From positions 186,001 to 250,000 of the forward strand of contig JAUIJL010000012.1 of assembly GCA_030431255.1 (NCBI GenBank): a DNA stretch of 64,000 nt. Reading direction: 5' to 3'. The position numbers and the translations under genes were made by a program. Origin of the DNA: Thermoanaerobaculia bacterium. Lineage in GTDB: Bacteria; Acidobacteriota; Thermoanaerobaculia; Multivoradales; J023. Numbering within the stretch: the first letter of the stretch is position 1; each line of letters begins with the position of its first letter. The notes below the pieces were generated by a model. That model was not told the origin of the DNA. It worked only from the letters and a program-made list of their open reading frames with translations, and did no database searches. Shown here one piece after another: positions 1 through 64,000 of this stretch.

Positions 1-891
1 GACGCTCAAATACACCCGCCGTAGGCGAGGATTGCCCGCCAGAGCATTGAAAATATGCTGATCCGACTCACCGAGACTGAGGCCGAAAACCACCAAGTCT
101 CCCTCGATCGAGCGTAGCTTGTTGAAGCAGAAGCTCAGATAGTCGTTGCTGTCGATAGCCTGCCGCTTTTGCTCCGGTCGTCCCGCCGCCACGAATAGGG
201 GCTCTCCTCCTTGGTCGAAGACGCCGTTGATCTGCTGCACCAACGGACGATTGGTCCCGCGGACCAGCTTGCGGGTTTCGCCTTCGCGGGTATACAGATG
301 CAGCGCCCCGTGGAGATACATCAAATTGACATTCACCGTGGGATCGAATCTGCCGAAATCGTTCGGATCCTCCCTTCTGAAACCGTCTTGAAACCGGTAC
401 GAGCCCGACTCCGATTTCGGATTGTTCTTCATCACGATCCAATAGAGCAGCAAATCGTAATTGGTGGTGAAGACCGTTCGAAAACGGCCGAGAAAATCCA
501 CCGCGCTACGGCTCCGTCCCTCGCGAGAGTCATCGATTTGAGACGGGCTGCGCAGATGATCCAAGGCGATGGCTCGCACCATGGCCCGGCGGGTGGCGGT
601 GTGCGCCTTCTCGAGCTCGGAGGGCGTTCCTCCCCCCAGACGCTCTCCCACCCAAAGGCTGTCTTCGAGGATCTGCATGACCTGCTCGACATTGGCCGTA
701 TTGAGCCGGTCCATCAGCTCGACCGACACCTTGGGTAGACGGCCCGAGAGATTTTTCTTCAACGCCCGATAGCTGTAACCGGGATGACAGGCGACGGAGA
801 AACCGTTACCGACCAAAAGGCACGGCTCCATGCCGGCGCCGGCGGTATCCAGCTCTTCCAGCACCTGCTCGAATCTCAAGGCTCCTGCCAT
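1..891 (-). CDS. DUF4917 / SIR2-like family protein, 3' end cut by the window edge
   Basis: The frame is open for 297 codons from the ATG at 891 to the window edge, so the C-terminus is missing. A GAGGAG site six bases upstream fixes the start. Residues 22-35 contain a nucleotide-binding-like LLVGNGFSVAC segment, followed further on by TTNYDLLLYW, LMYLHGALHLY, a PLFVAAG segment and, near the end, VVFGLSLGESDQHIF. This motif order matches the DUF4917 family, which resembles SIR2-like NAD-binding folds. Biochemical function in this family is not settled; other SIR2-like proteins act as NAD-consuming effectors in phage defence, but nothing in the visible neighbourhood is a defence gene. The gene diverges from the sigma factor operon. 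Family call is fairly firm; any defence role is speculation. Confidence 0.8.
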   Translation of the reverse strand, partial: MAGALRFEQVLEELDTAGAGMEPCLLVGNGFSVACHPGYSYRALKKNLSGRLPKVSVELMDRLNTANVEQVMQILEDSLWVGERLGGGTPSELEKAHTATRRAMVRAIALDHLRSPSQIDDSREGRSRSAVDFLGRFRTVFTTNYDLLLYWIVMKNNPKSESGSYRFQDGFRREDPNDFGRFDPTVNVNLMYLHGALHLYTREGETRKLVRGTNRPLVQQINGVFDQGGEPLFVAAGRPEQKRQAIDSNDYLSFCFNKLRSIEGDLVVFGLSLGESDQHIFNALAGNPRLRRVYLSV

Positions 892-1088
892 CGGCTCCTC
901 CTCGATGCCGGTGCCGGGATCTCGAAACGAAGGACCCCGAGAGACGCGGCGCCAACGGGCTTCGTGTGTCCAACACCCGTGTGACCATGGGACAATTCTT
1001 CAGTTTGCTTGATCAACATCCCGCGCGGATCAAAAAATTTCCGACTCGGGAGAACTTTTTTCCGCAAGCTTTCGTCTACGGGAACGAG

Positions 1089-1712
1089 ATGGCCAACGTC
1101 ACCACCCACCCCGACCTGCACCTCGCCCGCCGGGCCGCCAAAGCGGATCCCGCGGCCTGGGACGAAATCATCGCCCGCTACGGGGAGCGCATCTACAACC
1201 TCGCCTACCGCTTCACCGGCAACAACGGCGAGGCCGAGGAGCTGACCCAGGACATCTTCCTCAAGCTCTATTCCAATCTGAGCCGCTACCGGGGCGATGT
1301 TCCCCTGGTGGCCTGGTCTCTGAGGCTTTCGCGCAATTTATGCATCGATCACTTTCGACACCATCGTTTACGCCAGCAATCGGAAGTGGTTTCTGAAGAG
1401 GTCTTGCAGCATCTACCCAATACCGACGACCCCCATCAACATTCTTGGCTGCGTGAGCGGCGTCGATTGGTCCACCGTACCCTCGCTCAGATGCCCGAGG
1501 ACCAAGCCACCGTGGTGCTGCTTCGGGACCTCCAGGGTATGTCTTACGACGAGGTCTCCGTCTTTCTCGACCTGCCCGTGGGCACCGTCAAATCAAGACT
1601 CAATCGCGCTCGCCGGGAGCTGATCCAACGGCTCAAAGAGCACCTGCGCGCCGCGGAGCCCGCATCGAAAGAAGCGCCGGGCGATGAGCCGCTAAGGGAG
1701 TCGTCATGCTGA
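1089..1712 (+). CDS. ECF-type RNA polymerase sigma factor
   Basis: A 207-residue sigma-70 family protein that would redirect RNA polymerase to a stress or envelope regulon. Region 2 is seen as DEIIARYGERIYNLAYRF followed by EAEELTQDIFLKLY and the RNLCIDHFRH segment; region 4 is seen as MPEDQATVVLLRDLQGMSYDEV followed by LPVGTVKSRLNRARREL. There is no region 1 or 3, as usual for the ECF group. The frame is open upstream to an ATG at 966, but homology begins after the ATG at 1089, which is the start used here; the ribosome site is weak. The stop overlaps the start of the next gene by seven bases, so it is translationally coupled to a probable anti-sigma protein. Confidence 0.92.
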   Translation: MANVTTHPDLHLARRAAKADPAAWDEIIARYGERIYNLAYRFTGNNGEAEELTQDIFLKLYSNLSRYRGDVPLVAWSLRLSRNLCIDHFRHHRLRQQSEVVSEEVLQHLPNTDDPHQHSWLRERRRLVHRTLAQMPEDQATVVLLRDLQGMSYDEVSVFLDLPVGTVKSRLNRARRELIQRLKEHLRAAEPASKEAPGDEPLRESSC

Positions 1713-2764
1713 ACAAAGATCCACACCGAGCCCAGGAGCAGCCACGTTGCTTCCACCTGCGGGATGGCTGCGATCTACGGGATGCCTGCTCCGATTGCAT
1801 GCTCTTGGCCCAATCCCTCTATGCGGCGCGCCTGGAAACCCCACCCATGGGCGATCACTTGATCCAGCGCTTGCGCGCGGTCGCAGGCACCCAACCTCTC
1901 GACTTCGAGCAGGACCCCATGGAGCTGTCCTCGGAGGACGACCTGGAGTCGACGGTCCACGAGCTGCTGAGCGACACCTTCGAGCAAAGCCATCGAACCC
2001 GACCGATGCCGCCGACCCTCGCCCACAGCTTGCGGGCCATCGCCAGTGACCCGTCGGCCAAGGCTTCGGCCCATGGGGCCTCCGAGCAAGGCCGGTCCAC
2101 ACCTCGCGCTGCCCTTCCTTGGTGGCTCGCGGATCTCAATTGGGCTACCGCCGCCTGCGCCCTGCTGACCGCCGCCCTAACGCTGATGGCAGGAGATTCT
2201 TCGGCCCGTTTTCAAGATCTGACCCGCCTTCAGGATCAAGGAGCCGTCCAAAGACTGGGGTCGATTCAAGGCTTGCCCCCGCTTCAGGATTTGGCTCCGG
2301 ATCTGGCTTCGGTTCAAGACCTGTTGCGTTTTACCAAGCTCCCCTCCGAGGCGAAAACCACGACCGGGCCGACCGAGCCGACACCCGCGGCATCGAGCCC
2401 CGATTGGCTCACCTCCGCGCGGACCTCCGGCGCCGGCGCCTGGAAGGGAATCCGGGACCGGGTGGTCGCCCGGGTCGACCCTTGGATCGGCCGGGTCCAC
2501 GGCCGGATCGAAGCCTTTCGCACCGCCGCCGACGCCTGGCTCGGCAGATCTTCGAAAAGCACAGATTCCGAGAGCACACACTTTCAAAACGCCGGATCTG
2601 CCGGATCCCAAGGTACCGGCTCAGAAAACACCCCTACGAAAACTATCGCCCCACTGGGCCCGGAACAGCTCCAGGAGCTGAAGCTTCGGGCTCGTGAGGC
2701 ATGGAACGACTCCAAGCCGACCCCAGAGGCCGGACGGACACGACACGGAAAGGAAGCACCATGA
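1706..2764 (+). CDS. Cys-rich single-pass membrane protein, probable anti-sigma factor
   Basis: 352 residues, overlapping the end of the sigma gene, the normal place for an anti-sigma factor. The first 35 residues hold a cysteine cluster (CFHLRDGC, then DACSDC), reminiscent of a zinc-binding anti-sigma domain but lacking the classical HxxxCxxC spacing. A single membrane segment lies at about residues 145-162 (ATAACALLTAALTLMAG). After it comes an imperfectly repeated LQDL/IQGL stretch, visible in the DNA as repeats of TTCAAGATCTG-like units around 2212-2330, then a long Pro/Ser/Thr-rich tail. I infer an inner-membrane anti-sigma protein from position and topology; no specific family is recognised. 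Confidence 0.6.
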   Translation: MLNKDPHRAQEQPRCFHLRDGCDLRDACSDCMLLAQSLYAARLETPPMGDHLIQRLRAVAGTQPLDFEQDPMELSSEDDLESTVHELLSDTFEQSHRTRPMPPTLAHSLRAIASDPSAKASAHGASEQGRSTPRAALPWWLADLNWATAACALLTAALTLMAGDSSARFQDLTRLQDQGAVQRLGSIQGLPPLQDLAPDLASVQDLLRFTKLPSEAKTTTGPTEPTPAASSPDWLTSARTSGAGAWKGIRDRVVARVDPWIGRVHGRIEAFRTAADAWLGRSSKSTDSESTHFQNAGSAGSQGTGSENTPTKTIAPLGPEQLQELKLRAREAWNDSKPTPEAGRTRHGKEAP

Positions 2765-3357
2765 CCGACTCCGAGCACCAAACTCCGGAGGCTCCGAAAG
2801 CCCCGGAAGCCCAACCCGCGGCCACCGCCCCGCCCCCGACTCCGCCGAGCACAGACCCGAGAATTGTCGCCCCCCAAAGAACCCCGTTCTTGGCAGGCGT
2901 TCTGTCGGCCGTATTGCCCGGATTCGGCAACGTCTACAACGGGCTATTTACCCGAGGGCTGCTGAACTTCCTGATTTTCGTCAGCATCTTCTTTACCGCC
3001 ATTCAATCCAACGGGGGACCGGAGCTGGCCTTGCTTTTACCCGCCATGTTGTTCACCTGGCTCTTCGGCATCGTCGACGCCTACCGCAACTCCATGTTGA
3101 TCAACCTGGGAGCCACAGAAATGGAGCTACAGGACAACTTGCCGGACATGAAAGCCGGTGGCGGCCTGGCGGTCGGAGTCGCGCTCTTCCTCATCGGTCT
3201 CTACGGATTCCTGACCCAAGCCCTGGATTTCGACCTTACGATCATCTTCGACTATTGGTACCTGATCTTGATGGGCTTCGGCGGTTGGTTGATCTTCCAC
3301 GGTCTCCAAAGCCGCAAGAAGAGCACCACCGAGGCCGGCTGGAGCGAAGATTCCTAA
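2761..3357 (+). CDS. small multi-pass membrane protein of the sigma operon
   Basis: 198 residues; its ATG overlaps the previous stop (ATGA). About 45 N-terminal residues are Pro/Ala-rich and disordered, then come PFLAGVLSAVLPGFGNVYNG, followed by a hydrophobic FLIFVSIFF segment, a GIVDAYRNS loop and two further membrane segments. The PGxGxxYxG plus DAYR pattern is that of small TM2/DUF5683-like membrane proteins of unknown role that often sit near envelope stress genes. It is the last gene before the terminator at 3384, so these three genes form one transcription unit. No enzymatic motif is seen. Confidence 0.65.
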   Translation: MTDSEHQTPEAPKAPEAQPAATAPPPTPPSTDPRIVAPQRTPFLAGVLSAVLPGFGNVYNGLFTRGLLNFLIFVSIFFTAIQSNGGPELALLLPAMLFTWLFGIVDAYRNSMLINLGATEMELQDNLPDMKAGGGLAVGVALFLIGLYGFLTQALDFDLTIIFDYWYLILMGFGGWLIFHGLQSRKKSTTEAGWSEDS

Positions 3358-3383
3358 GCATCGTCGCAGTAGGACGGAGCTGA

Positions 3384-3412
3384 GACCTCGCCTGAAAAGG
3401 CGGGGTCTTTTT
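3384..3412 (+). terminator. intrinsic terminator of the sigma factor operon
   Basis: A 10-bp stem, GACCTCGCCT with AGGCGGGGTC (one T-G pair), closes a GAAA tetraloop and is followed at once by a T-rich run. It lies 27 bases after the stop at 3357. Confidence 0.9.
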
Positions 3413-3484
3413 GTTTTTGTTTTCGGATCTGATATGCATTTCAAACCCCCTACGACCCGCCGAGCCTTTGACTAGGAGGAAGCC

Positions 3485-5140
3485 GTGCTCCGCAAACACC
3501 CGTCCACAACCCACGACGTCGACGTTTACAGCGTCCTCCTGATGAGCTTATTGCTCGGACTGGGGTCTCCAGGCCACGGGACTGCACAGCCCACGCCTGA
3601 ACGACCCGCGGACCACGGCATGGGCGCGGCGCAGCCCGCCTTCCCCGCTCCGGTCGAGCCGGAGATCGAGGAGCGAGAGCCTTCCGTGACCCGGGGCTCG
3701 ATCACCATCGAAGGTCAGAAAGTCGACTACCAAACCACCGTCGGCGACCTGATCCTGCGCGACGACGAAGGCAAGGCCAAGGCCCGCATGACCTACGTCG
3801 CGTATATTCGAACGGGCGTGAAGGATCCGGCGGAGCGCCCGGTAACCTTCTCCTTCAACGGTGGCCCGGGCTCGGCGTCGGTTTGGGTGCATCTCGGAGC
3901 CTTCGGACCGAAGAAGGCCCTGCTCGACGCGGAGGGTATGCCCGTGGGTCCGCCCCCGGGACGCCTGGTGGACAATCCCTATTCCTTGATCGACGCCACG
4001 GATTTGGTGTTCATCGATCCCGTGGAAACCGGTTGGAGCCGCCCGGCCCCCGGCGAGGATGCCCAACAATTCCTCGGCTATAGCGACGACGTCGCCCACG
4101 TGGGCGACTTCATCCGCTTGTGGACGAGCCGCAACGACCGCTGGACCTCCCCCAAGCTGATCGCCGGCGAAAGCTATGGCACCACCCGAGCATCGGGCTT
4201 GGCCGCCTATCTCCAAGACGTGCACGGCATGTATTTGAACGGCATCTGCCTGATCTCGTCGGTGATCAACTGGCAGACCAAGGTCTTCAACATCGGCAAC
4301 GATCTACCCTATGCCCTGATTCTGCCCACCTACACCGCCACGGCTTGGTACCACGGCCTGTTGGGAGATCGATACCCCGAGCTGGAACAAGCCTTGGAGG
4401 ACGCCGAGTCGTTCGCCCTCGGGGAGTATGCATCGGCCATGATGCTCGGGGACCGATTGCCGGCGGAGCGCAGGGCGCAGGTCGTGGAGCGCTTAGGGCA
4501 GCTGACCGGCCTCTCCGCCGAGTATTTGGAAGCCACGGATCTGCGGGTGGAGATCTTCCGCTTTGCCAAAGAGCTGCTGCGCAAGCAGGGGCTGACCGTC
4601 GGCCGGCTCGACAGCCGCTACACGGGCAGTGATCGAGACGACGCGGGCGAGCGCTTCGAATACGATCCTTCCAGCGCGGTGGTCACGGGGTATTACGTGT
4701 CGCTGTTGAAGGACTATCTACAGCGCGAGCTGGGCTTCCGAACCGACGAGCCGTTCCGCCATTCCGCGGGTCGCCGGGTGCGACCTTGGAATTACCACGA
4801 GAAAGATCGGGTCGAGGGCTACAACACCAACGCCTACGCCAACTACGCCGAGACCCTACGGGCGGCCATGCATAAAAACCGCCACCTCCGAGTATTGATC
4901 ATGAGCGGGTACTACGACCTCGCCACGCCATATTTTGCATCGGACTACACGGTGGATCACATGCAGCTGGATCCCGAGCTGCGGGAGCATCTCAAAGTGG
5001 AGTATTACCGAGCGGGCCACATGATGTACGTCCGCGATCGAGATCACCTGAAATTCCGTCGCGACTATCTGCAGCTGCTGCAAGACATCCGGTCCGAGCC
5101 GAGCTCGGAAGTGGGCCGAGGCGCCGACGAAGAGCATTGA
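3485..5140 (+). CDS. secreted serine carboxypeptidase, S10 family
   Basis: 551 residues, GTG start behind AGGAGGA. An N-terminal hydrophobic segment (residues 15-30) looks like a secretion signal, followed by a Pro-rich linker. FSFNGGPGSASVW supplies the oxyanion-hole region, GESYG carries the nucleophile Ser230, GYYDLATP carries Asp478 and AGHMMY carries His512, giving a complete S10 triad in the right order. The enzyme should remove C-terminal residues from peptides outside the cytoplasm. Such peptidases are common in acidobacterial genomes that use protein as carbon source. Twenty-eight bases separate it from the channel gene, so the two may be co-transcribed. Confidence 0.93.
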   Translation: MLRKHPSTTHDVDVYSVLLMSLLLGLGSPGHGTAQPTPERPADHGMGAAQPAFPAPVEPEIEEREPSVTRGSITIEGQKVDYQTTVGDLILRDDEGKAKARMTYVAYIRTGVKDPAERPVTFSFNGGPGSASVWVHLGAFGPKKALLDAEGMPVGPPPGRLVDNPYSLIDATDLVFIDPVETGWSRPAPGEDAQQFLGYSDDVAHVGDFIRLWTSRNDRWTSPKLIAGESYGTTRASGLAAYLQDVHGMYLNGICLISSVINWQTKVFNIGNDLPYALILPTYTATAWYHGLLGDRYPELEQALEDAESFALGEYASAMMLGDRLPAERRAQVVERLGQLTGLSAEYLEATDLRVEIFRFAKELLRKQGLTVGRLDSRYTGSDRDDAGERFEYDPSSAVVTGYYVSLLKDYLQRELGFRTDEPFRHSAGRRVRPWNYHEKDRVEGYNTNAYANYAETLRAAMHKNRHLRVLIMSGYYDLATPYFASDYTVDHMQLDPELREHLKVEYYRAGHMMYVRDRDHLKFRRDYLQLLQDIRSEPSSEVGRGADEEH

Positions 5141-5168
5141 GTAGAAACGAGCACGAGCCTCCCGAAAC

Positions 5169-6077
5169 ATGAGCCCATCTCCAGACAGCCCGTCAACCGC
5201 CGAAGCAGAGCCACAAACCAACGCCCCAGCCCCCGCTTCAAAGGGCTCGGCTTGGCGCGACGCTCGATGGCCCCATTCCCCCTGGAGGGATCGCCTTCAC
5301 GAGATCATCTTCGAGGCCGACACCCCCGCCGGCAAAGCCTTCGATCTGGCGTTGCTCCTGTGCATCGTGCTCAGCGTGTTGGCGGTGGTGCTGGAGAGCG
5401 TAGCGTCGGTTCGCGAAGTCTATGGGCCCCTGCTGCGCTCCATTGAATGGCTCTTCACCCTGCTCTTCACCGTCGAATACATCCTGCGGCTGATCTCGAT
5501 CCGACGCCCCGTCGCTTATGCCACCAGCTTCTTCGGCATCGTCGACCTGATGGCGATCATTCCCACCTACCTGAGCTTGTTGGTGGCCGGCACCCACTCG
5601 TTGCTGGTGATTCGAGCCCTTCGGCTGTTGCGCATTTTCCGGATTCTGAAGCTCGCCCAATATGTGGGAGAAGCCCAGCTGCTGACCCGGGCGCTGTGGG
5701 CCAGCCTGCGAAAGATCACCATCTTCCTCGGCGTGGTGCTGACCCTCATCTTGGTGTTGGGCGCGTGCATGTACCTGATCGAGGGTCCGGAGAATGGTTT
5801 CACCAACATCCCCCAGGCCATGTATTGGGCCATTGTGACCTTGACCACCGTCGGTTACGGCGATATCGCCCCTCAGACCATCCTCGGCAAGCTCCTGGCC
5901 TCCACGGTGATGATCTTGGGCTATGCCATCCTCGCCGTGCCCACTGGCATCGTCACCGTGGAGCTGGCCCACGCCCGCAAAGGCAAACCGTTGACCACCA
6001 CGGGCTGCCATGCCTGCGCTACCGAGGGTCACGACCTCGACGCGAAATACTGCAAATACTGCGGCGCTCTGCTGTGA
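5169..6077 (+). CDS. Kv-type voltage-gated potassium channel with C-terminal zinc ribbon
   Basis: 302 residues. Membrane segments S1-S4 are followed by a pore loop with the selectivity filter TTVGYGD (residues 226-232) and S6. S4 is seen as ALRLLRIFRILKLAQY with regularly spaced arginines, so voltage sensing is likely. After S6 the protein ends in CHACATEGHDLDAKYCKYC, a four-cysteine zinc ribbon replacing the usual cytoplasmic regulatory domain. The first 40 residues are Pro/Ala-rich. It lies in the inner membrane. Function is inferred from the filter and S4; what the ribbon does is unknown. Confidence 0.9.
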   Translation: MSPSPDSPSTAEAEPQTNAPAPASKGSAWRDARWPHSPWRDRLHEIIFEADTPAGKAFDLALLLCIVLSVLAVVLESVASVREVYGPLLRSIEWLFTLLFTVEYILRLISIRRPVAYATSFFGIVDLMAIIPTYLSLLVAGTHSLLVIRALRLLRIFRILKLAQYVGEAQLLTRALWASLRKITIFLGVVLTLILVLGACMYLIEGPENGFTNIPQAMYWAIVTLTTVGYGDIAPQTILGKLLASTVMILGYAILAVPTGIVTVELAHARKGKPLTTTGCHACATEGHDLDAKYCKYCGALL

Positions 6078-6275
6078 GCCCACTCTTGGGCGCCGTCGAG
6101 CGACCATGCCACGGATCTCGCGCACAGACGGGGATTGTGTTAGCCTCTCAGGGCCCGCGTCATTGGTCTCACAGCTCACGCTCAGAGCGCAACGCTCCCC
6201 ACGGATCGAGGATCTACGCCGGGCCACCACCCATAACGAAAATGACTCCAGACGCCGTCCGGCGGAGGTTTATAC

Positions 6276-7340
6276 ATGTCCAACATCGTCCATATTGTCG
6301 GTACGGGCACCATCGGCGAGCCCCTGATTGGCCTGTTCTCCGATTTTCGCGAGAAATTCGGCATCGACGAGGTGACCTTCCACAAACGCACCCCCCTCGT
6401 CTACGAGCGGGCTCGTCTCGAGCACCTGATGTCTCGGGGCGCCAAATTGGCCACAGACCCGGACCGCAAATCGGATTTCGAGGATCTCGGCCACAAGGTC
6501 ACCTACAGTGCCGAAGAGGCCCTCGAGCGGGCCACGGTGATCATCGATTGCACTCCGGTCGGCAATCAGATGAAGGAAGACATCTACCAGAATCTCAGCG
6601 GTCCCAAGGGTTTCCTGGCCCAGGGCAGCGAATCCGGCTTCGGCAAGCCCTACGCCCGCGGCATCAATGAGGACGCCCTGGTCGCCGGTGAGGATCGCTT
6701 CCTGCAGGTCGTCTCCTGCAACACCCACAACATCACCACCTTGGTCAAAACCCTCGGCATCGAGGACGACGGCAGCTACGCCGTCGAGAGCGGCACCTTC
6801 GTGTGCATGCGCCGGGCCAACGACATTACTCAAACCGGCTCATTCGTTCCCGCTCCCGAGGTGGGAAAACACGGCGATCCGGACTTCGGCACCCACCACG
6901 CCGAGGACGCACACCGCCTGTTCAGCACCCTCGACCTGGACATGAATCTCTTTTCCAGCGCGGTCAAGCTGAACACCCAATACATGCACTCGATTTGGTT
7001 CAACCTGATGATGAACCGGGACTACACCCTGGAAGAGGTGAGGACCCGCTTCCAGAACAATCCGCGGGTGGCGATCACCCAGAAACGCAATGCCAATCTG
7101 ATCTTCAGCTTTGGCCGCGATCACGGTTACTACGGCCGTATCCTGTCCCAGACCGTGCTGGTGGATCCCACCCTGGCCGTGCGTCGCAATCGTCAGATCT
7201 ACGGGTTCTGCTTCACTCCCCAGGACGGCAACAGCTTGATTTCCTCGATTGCCGCGACCCTGTGGCTGATGAATCCCGACTGGAAAACGGTTTCCGAGCG
7301 ACTGAGCCCGATCCGTCGCTGGGTCTACCACGAGATTTGA
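6276..7340 (+). CDS. class II (archaeal-type) glyceraldehyde-3-phosphate dehydrogenase-like protein
   Basis: 354 residues, ATG behind GGAGG. The N-terminal Rossmann fold begins IVHIVGTGTIGEPL; VIIDCTPVGNQMK follows, and the catalytic-type segment VVSCNT places the nucleophile at Cys148, matching the VVSCNT segment of archaeal class II GAPDH. In that family it oxidises glyceraldehyde-3-phosphate to 1,3-bisphosphoglycerate with NAD(P). Downstream of the cysteine this protein reads NTHNITTL rather than NTTGLCR, so substrate contacts differ and another aldehyde substrate is possible. No other glycolytic gene lies nearby. Homology is clear; the exact substrate is not. Confidence 0.78.
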   Translation: MSNIVHIVGTGTIGEPLIGLFSDFREKFGIDEVTFHKRTPLVYERARLEHLMSRGAKLATDPDRKSDFEDLGHKVTYSAEEALERATVIIDCTPVGNQMKEDIYQNLSGPKGFLAQGSESGFGKPYARGINEDALVAGEDRFLQVVSCNTHNITTLVKTLGIEDDGSYAVESGTFVCMRRANDITQTGSFVPAPEVGKHGDPDFGTHHAEDAHRLFSTLDLDMNLFSSAVKLNTQYMHSIWFNLMMNRDYTLEEVRTRFQNNPRVAITQKRNANLIFSFGRDHGYYGRILSQTVLVDPTLAVRRNRQIYGFCFTPQDGNSLISSIAATLWLMNPDWKTVSERLSPIRRWVYHEI

Positions 7341-7463
7341 TCGCTTTCGATTCGTTGTCGGCGTCCGGTGCTCAACCGGACGCCGGCTGTATTTATGGCC
7401 ATTCTGTGGGACACCGTGGCGAAAGCCGACTCCCAACTTTCTTCTCTTCGGAGCATTCGATCC

Positions 7464-9518
7464 ATGAGCGACCGAGGCAAGTCAGATACTCCTGATGACC
7501 GCGCCGACAAGCCGCGCTCCGAGGGAGAGCCCAAGCGGGTCCGGTCCGGACGCAAAGCCTCAAAGGCGAGCGCGGACGCCGCTCCCCCGCGAGATCGGAC
7601 GTCTTCCTTAGACCCCTGGAAGAAAGCGCGTGAGCGTGTGCTCGAAAAGATTCAACACGAGCCCCAAGATCGCCCTGCCGAGCCCACGCCTCGCGGCGAG
7701 GGTCGGCCCGAGCCGTCAAATCGTCGACCACCGAGCACCGAAACACCCTATGGCCGCCGCAAGACCGAAGGTCCGCGCCGAGACGGCGAGCGTGCCGGCA
7801 GTCGGAGCCATGATCGCCAAGGCTCTGGTTTTCAGGGTCGTCAAGACCGAGATCAGAGCTCCCGGGAACGACGGGATTCCGGGGAAGGGCGAGATCGACA
7901 TCGCGAGCATCGCGACCGCGAAGGCCGGGCTCGTCGACCCACCGACGGTCGCCCACCCCGCCGAGATGAGCGGGATCGTCGGGAAGACGGGACCAGCCGG
8001 GATGATCGGGGCCGCCGTGGCTACGGGATCCGCCGAGATGACGGGGTCAGCCGGGACGACCGGGGCCGCCGGGATGACCGGGGACGCCGGGACGACCGGG
8101 GACGCCCTGGCGACAAGGATCGTAGGGATGATGGACGGCACAGCTTCGAGCCCCGGCGCAGGCGCTCCGACGGCTCCCAAGGCCCGCCGAGCCGCCGCTC
8201 CTCGGATCGCCGACCTCCGAATCGGCGAGACCAGGAGGCAAGGCGACGTCCGCCGAGCCCGGATCGTCGCGACAGGCCGAATTTCGAGCGGCGGGATCGG
8301 GACGATGCGCCCCGAGATCAAGCTCAGGTCAGGGCCGGTGCCCGTCTCGCCGAGGTCGAAGAGCTCGAGCTGACGGTGGAGAAGCTGGTCTACGGCGGAG
8401 ACGGCCTAGCGCGCTTCGAAGGCATTCCGATTTTCGTTCCCCGTTCAGCTCCGGGAGATCGCATTCGCGCCCGTCTCACCGAGCGCAAAATGGGTTACGG
8501 CAGGGCCGAGATTCTCGACATTCTCGAAGCCGGACCCGACCGCCGCCAACCCCCTTGTGCCCATTTCGAGCGCTGCGGTGGCTGCGATCTCCAACACCTC
8601 GAAGACGCTGCGCAGCTACGTTTGAAAGCGGAGTCTGTGGTGGAGACCCTGCGCCGAATCGGCGCGGTCAAACCCCCGGCAAAATTCGAGATTCTCGCCG
8701 GCGCCCCCTTCGGTTATCGGCTGCGCACCCAGCTGCATTTGGCCACCACAGAGCGCGGTTTACAACTCGGCTACTTCGCCCGCGGCAGCCACGACCTGGT
8801 CCCGGTGACGGAATGCCCGGTGCTGGTGCCCCAGCTGGAACAACAACTGCCCAGCCTGCCCGAACGGCTGCAAGACGCGACCCACGCCCGGGTCGACTTC
8901 GCCGCCGGCGACGGCGATCAATGGGCGGTCTCACCGCCCCACGGTGACCTGCCCAAGGGCGAGATCACCGTTACCACCGGCGGATTCGCCTACTCCTACG
9001 ATGCGAGATGTTTCTTCCAGGGGCATCGAGGCTTGGTCGACGACTTGGTCAGTCGAGCCGTGGGCGCCGAAGGAGATCCGGACGGCGTCGCCTACGATTT
9101 ATTCAGCGGCGTGGGTCTATTCAGCTTGCCCCTGAGCCGCAAGCACGGTCGGGTGGTTTCCGTGGAAGGAGATCGCGTGGCCGCGAGATTTGCCCGCCGA
9201 AACGCCAGGGCCAACCGGACCGACAATGTGGAGGTGGTGGCCCAATCCGTGGAGAGCTGGATCGACCACCTGCCCAAGGATGCGTCGCGGGTGTTGGTGG
9301 ATCCGCCCCGGGTGGGCCTGTCGGACAAGGTCCGGCGCGTGCTCATGGCTCGACGCCCCCGTCGGCTGACCTACGTCTCCTGCGAGCCGCCGACCTTGGC
9401 GCGGGATCTCAAGCAGCTGGGCCGAATCTTCCGCATTGAATCCCTCGTCTTGATCGACATGTTCCCGCAAACCGGACACATGGAGTCGGTCGTCCAAATG
9501 AGCTTGGTCGACGAATAA
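7464..9518 (+). CDS. RlmD/RumA-type rRNA (uracil-5-)-methyltransferase with a long charged N-terminal tail
   Basis: 684 residues, roughly 250 more than usual for the family. Residues 1 to about 290 are Arg/Asp/Gly-rich low-complexity sequence with RRDDRG-type repeats. The enzyme proper follows: a TRAM-like domain (LVYGGDGLARFEGIPIFVP), iron-sulphur cysteines in PPCAHFERCGGCDLQHL, SAM-binding DLFSGVGLFSLPLS, VLVDPPRVGL, and the nucleophile segment YVSCEPPTLARDL. Family members methylate C5 of a uridine in 23S rRNA or tRNA. The start at 7464 has GGAG ten bases upstream; the frame is open further to 7368. The tail may bind RNA, as RG-rich tails do elsewhere; that is inference. Confidence 0.88.
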   Translation: MSDRGKSDTPDDRADKPRSEGEPKRVRSGRKASKASADAAPPRDRTSSLDPWKKARERVLEKIQHEPQDRPAEPTPRGEGRPEPSNRRPPSTETPYGRRKTEGPRRDGERAGSRSHDRQGSGFQGRQDRDQSSRERRDSGEGRDRHREHRDREGRARRPTDGRPPRRDERDRREDGTSRDDRGRRGYGIRRDDGVSRDDRGRRDDRGRRDDRGRPGDKDRRDDGRHSFEPRRRRSDGSQGPPSRRSSDRRPPNRRDQEARRRPPSPDRRDRPNFERRDRDDAPRDQAQVRAGARLAEVEELELTVEKLVYGGDGLARFEGIPIFVPRSAPGDRIRARLTERKMGYGRAEILDILEAGPDRRQPPCAHFERCGGCDLQHLEDAAQLRLKAESVVETLRRIGAVKPPAKFEILAGAPFGYRLRTQLHLATTERGLQLGYFARGSHDLVPVTECPVLVPQLEQQLPSLPERLQDATHARVDFAAGDGDQWAVSPPHGDLPKGEITVTTGGFAYSYDARCFFQGHRGLVDDLVSRAVGAEGDPDGVAYDLFSGVGLFSLPLSRKHGRVVSVEGDRVAARFARRNARANRTDNVEVVAQSVESWIDHLPKDASRVLVDPPRVGLSDKVRRVLMARRPRRLTYVSCEPPTLARDLKQLGRIFRIESLVLIDMFPQTGHMESVVQMSLVDE
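8031..8118 (+). repeat. 18-bp tandem repeat encoding RRDDRG units
   Basis: Four to five imperfect copies of an 18-base unit of the form CGCCGGGATGACCGGGGA. They lie in frame inside the methyltransferase gene and encode the Arg-Asp-rich tail. Copy number is likely to vary between strains. Confidence 0.8.
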
Positions 9519-9562
9519 GACAAAGGCTCGATCAAGAGACATCTCCAAAAGGATTACCGCCC

Positions 9563-10066
9563 ATGAGCACCCCCCAAGAGCCTGCCTACAGCTTGACCCT
9601 GGCCAAGGAAGACTTCAAATTCTCATCCGGCCACTTCACGCTTTTCGGCGAGAGCCATGCGGAGCTGCTCCATGGCCACAACTACCAGGTGGGCGTGGAA
9701 TTTGTCGGACGACGGCTCGACGAGGAAGGCTTGCTGATCAACTTCATCGAAACCAAAAAGATGATCCGCAGGCTGTGTGAGGAGCTCGACACCCAGCTGC
9801 TGATTCCCGACCGCAGCCCTCATTTGCATCTCCAAGAGCAAGACGGCCACCTGGAGATTCGCTTTCAGGATCGACGCTATGTGGTGCCCTCGGCGGATGT
9901 GCTTCTGATTCCGGAGGTCAATACGTCGATCGAGCTGCTGGCTCGTTATATTTGGGGCCGGCTGACCGAGGAGCTCGACTTGAGCCATCTCGACTCGATC
10001 GGCGTCAGCGTCTCGGAAACCGCGGGCCAGCTCTGCTGGTACCGGGCGCCGGCCCCTAAAAGCTAG
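9563..10066 (+). CDS. 6-pyruvoyl-tetrahydropterin synthase / QueD-like protein
   Basis: 167 residues, ATG behind AAGGA. FKFSSGHFTLF supplies the first metal-binding histidine and LLHGHNYQVGVE the HxH pair, the zinc ligands of the PTPS/QueD fold. A glutamate-containing SETAGQLCWY segment lies near the C-terminus as in the family. Members convert dihydroneopterin triphosphate either to pyruvoyl-tetrahydropterin or to carboxy-tetrahydropterin for queuosine. No queuosine or folate gene is adjacent, so the exact reaction is open. It is convergent with the selenoprotein gene, 17 bases apart. Confidence 0.85.
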   Translation: MSTPQEPAYSLTLAKEDFKFSSGHFTLFGESHAELLHGHNYQVGVEFVGRRLDEEGLLINFIETKKMIRRLCEELDTQLLIPDRSPHLHLQEQDGHLEIRFQDRRYVVPSADVLLIPEVNTSIELLARYIWGRLTEELDLSHLDSIGVSVSETAGQLCWYRAPAPKS

Positions 10067-10083
10067 AGCGACGACGGCTGGGC

Positions 10084-10314
10084 TCAGGCTATTTTCTTCG
10101 CCAGCTCCGACTCTACCTCGCCGTGCTCCGGGAAGCGTCCGAGGGTTTTTTTCGAAAAGATCAGCTCATCGCCGAGCTTCACCTCAAAGACGCCGTTCTT
10201 GCCCTTGATAAAATCGGTTTCGAGGCCGAATTGCTTTTTGATTTCGTCCGCCAGACCGGCGGCTCTGGGTAGGTAGTTTCAAACCACACAATATTCAATG
10301 GTCAGCTGAGACAC
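10084..10314 (-). CDS. SelW-like (Rdx/SelT-SelW-SelH family) selenoprotein with UGA-encoded selenocysteine
   Basis: A 76-residue protein readable only if the UGA at 10279-10281 (codon 12) is selenocysteine. It begins at a GTG six bases behind AAGGAG. The redox motif is CxxU in IEYCVVUNYLPRA, exactly where Rdx-family proteins have CxxC or CxxU after a first beta strand. The remainder (LADEIKKQFG, then FIKGKNGVFEV, then GRFPEHGEV) fits the small thioredoxin-like family from end to end without another interruption. A SECIS-like hairpin follows the UGA. Family members are thought to work in thiol redox control. A gene finder that stops at UGA would lose it. Confidence 0.88.
10246..10281 (-). promoter_or_regulatory. 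bacterial SECIS-like hairpin following the Sec codon
   Basis: On the minus strand, 16 bases after the UGA, CCGCC pairs with GGCGG around the loop GGUCU. A short GC stem with a GGUCU apical loop at this distance resembles the E. coli fdhF SECIS, whose loop is AGGUCU. In bacteria this element lies inside the coding region and recruits SelB. Confidence 0.8.
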
Positions 10315-10333
10315 TCTTGGCTCCTTGCGACTG

Positions 10334-10405
10334 GGAACGCCGTGTTGCGTTCCTCGGCGAATAGATCACAGCCTGTTCCGCTCGCTGCTTGGACAGGCTT
10401 TTTCA
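10334..10405. other. two hairpins and a T-run upstream of the selenoprotein gene
   Basis: GGAACGC/GCGTTCC (10334-10353) and AGCCTGT/ACAGGCT (10370-10399) are perfect 7-bp stems. On the plus strand the second is followed by TTTTT, so it can act as a terminator there; on the minus strand both would lie in the leader of the selenoprotein mRNA. Which strand uses them cannot be decided. Confidence 0.5.
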
Positions 10406-10486
10406 TTCTAGATAAGATTCGGCGGCCCGGCTATCTGGGATTCAGGTTCAGAAAAAATTCTTCGACCGTCGAAAGTCAGCGAGGTT

Positions 10487-11125
10487 ATGACCGCAAATTC
10501 TTCCCTTCGAATCGCTCATCGCTCGCGCGGCCTATCCACTTGGGCCGTGGCTTCGGCATTGGCTCTGTGTTTGGCGTTGGGCTTGGCCGCCTCCACCGAG
10601 GCGAAGAAACCCAAAGATCCCGAGGAGCTGTTCAATCCGCTGCTCGGCGTGCAATGGTCCCATTGGCTGGTGGGTCCTATTGCCGAAATGGCCGACGAGA
10701 AGGAAATCGACGCCTTCCTACGCCTCACTACCGATGAGGAAGCGGTTGCTTTCGCCGAGAGCTTCTGGGCCAAGCGCAATGCGGACACCGCGGTCTTTCA
10801 GAAAACCCCAGAAGACCTCTTCAAGCTGCGCACCGAGGAAGCCGACAAAAGATTCTCCGAAGGGACCTTTCCCGGCAGCCGGACCGACCGGGGCACCACC
10901 TTGATCCTCTACGGCGAGCCGACGGAAATCACTTTCGAATCCCCAAAGAAAGTCGGTTATCCGCCACTGGAAGTTTGGGAATACTCGAAATCGGCGGAGA
11001 AAGGCCTCGACGGCAAGAAGCCCAAGCGGCGATATCGCTTCGTCGAGATCAAAGGCTCGACGGTGCTCTACACCGGCCAACCCCTGCGCGCCGACCCCCG
11101 GGCCCGTTTGAAGCATCGAAATTGA
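10487..11125 (+). CDS. secreted GWxTD-domain-like protein
   Basis: 212 residues, start behind an AGCGAGG site. A signal sequence spans residues 17-37 (WAVASALALCLALGLAAS) with a likely cleavage near TEA. The body has FAESFWAKRNADTAVFQKTPEDLF, then DRGTTLILYGEPTEI and VWEYSK, the layout of GWxTD-domain proteins that are frequent in Acidobacteriota and Bacteroidota. The signature GWxTD itself is not seen; SHWLVGPI stands near its place. Function of the domain is unknown; it acts outside the inner membrane. Confidence 0.7.
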   Translation: MTANSSLRIAHRSRGLSTWAVASALALCLALGLAASTEAKKPKDPEELFNPLLGVQWSHWLVGPIAEMADEKEIDAFLRLTTDEEAVAFAESFWAKRNADTAVFQKTPEDLFKLRTEEADKRFSEGTFPGSRTDRGTTLILYGEPTEITFESPKKVGYPPLEVWEYSKSAEKGLDGKKPKRRYRFVEIKGSTVLYTGQPLRADPRARLKHRN

Positions 11126-11189
11126 TCGTCGCCCAGCCTTCTTCGATCCCTCAGTCTCATTTTGATCCCCTGATTCAGAAAGGAAGCAT

Positions 11190-12260
11190 ATGCAAACCCG
11201 CGCTCTCTTGAAGGGTTCCGGCATCGCCGTGGCGAAACATCGGGTCACCAACGATATGTTGGCCAGGATCATGGAAACGGACGACACATGGATTCGCGAG
11301 CGTAGCGGCATTGAAACCCGCTACTACGCGGATCCGGGCACGGGCGCCTCAGAGCTGGGCGCCGAAGCCGCGCGCCAAGCCCTCGACAACGCGGGCGTCG
11401 ACGCCCGAGACTTGGATTACGTGGTCTGCGCCACCATGACTCCGGACCACTACTTCCCCGGCTCCGGCACCTTGATTCAGAACCATTTGGGCATCGATCC
11501 GTTGCCCGCCCTCGACCTACGCCAACAATGCGCGGGGTTCGCCTACGGCCTGCAAGTGGTGGACATGATCATCCGCAGCGGCACCGCGCGCACGGTGCTG
11601 CTGGTGGGCTGCGACGTGCACTCCTGCCTCATGCCCTATTCCGAGCAGGCTTGGGACGTGCTCTACGGCCACAAGCCGGGCCCATTGGACGCCGAGGAGA
11701 TCGCTCGTTACAACCAACACCGACACCTTTACGTGCTCTTCGGTGACGCCGCCGGTGCCATGGTCTTCCAAGCTCACGACGCCGACGACGGTCGAGGCAT
11801 CCTCGCCTCCCGGCTCTACGGTGACGGTGGCAATAAGGGCATCCTCTATGTTCCCGGCGGTGGCTCGAAGTACCGCCCATGGGTGGACGCCGACATGATC
11901 GAGCGCGGCGACACCGTACCGTTCATGGACGGCCGTACGGTGTTCAAGCTGGCGGTGACCAACATGCCTAAAGTGACCCGCGAGGTCTTGGAAACCCAGG
12001 GCTACGGACTCGACGACCTGGACTTGTTGATCATGCACCAGGCGAACTTACGCATCAACGACGCCGCCCAAAAGCAGCTCGGCTTGGACGATGCCAAGGT
12101 CCACAACAACATCCAGAAATACGGCAACACCACCTCCGCCACCCTGCCCCTGGCCTTCCACGAGGCCAAGCTCGCCGGCAAAGCCCCGGAAGGCTCGTTG
12201 GTGGCCTTCACCGCCCTCGGCGCGGGCCTGCACTACGGCTCCGTGTTGGTGCGCATCTGA
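11190..12260 (+). CDS. 3-oxoacyl-ACP synthase III family protein (KAS III / FabH-like)
   Basis: 356 residues, ATG behind AAGGA. The catalytic triad of condensing enzymes is complete: Cys114 in DLRQQCAGFAYG, His283 in IMHQANLRI and Asn313 in YGNTTSATLPL. KAS III enzymes condense an acyl-CoA with malonyl-ACP to start fatty acid or related chains. It is about 30 residues longer than E. coli FabH and carries an insertion after residue 155, which is seen in KAS III-like enzymes of secondary or olefin pathways too. No acyl carrier protein or other fab gene is adjacent, so primary fatty acid synthesis is likely but not proved. Confidence 0.88.
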   Translation: MQTRALLKGSGIAVAKHRVTNDMLARIMETDDTWIRERSGIETRYYADPGTGASELGAEAARQALDNAGVDARDLDYVVCATMTPDHYFPGSGTLIQNHLGIDPLPALDLRQQCAGFAYGLQVVDMIIRSGTARTVLLVGCDVHSCLMPYSEQAWDVLYGHKPGPLDAEEIARYNQHRHLYVLFGDAAGAMVFQAHDADDGRGILASRLYGDGGNKGILYVPGGGSKYRPWVDADMIERGDTVPFMDGRTVFKLAVTNMPKVTREVLETQGYGLDDLDLLIMHQANLRINDAAQKQLGLDDAKVHNNIQKYGNTTSATLPLAFHEAKLAGKAPEGSLVAFTALGAGLHYGSVLVRI

Positions 12261-12310
12261 CAGCCGACCAAACCGGCCGAGGCAATACTGCGACTTGCCT
12301 TTTTCCGATC

Positions 12311-12394
12311 GTAGGGTCGGGGCTTGCCCCCGACCGGACCGTCGGAGGCTCGGCATAGCCTCGCCTCTCGGGCGGGGACAAGCCCCGCCCCTAC
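12311..12394. repeat. inverted pair of REP-like palindromes
   Basis: GTAGGGTCGGGGCTTGCCCC (12311-) and, 34 bases on, the reverse complement of GTAGGGGCGGGGCTTGTCCC (ending 12394) form a head-to-head pair in the gap between the KAS III and RNase HI genes. A related single unit is at 49417. Confidence 0.75.
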
Positions 12395-12465
12395 GCCAGG
12401 TCTGCCCTGCTTAGGGCTACGGGTGTTTTGCCGCGGAGCTCGACTCACCTGTGAGAATCGACGCA

Positions 12466-12978
12466 TTAGGTGATGTTCAGGCCGGGCAGCTGGGAGCCGG
12501 GAGGCATCAAGGGTTCCGGATATCCCGGATCCTCGGGCAGATCTTTGCGTTTGGCCGTCTGCACGGCCAATTCGTCACAGCGTTCATTTTCCGGATTTCC
12601 GGCGTGACCTTTGACCCATTTGAATTGCACTCGGTGGACGTCCAGCAGATCCAAAATCTGCGCCCATAGGTCGGCGTTCATGGCCATGTCACCTTTTTTG
12701 GTACGCCGCCAAGCGTTGCGCCGCCAACGCCGGGCCCAGCCCTTTTCAACCCCGTCGACCACATATTTCGAATCCGAGTAGAGGGTCACGGCACACGGCC
12801 TTTTGAGCGCCTTCAGACCTTCGATCACCCCGGTCAGCTCCATGCGGTTGTTGGTGGTCAACCGATAACCACCGGTCAGCTCTTTGCGATGCTCACCGAA
12901 GATCAGCACCGCACCATAACCGCCGGGCCCGGGATTTCCGCTGGCGCCACCATCGGTGTAAATCGTCACTGCTTGCAT
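12466..12978 (-). CDS. rnhA: ribonuclease HI
   Basis: 170 residues. It opens with VTIYTDGGASGNPGPGGYGAV, giving the first catalytic Asp; MELTGVIEGL gives the Glu, LYSDSKYVVDG the second Asp, and the C-terminal part gives WVKGHAGNPENERCD with the His and last Asp. The enzyme removes RNA from RNA-DNA hybrids in the cytoplasm. The basic handle region (RRWRRNAWRRTKKG) typical of the E. coli type is present. Fifteen to twenty extra C-terminal residues (PEPLMPPGSQLPGL) are unusual but short. Confidence 0.95.
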   Translation of the reverse strand: MQAVTIYTDGGASGNPGPGGYGAVLIFGEHRKELTGGYRLTTNNRMELTGVIEGLKALKRPCAVTLYSDSKYVVDGVEKGWARRWRRNAWRRTKKGDMAMNADLWAQILDLLDVHRVQFKWVKGHAGNPENERCDELAVQTAKRKDLPEDPGYPEPLMPPGSQLPGLNIT

Positions 12979-13471
12979 ATGGCTTCCTCGACCGCGCCGA
13001 CGGGTCTAGCCGACCTCGCCACCGCTCCAATCCTCTTCAAAGGTGGCTCCGCACGGCCGGTTATTCTCAGATCTGAAAAAAGACCATTCTCAACTTTGAG
13101 ATCGCGGCCGGCAGCACCCGTGCCGGGAATTCCCGACGCTCCCCGCAACCGATTCGTCAATCATGCCCCAAATCGCTTGTTTTCAAAAACTTGTAGCCCC
13201 CATATCGACCGATCTCGAGATTCGGACGAGCGGCCCCCATCGATCCGCTTGGGCCGGCATGGAAAGTGCTCTATTAAGGGGCTCCGGATGAAATTGATGG
13301 AGAGACGGTGTCGACTCACCACCGGCACCGCTTCCCTCCCTCCCCCCTCCTCCCATCCGTGAGCCACTTTCCCCATCGAATCGCACCTCCGTCTCGGGAG
13401 TTGAAGACCCCCGGACTTGACCTTGGATTGAAATCCTTGGGATTCGAGCTCGACCCTGGGATAGTACAACC
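12979..13471. other. intergenic stretch without a recognised gene
   Basis: Divergent gap between rnhA and the hydrolase. Only a short palindrome, ATTCTCAACTTTGAGAT at 13086-13102, stands out; a close relative occurs at 14536 behind the hydrolase gene. Reading frames here are short and lack codon bias. Confidence 0.5.
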
Positions 13472-14482
13472 GTGAAAAAACGATGGCTCCAGGGTTTGAC
13501 CCTCGCGCTCTTGGCCGGCTCTCTGCTCGTCCTATCCCTCTACCGCGGCGAAATACCGCCGGAGGAGCTGGAGGCACTCTATGCCGCCGGTCCTAAGCAC
13601 GCAGCTTCCCAATTCGTGGAGATCGAGGGATCCCGGGTTCATTTCCGCGACGAAGGTCCGAAAGACGCGCCGGCGTCGCTGTTGCTCCACGGCACCGCCG
13701 CCTCCCTGCACACCTGGGACGGCTGGGTCGAGCGTTTGGGGAGCCGTTTCCGCCTCCTGCGTTTGGACCTCCAAGGCTACGGGCTGACCGGCCCCAACCG
13801 GCAAAAAGACTACTCCATCGACCAGCAGATTCGGGTGATCACCACGTTGATGGATCGTCGCGGAATCCCGAGCGCCGCGGTCGCCGGAAACTCCCTCGGT
13901 GGCTTGATTGCTTGGCGGTTGGCGGCGGCTCACCCCGACCGCGTCCGGAGCCTAATTCTGCTCAGCCCCGCCGGCGCTCCGCCCCCCGAAACCGCCGACA
14001 AAGCTCCGAAGACGCGGAGGGGTTTTCGCACCTTGGACCTGGCCAAGATCCCAGGCCTGAGAAGCCTTCTCACCCGCCTCACCCCACGCTTTCTCATCCG
14101 TCGATCCATGGAGCAAGTCTACGGAGACCCCTCTCGACTCTCTGAGGAGCTGGTGGAACGTTACTATTTGATGCTGCGACGCCGAGGTAATCGGCAAGCA
14201 CTGGTCGACGCCATGTCACAGCGCGTGCCGTCGAGCACCGCCGGATCCCCAATATCCACAGCAGGCTCGCGCTCCCTAGCCGACGTCTCCCAACCGACTC
14301 TGATCCAATGGGGCTCGAAGGATCGTTGGATTCCCGTGGAGCACGGCTCTCGATTTCACCGAATCCTTCCCGCCAGTAGCTTGATCATCTATCCGGACCT
14401 GGGCCACGTGCCCATGGAAGAGGATCCTGAGCGCACAGCCGAGGATGCCGAGCGTTTCTTGCAATCCCTAGACGCCTCTTGA
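13472..14482 (+). CDS. membrane-anchored alpha/beta hydrolase
   Basis: 336 residues, GTG start. Residues 5-24 form a signal anchor. The fold is clear: LLLHGTA (oxyanion hole), LRLDLQGYGLT, nucleophile elbow AGNSLGG with Ser141, acid WGSKDRWIP and histidine DLGHVPMEE. Substrate cannot be read; similar single-domain proteins include haloalkane-type hydrolases, esterases and lactonases. The protein probably faces the periplasm. It stands alone between two gaps. Confidence 0.87.
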   Translation: MKKRWLQGLTLALLAGSLLVLSLYRGEIPPEELEALYAAGPKHAASQFVEIEGSRVHFRDEGPKDAPASLLLHGTAASLHTWDGWVERLGSRFRLLRLDLQGYGLTGPNRQKDYSIDQQIRVITTLMDRRGIPSAAVAGNSLGGLIAWRLAAAHPDRVRSLILLSPAGAPPPETADKAPKTRRGFRTLDLAKIPGLRSLLTRLTPRFLIRRSMEQVYGDPSRLSEELVERYYLMLRRRGNRQALVDAMSQRVPSSTAGSPISTAGSRSLADVSQPTLIQWGSKDRWIPVEHGSRFHRILPASSLIIYPDLGHVPMEEDPERTAEDAERFLQSLDAS

Positions 14483-14736
14483 GTCCGCGGTCGGCGCTTC
14501 GAGCTCCTGAGACGAGTCATCCCTGAGACAGGTCAATCTCAGTTTTGAGAATCCGGGCAGCTCCGGCCCGATCACCCCTACCGCCATCTCACCGGTCCCC
14601 TGCCGGCCACTCACCGCCTCGGCAGATTCCCAAGAAGACTCAAGCACTGATTACAAAGCACTTAGACAATATGACCAACGTGCCCGCTCGGATTTTCCGA
14701 CCTTTAACGAACATTTCACCGTCGCCCGCAAATGAT

Positions 14737-14846
14737 TTGACCGAGTGGCATGGAATTTGCTAAAAATTCCAGTGTAGAGAGGAGTGGAAATTAGCCGACC
14801 CTGTTCCGGAACCCAATTCCGTCGAGCGGAGGTCGGCCTTTTTTTT
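14737..14846 (+). ncRNA. candidate small RNA with its own promoter and intrinsic terminator
   Basis: TTGACC and TAAAAA (14737-14742 and 14761-14766, 18 bases apart) could form a promoter. About 25 bases later GCCGACC pairs with GGTCGGC across a 30-base loop that itself contains TTCCGGAA, and TTTTTTTT follows. The predicted transcript is about 75 bases with no open frame. It could also merely terminate readthrough from the hydrolase gene 310 bases upstream. Confidence 0.45.
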
Positions 14847-14861
14847 GCCCGTGCCAAGTGA

Positions 14862-16196
14862 TCAGATAGGCGTTTCCGCGGACACCTTGGGGGTCTGCAT
14901 GGCGACCCGCTCCCGCTCCGCGCCGGCGCTTTCCATCTGCTCCGCCATTTCGGTCCACTTTGCCACGGCTTCGTCGTCTCCGGATTGACGGCCGTGCTCA
15001 GCCCACATCAACGCGTCGGGTTTGGCGACCCCGCCGCCCAGGGCTTCACGCACGAAACCCAGCACCTCCGACACCCGCTCGAGCCGGGCCTTGCGAGCCT
15101 TCTCCCCCTCTTCCTCCGATTCCGAAGCCAGCATCAAGGTGGCCAGGGTCCGCAGGGAGGGCACATGCTTCGACGGTTTGCCGCAGGTGCCCGAGGCGCA
15201 GCTGGGAGCCACCGAGATCTCCAGGCAATGGATCGCCTCCTGGCGACGTCCCCGGCTTTCCAGCATCGACGCCAGGAGCAGGCCGAAATCGGGAGTCGAC
15301 GGGAATCGACCGACCGCCGCCGACAAAAACGTTTCGGCCTCTTCGAATCGCTGCGCCATCAGGAGCGCCTGGGCGTAGGGCAAAGAGAGCTCGGGTTGGC
15401 CGTTGGCCGGTCTCGCCGCCGACTCTAGACGCTCCAAGATGGCCTCAGGCTCTCCCAAACCCAGGAGGGCTTCGGACCAAACCGACGCCACGGACAGGGT
15501 GCCGGCACGATCGAGAAAAATATCTCCCCACTCCTGCCACGCTGCTTCCAGATCCTGCCGGGCACCGGCGAAGTCCTCGCTGAACAATCGGGCACGGCCG
15601 CGCTCGAAACGGAGGACGGGATCCGTGGGCCGACTCTCCACTAGGTGATCGAAGACCGGCAGCGCCTCCGCGGGGCGACCGTCGTAGAGCGCCAGATAAG
15701 CGCCCCGAAACTCGTCGTCTTGGGCCAAGTACTGCCGACCGATCTCGTCGTCCATCATGTCCACCAATGCGACGAAGCTGTCTTCGAGATCGATTTCCGG
15801 CTCGTCCGGCTCGGCTTCCTGCGGCTCCTGGGCCTGCCAGGCTTCCTCCTCGGCGGCTTCGATACGCTCGACCAAGGCCTCTTTTCGAGCCTCGACCTCG
15901 GACGCACGCTGGGGATCGTCAATCTGCTCCAGGGCTCGGTCCAGCCACTCCACCGCGTCCTCCCAATACTCCGATTCCTCAGAGCCTGCGGCCATCTTCA
16001 ACGCGTTGTCGATCAACTGCCCCCGGGCGTCCTGGATCAGCATCTTGGCCGCCTCGGAGACCTCTGCTTGATCCGAGCCGACGGCCTTGCGAGCCAGCTC
16101 GATCGCGCGATCGGGGCGGCCTCCCTCGAGAAATCCTCGGGCTTTCTCCAGGTCTTTCCGAGGATCACTACCGAATAAACTAGCCAAGAATCCCAT
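14862..16196 (-). CDS. tetratricopeptide repeat protein of unknown function
   Basis: 444 residues, ATG behind GGAGG. The N-terminus is hydrophobic only over FLASLF, so it is probably cytoplasmic or peripherally bound. TPR-like helices recur (ARGFLEGGRPDRAIELARKA; YLALYDGRPAEALPVFDHLV; YAQALLMAQRFEEAETFLSAAV), separated by an acidic linker with a coiled-coil character around residues 95-135. A CASGTC segment at about residue 335 could bind a metal. No enzyme domain is present, so a scaffold or assembly role is likely. Its partner is unknown. Confidence 0.75.
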   Translation of the reverse strand: MGFLASLFGSDPRKDLEKARGFLEGGRPDRAIELARKAVGSDQAEVSEAAKMLIQDARGQLIDNALKMAAGSEESEYWEDAVEWLDRALEQIDDPQRASEVEARKEALVERIEAAEEEAWQAQEPQEAEPDEPEIDLEDSFVALVDMMDDEIGRQYLAQDDEFRGAYLALYDGRPAEALPVFDHLVESRPTDPVLRFERGRARLFSEDFAGARQDLEAAWQEWGDIFLDRAGTLSVASVWSEALLGLGEPEAILERLESAARPANGQPELSLPYAQALLMAQRFEEAETFLSAAVGRFPSTPDFGLLLASMLESRGRRQEAIHCLEISVAPSCASGTCGKPSKHVPSLRTLATLMLASESEEEGEKARKARLERVSEVLGFVREALGGGVAKPDALMWAEHGRQSGDDEAVAKWTEMAEQMESAGAERERVAMQTPKVSAETPI

Positions 16197-16306
16197 CAAA
16201 CACCTCCATAGCGGGTTGCAGGACGACCCCGGGATGGGACGCCGAGCGGCGCCTATGGTATCCGATCCGGGCCCGTGGGTCGGCCCGCGCGATAAGCTCC
16301 CAGCCT

Positions 16307-16942
16307 ATGATCGAAACCATCACCCATGTTCTGACCGGCTTGCCGAGCATTTTTTGGCTCGCCACGGCCTTTCTGCTGATCGCGGTGCTGTGGCGCACCC
16401 ACGGGTTCTGGGAGCAAATCCTATTGGTCGGTCGCCTGCTGGTCCGCGGGTCGCGACGCTCCCCCGTGACCTCACCCTTGGACGAAACCGAGCTTCGGCG
16501 CCGCGTTCGAATCGGCGATTGCGACCCCAACCTACATATGACCAACAGTCGCTATCTGGTCATTGCCGACGAGGCCCGTTTCGATCTTCTCATCCGAGCA
16601 GGCTTCGGCTCCGGCCTGCGCAAAGGTTTGAGAACCCTGGTCGGCACCACCTGTGTGCGCTATCGCCGGGATCTACCCCTCTTCAAACGCTACACGATCC
16701 GCACTCGCCTGCTGGCCTGGGACGATAAGTGGATCTACATCGAAAGCCGATTCATGCGGGACGGCCGCACTGCCGTGCACTTGGTCTCGAAATCCATGCC
16801 CATGGGCCCCGACGGGAAAGTCACCCCCGCTGCTTTGCTGAAGGATCTCTTCGGCGAGAGCTCGGTGCCGCCGAGCCCGCCCTTACCGGAGAACGCTCGG
16901 ATCCTGCTCCGGGACTCCGACCCCCTGCTCAGCCCGGACTGA
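16307..16942 (+). CDS. THEM6-like acyl-CoA thioesterase family protein
   Basis: 211 residues. An N-terminal membrane segment (about 14-28) precedes a hotdog domain: RVRIGDCDPNLHMTNSRYLVIADEAR is the family hallmark, with the conserved Asp and Asn-His region, followed by RRDLPLFKRYTIRTRLLAWDDKWIYIE. Related proteins carry the 4HBT_2 domain and are presumed to hydrolyse acyl-CoA or acyl-ACP thioesters. The topology agrees with eukaryotic THEM6, which is also membrane anchored. It diverges from the TPR gene. Confidence 0.8.
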   Translation: MIETITHVLTGLPSIFWLATAFLLIAVLWRTHGFWEQILLVGRLLVRGSRRSPVTSPLDETELRRRVRIGDCDPNLHMTNSRYLVIADEARFDLLIRAGFGSGLRKGLRTLVGTTCVRYRRDLPLFKRYTIRTRLLAWDDKWIYIESRFMRDGRTAVHLVSKSMPMGPDGKVTPAALLKDLFGESSVPPSPPLPENARILLRDSDPLLSPD

Positions 16943-17054
16943 GCTCGGAGCAGGGCCCATCGAGAGTCCGGGCCAATCTCAAAGACCAAACCCGGGGAAG
17001 ATTTACAGAAACGAGAAACCTCAGGCCCGACACGACACTTATGATTCGAAGCCC

Positions 17055-18107
17055 ATGCCCGATTTTTTCCTCGACCCGTGGCTCATCCAGCCGTCGCTGA
17101 ATCAGATTCAACGCCACGACGAGGTGCGCCGCCTCGGCTCCAAAGTCATGGATCTGCTGGTTTGTCTGGCCGAGCGGCCCAATCAGCCGGTGACCAAGGA
17201 AGAGCTGATCGCCCGGGTTTGGCAAGGGGAATTCACCACCGAGGAATCCCTGACCACCGCCGTCTACGAGCTGCGCAAAGCCCTCGACGACGACGCGCGA
17301 TGCCCGAAATTCATCGGCACCGTCCGCGGCCGCGGCTATCGATTGCTCGGTGATGTCGAAATCCGAGAAGTCGACGGGGCCGTCGTCGAGGCCGCCGCCG
17401 AGCCCGAAGCGGCAGCAGCCTCTCCTCCAGAGTCTATTCCGGCGTCTCTTCCGGCGACCGTTCGTCGTCCGCGGCGGACCGCCGCCCTCGTCGTCGTGCT
17501 CGCGATGCTCTCGATTTCCGCTTTGCTCCTGCTGCGCCGCTCCCTGTCGCCAAATGCCACCCCCGAGCCGAGCGGGACCGCCACCGCCGTGGTCGACCCG
17601 GTCGAGCCTGAGCCCGACGCGATCTCACTACGGCCGGATTCCGAGCCGACGACACCGTCGGTTTCCAGACCCGATGCCGCTTCGAGCCCCTTCGCCTCGG
17701 GTCCACCCGCCGTATGCTCCGTGGTGGTGGTACCGATCGAAAGCTTGACCGCCGACCCGGAAAGCTCGGTATTCGCCCAGGGGCTCTCCGAGCAATTGGC
17801 CCAAGATCTCGCCCAAAGCGGCACCTTGGCGGTGGTGCCGGGTTATTCCAGCGTCATGTCCGGCCGTCTGTCCTCGGATCTCAGCACCGACGCGGTGGTC
17901 GAAGGCTCGGTGCAATCCTCAGGCACTCGCCTGTGGATCCGTATGCAGATGGTCGACACCCTGGGAGGGCGCCTGCTGTGGGGCGGCACCTACACCCATG
18001 AGCTGGGCAATAGCTTGGATTTGCAGCAAGAGCTGTCCAAAGAGATCACCCACCAAATCCTGGAGCAAATCGAGCCCGTGGCGGATTGCGCCGGCCCGGG
18101 CTTTTAG
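17055..18107 (+). CDS. CadC-like membrane transcription regulator with winged-helix and TolB-like domains
   Basis: 350 residues. Residues 1-100 form an OmpR/CadC-type winged helix (VMDLLVCLAERPNQPVTKEELI, then YELRKALDDD and RGRGYRLLG). A Pro/Ala-rich linker leads to one membrane helix near residue 140 (AALVVVLAMLSISALLLL). The periplasmic part (VVVPIESLTADPESSVFAQGL through LDLQQELSKEITHQILEQI) resembles the TolB-N/adenylate-cyclase-associated domain commonly found in such regulators. The DNA-binding part would act from the membrane. Targets are unknown; the gene is followed by a 115-base AT-rich gap. Confidence 0.82.
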   Translation: MPDFFLDPWLIQPSLNQIQRHDEVRRLGSKVMDLLVCLAERPNQPVTKEELIARVWQGEFTTEESLTTAVYELRKALDDDARCPKFIGTVRGRGYRLLGDVEIREVDGAVVEAAAEPEAAAASPPESIPASLPATVRRPRRTAALVVVLAMLSISALLLLRRSLSPNATPEPSGTATAVVDPVEPEPDAISLRPDSEPTTPSVSRPDAASSPFASGPPAVCSVVVVPIESLTADPESSVFAQGLSEQLAQDLAQSGTLAVVPGYSSVMSGRLSSDLSTDAVVEGSVQSSGTRLWIRMQMVDTLGGRLLWGGTYTHELGNSLDLQQELSKEITHQILEQIEPVADCAGPGF

Positions 18108-18222
18108 CACCGCCGAGTCCGCACCGCAGAACAAACAAAAGTTCCACATGACAATCACCTAACAAAAACAGATATCTTTTTCGATTTACCTTCGTATATT
18201 CTGCAGATCGGAGGTAGAAATC

Positions 18223-18714
18223 ATGATCGACGATATCGATTTGCAGATACTCGAGCTTTTGCAGGACAACTCGCGGATCCAGAACGCCGAAATTGCCCGG
18301 ACCGTGGGCCTGACCCCGCCGGCGGCCCTCGAACGCGTTCGCAAATTGGAAAACCGAGGGGTCATCCAGGGCTTCCACGCCCGCCTGGATCCCGGCCATG
18401 TGGGCTGCTCCATGCTGGCGTTCGTCTTCGTCAAAACCACCGAGACCGTGGGCGAGGAAAACGCCAGCCATGCCCTCGCGGCTCTGCCGGAGGTCCAGGA
18501 AGTCCACCACGTCGCCGGTGAAGATTGCTATCTCGCCAAGGTTCGGATTTCCGGCCCCAAAGCCTTGGGCCGCTTGATCCGCGAAAAATTCGGCAAAATC
18601 GCCGAGGTCGTCTCTACCCGCAGCACCGTGGTGCTGGAAACCGTCAAGGAAGATCCCCGGCTGCCCTTGGAGGCCTTGAGGGCCGACAGCCCAGAAGGAG
18701 GTTGCGATGACTGA
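18223..18714 (+). CDS. Lrp/AsnC family transcriptional regulator
   Basis: 163 residues, ATG behind GGAGG. The N-terminal HTH is canonical (DDIDLQILELLQDNSRIQNAEIARTVGLTPPAALERVRKLE) and is followed by a RAM effector-binding domain (GFHARLDPGHVG, then VHHVAGEDCYLAKVR). Such proteins sense amino acids and often control an adjacent exporter. The stop overlaps the start of the EamA gene by eight bases, so the two are co-translated and the exporter is the natural target. The AT-rich upstream gap (18115-18200) probably holds the promoter. Confidence 0.93.
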   Translation: MIDDIDLQILELLQDNSRIQNAEIARTVGLTPPAALERVRKLENRGVIQGFHARLDPGHVGCSMLAFVFVKTTETVGEENASHALAALPEVQEVHHVAGEDCYLAKVRISGPKALGRLIREKFGKIAEVVSTRSTVVLETVKEDPRLPLEALRADSPEGGCDD

Positions 18715-19723
18715 GCAAAACACGGTTTCGCGGACCCTGACCTCGCGCGGTCTGCAGCTGGTGGCCGCGTTCGCCGCGGTCTACGTCATTTGGGGATCCA
18801 CCTATTTGGCCATCCGCCTGCTGATGGAAACCCTGCCCGGGTTCACCATGGTCGGCCTGCGCTTTTTCGTCGCCGGCAGCCTGCTGGTCGCCTGGGCCTA
18901 TTTCCGCGGCGCGGCGCGTCCGAGCCGACAACAAATCACCACCGCCGGCTGGATCGGAGTCATGTTGCTCGGAATGGGCACCGGAGCCGTGGTTTGGGCA
19001 ACCCAATACCTGGACTCGGGATTGGTGGCGCTCCTGGTGGCCATGGAGCCCCTCTGGTTGGCCATGTTGATCATGGCTTGGCCGGGCATGGACCTTCGAC
19101 CCACCGCCGGCACTTGGGCGGCCTTGGCCCTCGGCTTCGGCGGCGCCGCTTTGCTCGCCGCCCCCACCGACGTGCTGGGCAGCGAGGCGATCCATCTTCC
19201 GTCGGTCGTCGTGCTCGCCCTCGGCTGCTTGAGCTGGGCGGGCGGATCCCTGATCAGTCGTCGGGTCTCGTTGCCCAAATCCGCGGCCATGAGCTCGGGC
19301 ATCCAGATGTTGATCGGCGGCGCGGCCCTGGTCCTCTTCGGTTTCGGCTACGGAGAGTGGTCGGCCATCGACTGGCAGGGCGTCTCCAGCCGATCGATTC
19401 TCGCCTTCCTCTACCTGGTGGTCTTCGGCTCCATCATCGCCTTCTCGGCTTATGCCTGGCTGATTCAGGAGGTGAATCCCACCTTGGTCTCCACCCACAC
19501 CTACGTCAACCCGGTGGTGGCGATCTACCTGGGATGGCTGATCGCCGACGAAGCGGTGGGACCGAGAACTCTCGTCGCCGCTTCGCTGATCCTCGCGTCG
19601 GTGGTGATCATGACTTCGATCGAGGCCCATCAAAACCGAAAAAGGCGACGTCGACAGGCCGAAACGCGACCCGTCCACTCGCCTTTGAATCGAGAGCCGC
19701 CCCCTCTCGAAGACTGCGCCTAA
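18707..19723 (+). CDS. EamA/RhaT-family (DMT superfamily) exporter
   Basis: 338 residues with ten membrane segments in two EamA halves. The family signature YVIWGSTYLAIRLLMETLPGFTMVGLRF is at the N-terminus and the second half has AYAWLIQEVNPTLVSTHTYVNPVVAIYLGWLI. The start, behind AAGGAGG, lies within the Lrp gene. Paired with an Lrp regulator, it is probably an amino acid or metabolite exporter; the substrate cannot be read from sequence. The last 35 residues are basic and cytoplasmic. Confidence 0.92.
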   Translation: MTEQNTVSRTLTSRGLQLVAAFAAVYVIWGSTYLAIRLLMETLPGFTMVGLRFFVAGSLLVAWAYFRGAARPSRQQITTAGWIGVMLLGMGTGAVVWATQYLDSGLVALLVAMEPLWLAMLIMAWPGMDLRPTAGTWAALALGFGGAALLAAPTDVLGSEAIHLPSVVVLALGCLSWAGGSLISRRVSLPKSAAMSSGIQMLIGGAALVLFGFGYGEWSAIDWQGVSSRSILAFLYLVVFGSIIAFSAYAWLIQEVNPTLVSTHTYVNPVVAIYLGWLIADEAVGPRTLVAASLILASVVIMTSIEAHQNRKRRRRQAETRPVHSPLNREPPPLEDCA

Positions 19724-19748
19724 TCTCTCCCACGGATCATCAGCAGGA

Positions 19749-19790
19749 CGGGATCTCGCGGGCCGCGCCCTAAGCGCCCGCGAGATCCCG
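19749..19790. terminator. strong bidirectional hairpin between convergent genes
   Basis: CGGGATCTCGCGGG pairs perfectly with CCCGCGAGATCCCG (14 bp) over a 14-base loop. There is no T-run on either side, but its position between the convergent exporter and zinc-ribbon genes suits a transcription barrier. Confidence 0.6.
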
Positions 19791-19832
19791 CCGAGCGTCC
19801 GGCTCGGTTTTACCCAGCTCGGAAATTCCGGG

Positions 19833-20387
19833 CTAGCCGCCGCTCAACACCTGCCTCGCCGACACGACCATGAGGATCGCGGCGACGAAGACGATTCCCA
19901 TAACCGATCCCTCCCGGCCAAAGCTATGGGTCAGCTCGAGCCAGAACGGCAAATCCGCTCCGGCTCGGTTCGTGGATTCCAACACCAACAATCTAGCGTT
20001 CAGATCCCAGGCCAGCCAACACAGCAAAAGGCTGACCATCATCTTGATCCAGGGCGCCCCTTCCCTCTGCTCTTCGTCCACATAGAGCTTGAAGTCGGCC
20101 TTGCCGCCGAGCTCGGGCTCAGAGCCTAGGGAATGCCCCACAGCTTCCACCGGCTCCATGGCCTCGAGCCCGGTCGGCGACGGCGCCAACAACGGATCCG
20201 CCAAGCGAAAATCCACGGACGGCTTCATGATCCGTCCACAACCCGCGCAATCCAAGGAAACCGACTGTTGAAGACCGCATTCCGGGCAGGTCATGCTGCT
20301 CTTGGCCCGGGAAATCCTGCGCGGCCCAACCGGCGTCAAGAGGGGAGTCGGTTCGTCGAAAAAGGTCGAAGTCATCTGCATGCTCAT
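19833..20387 (-). CDS. zinc-ribbon membrane protein of unknown function
   Basis: 184 residues; the ATG at 20387 lies seven bases behind GAGGAG and is preferred to upstream in-frame codons. A four-cysteine ribbon (CPECGLQQSVSLDCAGCG) sits at about residues 34-51, followed by a linker and two membrane segments (MMVSLLLCWLAWDL and VMGIVFVAAILMVVSA). The arrangement suggests a cytoplasmic ribbon attached to the inner membrane. No homologous family is recognised. Confidence 0.65.
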   Translation of the reverse strand: MSMQMTSTFFDEPTPLLTPVGPRRISRAKSSMTCPECGLQQSVSLDCAGCGRIMKPSVDFRLADPLLAPSPTGLEAMEPVEAVGHSLGSEPELGGKADFKLYVDEEQREGAPWIKMMVSLLLCWLAWDLNARLLVLESTNRAGADLPFWLELTHSFGREGSVMGIVFVAAILMVVSARQVLSGG

Positions 20388-20480
20388 CGTTTTCTCCTCG
20401 AGCCGGGCGATCGTGGGTGACGTCATGTTGAAGTCGCCCGGCTGAGTGATTGTAAGTGATTACCTTCCTTTTTTCAAACT

Positions 20481-20502
20481 TCGAATCTATATGACGATTC
20501 GA
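20481..20502. promoter_or_regulatory. palindrome upstream of the zinc-ribbon gene
   Basis: TCGAATC and GATTCGA are perfect inverted arms separated by eight AT-rich bases, 95 bases upstream of the start at 20387. A TATAGAT hexamer on the minus strand overlaps it, so a repressor site over the promoter is plausible. Confidence 0.35.
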
Positions 20503-20583
20503 GGAAAGGTATTTCACTCATAGAGGCGGGATTTCCCCAAAACTTCGATCAGCGACAGATATATTCACTCCTCTTCGGTGGTT

Positions 20584-22503
20584 TTACGGACAGGCAAAGG
20601 CGTTGATGTCCGTCGTCGCCGGCGAAGCTACCCCCAAGGGATTGCGATAGGTCTGGATATTGCCGGTCTGAGAATCGATGACCTCCACCGTGTAGTCCAC
20701 GGAGGTGGCAGCGGCCAGGAACACCCAATGGTGCCCGTTGACCCCGCAGGCATCGAGCACTTTCACCAGCAGCTCGACGTTGTCGGAACGGAAGAACCAC
20801 ATCAGCCCCGAAGCCCCAAGCCCCTGGGGATCGTCGACCACGCCGTCCAGCGACACCGCATGGCCGACTCCGGCCTCACCCACAAAGTCCCGCCACAGGA
20901 CGCTGACCCGGAATCGTCCCTCTCCGAGGCAGAGCACGGTGTCCGACGGCACGCAATCCCCACCCACCTCGTCGTCGAGGATCACCACCTCGGTCCGCTC
21001 GACCGCGCCCAGCTCGGCTCCCACGGGATCGAAGAGCTCCAAGGCGAACCGCTCATTGCCTTCGAGCTCGAAGTCGTTGAGGATCGCCGCCTCGATCAGC
21101 CGGTTCTGCCCGTCGCCCACACCCCAGCTGAGAGTGCCGTCCGAGGCGCTGAAGTCCGCTCCCGAGGCGGAAAGCTCGATCACTCGGTAGGAGACCGACA
21201 CCGCGGTCCCCAGGTCTCCCTGGCGCGACACGGGAATCTGCACCGTGCCCGCCCCCTCCGGCACGGAGATCTCCGATTGGCCGAAGGTGAGCGTGACGTC
21301 TTCCTCCAATCCGTCGAGACGGTAGAGGGTGCCGTCGGCGAGCAGATAGACCTCGCCGGCGGCGTCACGGCCGAACGCGATCAGCCCGAAGAGGTCCTCG
21401 CTCAAATCTTCTTTGACGAAGGTCCCCTGCTGCCGGTGCACCAAGAACGTGGCACCGCAATAATCTCCGGCCAAGAAAGCTCCCTGCAGCTCGGGAATGG
21501 CGGCACCGCGATAGACCGGCCCGCCGATGACCGCGCAATGGCGAGCGTCGTGTCCGTAGTCGAGGATCGGCTCGGAGTAGGCGGGGTCGAAGCACGGGGG
21601 AATCGGCTCGGTGCAATTGGCGGCGCTACCCCGGCAGGCGAAACCCTCCATCATCTTGAATCCCCAATTCTGACCACCGGGGCTACCCGCGGGCAGGAAG
21701 TCCACTTCTTCTCTCAGCAAATGGCCGACATCCGCCAGCCAGAAATCACCGGTCGCGGGGTCGAAATCGAATCGCCACGGATTGCGAAGGCCCAGGGCCC
21801 AGATTTCGTTGCGGATGCTCGGATTGCCGAGAAAGGGGTTGTCCGCCGGGATCGAGTGGTAGGGCGGGCTGCCGGCATTCGAATCCACATCGAGCCTCAG
21901 GATCTTGCCCAAGAGATTTCCCCCTTGCTGGGGAGTGCATCGAGGCTCGGGCTGGTATCCGCCGTCCCCCGACGAAATGTACAAATAACCGTCCGGGCCG
22001 AAGTCCAAATGGTTTAGATTGTGATTGGGTCCCGGCTGGGGCACTTCCAACAACAATCGCTCGGAGCCGATCGAAGCCTGATCCGGATTGGGACCGGTGA
22101 CACTGAAGCGAGACACCACCCCGGTGCCGTCGGAGCGGGTGTAGGCGGCGAAAAGGTATCCGTTTTGTTGGTAGTTGGGATGGAACGCCACCGACAGGAG
22201 CCCTTGCTCGCTTTCGGCCTCTCCGGTGTAGAGCACACGGCTCCGGATGTCGAGATACGGCGCGCCCAAACGCACCCCGTTGCGCACGATCCAAACCCGG
22301 CCTTCCTTGGACACCAGAAAGATCCGGTCGTCCCCAGCGTTGGTGACCGCGACCACCTCGTCCAGATTCTGCAGGATCGGGGTCAGCACCCAATGGCGAG
22401 CCTCGGCCTGGGGCGCCCACAGCCAAGGCACGACGGCCATCCAACACATGACTAGACCACAGCTCCGTAGGGCTGTAAGGGTTCGGCTCATAAGCTGCTT
22501 CAT
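20584..22503 (-). CDS. secreted PQQ-dependent sugar dehydrogenase-like protein with Calx-beta and recurrent C-terminal domain
   Basis: 639 residues; the ATG at 22503 follows CAGGAG and begins a signal peptide (residues 1-36, ending near APQAEA). Residues about 37-410 form a GSDH/YliI-type propeller (YISSGDGGYQPEPRCTPQQG, then NEIWALGLRNPWRF and WLADVGHLLREEVDF), which in the family oxidises aldose sugars with PQQ. A Calx-beta repeat follows (about 410-515). The final 120 residues are a domain with WRDFVGEAGVG, LMWFFRSDNVELLVKVLDACG and YRNPLG that recurs twice in the protein at 32657. Secreted; the last domain may serve anchoring or sorting (inference). Confidence 0.83.
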   Translation of the reverse strand: MKQLMSRTLTALRSCGLVMCWMAVVPWLWAPQAEARHWVLTPILQNLDEVVAVTNAGDDRIFLVSKEGRVWIVRNGVRLGAPYLDIRSRVLYTGEAESEQGLLSVAFHPNYQQNGYLFAAYTRSDGTGVVSRFSVTGPNPDQASIGSERLLLEVPQPGPNHNLNHLDFGPDGYLYISSGDGGYQPEPRCTPQQGGNLLGKILRLDVDSNAGSPPYHSIPADNPFLGNPSIRNEIWALGLRNPWRFDFDPATGDFWLADVGHLLREEVDFLPAGSPGGQNWGFKMMEGFACRGSAANCTEPIPPCFDPAYSEPILDYGHDARHCAVIGGPVYRGAAIPELQGAFLAGDYCGATFLVHRQQGTFVKEDLSEDLFGLIAFGRDAAGEVYLLADGTLYRLDGLEEDVTLTFGQSEISVPEGAGTVQIPVSRQGDLGTAVSVSYRVIELSASGADFSASDGTLSWGVGDGQNRLIEAAILNDFELEGNERFALELFDPVGAELGAVERTEVVILDDEVGGDCVPSDTVLCLGEGRFRVSVLWRDFVGEAGVGHAVSLDGVVDDPQGLGASGLMWFFRSDNVELLVKVLDACGVNGHHWVFLAAATSVDYTVEVIDSQTGNIQTYRNPLGVASPATTDINAFACP

Positions 22504-22734
22504 CTGGGCTCCTGTTGCTTGAGGCGGCATGTCCCGGGGGCGTTCGGTGGCGGATATGGCGGCTCGAACATCATCGTGACTGAGACCACCTGATTCTAAA
22601 GGCGTCGTCAGCCGCGAAATCGATTCACTCGCCGGCTCGGCCGACGTCTTGCGCTCGACCGGCCTTGCTCCTACCATACAGATGCTCGCGAGGCCGCCGA
22701 TATTTCTTTTCCCTCCTAAGCCTACCGAATCACC

Positions 22735-23790
22735 TTGAACGACTCCCCCACTCCCGCGCTCGGCGAATGGCGTGCCCGCGCCATCTTGCTGGCGATCTCG
22801 TTGCTCTTTTCATTGGCCACCGCCGAGGCCGCGCTGCGGATGCTCGGGATCGGAGCACCCTTGGTCCGTGAAGGCTCCGGCGGGTTCACGTTCTTCACCC
22901 ACCACCCTCGGCTCGGCTGGGACCTGGTGCCCGGCGCCGAGGATCGACTGAAGACTCCCGAGATGGACGTGGAGATCCGGATCACCGAGCAAGGTCTCAG
23001 GTCTCACCGCCTATTCACCCCCGAGCCTGAGGCCGGGACCAAGCGGATCGTGGTCCTCGGCGACTCGTTTTCCTTCGGCCACGGGGTGGAGGTCGAAGAG
23101 GCTTGGCCCGCCCGGCTCGAAAGCTTGCTGAGCGAGAAGCTGGGACAACCGGTGGAGGTCGCCAACCTTTCGGTGACCGGCTACGGCACCGACCAGCAGC
23201 TGTTGCGATTCGAAGAACGCGGGCTCGCGCTCAAGCCCGACGCAGTCGTCCTCGGCCTCTTCGTCGGCAATATCTTCCGCAACGCCCGGGAAGTTCAAAT
23301 CGGCTACCCGAAACCTCGCTTCGTGCTCAGAAACGGTGATCTGGAGCTGACCAACGTGCCGGTTCCCTCCCGAGCCACCCCGCCCGGCGGACCGTCGCGG
23401 CTGTGGAACGTCGTCGCCTCCGCCGGCCGAGCCGCCGGAGAGCATTTGGGTTACGGCGAGGCTTGGTCGGTCACCGGCGCGATTCTCGACCGCCTGTCCC
23501 GCCACTGCGAGGCGCAAGGTATCGAGCTGTCGGTGCTGGTAATTCCCAAAGATCAAATGATCTACGGGCAGGGCTGGCGCCGGCGCATCCACCGCCGGAC
23601 CCAAGATGCGACAGGCCGCCTGCTGCAAGACCACGGCTTGCCCTACCTCGACGTGACCGACGCGTTGCGCGAAGCCGCAGGGCGGGACCCCGCCTCGGAT
23701 CGCCTCTACTTTCCCGTCGACGGACATTGGACCTCAGAAGGGCATCGAGTCGCCGCTGAGGCCCTGGCCTGGTGGTGGCCCAAGCCCTGA
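22735..23790 (+). CDS. membrane-anchored SGNH/GDSL hydrolase
   Basis: 351 residues, apparently from a TTG start with no clear ribosome site; no better in-frame start precedes the N-terminal anchor (ARAILLAISLLFSLATAEAAL). The SGNH blocks are present: IVVLGDSFSFGHGV with the nucleophile, ANLSVTGYGTDQQLL with the Gly, VVLGLFVGNIFRN with the Asn, and DGHWTSEGHRVAAEAL with Asp and His. Such proteins remove or transfer acyl groups on glycans or other esters in the periplasm. It is monocistronic and diverges from the sugar dehydrogenase-like gene. Confidence 0.8.
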   Translation: MNDSPTPALGEWRARAILLAISLLFSLATAEAALRMLGIGAPLVREGSGGFTFFTHHPRLGWDLVPGAEDRLKTPEMDVEIRITEQGLRSHRLFTPEPEAGTKRIVVLGDSFSFGHGVEVEEAWPARLESLLSEKLGQPVEVANLSVTGYGTDQQLLRFEERGLALKPDAVVLGLFVGNIFRNAREVQIGYPKPRFVLRNGDLELTNVPVPSRATPPGGPSRLWNVVASAGRAAGEHLGYGEAWSVTGAILDRLSRHCEAQGIELSVLVIPKDQMIYGQGWRRRIHRRTQDATGRLLQDHGLPYLDVTDALREAAGRDPASDRLYFPVDGHWTSEGHRVAAEALAWWWPKP

Positions 23791-23958
23791 AGGTCGTCGA
23801 CCCGACCCCGCGAGATATTTTGCTGAAATAATCTCACCTCTCCGAGCATACCCAGTTAGAGGGATCAATCCGTTGGGCCCCTCACCTCGAAAATTGGCTC
23901 TGGCCGGAATGTCACTCTTACCGCGATTCCTCGCCCGGGCCGTTTGGGACTGCGACCT

Positions 23959-25128
23959 ATGATGACGATTCTCGATGTGTCCAACTCGGAGAAGCTCTCT
24001 CCCGCCCTCCGACAGACCTTAGAAGCCGCCTCCGCCGACACCTTGATCCACGCCCTGCTGAGGCCCGCTCCCAAAGCCAACCGATCGTCGCGGGCAGCCC
24101 TCAGCCCGGAGCCCATCGACGACGCGATCAAATCGGCGGAAGACGCCCTCGGCCGGGGCCCCCAGCTCCTCAAGGACCTCCGAGCCGACCTCGAGGCCCG
24201 TACCGCCTCTCTCACTCCTTGGCTCCCGGATTCGACCCTTCTTTGGCTCGCCGACGCCCTGGCCGTCCACCTTCCGGCCATGGAGCTGGCCAAGCTCAGT
24301 CATCGTTCGGACGTGCGATCGATCGACCTCCAGCCCACGGTCCGCCCAGCTCGGCGAGGTGACTTCGAAAGCAATCCGGCCAGGGACAATCCACCGTTTG
24401 GATTGCACTTAGAGCTGGGGTCCGCGGCGAAACCGAAAATCGGCCTGATCGACATGTCGACCTCCACGGGCTCCGATCGGACGGCTTTTGCGGAAGCCTC
24501 CTTCGACCCGCTCGGGCGACCTCGGCCCGTGCTCGAGAGCGCGGCTCCAGCCGGCCACGAGCAGCGTCTCGGGGAGACTTGGTACCGCGCGCTCCAGGAT
24601 TTGATTCCCGATGCCCACTGGCTGACAGCGGGCGTCTTCGACCCGGGAGGCGACGGCACGTTCGCCCAGATCATCGCGGGGCTTCAATGGACCCTCGAGC
24701 GAGACGCGGATGTGGTGATTCTCGATTTGGGTGCCGCCGCCTTGGATCCGATTTGGCACCTACCCATCCTCAACTGCACCCTGGCCGGCACCTGCGTCGT
24801 GGTCGCCGGCATGGAGCGCAAGGACCACGACCGCCCCATGTGGCCCGTGCACATCCCACTGGCAGGCTGCTACGACCGTGGTCCTTTGCGTACGGATCTC
24901 TGGGTTTCCGGGGCACCCCTGGGCCCGAGCCGGCTCCGGGGAGGTCTGGCGGCAGCCACCCGCGCCGCGGCCGCCGTCATCCTCCTGCAGACGGCGGCAC
25001 CCAAGCTGAAAAACAATCCCGCCGCTTTGGTCGGCCCGCTCTTCGCCGGGCCCCAACGGGGGCTGGCCCCCGGAGGCGAGTTGGAGCTCGATCCCGAGTC
25101 CATGCTCAAGGCCATCTCCGCGGCCTGA
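23959..25128 (+). CDS. degenerate subtilase-like protein (probable pseudo-protease)
   Basis: 389 residues without signal peptide. Residues 75-130 read like an I9-type prodomain (ALAVHLPAMELAKLSHRSDVRSIDLQP). The body keeps the subtilisin skeleton: IGLIDMSTSTG where subtilases have the Asp strand, GLQWTLERDADVVILDLGA where they have the helix after the His region, TCVVVAGMERKD where AGN is expected, and GPSRLRGGLAAATRAAAAVILLQ in place of GTSxAxPxVAG. The Asp may remain, but the His block and the GTS serine block are lost, so proteolysis is unlikely. A binding or regulatory role is possible. Alternative: an unrelated alpha/beta protein. Confidence 0.5.
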   Translation: MMTILDVSNSEKLSPALRQTLEAASADTLIHALLRPAPKANRSSRAALSPEPIDDAIKSAEDALGRGPQLLKDLRADLEARTASLTPWLPDSTLLWLADALAVHLPAMELAKLSHRSDVRSIDLQPTVRPARRGDFESNPARDNPPFGLHLELGSAAKPKIGLIDMSTSTGSDRTAFAEASFDPLGRPRPVLESAAPAGHEQRLGETWYRALQDLIPDAHWLTAGVFDPGGDGTFAQIIAGLQWTLERDADVVILDLGAAALDPIWHLPILNCTLAGTCVVVAGMERKDHDRPMWPVHIPLAGCYDRGPLRTDLWVSGAPLGPSRLRGGLAAATRAAAAVILLQTAAPKLKNNPAALVGPLFAGPQRGLAPGGELELDPESMLKAISAA

Positions 25129-25149
25129 GCCCGGCGCGGCAGCTCGGGA

Positions 25150-25584
25150 TCAGGCGGCTTCCGCCACCGGTGCGACCGCGGCCCGAGACTTCGACATGCC
25201 GCGCCATCCCCGCCACTGAAAGAAGGCGAAATCCGCCACCACCATGGCGATGATGCCCACCGTCCACTTGCCGGCCACGGTCAAGGGAGCTGCGCTCATC
25301 AACAACGCGGCGCTGCCGACCACCCACAGCACATCGAGGGCGATGATGCCGCCCACCACGTTGCGTGCCCATGTTTTGCTCAGGTCACGGGTCAACAAGA
25401 AAAAAATACCCACCGCAAAGACTTCGAGATTTAGACCCAACGCTTTGGCCTCCAAAATCGGAATGCCGACAAAGCTCGCGACTTGCTCCGCGGCCAGCCA
25501 ACACACGGAGCCCGTGAGCAACGAGAAGCCGGCATTTGCCGCCAATGCCCGGCGCAACAAGGTTTCGGATGATGATCTGCTCAT
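25150..25584 (-). CDS. four-helix integral membrane protein of unknown function
   Basis: 144 residues; the ATG at 25584 lies seven bases behind AAGGAG. Four membrane segments are seen (AGFSLLTGSVCWLAA; ALGLNLEVFAVGIFFLL; VGGIIALDVLWVVGSAALLM; WTVGIIAMVVADFAFFQW), with a basic C-terminal tail. No family is recognised. Upstream on the same strand are a sigma-54-type promoter (25641-25658) and two operator-like sites, which ties it to the NtrC-like regulator at 31145. Its 3' end is convergent with the subtilase-like gene, 21 bases apart. Confidence 0.65.
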   Translation of the reverse strand: MSRSSSETLLRRALAANAGFSLLTGSVCWLAAEQVASFVGIPILEAKALGLNLEVFAVGIFFLLTRDLSKTWARNVVGGIIALDVLWVVGSAALLMSAAPLTVAGKWTVGIIAMVVADFAFFQWRGWRGMSKSRAAVAPVAEAA

Positions 25585-25640
25585 GATTCTTCTCCTTAGG
25601 ATTCGTGGGTCGGCTTCCATACCGACCCGAAGGAGACCCG

Positions 25641-25658
25641 TGCGACGATCATGCCGGC
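25641..25658 (-). promoter_or_regulatory. sigma-54-type promoter of the membrane protein gene
   Basis: On the minus strand CCGGCATGATCGTCGCA keeps the invariant GG-N10-GC of -24/-12 promoters (consensus TGGCACGNNNNTTGCA). It lies about 60 bases upstream of the start at 25584 and just downstream of paired upstream sites. Confidence 0.55.
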
Positions 25659-25708
25659 CTGAAAACGGCAATTTATTGGGGTTTTCCCGGGTTTTGAGCA
25701 GCGGCGAT

Positions 25709-25745
25709 GTTGCGATCTCCCAACGTGACGTTGCAGAGCTGCAAC
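25709..25745. promoter_or_regulatory. two phased upstream activator-like sites
   Basis: GTTGCAGAGCTGCAAC (25730-25745) is a perfect palindrome with a 2-base centre. A weaker copy, GTTGCGATCTCCCAAC, starts 21 bases before it (25709), two helical turns away. The same perfect palindrome, differing only in the centre, stands at 30035 in front of the histidine kinase gene. Confidence 0.65.
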
Positions 25746-25765
25746 GGGGGACTCTGCGACGAAGA

Positions 25766-28700
25766 TTAAGGCACGACCACCTCACGGCTCAGGAAAGAAC
25801 CGAGATCCGACACGTCGTCCCACAAACCGATGGCCACCGTATGCTCGCCGGGAGCCAGCATGAGGTGCAATTTGTGGGCATAGGCCAAGGGCTGGGGCTG
25901 CGCGAGCCGTTCGGCCGGTATTTGGAAGGTGATCGGATATTCCTGCACGCCCGTGACCGCGCCGCTTTCGTGTCGGGTAACGACCAAGAGACGAGCATCG
26001 GCGCTGAGCCGATCGGGGTCTTGCTCCAGGGGCAGAAGGCCCAGGCGGCTCACCGGCACGGTGATGTCCATGGGCACTAGGGTCAACCCTTCGGAGGTCG
26101 CGGCTCCCAGCTCGCCGACCCCTAGGACTGCCGCGAGAGGGTTGTCCTGGGATTGAAAATAGAGCGCCGCCGACAATCGATGCTGGATCTGATCGGCCGC
26201 CCCTCGATCGACGTAACCCTGAGCATGACGCACCTCGAGGCCATCGACCCGGATGTCGAGGGTGTGCATGGCACCGTCTGCTGGATGGGGAGGTGTGAAC
26301 GCCAGGGTGTAGGCGGCGGAGGTGTCGTCGAGGGCTTGATCCAACAGCAGCTCCGGCTGCGATCCACCCACCTGGCACAAACCACCGCTCTCCGAAGCCA
26401 ACGAGCAAACAGCCCCTTTGACCAGCTCCTGGCGAACGCTCGGCAGGCGCCCTTGGGCTCCGGGACGGGTGGAGCTGATGTTGCCCCGGCTGACCACATC
26501 GAGTCGAGCTCGGTTTTTCGGAGTTAGGCTGTAGTACGTGACCCCGGCGCCGTGGACCTGCTCCAAAAGCGACTCAAAGTCTCGATGGGTGTGAAACATC
26601 TCTCCCTCGGCGCGCAGATTCGCCATTTCCAGCGGATTCAGCTGCAAGGTTTCGATCGCCTCGTCGTAGAGCTCGTGGGCCGGAGTCAGCTCCAAACCGT
26701 CACCGACGTAGAGCAGGACTTTCCTGCCTTCCACAGCCGCCAAACCCGTGGTCAGCCGACGCAACGCATCCATCGCCGCGCGATTCTCCGCCGTCTCGAC
26801 CTTGGCGACCGCGGACAATCTGGCCAAGAGTGCGTCCCTCTCCGCCAACGCCATCTGTAGCGAGACGGCATCCGGGGCGGCGAGAATCGCGTCCTCCACC
26901 TGCGGCATCTCGTTGGCCAATCGGGTGCGTTCGTCGCTTTGGGGCGAGCGCAACAGCTCCCCGCTCCGCAGCCGATCGAGCGTCTCCGAGAAAACGCCGG
27001 CGTCGGTGGTGAACGGCTGCTGGATCTTGAGCGATCCATCGTAGGTCACCAACATGGTCTCCTGGCTCAGCTGAGCCCCATCCACCAGGGCGCGCAACGC
27101 GTCGACCATCTCCCGTCGACCGGAAATCCCGAGACGCGCGGCATCGAAGAAAACCACCCATCGGGCGGCCTGATCCGCGGACGGCGGAGCCACTTCGAGC
27201 TCAGCCGGTCCATCTTTGGGCGTGCCCTGCTCCGCGGGCCGCTCAAGCTCGGGAGGTGTCACGAAATGCTGAAGCTCCACGGGCTCGCCGTCGACCAAGA
27301 TCTCAAAGTCCCCGGCGCTCAAATCCCGCACCCGAGAGCCGTCGGCATCGGTGACCACCGCCACCACGTTGACCAAACGCACGTCCACGGTCTCGGCGTA
27401 GGTCTCAGCATAAGTCGTAGCTTCGCCGTAGACGGTGTTCGCCTCGGCCGCCTCGGCGGTGATCTCCGGGCTCACCGGCTCGGTTTCCGCCGGGGCCTCA
27501 TCCTGTGCGCTCGCGACCATCGGCCCCTCGACGGCCTCGAAGCCGTCGGCCACCAAACCCGTTTCCAAATCCGTCGGCCCATCCGCTTTCGAGCTTGCCG
27601 AGCCCGATCCACCGATCGCAAATCGGGACTCCAACGCGGGATCGAGCTCGATCTCATGGCTCAGATGCCGTCCGCGGACCCACACCAACCACTGGGCATC
27701 GAGGGTGTTGCGCAGATCGAGCACCGCCCGCTGGAGCTTGCGGGAGGTGTTGATCTCCCACACGTCGCCCCAGGGATCCTCGGTAGACGTTACCTCGGGA
27801 GACCACACCTTGAGTGGCACCTGGAGACGCTCTAAATAACGACGCACCAGCGCCGGTGAAAGGGCGCTGTGGTCGTCGGTCCGGGGATCTTTGATCAACA
27901 CCACCGCCCGGGTCCGCCCGCCGGCGGAAGCCACTTGGCCCGCCACCGCTACCGCCTCGGCCACCCGACGGGGAGCGTCGTCTCGCAGGGCACCCTCAGC
28001 GGGATAGGGAAATGTCGCCACCACCCCTTGGGCCGTGGGCATGGCCACCGTACGGCGGGTCGCCCCCATGGAGGTGGGACCCGAGCCGAGGCGCGCGAAG
28101 TCGAAGCTGATGTGGAATTGATCCATGGCCGCGCCGTCCACACGCTCCGCCAGGGGCAGCATGACGCGCAGGCGATCGTCGTCGTTCAGGCCCGAGGTCA
28201 GCCGGTTGGACATGAAGCTACGGTTTCGGGTGTCCAAAGACTGTGAGCGCAATTTATTGAGCTGCCCCCAAAGCCACGGGGTCGCTTCCTGAACCACCAC
28301 GATGTCGGATCCGGCCCGCTCGACGGAAACGATTTCCAGGGGCCGGTCGCCTTTCAACAACCGCCCTCGCAGCTCATCGAGGCTGGGGGCGCCGCCGCGC
28401 TCTGCTCGGATCAAGAATCCCGTCAGCTCCGTATCGACTTCGTCGCCGATCTGCCCCCCTAACACCCGCTCCGTGCGTGCCCAGCTGCGGCCGAAGCGAA
28501 GCTCCGCTTGCAAAAAGTTGATTTGCCCAACGTCGTAATCGGGCAGCTCGAAGGATGTGGGATCCACGACCTCCAAGGGTCGACCGTTGAAACGAAGATG
28601 CCATGCGTCGGGTTTGAGGCCGTCCGCTGAATGCCACAACAACGCCGCCCTTCGCGGCTCGGCGTCCTCGGTGACCACCAGCTCCGCCCGGCTTCTGGGC

Positions 28701-28963
28701 TGAGGTAAGTTCAACGCCTGAACCGCCCTCGATAGCTCACGGCCCTGGGCGTCGTAGGCGATCAGCTCCAGTTGGTGAGGGGCCAGCTCTGGGCCGAAAT
28801 CACAGGCCAACGCCCAGGGCGGACCGCTCAACCGGCCGACGCTGCGGCCATCCAGCCGCAGCTCCACGGCGGCGACTTCCGCCGCGAGATCACCGCTGAC
28901 GGTCCATTCCACGGGCTGCACACCGAGGACCAATCCCAAAAACACGGAAATAAACGTCACCAT
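25766..28963 (-). CDS. large secreted VWFA-domain protein (acidobacterial type)
   Basis: 1065 residues; ATG at 28963, with GAGGA ten bases upstream (a TTG two codons earlier is possible). A short signal-like segment opens the protein (VTFISVFLGLVLGV). The N-terminal third contains beta-rich Ig-like sequence. At about 535-590 VAVVTDADGSRVRDLSAGDFEILVDGEPVELQHF is the family marker of VWFA-related acidobacterial proteins, followed by the VWA-like fold (WVVFFDAARLGISGRREMVDAL). The canonical MIDAS DxSxS is degenerate (DAARL), so metal binding may be altered. The last 250 residues are again beta-rich. A sigma-54-type promoter lies 110 bases upstream. Confidence 0.82.
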   Translation of the reverse strand: MVTFISVFLGLVLGVQPVEWTVSGDLAAEVAAVELRLDGRSVGRLSGPPWALACDFGPELAPHQLELIAYDAQGRELSRAVQALNLPQPRSRAELVVTEDAEPRRAALLWHSADGLKPDAWHLRFNGRPLEVVDPTSFELPDYDVGQINFLQAELRFGRSWARTERVLGGQIGDEVDTELTGFLIRAERGGAPSLDELRGRLLKGDRPLEIVSVERAGSDIVVVQEATPWLWGQLNKLRSQSLDTRNRSFMSNRLTSGLNDDDRLRVMLPLAERVDGAAMDQFHISFDFARLGSGPTSMGATRRTVAMPTAQGVVATFPYPAEGALRDDAPRRVAEAVAVAGQVASAGGRTRAVVLIKDPRTDDHSALSPALVRRYLERLQVPLKVWSPEVTSTEDPWGDVWEINTSRKLQRAVLDLRNTLDAQWLVWVRGRHLSHEIELDPALESRFAIGGSGSASSKADGPTDLETGLVADGFEAVEGPMVASAQDEAPAETEPVSPEITAEAAEANTVYGEATTYAETYAETVDVRLVNVVAVVTDADGSRVRDLSAGDFEILVDGEPVELQHFVTPPELERPAEQGTPKDGPAELEVAPPSADQAARWVVFFDAARLGISGRREMVDALRALVDGAQLSQETMLVTYDGSLKIQQPFTTDAGVFSETLDRLRSGELLRSPQSDERTRLANEMPQVEDAILAAPDAVSLQMALAERDALLARLSAVAKVETAENRAAMDALRRLTTGLAAVEGRKVLLYVGDGLELTPAHELYDEAIETLQLNPLEMANLRAEGEMFHTHRDFESLLEQVHGAGVTYYSLTPKNRARLDVVSRGNISSTRPGAQGRLPSVRQELVKGAVCSLASESGGLCQVGGSQPELLLDQALDDTSAAYTLAFTPPHPADGAMHTLDIRVDGLEVRHAQGYVDRGAADQIQHRLSAALYFQSQDNPLAAVLGVGELGAATSEGLTLVPMDITVPVSRLGLLPLEQDPDRLSADARLLVVTRHESGAVTGVQEYPITFQIPAERLAQPQPLAYAHKLHLMLAPGEHTVAIGLWDDVSDLGSFLSREVVVP

Positions 28964-29076
28964 CGTCAATGCTTCCTCGGTCTATAAACTCTGCGAGATG
29001 TTTCGGCGGGCCGACATCGGGCCGGTATGGGTCCACAGTCGGCAACGGACTGACCGGTAGACTTCTTGTAGAAACT

Positions 29077-29092
29077 TGCAAACGCCGAGCCA
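29077..29092 (-). promoter_or_regulatory. sigma-54 promoter of the VWFA gene
   Basis: TGGCTCGGCGTTTGCA on the minus strand differs from the -24/-12 consensus TGGCACG-N4-TTGCA at one defined position. It lies 114 bases upstream of the start at 28963. A good activator site is not seen close by. Confidence 0.7.
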
Positions 29093-29206
29093 TGTCGAAT
29101 CAGCTCGAGGAACGAGCCCCGTAGAGCCGATGGCGACTTTCAAGGAGCAGAGTCGCCCCCGGCAGACGACAACGCCGCCCATCGGAGGGGTCGGGCTACC
29201 GCGCCG

Positions 29207-29998
29207 TCATTGACACTCCACCTGCGCGCGGTTGACGGCATCGATCGGCAACCGACGCAAAGAGAAAGCGAGCCCCGCCAGATCGGATTCCCGCTTCAAG
29301 CAGGCATCGGTCGCTTCCAGCTCGCGAAAAGGGGTACCCGGAGCGTCCCGCAGGGTTAGGAACAGCCGGGTTGGATCGTCGGAATCGACGCACGGTGGCG
29401 ACAGCTCTTCCAACCTACGCACCAGGCTCCCGACCTGGGACGACAAGGCTTGGGCTTCAGTGGCGATCAGCTCGGAGCGGCATTGGGCGGCTTCGGGGCC
29501 CACGGCCACATAGTTGAAGGTCCAGTCCTCGCCACGGACCTCGATCTCTCGATAGGAGCGGGTCGGGTCGCTCTCCGGCAAACGAGCGCTCAAGGTCCAG
29601 AGCTCCGGCTCGGGCAGGGGTTGATCCAATCCCAGCTCCGCGTTGAGTTGCTGCCGACCCACCGCCGCCCGCCACGACAACAACCCCACCAACAGCACCG
29701 TCACCGTCATGGCGCCGAGGGCGGTCCAGCGCAAAGCCGAATTGGACCCTTTCCAGATCAACAACCCTGCTGAAACCAAGCTTAAGGCCACCCCCACCAG
29801 GCCATAGCCGAGGGCGATCGCCGGTCCTGCGAGCCCGCTGCCCTCCGGCACAAAAAATCGAGCACCGATGGCCGTGCCGGCGGCCAATCCCAGGAACGCG
29901 GCTGCCACCAGCAAGAGCACACTCCAAACGACCCGCCGCTCTTTCGCGCCCAGACCTTTCGCGCCCGACGCGGGGGGTTGAGAATTTTCTGAAGTCAT
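29207..29998 (-). CDS. membrane protein of unknown function, divergent from the two-component operon
   Basis: 263 residues from the ATG at 29998 (a TTG two codons upstream is possible). Three or four N-terminal membrane helices (VVWSVLLLVAAAFLGLAAGTA; LAGPAIALGYGLVGVALSL; LRWTALGAMTVTVLLVGLLSW) are followed by a periplasmic domain of about 150 residues with paired cysteines (CRSEL, SPPCVDSD, DACL, QVECQ). The topology suggests a sensor or partner protein. The perfect palindrome at 30035 stands between it and the kinase gene, so it probably belongs to the same regulon. Confidence 0.6.
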   Translation of the reverse strand: MTSENSQPPASGAKGLGAKERRVVWSVLLLVAAAFLGLAAGTAIGARFFVPEGSGLAGPAIALGYGLVGVALSLVSAGLLIWKGSNSALRWTALGAMTVTVLLVGLLSWRAAVGRQQLNAELGLDQPLPEPELWTLSARLPESDPTRSYREIEVRGEDWTFNYVAVGPEAAQCRSELIATEAQALSSQVGSLVRRLEELSPPCVDSDDPTRLFLTLRDAPGTPFRELEATDACLKRESDLAGLAFSLRRLPIDAVNRAQVECQ

Positions 29999-30034
29999 GC
30001 CCAATCATGTCAGATCCGCGAATCCGCGAACGCT

Positions 30035-30050
30035 GTTGCAGGTCTGCAAC
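30035..30050. promoter_or_regulatory. palindromic operator in front of the two-component operon
   Basis: GTTGCAGGTCTGCAAC is a perfect 7+2+7 palindrome. It shares both arms with the site at 25730 and lies between the divergent membrane protein and histidine kinase genes. Confidence 0.65.
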
Positions 30051-30128
30051 GGGCCGTTCTCGGAACCGCTAGACTTGTGGCTGCCGCCTTAGATCGGCCG
30101 CAAATTCGAACCCGAAAGGCCTTTGTCG

Positions 30129-31148
30129 ATGCCCAGCAACGAAGCTCCTCCAACAATATATTCCAGCGACCGTGGCTCCGGGACAGGGGCGCCGTCTCGT
30201 TGGTGGCGCCAAGAGCGATGGCGCTGGGCGTTCGGCTGTTTTCTGCTCGGTTTTGCCTACACCGCCCTAGCCATGTATTTCGGCTTCGAGCTGCGGATCG
30301 CCGGTCACGACGTCTCGATGGTCGCCGGCGGATTGCTCGAAATGTCCTTCGCGGTGCTGGGTTACCTGCTCGGCCTGACCACCGAGGCGCGACGCGGTGA
30401 GCGAGCCGCCGCCCGCGACAAGGAAGACCGCCTCCAACAGGTCGCCGATCTCCAAGCCCGTCTCGCCCACCGCGAAAAGTTGGCGTCCCTCGGCCAGCTG
30501 GCGGGGGCCGTTGCCCACGAGGTGCGCAATCCCCTGGGGATCATTCGCACCATGGTCCAAAACCTCAGAGAAGAGCTGCCGCAGGAAGCCCAAGAAGCGG
30601 AGCAGGCTTGTTTCGACATTCTCGAAGAAGTGGACCGGCTGGCGCGGGTCACCTCGCAATTGGTGGATTTCGCTCGCCCCCTGAAAATCCAACCCGCTGA
30701 GGTGACCATGACCGACCTCACGAGCCGAGTCCGCCTGCTGGCCGATACTTGGTTGGGTGACCGGCGCTTGTCGCTCTTGGTCGAAGGCCCGGATCGCGTA
30801 CGGCTGCGAGCGGACGCGGACCTGCTCTGCCAAGCGCTGCTCGGCTTGGTGACGAACGCGGCGGAAGCAAGCCCGGCGGACGGACGCATCGATCTGAGCT
30901 GGTCCCAGCTCCCGGACGGCGGCGTGGACATCCGGGTCAGCGACCAAGGAGACGGGGTGCCCGAGGAGCTGCGAGCTCAGATTTTCGAGCCCTTTTTCAC
31001 CACCCGGGCCGAGGGTCATGGGCTCGGGCTGGCCGTGGCTCGACAGATCGTCGCCGCCCACGGCGGCACCATCTCAGTGGAAGAATGCGAGCCCCACGGC
31101 GCCTGTTTCCGCATCCAGCTGCCGGCGCAATGGGCGGACGCGGCATGA
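30129..31148 (+). CDS. NtrB-like sensor histidine kinase
   Basis: 339 residues. Two membrane helices (about 33-52 and 62-84) with almost no periplasmic loop are followed by a coiled coil and the H-box AGAVAHEVRNPLG with His130. The ATPase domain shows the N-box (LVTNAAEASPADG), DQGDGVPEE and FFTTRAEGHGLGLAVAR. With so short a loop it probably senses a membrane event or partner protein rather than a soluble ligand. Its stop overlaps the regulator start (ATGA). The ATG at 30129 is preferred to the TTG two codons upstream. Confidence 0.92.
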   Translation: MPSNEAPPTIYSSDRGSGTGAPSRWWRQERWRWAFGCFLLGFAYTALAMYFGFELRIAGHDVSMVAGGLLEMSFAVLGYLLGLTTEARRGERAAARDKEDRLQQVADLQARLAHREKLASLGQLAGAVAHEVRNPLGIIRTMVQNLREELPQEAQEAEQACFDILEEVDRLARVTSQLVDFARPLKIQPAEVTMTDLTSRVRLLADTWLGDRRLSLLVEGPDRVRLRADADLLCQALLGLVTNAAEASPADGRIDLSWSQLPDGGVDIRVSDQGDGVPEELRAQIFEPFFTTRAEGHGLGLAVARQIVAAHGGTISVEECEPHGACFRIQLPAQWADAA

Positions 31149-32497
31149 GCAGCCTCCACGGTCGAATCCTGATCGTCGACGACGAGCCGAAGATGACCCA
31201 AGCCGTGGCCGCCGCCCTTCGCCGAAGCGGTTGCGAATGTCTCACGGCAAATGACGGCGAGCAGGCCCTGGAGATCTTCGAGCAACACGGTGCCGACGTA
31301 GTGATCACCGACCGTCGCATGCCGCGCATGGACGGCCTCGAGCTGATGGGCCGGTTGTTGCGAATCCGTGCCGACCTACCGGTGATCGTGGTCACCGCTT
31401 ACGGCGACGTCCGCTCCGCGGTGAACGCCATGCGTCAAGGCGCTTTCCACTACCTCACCAAACCCTTCGATCTCGACGAGCTTCGCAGCCTGGTGGCCCG
31501 TGCCCTCGAGCTGCAACAGCTCCAAACCGAGAATCGACGCCTGCGGCGGGAGCTGGCGGATCGCCAATCCGGAAACCTGGTGGCCCACAGCGCAACCATG
31601 GCTCGGGTCTTGGACTTGGTGGATCGTGCCGCCGACAGCCAAGCGACCCTTTTGATCCAAGGAGAAAGCGGCACGGGCAAAGAGATGATCGCTCGGCGCG
31701 CCCACTTCTCCAGCCCCCGAGCTCGAAAGCCCTTTGTCGCCGTCAATTGCAAGGCCTTTGCCGGTGGCGTGCTCGAAAGCGAGCTCTTCGGTCACGAAAA
31801 AGGCGCCTTCACCGGCGCCGATCAACGACGGGCGGGCTGTTTCGAGCGGGCCGACGGCGGCACCCTCTTCCTCGACGAAATCGGTGAGATCGACATCGGC
31901 TTTCAGGCCAAGCTGTTGCGGGTCTTGCAGGAAAGCGAGGTGCAGCGGGTGGGCGGCGACACCCCCATTGCGGTGGATGTGCGGATCATCGCCGCCACCA
32001 ACCGGGATCTGCGCCTGGGCATTCGAGACTCCACCTTCCGCGAGGATCTCTTCTATCGGCTGCACGTGATTCCCGTGACCCTACCGCCCCTGCGGGAGCG
32101 ACGGGAAGACATCGTGCCCTTGGCCGAGAGCTTCTTGCAACGCGCCTGTCGACTGGGCGGCCGTCGCTTAGCGCTTGGTGCCGAGGCCGAGCAGGCGCTG
32201 CTCGCCCACCCTTGGCCCGGCAACGTCCGTGAGCTGGAAAACGCCATCGAGCGGGGCGTGGTGCTCGCCCGTGGCGAGGTCCTCGGGCCAGAAGAGCTGC
32301 TGCTCGACGAGCGTCCTGTGGGCCCCCGTGCCGCCGAGCCCGGGACTCTTCAGGAGACCCTGGATCAAGCGGCCACCGAGCGCATCACCGCCGCCTTGGC
32401 GCAGCACACCGGCCGACGGGCCGAGGCCGCGGCGGAGCTGGGCATCGATCGCACGACCCTCTTCCGCTGGATGAAACGGCTTTCGATCAGCGACTAG
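31145..32497 (+). CDS. NtrC-family sigma-54-dependent response regulator
   Basis: 450 residues. Receiver domain 1-125 with phospho-acceptor Asp56 (VVITDRRMP), AAA+ domain with Walker A GESGTGKE (173-180) and the sigma-54 contact loop GAFTGA (220-225), then a Fis-type HTH at the C-terminus (RRAEAAAELGIDRTTLFRWMKRL). It should be phosphorylated by the kinase encoded just upstream and activate -24/-12 promoters; two such promoters lie within 6 kb on the other strand. The 16-bp palindromes nearby are candidate binding sites. Domain calls are firm; the regulon is inference. Confidence 0.94.
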   Translation: MSSLHGRILIVDDEPKMTQAVAAALRRSGCECLTANDGEQALEIFEQHGADVVITDRRMPRMDGLELMGRLLRIRADLPVIVVTAYGDVRSAVNAMRQGAFHYLTKPFDLDELRSLVARALELQQLQTENRRLRRELADRQSGNLVAHSATMARVLDLVDRAADSQATLLIQGESGTGKEMIARRAHFSSPRARKPFVAVNCKAFAGGVLESELFGHEKGAFTGADQRRAGCFERADGGTLFLDEIGEIDIGFQAKLLRVLQESEVQRVGGDTPIAVDVRIIAATNRDLRLGIRDSTFREDLFYRLHVIPVTLPPLRERREDIVPLAESFLQRACRLGGRRLALGAEAEQALLAHPWPGNVRELENAIERGVVLARGEVLGPEELLLDERPVGPRAAEPGTLQETLDQAATERITAALAQHTGRRAEAAAELGIDRTTLFRWMKRLSISD

Positions 32498-32656
32498 CTG
32501 AGCCGTTTTGCCCATGCTTCACGCCCAAATGGACGAGCAGGGCAGTCGATGCCTTGCGCTCGCCCACAGAATCAACTCTCGAGCTTGCTCGTCGGTTTTG
32601 GATCACGATTCCGCCGGCCGCGCCCGGAATCGATACGAGAGTCAAGGAAATCGCAT

Positions 32657-35600
32657 ATGAAACGGTTCTTCTCCCTTCCCGCCTGGGTCGCATGCATGCT
32701 TTTCACCGTCTTGCTTCCCGCCGACGCTACGGCCCGGGTTCTCGAGCTGGTCGACCAGGAGGTCGATGTCAGCCTGAGATTCCTGGACCAACTGGCCATC
32801 AGCCCCGACGGTCGTTTCGTCTACGCCGGCAGCAGAGACGCCACCTATCGATTTCGGCGCCACGCCGACACGGGTCAGCTGACCTTCGACGGATCCGCCT
32901 ACGGCGCAGAAGCCATCGCCATCAGCCCCGACGGCAGATCGCTCTACTCAAGCCGCTATGGGGTGGTACGAGCCCACCAACGCGACCTTGAAAACGGCTT
33001 CCAAAGCCTGGTGGAAGAGTGGCCGAGCTCGCCGGCCTTCGGGGTCCACGGCCACCCCGAGTCGTTTCGGCTCGGTCCCGGTGGGGATCAGATTTACATC
33101 TCCTTCGGCGACGGCATCGCTGTTTTCGATCGCGATCCCGAGAACAGCGCTTTGACTTGGATCCAGACTCTCGACGCCGAGCCCGACGACTTTCCGGCCG
33201 CCTCGGACCTGATCTTCAGCGCCGACGGTCGCCACGTTTACGGCATTTCGGAGCCTCAATTCGGACCCCACCGTGTGGTCGTTTTCTCCCGCGACATCTC
33301 TACCGGCACCTTGGCACGCCGACAGAGGCTCACCGACGAGATGATCCCCGGGCTCGAAAACGTGCACGAGCTGATCATCAGCAACGACGGCCGAAACGTC
33401 TATGGTTCGAGCCCAAACGGCGTGCTCGTGCTGCGACGCGATCCCGCCGACGGCACCCTCAGCCCGCTCCAAACCCTGGGCAGCGCCGGCACGTTGCTCC
33501 TCGGACCCGACGACCGCTTCGTGTATGCCTTTCGACCGTTCTTTGTCGACATCTACTCCCGAGGCGCGGAGGCCGGAGCCCTGGAGCTGGTCCAAACCTT
33601 GGAGCAGCCGGTGCTGCCGAGACGACCGACTCCGAATATCGCCTCGGGTCTCTTCTCGCCGGACGGTCGTCACCTCTATCTCATCTCCGACTACGACTCC
33701 CCTTTTCACGGCGGCATCGAGGTCTTGGCCCGCAATCCCGACACTGGCGTGCTGTCGATCATCGCCTCCTACATCGACGACGTGGAAGGCGACGCGGACC
33801 GGATCGATAGATCCGAAGCGATCGTGGCCTCGCCGGACGGAAAGCACCTCTACGTGGGCGCGTCGGACGAGAGCCTCGAGATCGCCGCCTTTTCACGCTC
33901 CGCTGAAACCGGCGTGCTGAGCTATCTCGACGCTTTCACCAGCCGACCCGCGGAAGCGGGATATAGGAGAGCCGTGGACCTGACGATGAGCGGAGATGGC
34001 CGGGCTCTTTACGTCAGCTCTCAAGCCGGCTCGGAGGAATCGCTGGTGGTCCTTGCCCGCGACGAGCTCAGCGGAGCGTTGACCTTGATGGAGTCCTATC
34101 CCGCCGATGGCGCTTTCGGCCTGGAGACAATCCGCGCCATGGTCGTCAGCCCGGACCAACGGCACCTCTACGTGTCCGGGAGCACCGGCGGCACGCTGGT
34201 CATCTTCGAACGGGATCCGAGCAGCGGCGGGCTGACCCACCTTCAAACCCTGGCCGACGTCCCGGAGCTCGAAAGCGCCGGTGTCATCGGGTTGGATCCC
34301 GAAGGTCGACACTTGTATGTGGCTTTGGAGCACCCGCGCTACGCCATTTCGATCTTCGCCCGCGACGCCGATACCGGAGGCTTGGCTTTTCTGGAAACCC
34401 TCGACTCTCCGAGCTTTTACTCCAGATCAGCTTTTGAGATGAGCCCGGACGGCCGCCATGTTTATGTCGGCAGCGGTCGCCTCGTGGTGTTCGCTCGGGA
34501 TCCGGCTTCGGGTCGCCTCACTTTCATCGAAGAGCACCCCTACACCTCCGCGCGGCCCCATTCCGACCCCGACGGCAACTACCTCTACACCTTCGATTCC
34601 AGCTCCGTGGCCTCGGTCTATCGACGGGATCCGTCCACCGGGCGGTTGACCCTGATCGAATCGGAAGGCCCGTCCTCGTTCAATGGCTCTTTCAATGGCA
34701 GCACGGGATCCGTCTTGAGCCCCGACGGTGATTTCTTCTACGCCAATGTGTCGTCATTGGAGCATCACGCCATCCATATTTATCGCGTTGCCGAGGGGCC
34801 GTGCCGCGCCGGCTGGGACGGCCTCTGCCTGGGCGGGGATCGCTTTCGAGTGGCGCTCGACTGGCGCGATGCCGAAGGCACTACGGGCACTGCCACCCCG
34901 TTGGCCGAGAGCTTCGGCGACTCGGGCATCCTCTGGTTCTTCAGGCCCGGCAATTGGGAAATGCAGCTGAAGGTGCTCGACGCCTGCGAGCTGAACGACC
35001 GATTCTGGGTCTTCGCCGCGTCCGCCACCCAGGTGGAATACAGCCTCCGAATCACCGACATGATCACCGGTACCATCAAGACCTACTTCAACCCGTTGGG
35101 CAACGCGGCCGCCGCCATCGCCGACACCGACGCCTTCGCCACATGCTCCGGCTCGGACACGGCTTCGGCGACGATCACCCCCGCTGCCGGCCGTTCGAGC
35201 TTCGTCGATCTTTCGGCTTCGACGGCCCTCGACCTTGCGGCCGGCTCGCCCATGACCCGCGGCGCCTTTCAGAGGACGCCGGATCTATCCCTCGGCAAAT
35301 ACCATCAACCCGGAATGGTCAAGGGTTTGGCAGGCAAATGCCTCGACGTCGAGCAGGCTGATCCGAGCGACGGCTCGGCGGTCATTCTTTATGACTGCCA
35401 CGGCGGCGCCAATCAGGTCTGGAGGAATGAGCAATACTGCCCCTACAGCTGCCTCGACTTCTTCAGTCTCAGGGTGTTTGGGGATAAATGCCTTCAGCCC
35501 GGTCCCGACACCGGCTCAGGACCCCGTCGGTTGGAGATCGGTCCTTGCGGCAACGATGAAAGCTATTGGTACCAACCCGGCCACTTTCCGAGCCATTCAT

Positions 35601-36082
35601 CACTGGTGCACCGCGAAACAGGCCTCTGCGCAGATGTGCTCGGCGCCGAAACCGCCAACCGGACCCCCGTCGTGCTTCATGAGTGTCACGGGGGAGACAA
35701 CCAACAGTGGGCTTTCGACGAGCTCGCCTGTGTGTCGAGCCCGACGGGTGCCTGCAAAAACGGCGATCGCTTCCTGGTGGAGGTGGACTGGCGTGACTTC
35801 GACGGCAACGTCGGCAAGGGTCGGGTTCTGCCCCAGGGCTCCGATGAAACCGGCCTTTTCTGGTTCTTCGGACCCGACAACCTGGAGATGTTGGTGAAGG
35901 TGCTCGACGGCTGCGGTCTCAATCAACAGCATTGGGTCCTGGCCGCCGCGACCACCAACGTCGAATACACCCTGCGAGTGACCGACACCTTGACCCGTGA
36001 GGTGCGCGAGTACTTCAACCCGCTGGGAAACACTGCCCCGGCGCTCACCGACACCTCCGCGTTTTCATGTGCTGCTCCGTAG
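32657..36082 (+). CDS. large secreted propeller protein with ricin-type lectin and two recurrent C-terminal domains
   Basis: 1141 residues; the ATG at 32657 follows AAGGAA and starts a signal peptide (MKRFFSLPAWVACMLFTVLL). Residues about 30-700 hold repeated SPDGRxxY units of a YVTN/lactonase-type propeller. From 715 to 828 comes a domain with CxxGDRFRVALDWRD, ILWFFRPGNWEMQLKVLDACELN and YFNPLG. A ricin-type beta-trefoil lies at about 888-1019 (GKCLDVEQADPSDG, then DCHGGANQVW and ECHGGDNQQW), implying carbohydrate binding. The last 113 residues repeat the 715-828 domain. Probably an exported adhesive or glycan-binding protein. A short Thr/Ala-rich linker (830-885) separates the parts. Confidence 0.82.
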   Translation: MKRFFSLPAWVACMLFTVLLPADATARVLELVDQEVDVSLRFLDQLAISPDGRFVYAGSRDATYRFRRHADTGQLTFDGSAYGAEAIAISPDGRSLYSSRYGVVRAHQRDLENGFQSLVEEWPSSPAFGVHGHPESFRLGPGGDQIYISFGDGIAVFDRDPENSALTWIQTLDAEPDDFPAASDLIFSADGRHVYGISEPQFGPHRVVVFSRDISTGTLARRQRLTDEMIPGLENVHELIISNDGRNVYGSSPNGVLVLRRDPADGTLSPLQTLGSAGTLLLGPDDRFVYAFRPFFVDIYSRGAEAGALELVQTLEQPVLPRRPTPNIASGLFSPDGRHLYLISDYDSPFHGGIEVLARNPDTGVLSIIASYIDDVEGDADRIDRSEAIVASPDGKHLYVGASDESLEIAAFSRSAETGVLSYLDAFTSRPAEAGYRRAVDLTMSGDGRALYVSSQAGSEESLVVLARDELSGALTLMESYPADGAFGLETIRAMVVSPDQRHLYVSGSTGGTLVIFERDPSSGGLTHLQTLADVPELESAGVIGLDPEGRHLYVALEHPRYAISIFARDADTGGLAFLETLDSPSFYSRSAFEMSPDGRHVYVGSGRLVVFARDPASGRLTFIEEHPYTSARPHSDPDGNYLYTFDSSSVASVYRRDPSTGRLTLIESEGPSSFNGSFNGSTGSVLSPDGDFFYANVSSLEHHAIHIYRVAEGPCRAGWDGLCLGGDRFRVALDWRDAEGTTGTATPLAESFGDSGILWFFRPGNWEMQLKVLDACELNDRFWVFAASATQVEYSLRITDMITGTIKTYFNPLGNAAAAIADTDAFATCSGSDTASATITPAAGRSSFVDLSASTALDLAAGSPMTRGAFQRTPDLSLGKYHQPGMVKGLAGKCLDVEQADPSDGSAVILYDCHGGANQVWRNEQYCPYSCLDFFSLRVFGDKCLQPGPDTGSGPRRLEIGPCGNDESYWYQPGHFPSHSSLVHRETGLCADVLGAETANRTPVVLHECHGGDNQQWAFDELACVSSPTGACKNGDRFLVEVDWRDFDGNVGKGRVLPQGSDETGLFWFFGPDNLEMLVKVLDGCGLNQQHWVLAAATTNVEYTLRVTDTLTREVREYFNPLGNTAPALTDTSAFSCAAP

Positions 36083-36099
36083 AAAACCAGCTCACTGGA

Positions 36100-37422
36100 T
36101 CAGCCGTCGAGCTCCTCATCCGGGTCTACCGCGCTTTTGGGTAAGAAGAAGAAGAGACGACCCGGCTGTTTCATCACTCCGGCTCGGGCGGCGGCGTCCT
36201 CGCCACGGCCCCAAAAGAGGTCGACCCGACCGGGACCGCGGATGGCGCCACCGGTGTCTTGGGCGAGGACGAATCGGGAAATGGTGCCCTCGACCACGGT
36301 GGTGCCGTCGGGCCCGGGAGCGGGCAGGTCGGTGATCAGGAATCCAAAGCCGCCGGGCGGAAAGATCTTTTGGTCGACGGCGATCGAGCGCCCCGGGGTG
36401 ACCGGCACCCCCAAATTGCCCACTGGAGGGCCGTTGAGCTTGCGAAAGAAAACCACGGATTGGTTGTGGTCCAGGACCCGCTCGATCTCGTGGGGATGGT
36501 CCACCAAATATTGACGGATCGACTGCATGGACATTCGTTCCGGGGATACCTTGCCTTCGTCGATCAGCAGCCGACCGATGGAGCGATAGGAACGGCCGTT
36601 GGAGCCGGCGTAACCAATGCGCATTTCCGAGCCGTCCCGTAGACGCAAGGCCCCGGAGCCCTGGATCTCGATGAAGAAGAGCTCCACCGGATCTTTGGCC
36701 CAGGCGATCTCCCGGCCACGCTGCACGCCGGTTTCCCGAATGCCCCGACGATCGGGGAAGGGCACCAATTGGCCGTCGCGCAACAGGCCCGCGATCCTCT
36801 TTCCCCGCAGGTCGTCGTCGAATTGCCCCAGGTCGACTCGGATCAAACCCTTGGCCGGTCCGTAAACCGGTACCTGATACTCCGGGGTCCGGACCCGGCT
36901 TCCTTCGATCACCGGCTCGTAATATCCGGTGACCAACACCTGACCGCTCGAGCCACCGACGCTTTCCATCACATGGAACGTCGACGCGATCTGAACCGCC
37001 AGCCGCTCCGCGGTCGGCTGCTCGTCGAGCCAAGTGAGCAGTTGATCGGCCGCCGTCAGCAGCTGCGCTCCGGTGGCGGTGAAACGGCCGAACGTATATT
37101 CGCGTTCCTTGGGTCGACGGCTCAGCCAATCCCGGTGCCGCTCCAGGGCCAAGCGCAGACCGCTCCATCCCTCGACCCCGTGCAGGTCGTCGATCAACAG
37201 AGGGATTTCGTCGATTTTGAGCCGACGCAGGGCGCTTTCCGCGTCCCACTGGGCTTCGGCCTGCTCCACCGGAGCCGGGCGCTGCCCGGACGGCCGGCGC
37301 ATGCAAGAAGAGATCACCAAAGAGGTGGTCGTCAAGCACGCGACCAGCACCGATGTGGCTATGGCTCGACTGCCCAGGCTCCGAGCCCCGTGGAATCGCT
37401 TCACGTTCACGACCGTCAACAA
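36100..37422 (-). CDS. mltA: membrane-bound lytic murein transglycosylase A (lipoprotein)
   Basis: Up to 440 residues. The start is uncertain: TTG codons at 37422 and 37419 lie close to a GAGGG site, and GTG at 37404 would also do. A lipoprotein signal ends in LVISSC. The MltA domain is recognised by TGYYEPVIEGSR, PVYGPAKGLIRVDL and IEIQGSGALRLRDGSEMRIGYAGSNGRSY; the 3D domain follows with FVLAQDTGGAIRGPGRVDLFWG, containing the catalytic Asp region. The enzyme cleaves peptidoglycan glycan strands with formation of anhydromuramyl ends, at the outer membrane. It starts nine bases after trpS, so the two are co-transcribed. Confidence 0.9.
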   Translation of the reverse strand: MLTVVNVKRFHGARSLGSRAIATSVLVACLTTTSLVISSCMRRPSGQRPAPVEQAEAQWDAESALRRLKIDEIPLLIDDLHGVEGWSGLRLALERHRDWLSRRPKEREYTFGRFTATGAQLLTAADQLLTWLDEQPTAERLAVQIASTFHVMESVGGSSGQVLVTGYYEPVIEGSRVRTPEYQVPVYGPAKGLIRVDLGQFDDDLRGKRIAGLLRDGQLVPFPDRRGIRETGVQRGREIAWAKDPVELFFIEIQGSGALRLRDGSEMRIGYAGSNGRSYRSIGRLLIDEGKVSPERMSMQSIRQYLVDHPHEIERVLDHNQSVVFFRKLNGPPVGNLGVPVTPGRSIAVDQKIFPPGGFGFLITDLPAPGPDGTTVVEGTISRFVLAQDTGGAIRGPGRVDLFWGRGEDAAARAGVMKQPGRLFFFLPKSAVDPDEELDG

Positions 37423-37430
37423 CCCTCAGG

Positions 37431-38453
37431 TCAAGGGCGGACCTCAGCAGGCACGCCGAAACCCATCTTCTCTTTGACTTGAATCAGCTTCGGCTCGGCC
37501 ACGGCCCGGGCCTGCTCCGCGCCACGGGCGAGCAGACCATCGAGCTCGGCGGGATCCGCCATCAGCTCGTTGTAGCGCTCGCGGATCGGCCGGACGCCTT
37601 CGATCACCGCTTCGGCGACCCCTTTTTTGAGATCGCCATAACCCCGGGCGTCGGCGAAATCCGCCAGCACTTGCTCGGGGGTTTTGTCGGTCATCAGCTG
37701 GTAGATGGTCAGCAAATTGTTGACACCGGCCTTCTCCGGATCCTCGCTGTAGACGATCTCATTGCCGGAATCGGTGACCGCCCGTTTGAGGGTTTTTTCA
37801 ATCACCTTGTCCTGGTCGGTCATGAGCACGGAATGCCCCTTGCCGGCGAGGCTCTTCGACATTTTGGCGGTCGGATCGTCGAAGCCCATGATGCGAGCCC
37901 CGACCTTGGCGATTTTCGGCTCCGGCACCACGAAGGTGTCACCGTAGAGGTGGTTGAATCGCTGGGCGATGTCCCGGCTCAGCTCCAGGTGTTGCTTTTG
38001 ATCCTCGCCCACGGGCACCTCGTCGGCGTCGTAGAGCAGGATGTCCGCCGCTTGCAGCACCGGATAGGTGAGCAGGCCCGTATCGACCCGCTCCTGGCGT
38101 GCGGATTTGTCTTTGTATTGGGTCATCCGCTCCAAACGACCCAAGGGCGTGATGCAGCTCAAGAACCAGCTGCCTTCCGCGTGGGCACGGACGTGGCTTT
38201 GCACGAAGAGGGTGGTTTGGTCCGGATCGATGCCGGCGGCCAACAACATCGCCGCCAAAGAACGCGTGTTGTGACGCAGCGCCTCGGGCTCCTGAAACAC
38301 CGTGATCGCGTGCAGGTCCACGATGCAGATGAAATTCTCTTTTTGCCCTTGGCCTCGCACCCAATGACGGATGGCACCTAGATAATTCCCCAAATGGAGC
38401 TGGCCGGTCGGCTGGATGCCTGAAAAGACGCGTCGTTTTTTGGCTTGAGACAT
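37431..38453 (-). CDS. trpS: tryptophanyl-tRNA synthetase
   Basis: 340 residues. The class I signatures are plain: SGIQPTGQLHLGNYLG with HLGN (20-23) and KMSKS (197-201), with LTYPVLQAADILLYDADEVPVG between them. Length is normal. It charges tRNA-Trp with tryptophan. mltA follows directly. Upstream on the same strand is a 360-base gap that carries one copy of a structured repeat. Confidence 0.97.
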   Translation of the reverse strand: MSQAKKRRVFSGIQPTGQLHLGNYLGAIRHWVRGQGQKENFICIVDLHAITVFQEPEALRHNTRSLAAMLLAAGIDPDQTTLFVQSHVRAHAEGSWFLSCITPLGRLERMTQYKDKSARQERVDTGLLTYPVLQAADILLYDADEVPVGEDQKQHLELSRDIAQRFNHLYGDTFVVPEPKIAKVGARIMGFDDPTAKMSKSLAGKGHSVLMTDQDKVIEKTLKRAVTDSGNEIVYSEDPEKAGVNNLLTIYQLMTDKTPEQVLADFADARGYGDLKKGVAEAVIEGVRPIRERYNELMADPAELDGLLARGAEQARAVAEPKLIQVKEKMGFGVPAEVRP

Positions 38454-38586
38454 GACGGACCCTATTTGACTTGAGGTGGCGGGCCGACCCTATGGGGTCA
38501 TGAGCTTGGCGCCGGAGCCTGTGGCTATGAGCCGGGGACGACCTCGGGTAGCGGACGAAACGGCGAGAAGCTATCACACTAGCCGG

Positions 38587-38765
38587 ATCCCGTCTTGAAC
38601 CGGAATCTCGGTGGGTCGGCGCGCCGCCCTGCGCGCGTCGCTCCGAAACTCGCGCCACCGTTGAGGAGTCGATGTAAGTTGCTGATGTGTAGGATCTTGA
38701 GCCGATCCATAGGGTGTTTCGCTCAGACAGTCTCCGCTTTCCGTGCTCGGCGCGGCGCGCCTTCC
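38587..38765. repeat. structured dispersed element, copy 1
   Basis: This stretch aligns over about 180 bases with 41697-41875: both begin near GTCTTGAA, share TGCGCGCGTCGCT, CTCGCGCCACCG, TTGATGTGT-like and GCTCAGACA blocks, and end near TTCCGTGCTC. Terminal arms are GGCGCGCCGC (38618) and GCGGCGCGCC (38752), perfectly complementary. It fills the gap between trpS and the peptidase-MA-like gene. Confidence 0.7.
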
Positions 38766-38812
38766 AGGGCCTCGAAAGTGCATTTCTGGACGGCATTTAG
38801 CTGAGCTCCGTC

Positions 38813-40351
38813 TCAGCGCACGATGTCGATCGGCTCGCCGTCACCGTCCGCCGACAGCCAATCCATGCGTCGCAAGATTTCCTGGGCCGCTTGTCGGGAC
38901 GACGCGTTGGGATGGTGCTCGAAATAGTCCTGATAGAGCTGCCGCGCCTCTGCTCGATCGCGGGTCCGGGAATAGAGCAACAAGAGCTGCAACGCCACGC
39001 CCTCTCCATTGGGCATCAATCGATGGGCTCGGCGCCCCGCCTCCAACGCTTTATGGCCCACGGACTCGTCGTCGAGGTCCGGGCTCAGGCCGTAGATCGA
39101 CGCCAGGCGGGCCCAAGCGGGGGCGAAGTCCGGATTCTCTTCCAAGCTGCGCTCCAGGTGGATCCGGGCTTCCCGCAGCTTGCTCTCGCTCGCGCCCCGC
39201 CCGAGAACCAGCAGCGAGGTGGCGTAGTGGTAGCTCAATCTGCCGTCTTTGGGCGCCATTTCCACCGCCCGTTTGAACAGCGCCCGGGCGGCCGGATAGT
39301 CCCGCTTTTGCTGGGCCACCAAACCCATGCCCGCCACCGCGGCCGCGCGGGTCGGGTCTCGCCGCAGGGCTTCTTCAAAATGGAAAAGGGCGTCTTGGTG
39401 ACGGTCGCCCTGGCTGACCAGCAGGTCGCCGAGATTCACCAAAATCTGCGGATAGGGAATCGACGTAATCCGCGGGCTTTCGGGCCGGGTATTCTGGATG
39501 TCGATCGCCATGGTCTTGAAACCTTCTTTGCGATAGGCGGCGACTTCTTTTTCCAACGCCCCGTAGTCGACCGCAAAGGCCTGACGAAACGCCTCGTCTT
39601 GGGCCATGCCGGCAAAACCCAAGCGCAAGAAATTGAGCATCTGCCGACGGCGCTCGTCGTTGCCCAAAAGGAGGTAGTGGACCAGCTCCCAGCTGCGGGC
39701 GTACATTTCCCCCTGATGCTCGAAAACGTTGTAGTGGGGCGAGTCGGTATCGACCCGGAGCAGCTCCTCCAACGACAGCGGCTCGCCCTTGGAGAGCTCC
39801 TGGAGATGTCGTTTGAGGGGCCGACCGATTTGCCCCTGGCCGTCGACGATTTCGAAGGTGGAATAGAGCTCTGCCAGCCCTTCTTCGAGCCACAGGGGCA
39901 GGCCGGGAAGGTTGTTGCGCAGCACCGTGTGCACGTATTCGTGGTAGACCGTCAGGGTGGCTTCACGCCGCCGTGCCCCGTTCATCACGATGTAGTCGCC
40001 GTAGGGCTGGCTGTAGAAGGCCCCGCTCATGGACACGGGCTCACCGCGATAGCGATGTTTGTAGGGAATCAGCGAGCGGTCGTTAGCAAAGACGTAAATG
40101 GAGGTCGGCACCGGTGAGCCGAGCTCGAGGCGGGTGGTCTTGGCTAGCGCTTGTCTCAATCCTTCGAGATCCCGGCCGACGCGCAGCGCCTTGGACACCT
40201 CGGCGTTGGAATAGAGCATGAAGGTCTCGGTTTGGATGCCGACCCAGCGCTGACTTTCCAACGGCAGGGCTCCGGCCCCGGAAGATGTGGGCACACCCAA
40301 AACCAGCCCCGAGAAGAGCAAAGCCACGAGAGCCGGCACCGCCCGCATCAT
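38813..40351 (-). CDS. peptidase MA-like (gluzincin) protein with TPR repeats
   Basis: 512 residues with a signal peptide (PALVALLFSGLVLGV). A zinc-protease motif HEYVH occurs at 137-141 with the downstream glutamate in LWLEEGLAELYS, as in peptidase MA-like/DUF1570 proteins. After about residue 290 come TPR units (ILVNLGDLLVSQGDRHQDALFHFEEAL; AAAVAGMGLVAQQKRDYPAARALFKRAV). It should act in the periplasm; the substrate is unknown. It starts four bases after the ligase gene and so shares its transcript. Confidence 0.82.
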   Translation of the reverse strand: MMRAVPALVALLFSGLVLGVPTSSGAGALPLESQRWVGIQTETFMLYSNAEVSKALRVGRDLEGLRQALAKTTRLELGSPVPTSIYVFANDRSLIPYKHRYRGEPVSMSGAFYSQPYGDYIVMNGARRREATLTVYHEYVHTVLRNNLPGLPLWLEEGLAELYSTFEIVDGQGQIGRPLKRHLQELSKGEPLSLEELLRVDTDSPHYNVFEHQGEMYARSWELVHYLLLGNDERRRQMLNFLRLGFAGMAQDEAFRQAFAVDYGALEKEVAAYRKEGFKTMAIDIQNTRPESPRITSIPYPQILVNLGDLLVSQGDRHQDALFHFEEALRRDPTRAAAVAGMGLVAQQKRDYPAARALFKRAVEMAPKDGRLSYHYATSLLVLGRGASESKLREARIHLERSLEENPDFAPAWARLASIYGLSPDLDDESVGHKALEAGRRAHRLMPNGEGVALQLLLLYSRTRDRAEARQLYQDYFEHHPNASSRQAAQEILRRMDWLSADGDGEPIDIVR

Positions 40352-40355
40352 CGAC

Positions 40356-41642
40356 CTAGTCCTCGCCCTCGATCCGATGCCAACGCTTGGCCTTGAGCTC
40401 GAATCGGGGCAGGCTGCCCGCGTCCACCGAGCTCACCGGAATGCGCAGCTGGAAAGCGGTTTGTAGGGCATCGGCCAAGGCACGGCATAGGGTGTCGGCC
40501 TCCGCCGACGCCGACTGCTCGAGCTCGATGTCGATCCGTGCCTCCAACATGCTGCGCCGGGTTCTGAGCTCCACGCGATATTCAGAAATCTCGGGGAATC
40601 GTCGCACCACTTTTTCAATCGCTGCCGGGTAGAGATTGACCCCACGAACCACCACCATGTCGTCGACCCGGGAGAGAATTCCGCCCTCCAAGGCTAAATC
40701 CGCGGTCCCCAGCTCGTCCGCCGGCCGCTGAGAAATGCGCACCAAATCACCGGTGCGATAGCGCAAGAGGGGTGAGCCGTGGCGTCCGAGGGTGGTGAGC
40801 ACCAGCTCACCCGGTCGATCGTCGGAGATCGGCTCTAAGGTCTCCGGATCGAGCACCTCGGCTAGGTAGGAATCTTCGATGATGTGCAGCAGGCCGGGCA
40901 CGTTGAGATTGGGATAGCTCACCGGACCGATCTCAGTCATGCCGTGGTGGTCGAGCACCCGGGCTCCGTCCCACAGCTCGGAGATGCGTCGACGGACGCC
41001 GGGGATCGAGCCACCGGGCTCGCCGGCTACGATCACCGTGTGCACGGAATCGACCCTCAAACCCTCGGATTGGGCCATTTCCCCGAGGCGAATGGCGTAG
41101 GTCGGGGTGCAGCAGACCACGGTCGCCCGATTGTCTTCCAGAACTTGCAAGCGCCCTTTCGAGGTGAGGCCTCCTCCCGGCAGCACCAAGCAGCCGAGCT
41201 CGGCGGCGGCGTCGAAGGCGGCCCAGAATCCGAGGAACGGGCCGAATGAGAAGGGAAAAAAGACGCGATCTGGGGCTTCGACCCCTGACGCCCGGAAGAC
41301 CTGTTGCCAATTACCGATGACAAAAGCCCAGCCCTCTCGGGTGTCGAGCCATCTCAGGGGTGAGCCGCTGGTACCGCTGGTTTGATGAATGCGGACGTAA
41401 CGGTCGAGCGGGTAGGTCAGATTCGAGCCGTAGGGGGGATGCAGCCGCTGGTCCTCGACCAATTCCGCCTTGCGGGTAAACGGCATGGAGGTGAAGAATT
41501 GCTCGAGGCTGTCCACGCCCTCGGTCAGACCCGCGGCCTCGAGACGCGGCAAGTAGAATGCGTTCTTCTGCCGCACCAGCTCCGTCAAGAGCTGTTTGAG
41601 CGCGGTCAGCTGATCGCGGCGAATCGTGTCCCGGTCCTTCAT
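40356..41642 (-). CDS. phenylacetate-CoA ligase-like (PaaK family) AMP-forming enzyme
   Basis: 428 residues, the usual PaaK length. Seen: RIHQTSGTSGSPLRWLDT (phosphate-binding loop), FFPFSFGPFLGFWAAFDAA, CCTPTYAIRLGE, HGMTEIGPVSYPN (adenine-binding region) and SRVDDMVVVRGVNLYPAAIE near the C-terminus. The family activates aryl or other carboxylic acids to CoA thioesters by way of an acyl-adenylate. No ring-cleavage genes are close. A DUF98 protein, possibly producing 4-hydroxybenzoate, lies immediately upstream, so an aromatic acid could be the substrate (inference). Confidence 0.87.
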   Translation of the reverse strand: MKDRDTIRRDQLTALKQLLTELVRQKNAFYLPRLEAAGLTEGVDSLEQFFTSMPFTRKAELVEDQRLHPPYGSNLTYPLDRYVRIHQTSGTSGSPLRWLDTREGWAFVIGNWQQVFRASGVEAPDRVFFPFSFGPFLGFWAAFDAAAELGCLVLPGGGLTSKGRLQVLEDNRATVVCCTPTYAIRLGEMAQSEGLRVDSVHTVIVAGEPGGSIPGVRRRISELWDGARVLDHHGMTEIGPVSYPNLNVPGLLHIIEDSYLAEVLDPETLEPISDDRPGELVLTTLGRHGSPLLRYRTGDLVRISQRPADELGTADLALEGGILSRVDDMVVVRGVNLYPAAIEKVVRRFPEISEYRVELRTRRSMLEARIDIELEQSASAEADTLCRALADALQTAFQLRIPVSSVDAGSLPRFELKAKRWHRIEGED

Positions 41643-41696
41643 AGTGTCAGCTTAACAGGCTGCGATGGAGGGCCGTTCTACACGAGAGCCCATCTG

Positions 41697-41875
41697 TTCC
41701 CGCGTCTTGAAGGACGACTCTCTGGGTCGGCCCAGTGCCCCTGCGCGCGTCGCTACGAGCTCGCGCCACCGCTGCGATCCCGTTGGAAGTTGTTGATGTG
41801 TTGGAGCTTAGACCGATTCTTAGGCTGAGCCGCTCAGACAAGCTTCGCTTCCGTGCTCACGGCACTGGGCCTCCG
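41697..41875. repeat. structured dispersed element, copy 2
   Basis: Second copy of the element at 38587. Its terminal arms are GGCCCAGTGCC (41729-41739) and GGCACTGGGCC (41861-41871): again perfectly complementary although their sequence differs from that of copy 1. It lies in the gap between the ligase and DUF98 genes. Confidence 0.7.
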
Positions 41876-41907
41876 ATTTGCGCACGTAGACCGCTCCTGG
41901 ACAACTA

Positions 41908-42498
41908 CTAATCTAAGGGCGGCAAGATCTCGACCACTTCCGCCAACACACCGCCACCGGGAGTCTGGAGAAAATTCTTGCGGCCGTAGAGCAAGGCGGG
42001 TCCGCTCAGATTGAGCAAGCTTTGCAGCCGTGAGCCACCTCGCACGCCGAAGAAGGACTGCGGACGGCTGACGTAAGGCACCCGGTAGTCGGCGAGGATG
42101 GCTCCCAGCGGTCGACTGCCTTCGAGCACCGCCCATCGGGCCTCGGGGGTCAGCTCCTGAAGCTCGATCCGAATCGCACCGTATTCCACCACCCGATGAC
42201 TCTCTTGCCCTCGCAGGAGCACTTGTCTAAAGAGGCTGGTGTCTCGGCGGTGCTTGGCCAGAACCTCGAGATACGGCTTTTCTCGGTGGAATTTTTCCAA
42301 GGTCGAGGTCATGTCGGTGTCGTGCACTAAAAGACTTCTGAAGGGCTCAGGCATGGCGACGCCGTCCGATTCGAATCGCTCCAGGCCATCGGGATCGTCG
42401 ACGAATTCGGTCAGAGGATGCAGCAATCCTTCAAAATTTTCGATGGCGAGACACTCCGGGAAAGGATTCGATAGGGCGGATGGGCTCAGGGCATTCAT
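41908..42498 (-). CDS. DUF98 / chorismate pyruvate-lyase-like protein
   Basis: 196 residues. The family pattern is clear: FRSLLVHDTDMTSTLEKFH, then LFRQVLLRGQESHRVVEYGAIRIEL, then PLGAILADYRVPYVSRPQSFF. Related UbiC-fold enzymes split chorismate into pyruvate and 4-hydroxybenzoate. The VEYGAIRI segment supplies the product-contact region of the fold, but I cannot confirm activity. If active, its product could be taken by the adjacent PaaK-like ligase. It is separated from that gene by the structured repeat. Confidence 0.78.
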   Translation of the reverse strand: MNALSPSALSNPFPECLAIENFEGLLHPLTEFVDDPDGLERFESDGVAMPEPFRSLLVHDTDMTSTLEKFHREKPYLEVLAKHRRDTSLFRQVLLRGQESHRVVEYGAIRIELQELTPEARWAVLEGSRPLGAILADYRVPYVSRPQSFFGVRGGSRLQSLLNLSGPALLYGRKNFLQTPGGGVLAEVVEILPPLD

Positions 42499-42659
42499 GG
42501 CCCTAGATTACGGGGGGAGCGCCACCAAAGTTCTTAGCTTTCGGCGGCTCCACGCTCCATCGGGCCGTGAGCGGCATCGTTTTACACCCCCTTTACGACG
42601 GGGGTGCCTTGACGACGGAGATACGACGAGGGCGTCTCTGCGAGGCGTCGGAAGGAGGA

Positions 42660-43667
42660 TCAGCCCTGTTGGTAGGACTTCCAATGCATGTGGGTGGCGC
42701 GCCCATTCTCTCGATACAGCTGGCGGACCCATTGCAACAGCCCGTTTTCGAGCGTTTCACCACAGTGGGTGGCGGCCCGCACGTGCGCCACCCGCCGTTG
42801 ACCGATCAAGGCACACCCGGTGGGCGTGTCGGAGAGGATGGCACCGATCAATCCGTGGAGGACCGGCTCCTGCTCGTCCGGAAATTTCTTTTCCATCTCC
42901 CGGCGGCAAGCCTGCAAACGGCTGATCAAGCCGAAGTCTCGGAACTCCGCCAGGGAGCTGCGGTGATCGCCTTCACCGAAAGTGACGGGGCCTTCGAAAT
43001 GGCCCAACAACAACGCGTGCTTGAGGGGCGAGAAGAAGGCGACGCCGACGTCGTTGTCTTCCACCCAAGTCCTCAGACCGCTGCTTTCGTAGGTGTCGTC
43101 CACCACGTTCCGATAGCACTGCACGACGTCCGGATTGACCAAATCCGCGTAGCGAACGATGCTCTCGTTTTTCCAATCGGACAGGCCGATGAAACGAATT
43201 TTGCCTTCTTCTCGGAAGGATCGGATCAGGTCCAGGGCGTCGTCGAGGTATTCACCGTCTACCCCGAAATCGCAGTGATGCAGGTAGTAGAGGTCCAAGT
43301 GCTCCGTGCGCAGATTGCGCAGAGACCGCTCGAGCTGACGTCGAATCTGAGCTGGATGGTAGTAGTGGCCGTGATTGCCGGGATCCCAGCCGACCTTGGT
43401 GGCGAGAAAAATGTCTTTGCGGGGAACGTCTCCCCAAACGGTGCCGATGATCGATTCGGATCGCCCGTCGCCGTAAACGTCGGCGGTGTCCCAATGGATC
43501 AAACCACGGCGGTGAGACTCCACCAACGTCTCGTAAGCGTCTTTTTCGGTCGCCCCGAACCAACCCACGGGGCGGCTGTGGACAGTATTGGGGCCGCCGT
43601 GAGCCCAGGTCCCTACCCCGATTGCGGGAAGCTCGACCTCGGTCCGGCCAAATCGAATGGTTCTCAT
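42660..43667 (-). CDS. aldo/keto reductase family protein
   Basis: 335 residues, TIM-barrel type. Seen: GVGTWAHGG, HWDTADVYGDGRSESIIG with catalytic Asp and Tyr, DIFLATKVGWDP with the Lys, and LDLYYLHHCDF with the His, completing the AKR tetrad. IRFIGLSDWKNESI follows. The C-terminal NADP-binding signature is modified (ALIGQRRVAHVRAAT in place of IPGxxxxxH). The family reduces aldehydes or ketones with NADPH; the substrate is unknown. The gene stands alone, with a long gap upstream. Confidence 0.88.
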   Translation of the reverse strand: MRTIRFGRTEVELPAIGVGTWAHGGPNTVHSRPVGWFGATEKDAYETLVESHRRGLIHWDTADVYGDGRSESIIGTVWGDVPRKDIFLATKVGWDPGNHGHYYHPAQIRRQLERSLRNLRTEHLDLYYLHHCDFGVDGEYLDDALDLIRSFREEGKIRFIGLSDWKNESIVRYADLVNPDVVQCYRNVVDDTYESSGLRTWVEDNDVGVAFFSPLKHALLLGHFEGPVTFGEGDHRSSLAEFRDFGLISRLQACRREMEKKFPDEQEPVLHGLIGAILSDTPTGCALIGQRRVAHVRAATHCGETLENGLLQWVRQLYRENGRATHMHWKSYQQG

Positions 43668-44372
43668 GAATCCGAGATGCCTTTAACCGGTTGCAGAGCC
43701 AAATCGTTCATGTCGTCCCTCATCGCCTTGGCCTTAGCTGTTTTAACACGGTGACTTGCCTAACGCCGTGACTTGCGAAGCTGCGGTGAGCTGCGAAAGC
43801 CGGCAGCTTTCGATGGTCAAGTCCAAGGCACCCATTAAATCTGCTCCAAGACCAGCTTTATCTTAGGCTAATCCGGCAGCATCACCAAATCCGTTGCTCC
43901 GTTCACGTCACTCGCTCGTTGCCTCTGCCGGCTCAACGGCGGAAGATCGACGGGCATGGAGCACGATGGCTCCGGCAAGGGATTCGGATCGTCCAGTCCT
44001 TCAACGGTACACCCATCGGGCTGTGCCTTTCAAGGACCCGGGGCTTCCTACTTGACGACGCGATGGATTTCGCCGAAGATTCCACATCATGTCGAGCCGC
44101 CACCCACGTCCGTCGAGCCTGTCCACCGAGGTGATTATTAAGCCCATCCGGTGAGGCGTGCTCCGGCTTTGGTGTCGAAACGGCCTCGCTCGGAAGCGAG
44201 GCCGTTCTGCGTTGAGCCGTCCTGCGTCACCCCCAAGAGCGCTCCGGCAGACACGCAAAGGCCACGTCGACCATGCCGAACCGACGATCACCGTTCGCTC
44301 GACATCCCATCGACACGCTCCCCGATCGAGGTCACCCACCCAACCGAACCAGCATCCGTTAGGACTGAGCAT
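43668..44372. other. 705-base gap with no recognised gene
   Basis: Divergent region between the aldo/keto reductase and ileS. It contains three imperfect direct repeats of the form CGGTGACTTGC (43750-43795), a small hairpin CGAAAGC/GCTTTCG (43794-43812) and the ileS leader stem at 44179. Short frames here have no codon bias and match nothing I recognise. Confidence 0.55.
44179..44206 (+). other. 12-bp leader hairpin upstream of ileS
   Basis: AACGGCCTCGCT pairs with AGCGAGGCCGTT around a CGGA loop, 167 bases before the ileS start. No T-run follows and no T-box specifier or AGGGTGGNACCGCG sequence is seen, so its function is open. Confidence 0.5.
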
Positions 44373-47240
44373 ATGACTGATCAAAACACTCCCGAATCGG
44401 GCCAGCTGAGCCCTAAAGAGCGTAAAGCTAAATACAAGAAGACCCTCAATCTGCCCAAGACCTCGTTTCCCATGCGAGCCAATTTGGCGCAGAACGAAGG
44501 GCAGACCCGCAAACGATGGGAAAAGGCCCAGCTGCACGACGCGATCCAACAGCGGCGTGCCGAGGACCCGGTCTTCGCTTTCCACGACGGCCCACCGTTC
44601 GCCAACGGCTCGATCCATGTCGGCCATTTGCTCAACAAGGTGCTCAAGGACATCGTGGTGCGCAGCCGAAACCTGATGGGTCGGCATTGCCACTACGTGC
44701 CGGGTTGGGATTGCCACGGCCTGCCCATCGAGCACAAGGTCATGACCGAGATGATGGAGTCGGGCAAGATGGCCAAGCTCAACACCCTCGACGCCGACAC
44801 CCGGCGCATGGCCATCCGCCGCGAGTGCCACAAATACGCGTCGAAGTTCAAGAAGCTCCAGGCGGAGCAAATGAAATGCCTGCTGACCCTGGCGGATTAT
44901 GAGCAGCCGTACCTGACCATGACGGCCGACTATGAAAAATCGGTGATCGAGGTTTTCGGGGCTCTGGTGGAGCAAGGCCTCGTCTACCGCGATCTCAAAC
45001 CCGTGCATTGGTCGATCGCCAACCAAACGGCTTTGGCAGAGGCGGAGCTGGAATATCAGGACCGCGAGGATCCTTCGATCTACATCTGCTTCGAGGCCGT
45101 CGATCCGTCTGCTTTGGCCCAGGCCTTTGGGGTCGAGACCTCCGCGCTCGGCGCCGGCCCGTCATTGATGATCTGGACCACCACCCCCTGGACCTTGCCG
45201 GCCAACGTCTTGATCGCCGTGCATGAGGATTTCGACTACGCCCTCGCCAAGATCGGCGAGCGGGTCACCGTGGTCGCCGACGAGCTCCTACCCAAGGTCG
45301 TCGGCATCGCCGGCGGCTCCATGGACGACGTGCAAGTGCTGGCCCGAGCCAAGGGTGAGGACCTCCTGGAGCTGCGCTATCGCCACCCCTTCTGCGACCG
45401 CGAAGGCTGGGTGGTAGCAGCGGACTACGTCACCCTCGAAGACGGCACCGGCTTGGTGCACACCGCCCCGGGTCACGGCCAGGAGGATTTCGAGACCGGC
45501 CAACGGCTCGGACTCGACGTCTACTGCCCGGTGAAGGGCGACGGCACCTACGACGACACCGTGCCCGAGTGGCTGCGAGGCCTTTCGATCTGGGACGCCA
45601 ACCCAAAGATCATGCAGCATCTGCGGGATTCCGGGCATATGTTCCACGACCTCATGTTCGACCACTCCTATCCCCACGACTGGCGCTCCAAGACGCCGGT
45701 GATCTTCCGCTGCACGGAACAGTGGTTCATCGCCGTAGACCGGCCCACTAAACGGGACGATAAATCCCTGCGGGACTTGGCGTTGGAAGCGTCGCGGGAC
45801 AAGATCCGCTTCTTCCCGGCCTGGGGAGAGAATCGCCTGCGCGGTATGTTGGAGTCGCGGCCGGATTGGTGCATCTCGCGACAGCGCTCGTGGGGCCTGC
45901 CGATCCCCGCTTTTCGCACCCCCGACGGCCAGGTGTTGCTGACCGCCGCCACGGTCCAAGCGGTGGCCGACACCTTCGGGCAGAAGGGCTCCGACTCGTG
46001 GTTCCAAAGCTCACCCGCCGAGCTGTTGGCCGGTTGGAATCCAGCCGAGGACCCCGAGGCTCCCGCAGGGGTCGAGGTCGACCGACTGGAAAAGATGTAC
46101 GACATCTTCGACGTCTGGCTCGAATCCGGCTCGTCGTGGAATGCGGTCATGCGCGCTCGGGGCCTGGGTTTTCCCACGGACCTCTACCTCGAAGGCTCGG
46201 ACCAGCACCGTGGTTGGTTCCAGCTCTCCCTGCTGCCGGCCTTGGGCGCCACCGGCGAGCCGCCGTTCAAACGGGTGCTCACCCACGGCTTTATGGTCGA
46301 CAAAGACGGTAAGAAGATGTCCAAGTCGCTGGGCAATACTCTCAATGTGGAGGATCTGCTCAAGCAACACGGAGCCGATGTGCTGCGTTGGTGGGTCAGC
46401 TCCTTGGCGTTCGAGAACGACATCAAGGTGGACCATTCCTTCTTCGATCTGGCCGGTGAGTCCTACCGCAAGGTGCGCAACACCCTGCGCTTCCTGTTGT
46501 CGAATCTGGCGGATTTCAACTACGACGAGCACGCCGTGGACTTGGGCGAGCTATCCCCCGCTTCTCTCGATGCCTGGGCCCTCGGCGAGCTGGCGCAGCT
46601 GCGACAGAAGATCTTCGACGCGTTCTCGGTCTTTCAATTCCGCCAGGCGCATTTGCAGCTCTTCGACTTCTGCAACGAGACCCTGTCGGCGGTGTACCTC
46701 GACGCCACCAAGGATCGCCTCTACTGCGATCGGGCCGATTCACCCCGTCGCCGAGCCACCCAGACGGTGCTTTGGCACCTCGCCGACACTTTGAATCACC
46801 TGCTGGCTCCGATCCTGCCCCACACCGCGGACGAATCCCATCGGGCCCTGCACGGCGACGATGCGGAGTCGATCCACCTGGACGTGGTGCCCGAGGTGCC
46901 GACCGTCGAGCTCGATCCGGCTTGGCAGGAGCTTCTGGTGATCCAAGAGCAGGTGTCCAAGGCCCTCGAGGACGCCAAGGGCGACGGCATCGAGAATCCC
47001 CTCGACGCCGGCATCCGGCTGCCCGACGCCGACAACCGCTTCCAAGCGTTCGACGCCGATTTGCCGGACTTGCTCGGGGTCTCTCGGGTGGAACGTACGG
47101 CCGAGGGTGAGATCGAGGTGATGGATTTGCGAGAAGAGCCCCGCTGTGAGCGATCCTGGCGCCGCGACGCCACAGTGCGTCTGCGGGAGGACGGCGGATT
47201 TCTCTCCGATCGCGACGCCGACGCCGTCGACGCCGCCTGA
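44373..47240 (+). CDS. ileS: isoleucyl-tRNA synthetase
   Basis: 955 residues from the ATG at 44373 (the frame is open further up, but this start has AGGA nearby and fits homologues). Class I signatures are HVGH (82-85, in PPFANGSIHVGHLLNK) and KMSKS (648-652). PGWDCHGLPIEHK and WTTTPWTLPANVLIA mark the catalytic and editing domains, and GSSWNAV with EGSDQHRGWFQLSL the second half of the catalytic site. The C-terminal zinc-finger cysteines of the E. coli enzyme are absent; the protein ends in an acidic tail. It charges tRNA-Ile. A strong terminator follows. Confidence 0.97.
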   Translation: MTDQNTPESGQLSPKERKAKYKKTLNLPKTSFPMRANLAQNEGQTRKRWEKAQLHDAIQQRRAEDPVFAFHDGPPFANGSIHVGHLLNKVLKDIVVRSRNLMGRHCHYVPGWDCHGLPIEHKVMTEMMESGKMAKLNTLDADTRRMAIRRECHKYASKFKKLQAEQMKCLLTLADYEQPYLTMTADYEKSVIEVFGALVEQGLVYRDLKPVHWSIANQTALAEAELEYQDREDPSIYICFEAVDPSALAQAFGVETSALGAGPSLMIWTTTPWTLPANVLIAVHEDFDYALAKIGERVTVVADELLPKVVGIAGGSMDDVQVLARAKGEDLLELRYRHPFCDREGWVVAADYVTLEDGTGLVHTAPGHGQEDFETGQRLGLDVYCPVKGDGTYDDTVPEWLRGLSIWDANPKIMQHLRDSGHMFHDLMFDHSYPHDWRSKTPVIFRCTEQWFIAVDRPTKRDDKSLRDLALEASRDKIRFFPAWGENRLRGMLESRPDWCISRQRSWGLPIPAFRTPDGQVLLTAATVQAVADTFGQKGSDSWFQSSPAELLAGWNPAEDPEAPAGVEVDRLEKMYDIFDVWLESGSSWNAVMRARGLGFPTDLYLEGSDQHRGWFQLSLLPALGATGEPPFKRVLTHGFMVDKDGKKMSKSLGNTLNVEDLLKQHGADVLRWWVSSLAFENDIKVDHSFFDLAGESYRKVRNTLRFLLSNLADFNYDEHAVDLGELSPASLDAWALGELAQLRQKIFDAFSVFQFRQAHLQLFDFCNETLSAVYLDATKDRLYCDRADSPRRRATQTVLWHLADTLNHLLAPILPHTADESHRALHGDDAESIHLDVVPEVPTVELDPAWQELLVIQEQVSKALEDAKGDGIENPLDAGIRLPDADNRFQAFDADLPDLLGVSRVERTAEGEIEVMDLREEPRCERSWRRDATVRLREDGGFLSDRDADAVDAA

Positions 47241-47264
47241 CGATCCACCCAGCTCGAGCCCCAA

Positions 47265-47296
47265 AACGCCGACCCCGCCAAAGGGTCGGCGTTTTT
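47265..47296 (+). terminator. intrinsic terminator of ileS
   Basis: AACGCCGACCC and GGGTCGGCGTT form a perfect 11-bp stem over a 7-base loop, and TTTTT begins inside the right arm. Confidence 0.93.
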
Positions 47297-47410
47297 CGTT
47301 TGATCGGCCACCTTTTTCCGATACGCTTCGCCCACGTCGACTTTTATTTCCTCGAATCAGCGAGCCCGCTCGCATGTGTTGTGGTGTGGCCCTTGCCACA
47401 GGTGGTCAAG

Positions 47411-49054
47411 ATGAAAGCCAAGCATGAAAAGCTCCTTCGCCAGGGGCTCCCCGCCGTAGCCGGTATCAGTCTCATCCTGCCGTTCTTCCTCAACACCGAG
47501 GGTTTCCCCCTGAACGAGGCCAGCGAGATCAAGGTCAAGCTCTGCTTGATGATCGGCACCCTTGCCGTGATCCTCTTTCGAGCCCTGCCCCACCGGCGCC
47601 TAAACGTTCAAAAAGCGGGTAATTTGCTGACCGTGGCCGCGATCATCGCGGCGCTGGCCTATCTCAATTTCGGCGCTTTCCACGGCCGGGTCTACAACCA
47701 TTTCTGGGAACAATTCCATTATGTGTTGGGGGCCAAATACTTCCCGGAGCTCGGATACGACGGCCTCTACGCCGCCTCCGTCGAAGCCCAAACCCGCAAG
47801 AACCCCGAAGCTTATCGAGGCCAAATCCAACCGGTAATCCGCGACCTGCGCACCAATGAGATGGTCTCCACCCAAGCGCCGGAAACCCGGGAGCACCGCC
47901 GGGAGGTCAAAGAGAGATTCTCCGACGAGCGCTGGTCGGAATTCATCGAAGACAATTATCATTTCCTTTGGCGCAATACGCCGGGTTACATCACCAGCAT
48001 CCGGCGCGACCACGGCTTCAACCCACCCCCCAGCTGGACCTTCGTCGCCCGCCTCTTTTCCTGGCCGGAAATCGACGACTCCAGCCTGGCGTGGATGGCC
48101 AACCTCGATCTGATCCTTTTGATCACCATGTTCGTGGTGGTCTTCCGCACCTACGGCAGCCGGATCGGCTGCATTTCATTGATTCTCTTCGGCCTCAATT
48201 ACGCCGGTCGTTACTATTGGGTCGGCGGTGCTTTTCTGCGCGAGGATTGGCTGGCTTGCTCGGTCATCGGCATCTGCATGCTCAAGCGGGAGAAGTATTG
48301 GGCGGCGGGCGCGTTCATCGGCTGGGCCACGGCCGTGCGCGTCTTCCCTGTGCTCTTCCTCTTCGGCCCGGGCATCCTCGGTCTGCGAGCCCTCATGCGC
48401 CGCGAGCCGCTTAAATGGTCGTTCCAAATCGTCGGTGGTTTCGTGCTCGCCATCTTGGTGGCCTTGGCCGCCGGCAGCCTCACCGGCCGCGGACCCGCCG
48501 CTTGGTCGGAATTCGCCGACGCCATCACCCTGCACCGTGGCACCTGGCTGACCAACAACGTGGGTTTGGAAAACGTCATCCTCTACGACATGGAAACCAT
48601 GCAACGCAAGCTGGTGAATTTCAGCTTGCCGGAGCCCTGGATCCATTGGCAGGCAAAAATGGATCGCCTCAAAGAAGAACGTAGCCCGATCGTTTGGGGC
48701 GCCAGGGGATTGATCCTCTTGATTCTGGCCATGGCCTGCTGGCGAGCCCGGGTCGAGGACGCGGCAGCCATCAGCGGCATGGTCGCCATCTTCGCCATGG
48801 TGGTGACCACCTGCTATTACTGGCAGATGTTGTTGATCATTCCATTCCTGCGCAGCAAGACCCTGCTTTACGGCACCATCGGCCTCAACATCTTCATGGC
48901 CGTGCTCCACTTCCTGACCCCCAGCTTTGAAATGCGTTACGGCCTCTATTCCTGGGGATTGCTGATTCTCTTCCTCGCCTACCTGCTACCGAGGGCGTGG
49001 AAGGAAATCCAGGATATGCGGAGCGTCGAGCAGGCCGAGCCTGCGGCCGCCTGA
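47411..49054 (+). CDS. polytopic GT-C-type membrane protein (probable glycosyltransferase)
   Basis: 547 residues; the ATG at 47411 lies behind AGGTGG. About eleven membrane helices. After the second helix is a long loop of 150 residues with an ELGYDGLYAASVEA acidic segment, then repeated helices including LREDWLACSVIGICMLKR and WATAVRVFPVLFLFGPGI. The architecture (large first periplasmic loop with acidic residues, many helices) matches GT87/GT39-like polyprenyl-sugar-dependent transferases. Donor and acceptor are unknown. The short CBU_0592-like gene follows after 14 bases. Confidence 0.65.
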   Translation: MKAKHEKLLRQGLPAVAGISLILPFFLNTEGFPLNEASEIKVKLCLMIGTLAVILFRALPHRRLNVQKAGNLLTVAAIIAALAYLNFGAFHGRVYNHFWEQFHYVLGAKYFPELGYDGLYAASVEAQTRKNPEAYRGQIQPVIRDLRTNEMVSTQAPETREHRREVKERFSDERWSEFIEDNYHFLWRNTPGYITSIRRDHGFNPPPSWTFVARLFSWPEIDDSSLAWMANLDLILLITMFVVVFRTYGSRIGCISLILFGLNYAGRYYWVGGAFLREDWLACSVIGICMLKREKYWAAGAFIGWATAVRVFPVLFLFGPGILGLRALMRREPLKWSFQIVGGFVLAILVALAAGSLTGRGPAAWSEFADAITLHRGTWLTNNVGLENVILYDMETMQRKLVNFSLPEPWIHWQAKMDRLKEERSPIVWGARGLILLILAMACWRARVEDAAAISGMVAIFAMVVTTCYYWQMLLIIPFLRSKTLLYGTIGLNIFMAVLHFLTPSFEMRYGLYSWGLLILFLAYLLPRAWKEIQDMRSVEQAEPAAA

Positions 49055-49068
49055 CGCCGGATATCGAC

Positions 49069-49347
49069 ATGCCCTGGCTCAACCTGCCCAGCGCCGTCGG
49101 CACCGTGGGGGTGCTGCTGATCCTCAGCGCCTATTGGATGCTACAGACCCAGCGACTAGCCCAAGGGTCGACCCGCTACTCGGCGCTCAACGCGCTGGGG
49201 GCGGCGCTGGTGCTTTATTCCCTCTACTTCGACTTCAACTTGCCGTCGGCGATGATCGAAAGCGCCTGGCTGGTAGTCAGCCTTTACGGCCTGTGGCGCA
49301 GCTTGCGCCGGCCCGCGGGCTCCGAGCCCGAGCCGCCCAACGACTGA
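49069..49347 (+). CDS. CBU_0592-like small membrane protein
   Basis: 92 residues with three membrane segments: AVGTVGVLLILSAYWMLQ, YSALNALGAALVLYSLYFDFNLPS and MIESAWLVVSLYGLWRSLRR. The order and the LNxxGAxxxLYSLxxxxNxPS pattern fit the small CBU_0592 family of unknown function. It sits 14 bases behind the GT-C-type gene and is likely co-transcribed. Confidence 0.75.
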   Translation: MPWLNLPSAVGTVGVLLILSAYWMLQTQRLAQGSTRYSALNALGAALVLYSLYFDFNLPSAMIESAWLVVSLYGLWRSLRRPAGSEPEPPND

Positions 49348-49618
49348 AATCCCCCCTGTGAGCGAATCCTCCCTAGGGACACGCTTGCCCCCGCCCGCCA
49401 GGCAAGCGCATCCGACGTAGGGACGGGGCTTGCGTCCGCTAGACAAGCTGCGTTCTGCGCATCTATGAACCTAAAAAAAGGGGCGGCGCGCCCACGGCTC
49501 GCCGCCCCTACCCATGTGCTGCCAAACCCCGTTCATAGGGGACTAGCTCCGAAAATGTTTCAGCTGTGGCTCAGTGGATCGGTGGCTCCGTGAATTCACA
49601 AATCAGTGGATCCACAAA
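49348..49618. repeat. REP-like palindromes at the left edge of the islet
   Basis: GTAGGGACGGGGCTTGCGTC (49417-) matches the REP unit at 12311. GGGGCGGCG/CGCCGCCCC (49480-49508) is a perfect 9-bp hairpin. Near 49383 GCTTGCC and GGCAAGC make another. No gene is seen in this stretch. Confidence 0.65.
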
Positions 49619-50245
49619 TCAGTTGATCGGTAACTCCAACCGGTCCGCGTAGCTCAGCAACCGAAGGGTGACCACATGCAGCGCTTCACCGCCACCCCCT
49701 TCGCTGACCATGCGTCCCTGGGCGAGGCCGATCAACGCTTCCAAATCGAAGTCTTTGTCACCCGACGGGCTCAATACCTCGTTCGGATCGCTCCACTCGC
49801 GTCCGCGGACCACCGCGTCGATCAATGCGTCGAGCTGCTGCTCCGCCACCAGGGCCGCCATCGGCGCTAGCGAAGCGACACTCCACGGATCCGTGGACTT
49901 CATCCGCTCGGGCAAGCCCGCGTCGTCACACAGCTGCCACAGCCGTCCAAGCTGACCTCTTGCTCCTTCCAGCTCCAGAACGGCCTTCGTTCCGGACCCA
50001 CCGGCATCTTCAAGCAGCTGGGCCAGGTCTGCTTCACTCGGTATCCAAGCTTCCAACACCGCCGCATGCAGTGACCCATGGCTCTGAAGTGTCTTCAGCA
50101 TCAGCCAGAACAACGCCCGAAACGACCGCGGGCGTTCCGAGCTGCACAATGCCGAGATCAGAGTCTCCAGCTGCTCCGGTTTTAGGGAATCCGCTCGATG
50201 CTTTGAATCCGAAATAAATCGGCTGAGCACAAATTTTCCGTCCAT
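49619..50245 (-). CDS. unrecognised protein, left flank of the short-peptide cassette
   Basis: 208 residues from the ATG at 50245, about 11 bases behind AGGGG; the frame is open further to 50416 but that part looks non-coding. It is helical and acidic, without signal peptide or membrane segment (RALFWLMLKTLQSHGSLHAAVLEAW; VLELEGARGQLGRLWQLCDDAGL; ALIGLAQGRMVSEGGGGEALHVV). No family is recognised. It diverges from the duplicated 19-codon ORFs, with the 20-bp palindrome at 50372 between them, so both sides could share a regulator. Confidence 0.55.
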   Translation of the reverse strand: MDGKFVLSRFISDSKHRADSLKPEQLETLISALCSSERPRSFRALFWLMLKTLQSHGSLHAAVLEAWIPSEADLAQLLEDAGGSGTKAVLELEGARGQLGRLWQLCDDAGLPERMKSTDPWSVASLAPMAALVAEQQLDALIDAVVRGREWSDPNEVLSPSGDKDFDLEALIGLAQGRMVSEGGGGEALHVVTLRLLSYADRLELPIN

Positions 50246-50368
50246 CTCGCGCCGAATCCCCTGCCAAACCCGAAAAAAGGGTGGGGCCTGCCCCTTGCGA
50301 CCGGCACAAACCCCGATGTGTTGATGGTGAGCAGAGACTAACCAGCCCACAGTCCCGATGTCTCCGAT

Positions 50369-50395
50369 TTGTACCGACTGGGTAGTCGGTATTAT
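50369..50395 (+). promoter_or_regulatory. core promoter overlaid by a perfect 20-bp palindrome
   Basis: TACCGACTGGGTAGTCGGTA (50372-50391) has perfect 8-base arms and a GGGT centre. It occupies the spacer between TTGTAC (50369) and TATTAT (50390), 15 bases apart, a position typical of repressor or MerR-type sites. The ACCGAC/GTCGGT arms recall TetR-family operators. Transcription would start near 50402 and run through the two 19-codon ORFs. Confidence 0.55.
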
Positions 50396-50514
50396 CGTCG
50401 GTGATCTGTAGGACACATCTCACTCACACGGAGGTCATATCCGAGACCTTCCTCACAACACAGAAAGGAGCTCCTCAATCGCAAAACCGCCGGGATCGGA
50501 TGGCACAGCCGACC

Positions 50515-50575
50515 GGTCCGGCTCGGGAGCCGGACGGAGCCGGACGTGGTGAGGAAACCCGGCAACCAAGAGAAT
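50515..50575 (+). other. structured leader of the short-peptide transcript
   Basis: TCCGGCT/AGCCGGA form a 7-bp hairpin with a CGGG loop (50517-50534), and GAAACCCGGCAACC follows at 50552-50565. That 14-base segment is identical to a signature of SAM-I riboswitches, but I cannot find the remaining conserved parts (AGAG, GGAGGGA, a P1 partner), so this stays an observation. Confidence 0.3.
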
Positions 50576-50605
50576 TTCCAATCGTGTTCAACGAAGGAGC
50601 GAACG

Positions 50606-50665
50606 GTGACTATTCAGAGCCAAATCAAAGCCGGTACCTACGGCATCTTTGTTCCTGAAGGCTGA
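50606..50665 (+). CDS. 19-codon peptide gene, cassette copy 1
   Basis: GTG start six bases behind GAAGGAG, then 19 codons and TGA. Peptide: MTIQSQIKAGTYGIFVPEG. It aligns with copy 2 without gaps; ten residues are identical (IQS, KAG, the central G, and the terminal PEG). No signal peptide or membrane segment is present. Synonymous codons differ between the copies (CAG/CAA, GGT/GGC, GAA/GAG) while the amino acids are kept, which argues for selection on the peptide. A hairpin (50683-50701) follows. No known peptide family is recognised; secreted signal, RiPP precursor or regulatory leader are all possible. Confidence 0.7.
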   Translation: MTIQSQIKAGTYGIFVPEG

Positions 50666-50682
50666 GTCTCGGAACGGGTTCG

Positions 50683-50701
50683 GGTATCCAATCCCGATAC
50701 C
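50683..50701 (+). other. hairpin after peptide copy 1
   Basis: GGTATC and GATACC are perfect 6-base arms with a 7-base loop, 18 bases after the stop. The sequence aligns with the hairpin after copy 2, so it belongs to the duplicated cassette. Confidence 0.6.
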
Positions 50702-50774
50702 TTGAGCCCCTCAGGGACCGCCCAAGACTAAAAACCGACCGAATCTCTAACTATGCCAAATGAAGGAGTAAGCA

Positions 50775-50834
50775 ATGATCATTCAAAGCCGAGTCAAAGC
50801 CGGCGCCCTGGGGCTTTGCATCCCTGAGGGTTGA
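50775..50834 (+). CDS. 19-codon peptide gene, cassette copy 2
   Basis: ATG start six bases behind GAAGGAG, the same spacing as copy 1, and again 19 codons and TGA. Peptide: MIIQSRVKAGALGLCIPEG. Differences from copy 1 are conservative (Q/R, I/V, I/L, V/I), apart from a cysteine at position 15 where copy 1 has phenylalanine. The start lies 169 bases after that of copy 1, and the bases before the Shine-Dalgarno site and after the stop also align, so the whole cassette is a tandem duplication that has since diverged. Confidence 0.7.
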   Translation: MIIQSRVKAGALGLCIPEG

Positions 50835-50849
50835 ATCCCAAGCTCAAAT

Positions 50850-50874
50850 CGGGGTATCAGACCTTGATGCCCCG
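50850..50874 (+). other. hairpin after peptide copy 2, overlapping the TPR gene end
   Basis: CGGGGTATCA pairs with TGATGCCCCG (10 bp, one T-G) around a 5-base loop, 15 bases after the stop. The right arm encodes the last codons of the convergent TPR gene on the other strand. It can end both transcripts, though no T-run is present. Confidence 0.6.
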
Positions 50875-51888
50875 AACCTCACGGTCCAAACCCACAAACG
50901 CTCGCCTCGCCCGATAAGCTGAAAGTATGCTCATTTCTGATTGAAGCCCAAGAGCCCTTGCAAGCTCAACTGCCGCGTCACACTCCGACGCTGCGCGGGC
51001 AGAATCGGCCATAGCATCATGGACCACCGCCAGATCAACGCTGACTAGTAGAGCGTCGCGCAAATAGCAATCCCCACCAACCTCATAGAAACGATCTCTT
51101 ACTTTTTCCAGCTGCCTAACCGCCTGGCGGTGAGATCCCAAACGGCCGTTGATTTGGCCCTCTATCCAGTCCAGGTAAATCCAACCTGTAGAGCGATAGC
51201 GACCGCTCCCCGTTCCCCTCAGCTGTCGCTTTACGGTGTCGATCAAGTTATAGGCAGCTCTGAGATCCTCGGTGCTTCCTGTCCCCGCGAGCAGCGCGTG
51301 TGCGACACTTTGAACCCCACTTATGAACCACCGCTGATCCTTCTTGCAATCCAGAAGCGTCAAACCGAGTCCTGCATCATCAGCGCTCTTTTTGTAGTCT
51401 CCCTTGAGCCCATAGATCTTTGAGCGGACTATAAAAGAGCAGCCGAGAGCCGAGCCCTGCAACATCTCGAACGACCGATTGATCGCCATCAGAGCGTCAT
51501 CGAATTGCAGCTCCATCAGATTGAGCACCGCTTTACGTTGTAACACCCCTCCGCGCACCTCATCGGCAATCGGCATCGCCAACGCCCGCTTATAGGCATC
51601 CTGGGCCTTGTCATAGCGGCCGTTTCGTCGATAGGAGCTACCTAGGATATCCAACGCTTGTCCCTGAGCATCTATCGACAGATGAAGGCTGAATTCATAG
51701 AGCAGCAACGCAGCCTGGAGACCCACCTGCGGGGATTGCTCGTAAAGCTCCTTGCATCGATCCGCGAGCAGCTCGAACGCCTCCTCGTTCCTGAACGACT
51801 CCCGCTCCACGATCTTGTGAATGTCCGTCACCGACGCCCCTCGAATGCTCCGGAGCATCCATTCACGGGATACGGATTTCCGCGCCAT
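50857..51888 (-). CDS. TPR-repeat protein convergent with the short peptides
   Basis: 343 residues, ATG six bases behind GGAGG. Residues 1-60 are basic and helical (SVSREWMLRSIRGASVTDIHKIVE), without a clear helix-turn-helix. From about 60 to 330 helical pairs of TPR type run on (QALDILGSSYRRNGRYDKAQDAYKRAL; RKAVLNLMELQFDDALMAINRSFEML; GWIYLDWIEGQINGRLGSHRQAVRQLEKV). No signal peptide. Base composition is visibly less GC-rich than in the flanking housekeeping genes, suggesting transfer. Peptide receptors of the RRNPP type are TPR proteins, so binding of the adjacent peptides is an attractive guess, without direct support. Confidence 0.65.
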   Translation of the reverse strand: MARKSVSREWMLRSIRGASVTDIHKIVERESFRNEEAFELLADRCKELYEQSPQVGLQAALLLYEFSLHLSIDAQGQALDILGSSYRRNGRYDKAQDAYKRALAMPIADEVRGGVLQRKAVLNLMELQFDDALMAINRSFEMLQGSALGCSFIVRSKIYGLKGDYKKSADDAGLGLTLLDCKKDQRWFISGVQSVAHALLAGTGSTEDLRAAYNLIDTVKRQLRGTGSGRYRSTGWIYLDWIEGQINGRLGSHRQAVRQLEKVRDRFYEVGGDCYLRDALLVSVDLAVVHDAMADSARAASECDAAVELARALGLQSEMSILSAYRARRAFVGLDREVRGIKV

Positions 51889-52268
51889 CTTCGACCTCCC
51901 TCAGTGCTTTCACTAAAAGGATAGTCGAAAACTCCCGGAGATGCCTACAAGATGTGACCAGAAAGGTCATATTGCCCTCTTTGCGATGGGCCGCTCCTGA
52001 AACGATTTTCTGCTTGAAACACCGTCCACGACACGAAGGTCTGAGAGGTCGATTTCTATCTCTAGAAACGAAAAGGTTTCTTATCGTGTTCGATCCAGCT
52101 CAGCTCAATCGGCTCCGCTTGCGTGGGAAAAATCGAAGTTGAAGTTCCATGACGATTCAAATATGCTATTTCAGCATGAACCACAGCACGCACATCCTCG
52201 ACCCCCACGAGCAGGCTCGCGGTCTTCGGCTATCGCCGTGTCGGGATGAAAGAAGAGAGGAAGCGAGT
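51889..52268. other. 380-base gap with an inverted repeat in front of the TPR gene
   Basis: No gene is seen. TGACC-AGAAA-GGTCA at 51955-51969 is a perfect 5-base inverted repeat about 70 bases upstream of the TPR start and could be an operator. The stretch is AT-richer than its surroundings. A frame starting at 52149 (MTIQICYF...) has no ribosome site and runs antisense through serS. Confidence 0.5.
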
Positions 52269-52358
52269 TGGCGGAGGGAGTGGGATTCGAACCCACGGAC
52301 CACGTTAATGGTCAACGGTTTTCAAGACCGTCGCTTTCGGCCGCTCAGCCATCCCTCC
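52269..52358 (-). tRNA. tRNA-Ser (anticodon UGA)
   Basis: Ninety bases including an encoded CCA. Acceptor arms GGAGGGA and TCCCTCC pair fully; the D-arm reads GGCTGAGCGGCC; the anticodon stem ACGGT/ACCGT encloses CTTGAAA with anticodon TGA; a long variable arm (GACCATTAACGTGGTC) marks class II; the T-arm is GTGGGTTCGAATCCCAC. It lies 48 bases behind serS on the same strand. Confidence 0.96.
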
Positions 52359-52406
52359 GGGATTCAAAACGGGCTCGCTGGACGAGCCCGTCGCGGCGTG
52401 TTGAGC

Positions 52407-55327
<2,921 letters not shown>

Positions 55328-55331
<4 letters not shown>

Positions 55332-57604
55332 GCTCCCGAGACCCTGGATCCGCGGGCGAGCAGGCGCCGACAGCGATGGAAGTCGCGACCTACGGTGCCT
55401 GTGCGGTCGCTGCCGGCGCGACGGTGCTCTACGCTTGGCCGAGCAGCGACCCCTTCTTCTCGACCCTGACGATCCTCCCCTGGATTTTGCTCGGCCTGTG
55501 GCAAGTCGGCCGTCGGATCGGAGCCAGGGTTCCAAAAAGCCTGCGTTTGGGAACGCCACTGGTGCTGCTCGCCTTGCCCCTTCGCCCCCGCTTGGGTTGG
55601 CCGCAAACCGAGATGCTCTGGGCCACCGTGCTTTTGGTCATGCTCGGCGTCCTGCTCTTGGCGTGGATCCCAGCGCTGCGTCGACACTTGGCCCGGGGGC
55701 CCCATTCCCCGAGCTGGGTCTTCTTTCTCCTGCCGCTTCTGGCCCACGCCGCGATCTTGCCCTGGGCCCTCGACCACCGTCAGCCCGACGGTGACGAGCC
55801 CTACTATTTGCTGCTCAGCCACAGCTTGAGCCGAGATCTGGATGTGGAGCTGAGCAACAACTATCGGGACGAAAGCCGGCGCCACTTCATGGACCGTGCG
55901 CTTGAGCCCCAGCCGGGGGATCCCCACACCGCCGACGGCCGGATTTATTCCAGGCACAACGCGCTCTTACCCCTGGCGGTGGCACCTTTTTACGCTTTGG
56001 GCGGCCGTCTCGGTGCCGCCTTGGCCATGGCTCTGATGACCGCCGCGTTGGCCTGGTGGACCCTGCGGGTGGCCCTTTTGCTTTGGCCGAGCCACGGCTC
56101 CGGGGCCCTCATCGCTTGGGCGGTGCTCGCCTTCGCCCCGCCATCGACCATTTACAGCCATCAGCTGTGGGTGGAGATCCCCGCAGCTCTCCTGTTGATC
56201 GTGGCGGTGCACGGTTTGGCTCGGTTGAGAGCCCACGAGACGGCCCTCGGATTCGACCAGCCCCTCGGGAAAGCCGACCTCGGAAGGCCTATGTGGATCG
56301 CCTTGCAGATCGCAGCAGCGGTGATTCTGCTGCCCTTGCTCAAGATGAGATTCCTGCTGGTCGCGACACCGATCGCGCTCTTGGCCTGTTGGCTGCTGCG
56401 TCGACGCATCCGCTTGATCTCGGGTCTGGCCTTGGCGACGGCGAGCCTGCTCACCGCCTTGCTCGCCTTCAATGCTTGGCGCTACGGCAACCCCTTGAAA
56501 ATGTACAGCAGCGCCGAATGGCGCCTCTTCCTGAGCCCGCCCGCGGACTACGCCCGCGGCGCCTTCGGCATGTTCTACGATTGTGCCTTCGGCCTCTTTG
56601 CCGTCGCCCCCATCTGGTGCCTGATCCTGCCGGCAGCCTATTTGCTGATCCGATGCCGAGATCCGTTTCTGCCTTGGCTGATCACGCTCACTGCGCCCTA
56701 TTTGCTCGCCCTAGCTCCCCGCCTGGAATGGTACGGCGGCTGGTCGCCGCCTTTCCGTTACCCGCTGGTTTGTCTGCCCCTGCTGGCCCTTTGCTTGGTG
56801 CCTTTGCTTCAGCGTCGGCCCTTAGGGCTACGGCTGCTGATCGGCTGCTTAGGGACCTTCACGGCGTTGCTGTCGATTTTCTGGCTGGTGGTCCCCGGCT
56901 GGACCTACCACCTGGCCGACGGCAGCAATCACCTATTGCACCGACTGGGTTGGATGCTGCAAACGGACTTTGCCCGCTTGTTCCCGTCCACCGTGCGCCC
57001 GAGGCCTGCCACCGCGATTTGGATCCTGGCATCCTGCTTGTTGATTCCTTTCGCCTTTTGGACTGGAAAGCCATGGCGAAGGGGCCGAACCCACGGGCAA
57101 GCCGGGCCGAGGGGTCTGCTCAGACTGCAAAAGGCCGGTTTGATGCGTTTGGCGTTGGCCGGCCCGATGATCGTCGCCGTGGCCCTGCCGCTGCTGGCCA
57201 ATAGCCTGCCCACCCGGGTGATCCATTGGGAAGACGATTGGGTGGCGCGCAAAAAAGGGCGCCTCGAGCCGGAACGCTGGACCCCGGCACGGCCGACCAA
57301 GGTCGGCGCTTGGATGATCCCCGCGCGAGGTGAGCTGAGAGCCCAGGTGGTGCCGGGGGGAGAGCAGGTCAAGATCCGGCTGATCGCCCGGCGTGAGAAG
57401 CTGGGCCCGGAGACGATCCACCTCTATGCCGACGATCAAGAGCTGGCCGCGCTGCCGGTGAAGAAATTCGTCTTCTGGGAAACTCTCGAAACGGACGTCT
57501 TGCGCTGGCCGCCGGGCGCGACCCTGAGCCTGCGTTGCCCCACGGGGCCGCCGGGCGCCGACGTGGGCATTATGGTCGACCGCACGGAGCTGGATTGGTT
57601 TTGA
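55328..57604 (+). CDS. large GT-C-like membrane protein with C-terminal beta domain
   Basis: 758 residues from a GTG that overlaps the previous stop; an ATG at 55376 is an alternative. About thirteen membrane helices. After the fifth, DHRQPDGDEPYYLLLSHSLSRDLDVELSN contains the DxDE-like acidic motif usual in the first external loop of GT39/ArnT-type transferases that use polyprenyl-linked sugars. NALLPLAVAPFYALGGRLGA follows. The last 130 residues form a beta-rich domain similar in style to that of the preceding gene. A glycosyltransferase role is likely; substrates are unknown. Confidence 0.72.
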
Positions 57605-58551
57605 AGGCCGCCTTGAGACATCGTTGCAGCGTTATCGTTCCGACCCTGGGACAAAGCCCGCATCTAGCGGCCTGTTTGCGGTCGTTGCGACGGGCCGGGG
57701 CGGCGGAAATTTCGGTGGTGGTGCCTCGATCCCTACCTCTCGACTCCCTGGGCCTGGACGAGGCTCGGCAAACCGTGGATCGTTGGGTTCGCGTGGATCG
57801 TCCCGGTTTCTCCGCGGCCAACAACGCGGCTTTGGCCGATCTCGAGCAGCATTCCGACCACCCTTTCGTCGCCACCGTCAACGACGACGCGGTGGTGGAG
57901 CCCGATTGGCTGAATCACTTGATGGACCGCTTGAGCCGATCCCCCGACGCGGCGGCGGTCCAGGGTCTCAACCTGCAATGGGACGGCCGGGCCGTGGACG
58001 GTTGCGGCATCGGCTGGAATCGCTGGTGGCAAGCGGTGCAGATCGGTCACGGCCTGCCGGTGGAAGGCTTCGAGCCGCCCGGGGAGATTTTCGGAGTCTC
58101 CGCCACCGCCGCGGTCTACCGACTCGAAGCCTTGCGCCGAGTGGCCCTCGAGCACGGACCGTTCGACGAAACCCTCTTCGCCTACTACGAGGATGTGGAC
58201 CTGGCTGCTCGGTTGCGAGCCGCGGGTTGGGGCTCCTTCTGTGTGCCCGAGGCGCGGGCTCGTCACGCCGGCTCGGTGAGTGGTCGACGCCTGCCCTTCG
58301 GCGGTCGCCAGCTGATCCACGCCAATCGACATCTGATTTTGGCGCGTTTGTTGGGTCGTTCCTGGTGGCGCCATGGGCCGCGCCTCGCCATCCGCGACGC
58401 CTTGGATCTCGGTGGACGCCTGATGTCGGGCGACCTGCGAGGTGCCGGCGGAATCTTGGCCGCGGCCGTCAGGACCCTTCGCTACCTACCGGCCTTTGCC
58501 CACCTCGGCCGAGCGAGCGTGGACCTCGAGCCCTGGACCTTCGATTCTTGA
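57601..58551 (+). CDS. GT2 family glycosyltransferase (first of three)
   Basis: 316 residues, apparently from a TTG that overlaps the previous stop (TTGA), implying translational coupling. GT-A fold: CSVIVPTLGQSPHLAACLRSLR, then FVATVNDDAVVEPDWLNHLM with the metal-binding DDA in DxD position, and FGVSATAAVYRLEALRRV, followed by FAYYEDVDLAARLRAAGW with the catalytic ED. It is a cytoplasmic rhamnosyl- or similar transferase using an NDP-sugar; specificity cannot be read. Confidence 0.87.
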   Translation: MKAALRHRCSVIVPTLGQSPHLAACLRSLRRAGAAEISVVVPRSLPLDSLGLDEARQTVDRWVRVDRPGFSAANNAALADLEQHSDHPFVATVNDDAVVEPDWLNHLMDRLSRSPDAAAVQGLNLQWDGRAVDGCGIGWNRWWQAVQIGHGLPVEGFEPPGEIFGVSATAAVYRLEALRRVALEHGPFDETLFAYYEDVDLAARLRAAGWGSFCVPEARARHAGSVSGRRLPFGGRQLIHANRHLILARLLGRSWWRHGPRLAIRDALDLGGRLMSGDLRGAGGILAAAVRTLRYLPAFAHLGRASVDLEPWTFDS

Positions 58552-59696
58552 GCCTCGATCCGCTGGACCGGCTGTCCCCGACCTCCTATGATGCCAACGT
58601 GAGCTCCGAGTCCACCCATCCCCCCTCGACCGACACCCCGCCGCCGGTGCTGAGCGCCGTGGTGGTGCATTGGCGCAATGAATCCGAGGTCGAGGATTTG
58701 GTGTCGAGCTGGCCGGACGATCCGCGGCTGGAGCTGATCGTGGTGGACAACAGCGGCAGCGTGGCCAAGCACCATATCGATCCATCCGAAGCCGATCCCT
58801 CCGAAGCCGCGGCGGACGGCCGCGTGACTTGGATCGTGCCCGAAAACAATCTCGGTTTCGGCGGCGGCGCCAACCGCGGGGTCGAGCGGGCGAACGGCCA
58901 ATGGGTGCTGATTCTCAATCCCGACATCGTTGCCCGGCCGGAGAGCTGGAAGGCCCTGCTGCAAGCTTGCGAGCGCTTCCCCGAAGCCGCCGGCCTGGCT
59001 CCGGCTCTGGTCCACGCTGATGGTCGCTCCCAATGCCGCTGGCAGCTTCAACCCTTGCCCTCCCCCTTCACTCTGATTCTGCAGACCCTTTTCTTGGGCG
59101 GCCGTCGCGGACCTCGGCATGAGCCGGAGGAAGGCACCTCCGTCGAGCAACCGGCCGCGGCGGCTCTCGCCTTGCGTCGGGACGTCTTTCTGCGGCTCGG
59201 TGGTTTCGACGAGCGATTCTTTCCCGCTTGGTTTGAGGACGTGGATCTGGCCAAACGGCTCGCCGACGCCGGCGAGATCCTGCGCTACGTGCCCAGCGCG
59301 CGCTTCGTGCACGCCACCGGCGGCTCCGTGCCCGCCTTGGGTTACGGCCCGTTCCTGTGGATCTACTATCGCAACTTGGAAATCTACCTCCGGCGTCACC
59401 ACGGAGACCCGTGGATTTGGCTGACGCGCCTGACCCTACCGTTCGCCATGACCATGCGTCTTTTGGCCTTGCCCCTCCGCCGACCCAGGCGGGCGGAATC
59501 CATGAAGGGCGCGGCGCTGGGATTGTTGAGTGTGTTGTTCGGATGTTTGAGCGGCTGGCGCCGACCCAAGCTGTGGGCCCGTCGATTCCAACGTCCGCCG
59601 AGCCCGCCGGAACCCGAAGCCGCCGACCCGGGCCCGCCCCGCCCGGCATCCTCCCATCCCGGTCCCAATTCCTCATGGCCCGAAACGACGGCCTAG
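58548..59696 (+). CDS. GT2 family glycosyltransferase (second of three)
   Basis: 382 residues if begun at the TTG overlapping the previous stop; a GTG at 58599 is the alternative. Motifs: SAVVVHWRNESEVEDLV, LIVVDNSGS, ENNLGFGGGANRGVERA, WVLILNPDIVARP and FFPAWFEDVDLAKRLADAG with the catalytic ED. This is the WbbL-like rhamnosyltransferase pattern. A membrane-associating segment follows near residue 310 (LTLPFAMTMRLLALPL). It ends inside the next gene by 22 bases. Confidence 0.88.
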   Translation: MSLDPLDRLSPTSYDANVSSESTHPPSTDTPPPVLSAVVVHWRNESEVEDLVSSWPDDPRLELIVVDNSGSVAKHHIDPSEADPSEAAADGRVTWIVPENNLGFGGGANRGVERANGQWVLILNPDIVARPESWKALLQACERFPEAAGLAPALVHADGRSQCRWQLQPLPSPFTLILQTLFLGGRRGPRHEPEEGTSVEQPAAAALALRRDVFLRLGGFDERFFPAWFEDVDLAKRLADAGEILRYVPSARFVHATGGSVPALGYGPFLWIYYRNLEIYLRRHHGDPWIWLTRLTLPFAMTMRLLALPLRRPRRAESMKGAALGLLSVLFGCLSGWRRPKLWARRFQRPPSPPEPEAADPGPPRPASSHPGPNSSWPETTA

Positions 59697-60781
59697 CCGC
59701 CGGAAAGCCCCGGGTGTCGGTGTTGATCGTCACCTACAACTCCGCGGCCGACTTGCCGGCTTGTCTCGACGCGCTGTCCCGCCAAAGCTACCGTCCGTTG
59801 GATCTGGTAATCGTCGATTGCGACAGTCGGGACAATAGCGTCGAGCAGGCCGAAAGCCTGCCCGTGGGCGATCTGCCCCGCACCGTGCGAGCCCTCGGCC
59901 GCAATCTCGGCTACTCTGGTGGCATGAACGCCGCCCTGACCCTGACCGACGCGGAATATGTGTTGGCCCTGAACGCCGACGCGTGCCCCAGGCCGGGTTT
60001 CGTCGAGCGGCTGGTGGCACGCGCCCAGGCCTATCCTTCGGCGGCTGCGGTCACCGGTCGTTTGGTGCGTCCGCAAAACGCTTCCTCGGAAGACCTGCTC
60101 GACGCCTGCGGCATGGTCCTGATCCGCAATTGGCGACATCTGGACCGGGGATCGGGGGAGCCGGACCACGGCCAATTTCTCAAACCGGAACGGGTCTTCG
60201 GGGCCACGGGGGCCGCCACCCTCTATCGACGCTCGGCCCTGGAAGACGTCGCCCTGACCCCGGACCCCGAGGATCCGGAGGCGGATACATCCCCCGAAAT
60301 CTTCGACACCCTCTTTCACTCCTACCGCGAGGACGCCGAGCTTTGCTTCCGATTTCAGGAGCGGGGCTGGGACGTGATCTACGAGCCGAGCGCCGTGGCC
60401 GAGCACCGTCGGCGGGTGGTACCGAAGGGTCGGGCGGCGCTACCGGCCGCGATCAACTTTCACTCGCTCAAGAACCGATACCTCTTGCGCGCGTACCATC
60501 AGACCTGGGGCAACGCCTTACGGACCGCCGTGCCGACCCTTTGGCGTGACCTGTTGGCGATCGGCTGGGTGCTGCTCCGCGAGCACTCGTCCCTGCCCGC
60601 CTACGGTTGGCTCTGGCGGCATCGGCGGAAAATTCTGCGCCGTCGTCGGGAGATTCAAGGTCGCAAAAATCAGCCGTCCCATCGGCTCGACGCCTGGTTT
60701 GCCGTCAGCGCCTTGCCCTTGCCCAAAACCTCCGAGGACCCACGACCCGAATCCCTAGACCCGGCAAGCTCGGCCCCATGA
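59675..60781 (+). CDS. GT2 family glycosyltransferase (third of three)
   Basis: 368 residues from the ATG at 59675, which overlaps the previous gene by 22 bases. Motifs: RVSVLIVTYNSAADLPACLDAL, LVIVDCDSRDNSVEQAE, RNLGYSGGMNAALTLTDAEYVLALNADACPRPGF and FHSYREDAELCFRFQERGWDVIYEP. The ED appears as ED in YREDAEL. FHSLKNRYLLRAYH near residue 265 is typical of this subgroup. Three adjacent related transferases suggest sequential additions to one oligosaccharide. Stop and next start overlap (ATGA). Confidence 0.88.
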   Translation: MARNDGLAAGKPRVSVLIVTYNSAADLPACLDALSRQSYRPLDLVIVDCDSRDNSVEQAESLPVGDLPRTVRALGRNLGYSGGMNAALTLTDAEYVLALNADACPRPGFVERLVARAQAYPSAAAVTGRLVRPQNASSEDLLDACGMVLIRNWRHLDRGSGEPDHGQFLKPERVFGATGAATLYRRSALEDVALTPDPEDPEADTSPEIFDTLFHSYREDAELCFRFQERGWDVIYEPSAVAEHRRRVVPKGRAALPAAINFHSLKNRYLLRAYHQTWGNALRTAVPTLWRDLLAIGWVLLREHSSLPAYGWLWRHRRKILRRRREIQGRKNQPSHRLDAWFAVSALPLPKTSEDPRPESLDPASSAP

Positions 60782-63588
60782 CCTCTTCCGACCCATCCCG
60801 CCACCTCCGTCGATTGGGTCTCGATCTGCGCCCCGGCGAAGGGCGGGTATGTGTCTCGCTTTTTGCCTTCCACTTTCTGCTCCTGGCGTTTCAGTACACG
60901 GTTAAATCCGTTCGCCAGTCCACCTTCATCGACTCCCTGGGCGCCGAGCAGCTGCCCTTGGCCTACCTCTTGGTGGCGATCTGCACCTATCCGCTGATGG
61001 TCGCCTACCAACGGCTCGCCGGCCGGATACCGATCGACCGACTGCTGGCGGCCACCGCGGTCCTGGTGGCCTGTACCCTGCCCGGGTTCGGACTCTGGTT
61101 CTACCGCGCGCCGAGCTCGCCGTGGCCCAGCATGGTCTTCTATGTGTGGACCTCCATCGTGGGTGTTCTACTGGTCAGCCAATTTTGGAGCTTTGCCGGC
61201 CTGCGCTTGGATCCTCGCCAGGCCCGTCGGCTTTTCGCCTCGGTGGGCGCCGGCGGCATTTTGGGCTCGGTGGCCGGTGGGCAAATCGCCCGTTGGACCG
61301 CCTCGACCTCCCTCGGAGCATGGTCCGCCGGGCCTTGGGCGGCTATGCTCGTCGCCGCGGTCCTGCTGTTGATCTCAGCCGGCGCCCTTTCGCTTTCAGG
61401 CACGTGGCTGCGCCCCACCCGGTCGCCCGATCGCCCCAAGACGCGCGCGACACCGTCCGCCCTCACCGGCATCCGCGTGGCGCGACGGTCGAAGTACCTG
61501 CAATGCCTGAGCCTCGGCATGTTGTTGGCCGCCCTGGTCGCCCAAATCGTCGACCTGCAATTTGCCTGGGTAGTGGAGCAAGGCACCCACAGCTTGGAGC
61601 AACGGACCGCTGCCTTCGGCAACCTCTACAGCGTCATGGGCGTGGCCGCGTTCCTCTTCCAATTGGTATTCACCGCCCGTATCCACCGACATCTGGGAAT
61701 GGGCTTTGCCCTGCGAGTGCTACCGACCGCCAACGGCATCGGCTCCGCGCTGTTTCTGGCCTCGGTTTTCTTGGCCCCAGGGCTCACGGCGGCGGCCGTG
61801 TGGGGTCTCAAGATCGCCGAGAACGGGCTCCGATATTCCCTGGAGCAAGCCACCCGCGAGCTGCTTTTCTTGCCGATTCCGGAATCCCAACGGGCCCAGG
61901 CGAAGGCGTTCGTGGACGTCTTCATCCAACGCATCGCCAAAGGGTTGGCGGCGGTGGCTTTGTTGACGGTGACTTTCGGCTGGATGTCGGTGCCCCACAC
62001 CGCTTGGCTGGCCTTGCTGGCGGTGATGGTGTGGCTGTGGGTGGTGGAGCAAACCCGCCGACGCTACGTCGCCTCCTTCCGCCAGGGGCTTTTGGAGCGG
62101 GTCCCGGACCCGGATTGGGCACAGACCTTGGACCTCCGCGACGCCGCTACCCTGGAAATCTTGGTGGCCGGGCTGGGCAGCCCCGACGCCCGCGAGGTCT
62201 GCCACAGCCTGGAGCTGCTGAGCAGCCATCAAAAGGGCCACCTGGTGCCACCGTGGATCCTCGCCCACGACCACGCGGAGGTGCGCTTGGCGGCCCTGGA
62301 CGTCTTCCGGGCTTGCGGCAGGGAAGAAGCGTCTCCGTGGGTGGAAAAGCTGCTGTCGGACCCTGAGCCCGCGATTCGAGCCACCGCCATCCGGACGCTG
62401 GCGAGCATCGCGCCGGCTGATTTATGCGACACCATGGGTGCTCGCCTCCAAGATCAGGACCCCAAGATTCGGGCGGTGGCCGCCGGCTACCTCGCCGCCC
62501 AAAAGCATCCGGAGCTGAGGGCCGGAGGGGAGCGGGCCCTGGAGGCGATGGTCAACGATCCCGAGCCGGATTCACGCCGACAAGCGGCCTACGCCTTGGG
62601 CGGACTTCCGGAGCCCACTCTCCATGCGGAGCTGGTTCAATTGCTCTACGACAACGAGCTCGGGGTGAGCCGCGCCGCGGTGCACGCGGTCGAGCAACGG
62701 TGCTCGAGGGGCCAGGCGTCACCCCTCTACGCGCCGATCCTGGTCTCCCTGCTCCGCCGACGTCGGATCAAACACGAAGCCCGTTCAGCGCTCGTCGCCT
62801 ACGGGGAATCGATCATTCCCGCGCTCCAACATTTCATGTTCGACCCCGGAGAGGAGATCTGGGTGCGGAGGGCATTGCCCAAGACCTTGGCACGAATCGG
62901 CGGCCCCCGCGCCCTCGAAGCCTTGGTCGACGGTCTCGCGACCCGCGACGGGTTGCAACGCCAGAAAGTGATCGAAGCCTTGGGCTCCCTCCGGAACCAG
63001 GGCTTCGCACCGGATCCGAGCCTGGTCGAAGGTCAGATCGCTGTGGAATGCCATCAATTTCTGCGCATCCGCTTCGACCTTTGGAGCCTCGAAGCCCAAC
63101 GGAGGCACCCCTCCCCCCGACTTTTGGAACGGCTGCTGCAAGACCGCCTGGATCGACGATTCAACAATATCTTCGCTTTGCTGGCGCTCTTGCACCCGGT
63201 GAGCGAGATCCGCGCCGCCTACCGAGGCATCCGTCGCAACCGATCGGACCATCGAGTGCACGCCCTCGAATATCTCGACAATCTGCTCGCCGGCAGCACC
63301 CGCCAACAGGTCTTCGCGGTCATCGACGAGCTGCCCCGAGCCGAGCGTCTACGAGCCGCCCACCGGCTCTACGGCCTTTCCACTCCCACCGTGGCCGAGG
63401 TGCTCGACCGCTGCCTGCAACGCTCCGCCGGTGATGTCGACGCCGCTTGGTTGACCGCCGCCGCCCTGTGGTTCATTCACGAAGAAGCCCTGGAAGAGCT
63501 CTTTCCCGTCATCCGTAGGGTGGCGGAGTCGGATAAAAATCCGGTGATTCTCGAAACCGCGGAGCTGCTGATGAGCCGCATCCCTTGA
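60778..63588 (+). CDS. Npt1/TLC-like nucleotide transporter fused to HEAT repeats
   Basis: 936 residues. The first 450 form about twelve membrane helices with the ATP/ADP translocase-like pattern (FHFLLLAFQYTVKSVRQSTFIDSLGAEQLPLAYLL; WSFAGLRLDPRQARRLFASVGAGGILGSVAGG; QRAQAKAFVDVFIQRIAKGLAA). From about 490 to the end run HEAT-type helical repeats (HAEVRLAALDVFRACGREEASPWVEKLLSDPEPAIRATAIRTL). Such fusions are known outside obligate intracellular bacteria, where exchange of host ATP is not expected; substrate is therefore unknown. It ends the glycan gene run. Confidence 0.82.
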   Translation: MTSSDPSRHLRRLGLDLRPGEGRVCVSLFAFHFLLLAFQYTVKSVRQSTFIDSLGAEQLPLAYLLVAICTYPLMVAYQRLAGRIPIDRLLAATAVLVACTLPGFGLWFYRAPSSPWPSMVFYVWTSIVGVLLVSQFWSFAGLRLDPRQARRLFASVGAGGILGSVAGGQIARWTASTSLGAWSAGPWAAMLVAAVLLLISAGALSLSGTWLRPTRSPDRPKTRATPSALTGIRVARRSKYLQCLSLGMLLAALVAQIVDLQFAWVVEQGTHSLEQRTAAFGNLYSVMGVAAFLFQLVFTARIHRHLGMGFALRVLPTANGIGSALFLASVFLAPGLTAAAVWGLKIAENGLRYSLEQATRELLFLPIPESQRAQAKAFVDVFIQRIAKGLAAVALLTVTFGWMSVPHTAWLALLAVMVWLWVVEQTRRRYVASFRQGLLERVPDPDWAQTLDLRDAATLEILVAGLGSPDAREVCHSLELLSSHQKGHLVPPWILAHDHAEVRLAALDVFRACGREEASPWVEKLLSDPEPAIRATAIRTLASIAPADLCDTMGARLQDQDPKIRAVAAGYLAAQKHPELRAGGERALEAMVNDPEPDSRRQAAYALGGLPEPTLHAELVQLLYDNELGVSRAAVHAVEQRCSRGQASPLYAPILVSLLRRRRIKHEARSALVAYGESIIPALQHFMFDPGEEIWVRRALPKTLARIGGPRALEALVDGLATRDGLQRQKVIEALGSLRNQGFAPDPSLVEGQIAVECHQFLRIRFDLWSLEAQRRHPSPRLLERLLQDRLDRRFNNIFALLALLHPVSEIRAAYRGIRRNRSDHRVHALEYLDNLLAGSTRQQVFAVIDELPRAERLRAAHRLYGLSTPTVAEVLDRCLQRSAGDVDAAWLTAAALWFIHEEALEELFPVIRRVAESDKNPVILETAELLMSRIP

Positions 63589-63649
63589 TCGATGGCGAAG
63601 CGGGTGATTTCAACCCTCCACGCCGGCAGCTGGAGACGTGGACAAGGCG

Positions 63650-63711
63650 TTGACAAATAGAACCGATTCGGTCCAGTATTTATCTCACCCTGTTGAGAGC
63701 GAGTCTCAACA
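63650..63711 (+). promoter_or_regulatory. promoter with Fur-like operator of the iron lipoprotein gene
   Basis: TTGACA (63650-63655) and CAGTAT (63674-63679), 18 bases apart, form a promoter. ACCGATTCGGT, a palindrome, lies in the spacer. TGTTGAGA-GCGAG-TCTCAACA (63691-63711) follows at the start of the transcript; its arms and 5-base spacing equal those of Fur sites of the TTGAGAATGATTCTCAA kind, though the centre differs. Confidence 0.5.
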
Positions 63712-63816
63712 ACAGCCCATAGGAGGCGCTTCCGACCATTCGGTGCCGGATCGCGCTTCGAGCATCGCTCGCCAACCTCCCCCAGGCTCCAATGAATGCC
63801 CATGGAAAGGCTAAAT

Positions 63817-64000
63817 ATGTTTCGCACGATGTTGCTCGGTCTCGTTCTGATCTTTGGTGGCGTCATGGCCTGCTCGACGCCGGACGCCTCACAGCCCGAA
63901 ACGCCCGGCACCGAGGCGGACCCAGCCTCCGCGGAAGCTTCTACCGACCCGTCCAGTGACGCCGTGGTGGCCGACGCGGGCGTGGTGAATGTCTACTCGG
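63817..64000 (+). CDS. probable iron-binding ABC transporter lipoprotein, 3' part beyond the window
   Basis: The first 61 codons are visible, ATG seven bases behind GAAAGG. A lipoprotein signal ends in GGVMAC. After an Asp/Ala/Ser-rich linker the mature part begins GVVNVYS, the opening of AfuA/FutA-type ferric iron-binding proteins (VVNVYSxRHY). These bind Fe(III) outside the inner membrane and pass it to an ABC permease. The upstream Fur-like repeat supports iron control. With so little of the protein present, other class of binding proteins is possible. Confidence 0.62.
   Translation, partial: MFRTMLLGLVLIFGGVMACSTPDASQPETPGTEADPASAEASTDPSSDAVVADAGVVNVYS

Follow-up and report, generated by a model that had tools for sequence, protein, structure and literature searches.

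A short-peptide/TPR gene pair in a Thermoanaerobaculia bacterium as a probable RRNPP-like signalling system

Results

We find that two 19-codon peptide genes and an adjacent TPR gene in a GC-poor islet of a Thermoanaerobaculia genome probably form a cognate propeptide/receptor pair with a mode of action similar to the RRNPP systems of Bacillota, but outside this phylum. We assign this reading a probability of about 70%. An RRNPP-like pair had already been proposed in the initial annotation of the window, i.e., of the whole 64,000-nt stretch of DNA analysed. From this proposal, the pairing of the genes is now strongly supported by co-occurrence, while signalling itself is what we infer from the pairing. 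Dozens of such pairs are found among related Acidobacteriota, which suggests a form of peptide signalling that is probably used by these bacteria but has to date been reported from Gram-positives only.

Layout of the islet

The islet (49619-52268) shows a GC content of 0.561 compared to the window mean of 0.628, and <1% of 2650-bp stretches go lower. Its lower GC content relative to the surroundings had been annotated before, as had both peptide ORFs, the convergent TPR gene, the divergent gene at 49619-50245 (gene H in the following) and the tRNA-Ser. All of these are found at the annotated positions:

49619-50245, minus strand: gene H, 208 aa, no known family, divergent from the peptide genes
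50266-50312, minus strand: terminator-like hairpin with T run between the conserved box and the start of H, attenuator-like
50313-50329, minus strand: conserved box CACCATCAACACATCGG in the leader of H, present at 6/6 H copies
50606-50665, plus strand: peptide gene 1, GTG start, VTIQSQIKAGTYGIFVPEG (first residue read as Met), SD AAGGAG 6 nt upstream
50676-50708, plus strand: hairpin 3' of peptide gene 1, without T run (fold z of -2.5 for 50660-50730)
50775-50834, plus strand: peptide gene 2, ATG start, MIIQSRVKAGALGLCIPEG, SD AAGGAG 6 nt upstream
50849-50875, plus strand: hairpin 3' of peptide gene 2, overlapping the 3' end of the TPR gene (fold z of -3.7 for 50830-50890)
50857-51888, minus strand: TPR protein, 343 aa, proposed peptide receptor, TPR_2/TPR_8 matches, all-helical model
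52269-52358, minus strand: tRNA-Ser(TGA), bordering the islet

Peptide gene 2 and the TPR gene are convergent. Between the two SD-led peptide ORFs we count 5 synonymous and 8 non-synonymous codon differences (6/19 identical). Together with the presence of a peptide at all eight close TPR loci of the same genome (see below), these differences confirm that the window peptides are more than chance ORFs.

REP-like repeats had been suggested as a boundary of the islet. This suggestion is weak: the inverted repeat at 49479-49509 (14-bp arms) has a single poor second copy within the window and belongs to no repeat family there, and was thus rejected as REP-like boundary. It plays no role in the peptide/TPR argument.

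Co-occurrence of peptide and TPR genes

Paralogues of the window TPR protein are encoded elsewhere in the genome (10.19 Mb). A motif peptide adjoins the TPR gene at 8/8 of the closest loci, of which seven encode an intact TPR protein (E≤5.9e-121 with profile A4) and one a truncated version. The adjoining 19-aa peptides are MKVKTDVLSGAYGGVLPTG and MKTTTSISSGIAGGMVPTG at the C31 TPR locus, MTVKSQVQSGQMGGLTPIG at C39 and MQVKTKIASGIGGGEVPIG at C13; the 19-aa ORFs at these three loci end with P-T-G or P-I-G. Two further H loci encode MNLQTNLRSGAQGFIVPTG and MRVGTTMKTGAQGVIVATG in the one case and MQVKTSATAGLSGTLVPIG, followed by the truncated TPR gene, in the other.

A profile of eight peptides yields nine full-length matches in the whole genome, all at these TPR loci. 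Here, eight of the nine matches were part of the profile, i.e., only the ninth peptide (MNVQTTVIAGLPGLIIPNG), located beside another TPR paralogue on C29, was found blind. For the last close paralogue (C37:129764), the peptide is encoded by a convergent ORF of 99 aa instead; it carries a Sec-like signal and terminates with EVGPGMVPIG. The two distant TPR loci of this genome show no motif peptide within the scan of loci L137-L156 described below.

The TPR profile was also run over the 72 genomes of the order. Close homologues are encoded by G334, which belongs to the same genus, and by G397 and G398, which belong to the same family. A peptide is present at 14/18 close TPR loci of these three genomes. 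Nine of these peptides are ≤19 aa in length (e.g., MTVKTLVRSGHGPYIVPEG, MHVTTAVRSGHGPGIIPSG). The other five are encoded by longer ORFs and carry Sec-like signals; at L141, the motif is internal. At four of the 18 loci (L138, L145, L147, L154), no peptide was seen. Five named loci of isolates OFTM223 and OFTM268, fetched by TPR sequence alone, all show a 19-aa form just upstream (5/5); these five already count among the 18 and were arrived at here in another way. The initial annotation had named co-occurrence across genomes as a check of the pair and TPR homologues that lack the cassette as a rule as evidence against it. The former is what we observe, while the latter was looked for and did not occur.

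Distances between receptors correlate with distances between peptides (r=0.43, p=2e-4). Significance is lost when only one genome (p=0.17) or only G397 and G398 (p=0.14) are considered, such that common ancestry may explain this correlation.

The C-terminal motif

The strict form of the motif is G-x(1-3)-hydrophobic(2)-P-x-G-stop. The consensus of the putative ligand region, with its variable positions, reads G-P-x-V/I-V/I-P-x-G, i.e., about 8-9 residues, and is in most cases followed by the stop codon. Within loci L137-L156 (the 18 loci of the relatives and the two distant own-genome TPR loci), the strict motif ends 12/1602 frames located ≤700 bp from the TPR gene vs. 0/4544 elsewhere. Within the window, it is found at 1/2409 frame ends, which is peptide 1 itself. 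A relaxed motif is noisy when used alone, with 10/2404 matches in control loci and 9/822 in the window. Thus, the argument is carried by the strict form and its position.

The motif was refined on loci already seen, and a hold-out of 20 loci serves as independent test. Using a rule fixed beforehand, a near match is obtained at 15/20 unseen loci, about 13/15 of which look genuine by inspection. With regard to ORFs, 17/449 near vs. 8/844 far match (p=9e-4), and the reversed motif, applied as control, shows no enrichment (p=0.5). A5 is too diverse for a pattern scan.

Precursors, N-termini and alternative explanations

No Sec signal is visible by inspection in the window peptides. This is in accordance with the initial annotation, which had reported peptides without secretion signal, but it does not extend to the relatives, where precursors with a Sec-like signal carry the same C-terminal motif. 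Loci without a 19-aa form encode a 64-119 aa precursor with such a signal and mostly the same motif at its end (same ending at L005, L137, L139, L142, L149). Sec-like signals were called by visual inspection together with a simple home-made rule; no known family is matched by the precursors. The same motif follows two kinds of N-termini: some peptides start with MxVKTxVxAG (10 residues), others with a Sec-like signal peptide.

In other families of the order, distant TPR homologues have nearby small ORFs with G-x-x-(I/L/M)-(D/E)-P-(N/D)-G. Motif copies also occur in tandem: a 90-aa precursor at L165 holds five (GPLIEPNG, GPLIEPSG, GPLIDPGG, GPLIDPHG, GPIIEPHG), and further tandem copies are found at L162, L159, L184, L185, L188, L192 and L198. 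The sister order encodes the TPR family in 19/19 genomes, with the strict motif absent near its TPR genes. Here, 9/12 TPR loci show a Sec-like small ORF within ≤700 bp. The respective density of 0.78 per kb vs. 0.054 in control loci (14x) is descriptive, the signal rule having been written after some ORFs were seen. Endings in the sister order include DDIIIPRP in four tandem genes (L216) and VRIAPPTG repeats (L214). Among viral contigs, no TPR relatives were found.

In another reading, the peptides would never leave the cell and would serve there as ligands or switches for the TPR protein. The fixed length of the 19-aa forms and their lack of a Sec signal, with leaderless peptides in most close pairs, would agree with this; homologous TPR proteins, in contrast, pair with Sec-like precursors that bear the same C-terminal motif, and we consider export-free action unlikely.

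Even less credit is given to the idea that the small ORFs and hairpins are cis-acting leader peptides that merely attenuate TPR gene expression. At many loci, the ORF does immediately precede the TPR gene in the same orientation and is followed by a hairpin. However, in the window as well as at L007, L020, L005, L137 and L139, the peptide gene is convergent to and downstream of the TPR gene and therefore cannot be its leader. Furthermore, Sec-like precursors, tandem motifs and a conserved C-terminus are unexpected of a leader peptide.

The MxVKTxVxAG segment also precedes unrelated C-terminal parts, i.e., FPW[IV][DN] in four tandem ORFs on C42 as well as others (C24, G380, G238, G063), which suggests a leader for export or processing. 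Searched alone across the phylum, this N-terminal pattern gives many spurious matches, such that it was used as evidence only for SD-led cases. Its presence in several unrelated C-terminal classes (PxG, FPWID, others) recalls the leader and core of bacteriocin-like or ribosomally made and then modified peptides, which the cell would secrete while the TPR protein would confer immunity or assist in maturation. This is the least probable explanation, given that the loci read show no conserved neighbour recognisable as a modification enzyme, a protease or an exporter, that the C-terminal motif is conserved whereas toxins diversify, and that cytosolic TPR proteins with HTH or zinc-finger fusions fit regulation better.

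The TPR receptor

The window TPR protein reaches 28.5 bits for TPR_2 (cut-off 27) and 27.7 bits for TPR_8 (cut-off 25.7). The domain search reports TPRs only and no N-terminal HTH. The missing HTH had been raised against a receptor role; it is correct for the window protein but loses its weight as an objection, since homologues have fused or adjacent XRE-type HTH domains and Rap receptors also lack an HTH. The fused domains (L165, L162b) are weak and below threshold. TPR genes directly downstream of a small HTH gene are found at L156 (source genome), L170, L173 and L174, with HTH_3 over cut-off in the gene beside the TPR gene at L174. Another homologue (L157) has an N-terminal zf-HC2 domain over cut-off; for TPR proteins with zf-HC2, a motif search found no sigma-factor neighbours.

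The AlphaFold model of the window protein, based on six sequences (pLDDT 81.4, pTM 0.75), is an all-helical, continuous helical-repeat superhelix. Both size and predicted fold are similar to Rap and NprR. The fold matches include Rap of phi3T (8rst; Z 20.0, rmsd 6.1, 277 aligned), Rap with its competence factor (4gyo; Z 19.3), NprR (5dbk; Z 19.1) and NprR with NprX (4gpk; Z 18.7), and 4i9c is also among the full-length Rap matches. Equal or higher scores are obtained for unrelated TPR superhelices with no pheromone-receptor role, i.e., APPBP2 (22.8), TSK/BRU1 (22.6), MalT (19.9) and LGN (19.6), and sequence matches among solved structures are led by designed TPRs, with NprR following at E 0.0014. 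The modelled fold allows for peptide binding, but neither comparison proves descent from RRNPP receptors.

Gene H

Gene H had been annotated as unrecognised, which holds given that neither Pfam nor NCBIfam provides a match. Six copies are present in the source genome, all beside peptide genes; those aligned share 50-56% identity with the window copy. No relative was found in 395 other genomes of the phylum or in the genome contig search; on these searches and the missing family matches, a known family was rejected. A single-sequence model (pLDDT 41) was left unused. H is always preceded by CACCATCAACACNNNGG, followed by a terminator-like hairpin with T run and the start codon. We count seven occurrences of the box across the genome, six at the H copies and one antisense inside a CDS; the reversed box, used as control, is not found. 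An attenuator-like leader of this kind would suit a regulated output, for which H is an obvious candidate in this genome. H, linked to the TPR gene by position only, is also the first candidate for the partner or target of the receptor.

Discussion

For an RRNPP-like pair, we envisage that a short propeptide is made and processed such that its C-terminal ~8-9 residues would become the ligand by proteolytic release. The peptide would be exported, in case of the 19-aa forms by a route outside visible Sec. The ligand would then reach the cytosol directly or be re-imported via an oligopeptide permease; the source genome shows 13 SBP_bac_5 oligopeptide-binding matches. It would bind the groove of the cytosolic TPR superhelix and alter the protein's action. 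Lacking a DNA-binding domain, the window receptor would need a partner protein for its action, as is the case for Rap.

RRNPP systems are described by a five-point signature, i.e., a propeptide of 10-100 aa, Sec export (PptAB for SHP/PrgQ), a receptor of 250-500 aa, TPRs, and genes that are -60 to 400 bp apart (PMC10075063). Within the window, the peptides have 19 aa each (14-119 aa in relatives), the receptor has 343 aa with TPRs over cut-off, and the stop codons of peptide gene 2 and the TPR gene are 22 bp apart. Common to RRNPP(A) systems (Rap-Phr, NprR-NprX, PlcR-PapR, AimR-AimP) are adjacent propeptide and TPR genes, a C-terminal mature peptide (here putative), a Sec-like signal in many relatives, tandem precursor repeats and some receptors with HTH. 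The host, in contrast, belongs to Acidobacteriota, a diderm phylum, and the P-x-G ending is conserved, gene H is added, receptors also come with zf-HC2 or a separate HTH, and the window peptides have no Sec signal.

With regard to individual systems, the window receptor differs from RRNPP transcription factors (PlcR, NprR, Rgg, AimR) in lacking an N-terminal HTH. It resembles Rap-Phr in having no DNA-binding domain and in its full-length fold matches (8rst, 4gyo, 4i9c among them), but the pheromone motif is another one and no response regulator is known as its target. The fold (Z 19-20) is equally shared with the superhelices of MalT domain III and LGN type, which are not known to be paired with small secreted peptides. 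Very short non-Sec peptides beside a TPR regulator are also found for SHP/Rgg and the leaderless communication peptide (LCP)/RopB of streptococci, where SHPs exit via PptAB (PMC10075063, PMC10518010); unlike in these systems, the window receptor has no HTH.

In the literature covered, intracellular TPR-receptor peptide signalling is described for Bacillota and their mobile elements only (PMC10075063, PMC12700828), and RRNPP_detector has been applied to Firmicutes and viruses. Within the open PMC literature, we found no report of such pairs in Acidobacteriota. We see an even chance for a wider picture in which one class of Acidobacteriota communicates by an extensive peptide network with many codes. 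It would comprise many paralogous pairs per genome of a TPR receptor and a secreted or leaderless propeptide, with outputs via a partner protein, a zinc finger or an HTH (fused or adjacent) and with differing C-terminal codes in neighbouring orders (VPxG, DPNG/EPNG, IPxG, IPRP), and may be independent of RRNPP.

The C-terminal motif renders synthetic ligands testable at once. If our reading is true, the peptide/TPR mode arose or spread outside Gram-positives, in a diderm phylum, and the pairs would provide the first candidate peptide language for Acidobacteriota, which are abundant yet little studied.

Leader of gene H

We examined the region upstream of H, the 208-aa gene without known family that occurs in six copies in the window's own genome (G000).

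50266-50329 of the window (-): H leader with box and hairpin; counterparts lie upstream of H in L020-L024

The box CACCATCAACACNNNGG is conserved 5' of H in the window as well as in L020-L024. It is preceded by a TAGNNTC element and followed by an intrinsic-terminator-like hairpin, and this arrangement is confined to the upstream regions of the six H genes. The leader is possibly an attenuator or riboregulator.

Other loci

L050:1501-1581, G000 contig C24 (+): 26-aa SD-led ORF
L156, G000 contig C3:33900-39700: XRE-type HTH gene and distant TPR homologue
L044:4997-5431, G000 contig C42 (-): tandem array of four ORFs, 16 aa each, all with an SD-like sequence
L216:3049-3818, sister order (+): four tandem, secreted-looking precursors of 60-62 aa

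The L050 ORF (MVIKTQVKAGDVTVPACDGSSKEAGY) keeps the N-terminus of the TPR-paired 19-aa peptides (MxVKTxVxAG) with a different C-terminus. Further SD-led short ORFs with this start are found in L087-L089 (genome G380), L090 (G238) and L091 (G063), including the tandem MKVQTAVSAGLRAQIIESG and MKVQTTVSAGLRAEIIESG; within the stretches read, no TPR gene was recognised near them.

At L156, the HTH gene lies directly upstream of the TPR homologue, and no motif peptide (C-terminal G-x(1-3)-hydrophobic(2)-P-x-G) was found there. The L044 ORFs (MNIQSDIKAGLFPWID, MNVQSKVNAGSFPWVN, MNIQSRVKSGNFPWID, MNVTTDIRSGFYPWID) are convergent with a gene for a rhomboid-like protein, whose C-terminus is TPR-like. 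The L216 precursors carry DDI[IV]IPRP at or near their C-terminal end and adjoin a TPR gene.

Follow-up and report, generated by a model that had tools for sequence, protein, structure and literature searches.

A tandem pair of 19-codon genes beside a TPR gene suggests an undescribed peptide-signalling system outside Firmicutes

The peptide genes and their neighbors

Within the window, by which we mean the whole 64,000-nucleotide stretch of Thermoanaerobaculia DNA analysed here, two ORFs of 19 codons each, P1 and P2, are repeated with a period of 169 bp (Table 1). Each start codon lies 6 nt behind the same GAAGGAG motif, and all of these elements were recovered where the initial annotation had placed them. 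A residue identity of 10/19 had also been reported; we counted 11 of 19 matching residues with the start residue included and 10 of 18 without it. The hairpin said to follow each ORF proved strong after P2 and imperfect after P1, where a shorter stretch scored alone gave a z value of -0.5. Neither hairpin carries a T-run, and a search around P1 and P2 revealed neither a sigma-70-like promoter nor a canonical terminator. The sole Rfam match nearby was a tRNA gene (window positions 52272-52358, minus strand), which adjoins a seryl-tRNA-synthetase-like ORF at 52407-53873.

Table 1. Positions of the peptide genes, their signals, and the adjoining genes within the window
Feature	Coordinates	Strand	Remarks
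Shine-Dalgarno GAAGGAG of P1	50593..50599	+	From sequence
P1, 19-codon ORF, MTIQSQIKAGTYGIFVPEG	50606..50665	+	GTG start; family profile E value 8.4e-4 in own genome
Imperfect hairpin 3' of P1	50666..50718	+	z -3.5, mononucleotide shuffles
Shine-Dalgarno GAAGGAG of P2	50762..50768	+	From sequence
P2, 19-codon ORF, MIIQSRVKAGALGLCIPEG	50775..50834	+	ATG start; family profile E value 1.0e-5 in own genome
Hairpin 3' of P2, 11-bp stem	50849..50875	+	z -3.8 (z -5.8 in other run); overlaps 3' end of convergent TPR gene
TPR protein, 343 aa, putative peptide receptor	50857..51888	-	Pfam TPR; convergent with P1/P2; AlphaFold2 TPR superhelix
Partner protein, 208 aa from ATG at 50245	49619..50245	-	Divergent; longer GTG start at 50416 possible

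The two peptide genes differ mostly at third codon positions: 13, 14, and 8 of 18 codons match at positions 1, 2, and 3, respectively, and the NG86 method gave a dN of 0.27 and a dS of 2.55. When the same 19 base changes were placed randomly between P1 and P2, at least 10 residues were kept with P = 0.02. Taken alone, this value is only suggestive of selection on the peptide. The decisive evidence against chance is the existence of family copies outside the window, which are described below.

The unit is larger than the initial annotation had recognized, as it includes a convergent TPR gene, the end of which lies 22 bp from P2, and a divergent partner gene. The AlphaFold2 model of the TPR protein had a pLDDT of 74 and was good or confident over residues 1 to 270. 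Among its best matches to solved structures were Rap-pheromone entries (4gyo, Z 20.1; 8rte, Z 19.9). These were tied with LGN and APPBP2, and the match therefore points to a peptide-binding type of fold and not to RRNPP membership. A phmmer search of the TPR protein against the PDB returned generic TPR proteins only. The partner protein matched no Pfam or NCBIfam model and its family is unnamed. Two partner subfamilies, collected from different starting sequences, aligned as profiles with 99.3% probability over 72 columns. The fold predicted from the single partner sequence was too poor for use (pLDDT 41).

The 19-residue peptide family and its linkage to TPR genes

Diverged paralogues of the TPR protein are encoded elsewhere in this genome and by its relatives, and the peptide family was discovered by scanning the loci of these paralogues for short ORFs preceded by a Shine-Dalgarno motif. 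Beside most of them, 19-mers of the P1/P2 pattern were found; in one case two such peptides, MKVKTDVLSGAYGGVLPTG and MKTTTSISSGIAGGMVPTG, flank a single TPR gene on both sides. A search for related loci with the window TPR protein itself as the query gave no result. BLAST with one peptide found the two window copies and nothing more, and a family profile then revealed seven further copies in the same genome. P1 and P2 are thus not an isolated duplication; this genome and its relatives contain many further instances of the unit.

Whole-genome profile searches placed the family, with the motif Mx[VI]x[TS]x[VI]x[AS]G......PxG, in the genome of the window and in two relatives (9 matches at E ≤ 0.05 in the former, 12 in G397, and 13 in G399). 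No profile match was obtained in the four remaining genomes of the taxonomic family. Full-length 19-mers were found neither elsewhere in the order nor in a sample of 396 genomes of the phylum, where no match outside the own genome fell below an E value of 0.0019 and the remaining matches were at the expected noise level or were partial matches to a wider superfamily. The counts given below refer to the 32 gene copies in the loci that were fetched; about 13 peptides from the genome-wide search are absent from the seed alignment. The peptides matched no Pfam or NCBIfam model, in agreement with the earlier statement that they belong to no recognized family, and searches of open-licence papers turned up no description of the peptides, their motif, or acidobacterial TPR-peptide systems. 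Since the peptide genes are very short and match no library, standard annotation will probably overlook them.

Translation signals recur throughout the family: a Shine-Dalgarno-like motif precedes 30 of the 32 copies. A hairpin with a z value below -2 (mononucleotide shuffles) follows 25 of 31. Purifying selection is evident between G397 and G399, whose closest orthologues among the cassettes gave dN/dS ratios of 0.09, 0.27, and 0.13. Together with the low match at third codon positions, these ratios bear out the proposal that selection acts on the peptide while synonymous codons vary. The initial annotation had named a lack of copies, or copies free of selection, as grounds for abandoning this proposal. 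Such an objection fails because profile-detected copies exist outside the window, both elsewhere in its genome and in related ones, and show selection.

Linkage between peptide and TPR gene is tight. Of the 32 family peptides, 29 have a gene matching the same TPR profile within 200 bp, and about 6% of random positions in the same loci lie near a TPR gene, a background inflated by the choice of loci. A member of the partner family lies within 2.5 kb of 20 of the 32. Some TPR-partner loci (L117, L118, and L091) and one TPR locus (L116) contain no recognizable peptide. In loci L095 (7423-7896) and L101 (3451-3924), an XRE-type HTH-like gene, possibly a regulator, overlaps the 3' end of the cassette TPR gene.

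Gene order also bears on whether the peptide acts in cis, as a uORF or attenuator whose translation regulates the neighboring gene through the hairpin. In about half of the cassettes the peptide gene is upstream of and codirectional with the TPR gene, so that a short ORF and a hairpin lie directly 5' of it, as such a leader would require. However, the two genes converge in the window and in about ten other loci, and L082 has a second peptide gene downstream of its TPR gene. Codons vary while the amino acid sequence is kept, which likewise argues against a cis-acting role. In view of these gene orders we reject a cis-acting leader as a general account of the peptides and consider it highly unlikely.

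It seems similarly improbable that the peptides are small toxins, whether of a toxin-antitoxin pair or of an anti-phage unit, for which the TPR or partner protein would serve as antitoxin or sensor. The cassettes are compact, multicopy, and patchily distributed among relatives, as such units could be. However, the peptides are not transmembrane-like (mean GRAVY, 0.26), and none of the PADLOC defence models matches the TPR or partner protein.

Several paralogous cassettes with differing tails coexist in the genome of the window. Tail divergence correlated with TPR divergence (Mantel r = 0.48, p = 2e-4) more strongly than leader divergence did (r = 0.29). The stronger correlation of the tail fits a pairing of ligand and receptor and could also be obtained from shared descent alone.

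The wider micropeptide superfamily and its exporter

The 19-mers are part of a wider superfamily that is defined by its first ten residues, MK[VI][KQ]Tx[VI]KAG, followed by a variable tail. A strict DNA pattern for this leader, searched over approximately 85,000 species, returned 70 loci, most of which contain Shine-Dalgarno-preceded micro-ORFs with the same leader and different tails, often in tandem. They are distributed over Acidobacteriota, Chloroflexota, Myxococcota and other deltaproteobacterial groups, Planctomycetota, and Gammaproteobacteria. As a control, a looser pattern read backwards gave no matches in 72 genomes. No Pfam or NCBIfam model fits the superfamily. We left out a 75-aa RplX-like protein of Akkermansiaceae (L165, L196, L214, and L217), which matches the pattern and is another protein, as well as matches at L155, L161, L164, and L181, which are due to chance or other proteins.

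The tails take various forms. A tandem array of six 17-mers of the form MK[VI]KTxVKAGGxxxxxG is found in Planctomycetota (L202, 259-1525). The tails NGDSGGPMT and NGDSGGPLT at L104 (440-505) and L108 (8538-8603) resemble the active-site motif of trypsin-like serine proteases. On contig C42 of the window's own genome (L087, 8997-9431), four tandem 16-mers end in FPW(I/V)(D/N), with no TPR gene nearby, and a comparable tail, MKTQTQIRAGLFPWIDAP, is seen at L231, in a different family of the order. Longer relatives of up to 157 aa with internal repeats of the VKAG....NHN.T type are present at L191, L199, L215, L193, and L152. Larger ORFs, encoding HlyD-type adaptors and a P-type ATPase, lie beside superfamily peptides at L168 (5806-7047), L193 (6331-7560), and L189 (from 6941). 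These ORFs appear to open with a similar KxKTxxKAG, as though the leader could be passed from protein to protein as a tag.

Several superfamily loci encode a peptidase-bearing ABC protein, a second ABC protein, and an HlyD adaptor; in G407 and G239 the order is peptide-HlyD-ABC1-ABC2 in a row. In the genome of the window, an exporter of this kind is encoded in trans, outside the cassettes, on contig C50. It consists of ABC1 with a C39 peptidase domain (Pfam, 2.9e-18), ABC2, and HlyD, and its ABC proteins are approximately 41 to 49% identical to those of the superfamily loci. Relatives of the C50 ABC subunits were found at 13 of 69 superfamily loci. Among 72 genomes of the order, the exporter was present in all nine that bear a peptide and in 7 of the 63 others (Fisher p = 1.3e-7, which is optimistic because the genomes are not phylogenetically independent). 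The nine comprise genomes with pattern matches and the genome of the window, added by the family profile; G161, which had a weak profile match, was left out because no motif micro-ORF was found there. The four peptide-free genomes of the same taxonomic family likewise lack the exporter.

The association with an exporter weighs on the main rival to signalling, in which the peptide stays inside the cell as a regulatory subunit or inhibitor of the TPR protein, forming a stoichiometric toggle rather than a means of communication. The tight peptide-TPR linkage, the lack of a Sec-like hydrophobic segment in the peptide, and the fact that the cassettes do not encode the exporter would all be expected of such a toggle. 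Against it stand the genome-level association with the C39 exporter and the physical linkage of that exporter to superfamily members, as well as the combination of a conserved leader with a variable tail, which is typical of exported or processed peptides. On balance we regard an intracellular toggle as unlikely.

A possible mechanism and comparison with known systems

Of the functions first suggested for the peptides (signal, RiPP precursor, or leader), a signal is now favored. P1 and P2 may be two variants of a ribosomal peptide ligand for the convergent TPR protein, leader-tagged, exported by the C39 system, and probably trimmed; we give this proposal about an even chance of being right. 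The first ten residues (MxIQSxxKAG) would constitute the leader common to the cross-phylum superfamily and would be recognized by the C39-peptidase ABC exporter. Trimming, probably near the invariant G10, would release the nine-residue tails TYGIFVPEG and ALGLCIPEG. The tail, or the uncut peptide, would then bind the TPR superhelix and change how it engages a target, which may be the partner protein encoded divergently. Paralogous cassettes that differ in their tails are what one would expect of parallel, insulated peptide-receptor channels. The sequences show the genes and their translation signals, purifying selection, the linkage of peptide and TPR gene, the partner gene, and the association with the exporter; that the peptides are produced, exported, cut, and bound by the TPR protein to give an output we infer.

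Several observations run counter to signalling. The ligands of TPR proteins are diverse, and the fold match extends to proteins other than Rap. The exporter is encoded in trans, and a secreted tail would have to get back into a Gram-negative-type cell to meet a cytosolic receptor. Seven exporter-positive genomes have no detected peptide, the four tandem 16-mers on C42 have no TPR gene near them, and some TPR-partner loci are peptide-free. With regard to trimming, [AS]G differs from the canonical GG/GA/GS cleavage site.

In Firmicutes and their phages, peptides paired with TPR receptors are familiar from quorum sensing, and our findings suggest an undescribed peptide-signalling system outside the Firmicutes. 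More tentatively, we propose a class of micropeptides of approximately 14 to 50 residues, with a ten-residue MKVKTxVKAG-type leader, a variable message tail, dedicated C39-ABC/HlyD export, and an adjacent TPR-bearing or kinase-type reader, spread over at least five phyla. The window would represent its TPR-receptor branch, multiplied in one acidobacterial family. If true, peptide communication would reach into Acidobacteriota, a dominant yet poorly understood phylum, in the form of a multiplied set that has a leader, an exporter, and a third component of its own, and the superfamily hints at a leader-exporter part common to several phyla. Each tail would predict its receptor, and this pairing allows direct tests.

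The closest parallel is found in the RRNPP(A) systems (Rap-Phr, Rgg-SHP, NprR-NprX, and AimR), in which a small peptide gene likewise lies beside a gene for a 250- to 500-aa TPR protein (PMC10075063, PMC11343458). RRNPP_detector looks for a TPR receptor of that size adjoining a propeptide of 10 to 100 aa (PMC10075063). The window receptor, at 343 aa with peptide-binding-type TPRs (Pfam, AlphaFold2), is of matching size and fold, and its family shows the required adjacency in 29 of 32 cases. Further similarities are the many paralogous pairs per genome, the variable C-terminal tail, the occasional duplication of pheromones, and the superposition of the window TPR model on Rap-pheromone structures. 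In contrast, RRNPP(A) systems have been described from Firmicutes and their mobile elements, with propeptides that are mostly 50 to 120 aa and Sec exported, the usual route (PMC11343458), whereas the peptides of the window are only 19 aa long and start with a polar leader of ten residues; their system has a C39-ABC exporter and, as a third component, a divergent gene, and no HTH was recognized in it. The 19-residue peptides carry no Sec-type signal and no hydrophobic segment of sufficient length, judged from their sequence and GRAVY values. By analogy, the system would work like RRNPP quorum sensing; we do not file it under RRNPP because it has no Sec-type signal and no demonstrated ancestry and belongs to a different phylum.

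The exporter recalls the NHLP/NHLM systems (TIGR03796, TIGR03797, and TIGR03794), which also combine a peptidase-bearing ABC protein, a second ABC protein, and an HlyD-type adaptor with short leader-bearing peptides. However, exporters of superfamily loci scored 97 to 199 bits against equivalog cut-offs of 709 to 853, and the C50 exporter scored 148 and 112 bits against TIGR03796 and TIGR03797, below their cut-offs. The exporter is related to the NHLP system, although far below its cut-offs. The superfamily leader also differs in being ten residues long rather than long and nitrile-hydratase-like; no NCBIfam or Pfam match to a nitrile-hydratase- or Nif11-like leader was obtained in the peptides, and no maturase was recognized.

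The distant likeness to NHLP export bears on a further alternative, that of an exported bacteriocin or RiPP precursor for which the TPR and partner proteins provide regulation or immunity. Many genomes with tandem copies and variable tails, and the presence of a cyclophane RiPP TPR protein among the matches of L219, would agree with it. Nevertheless, the listed neighbors of the loci include no recognized modification enzyme, the tails are nine residues with a conserved PxG, and the peptides come each with a separate TPR gene instead of sharing one biosynthetic cluster. We therefore hold a bacteriocin or RiPP role to be improbable.

The FxSxx-COOH and Haa (cyclophane RiPP) systems, in which radical SAM enzymes carry out the modification, likewise associate short peptide genes with large TPR proteins. 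They differ in that no radical SAM modification was recognized here and the peptide sequences appear unrelated. Superfamily members are found near TPR-bearing regulators at L219 (AfsR/SARP-like), at L152, L158, L209, and L215 (TPR or Ser/Thr-kinase-type), and in Minicystis (L188 and L218). The L219 regulator matches the TPR models of both FxSxx-COOH and Haa, far below cut-off. In the Chloroflexota loci L219 (3445-4408) and L220 (3587-3851), three to five tandem superfamily peptides are encoded divergently from large proteins with TPR hits.
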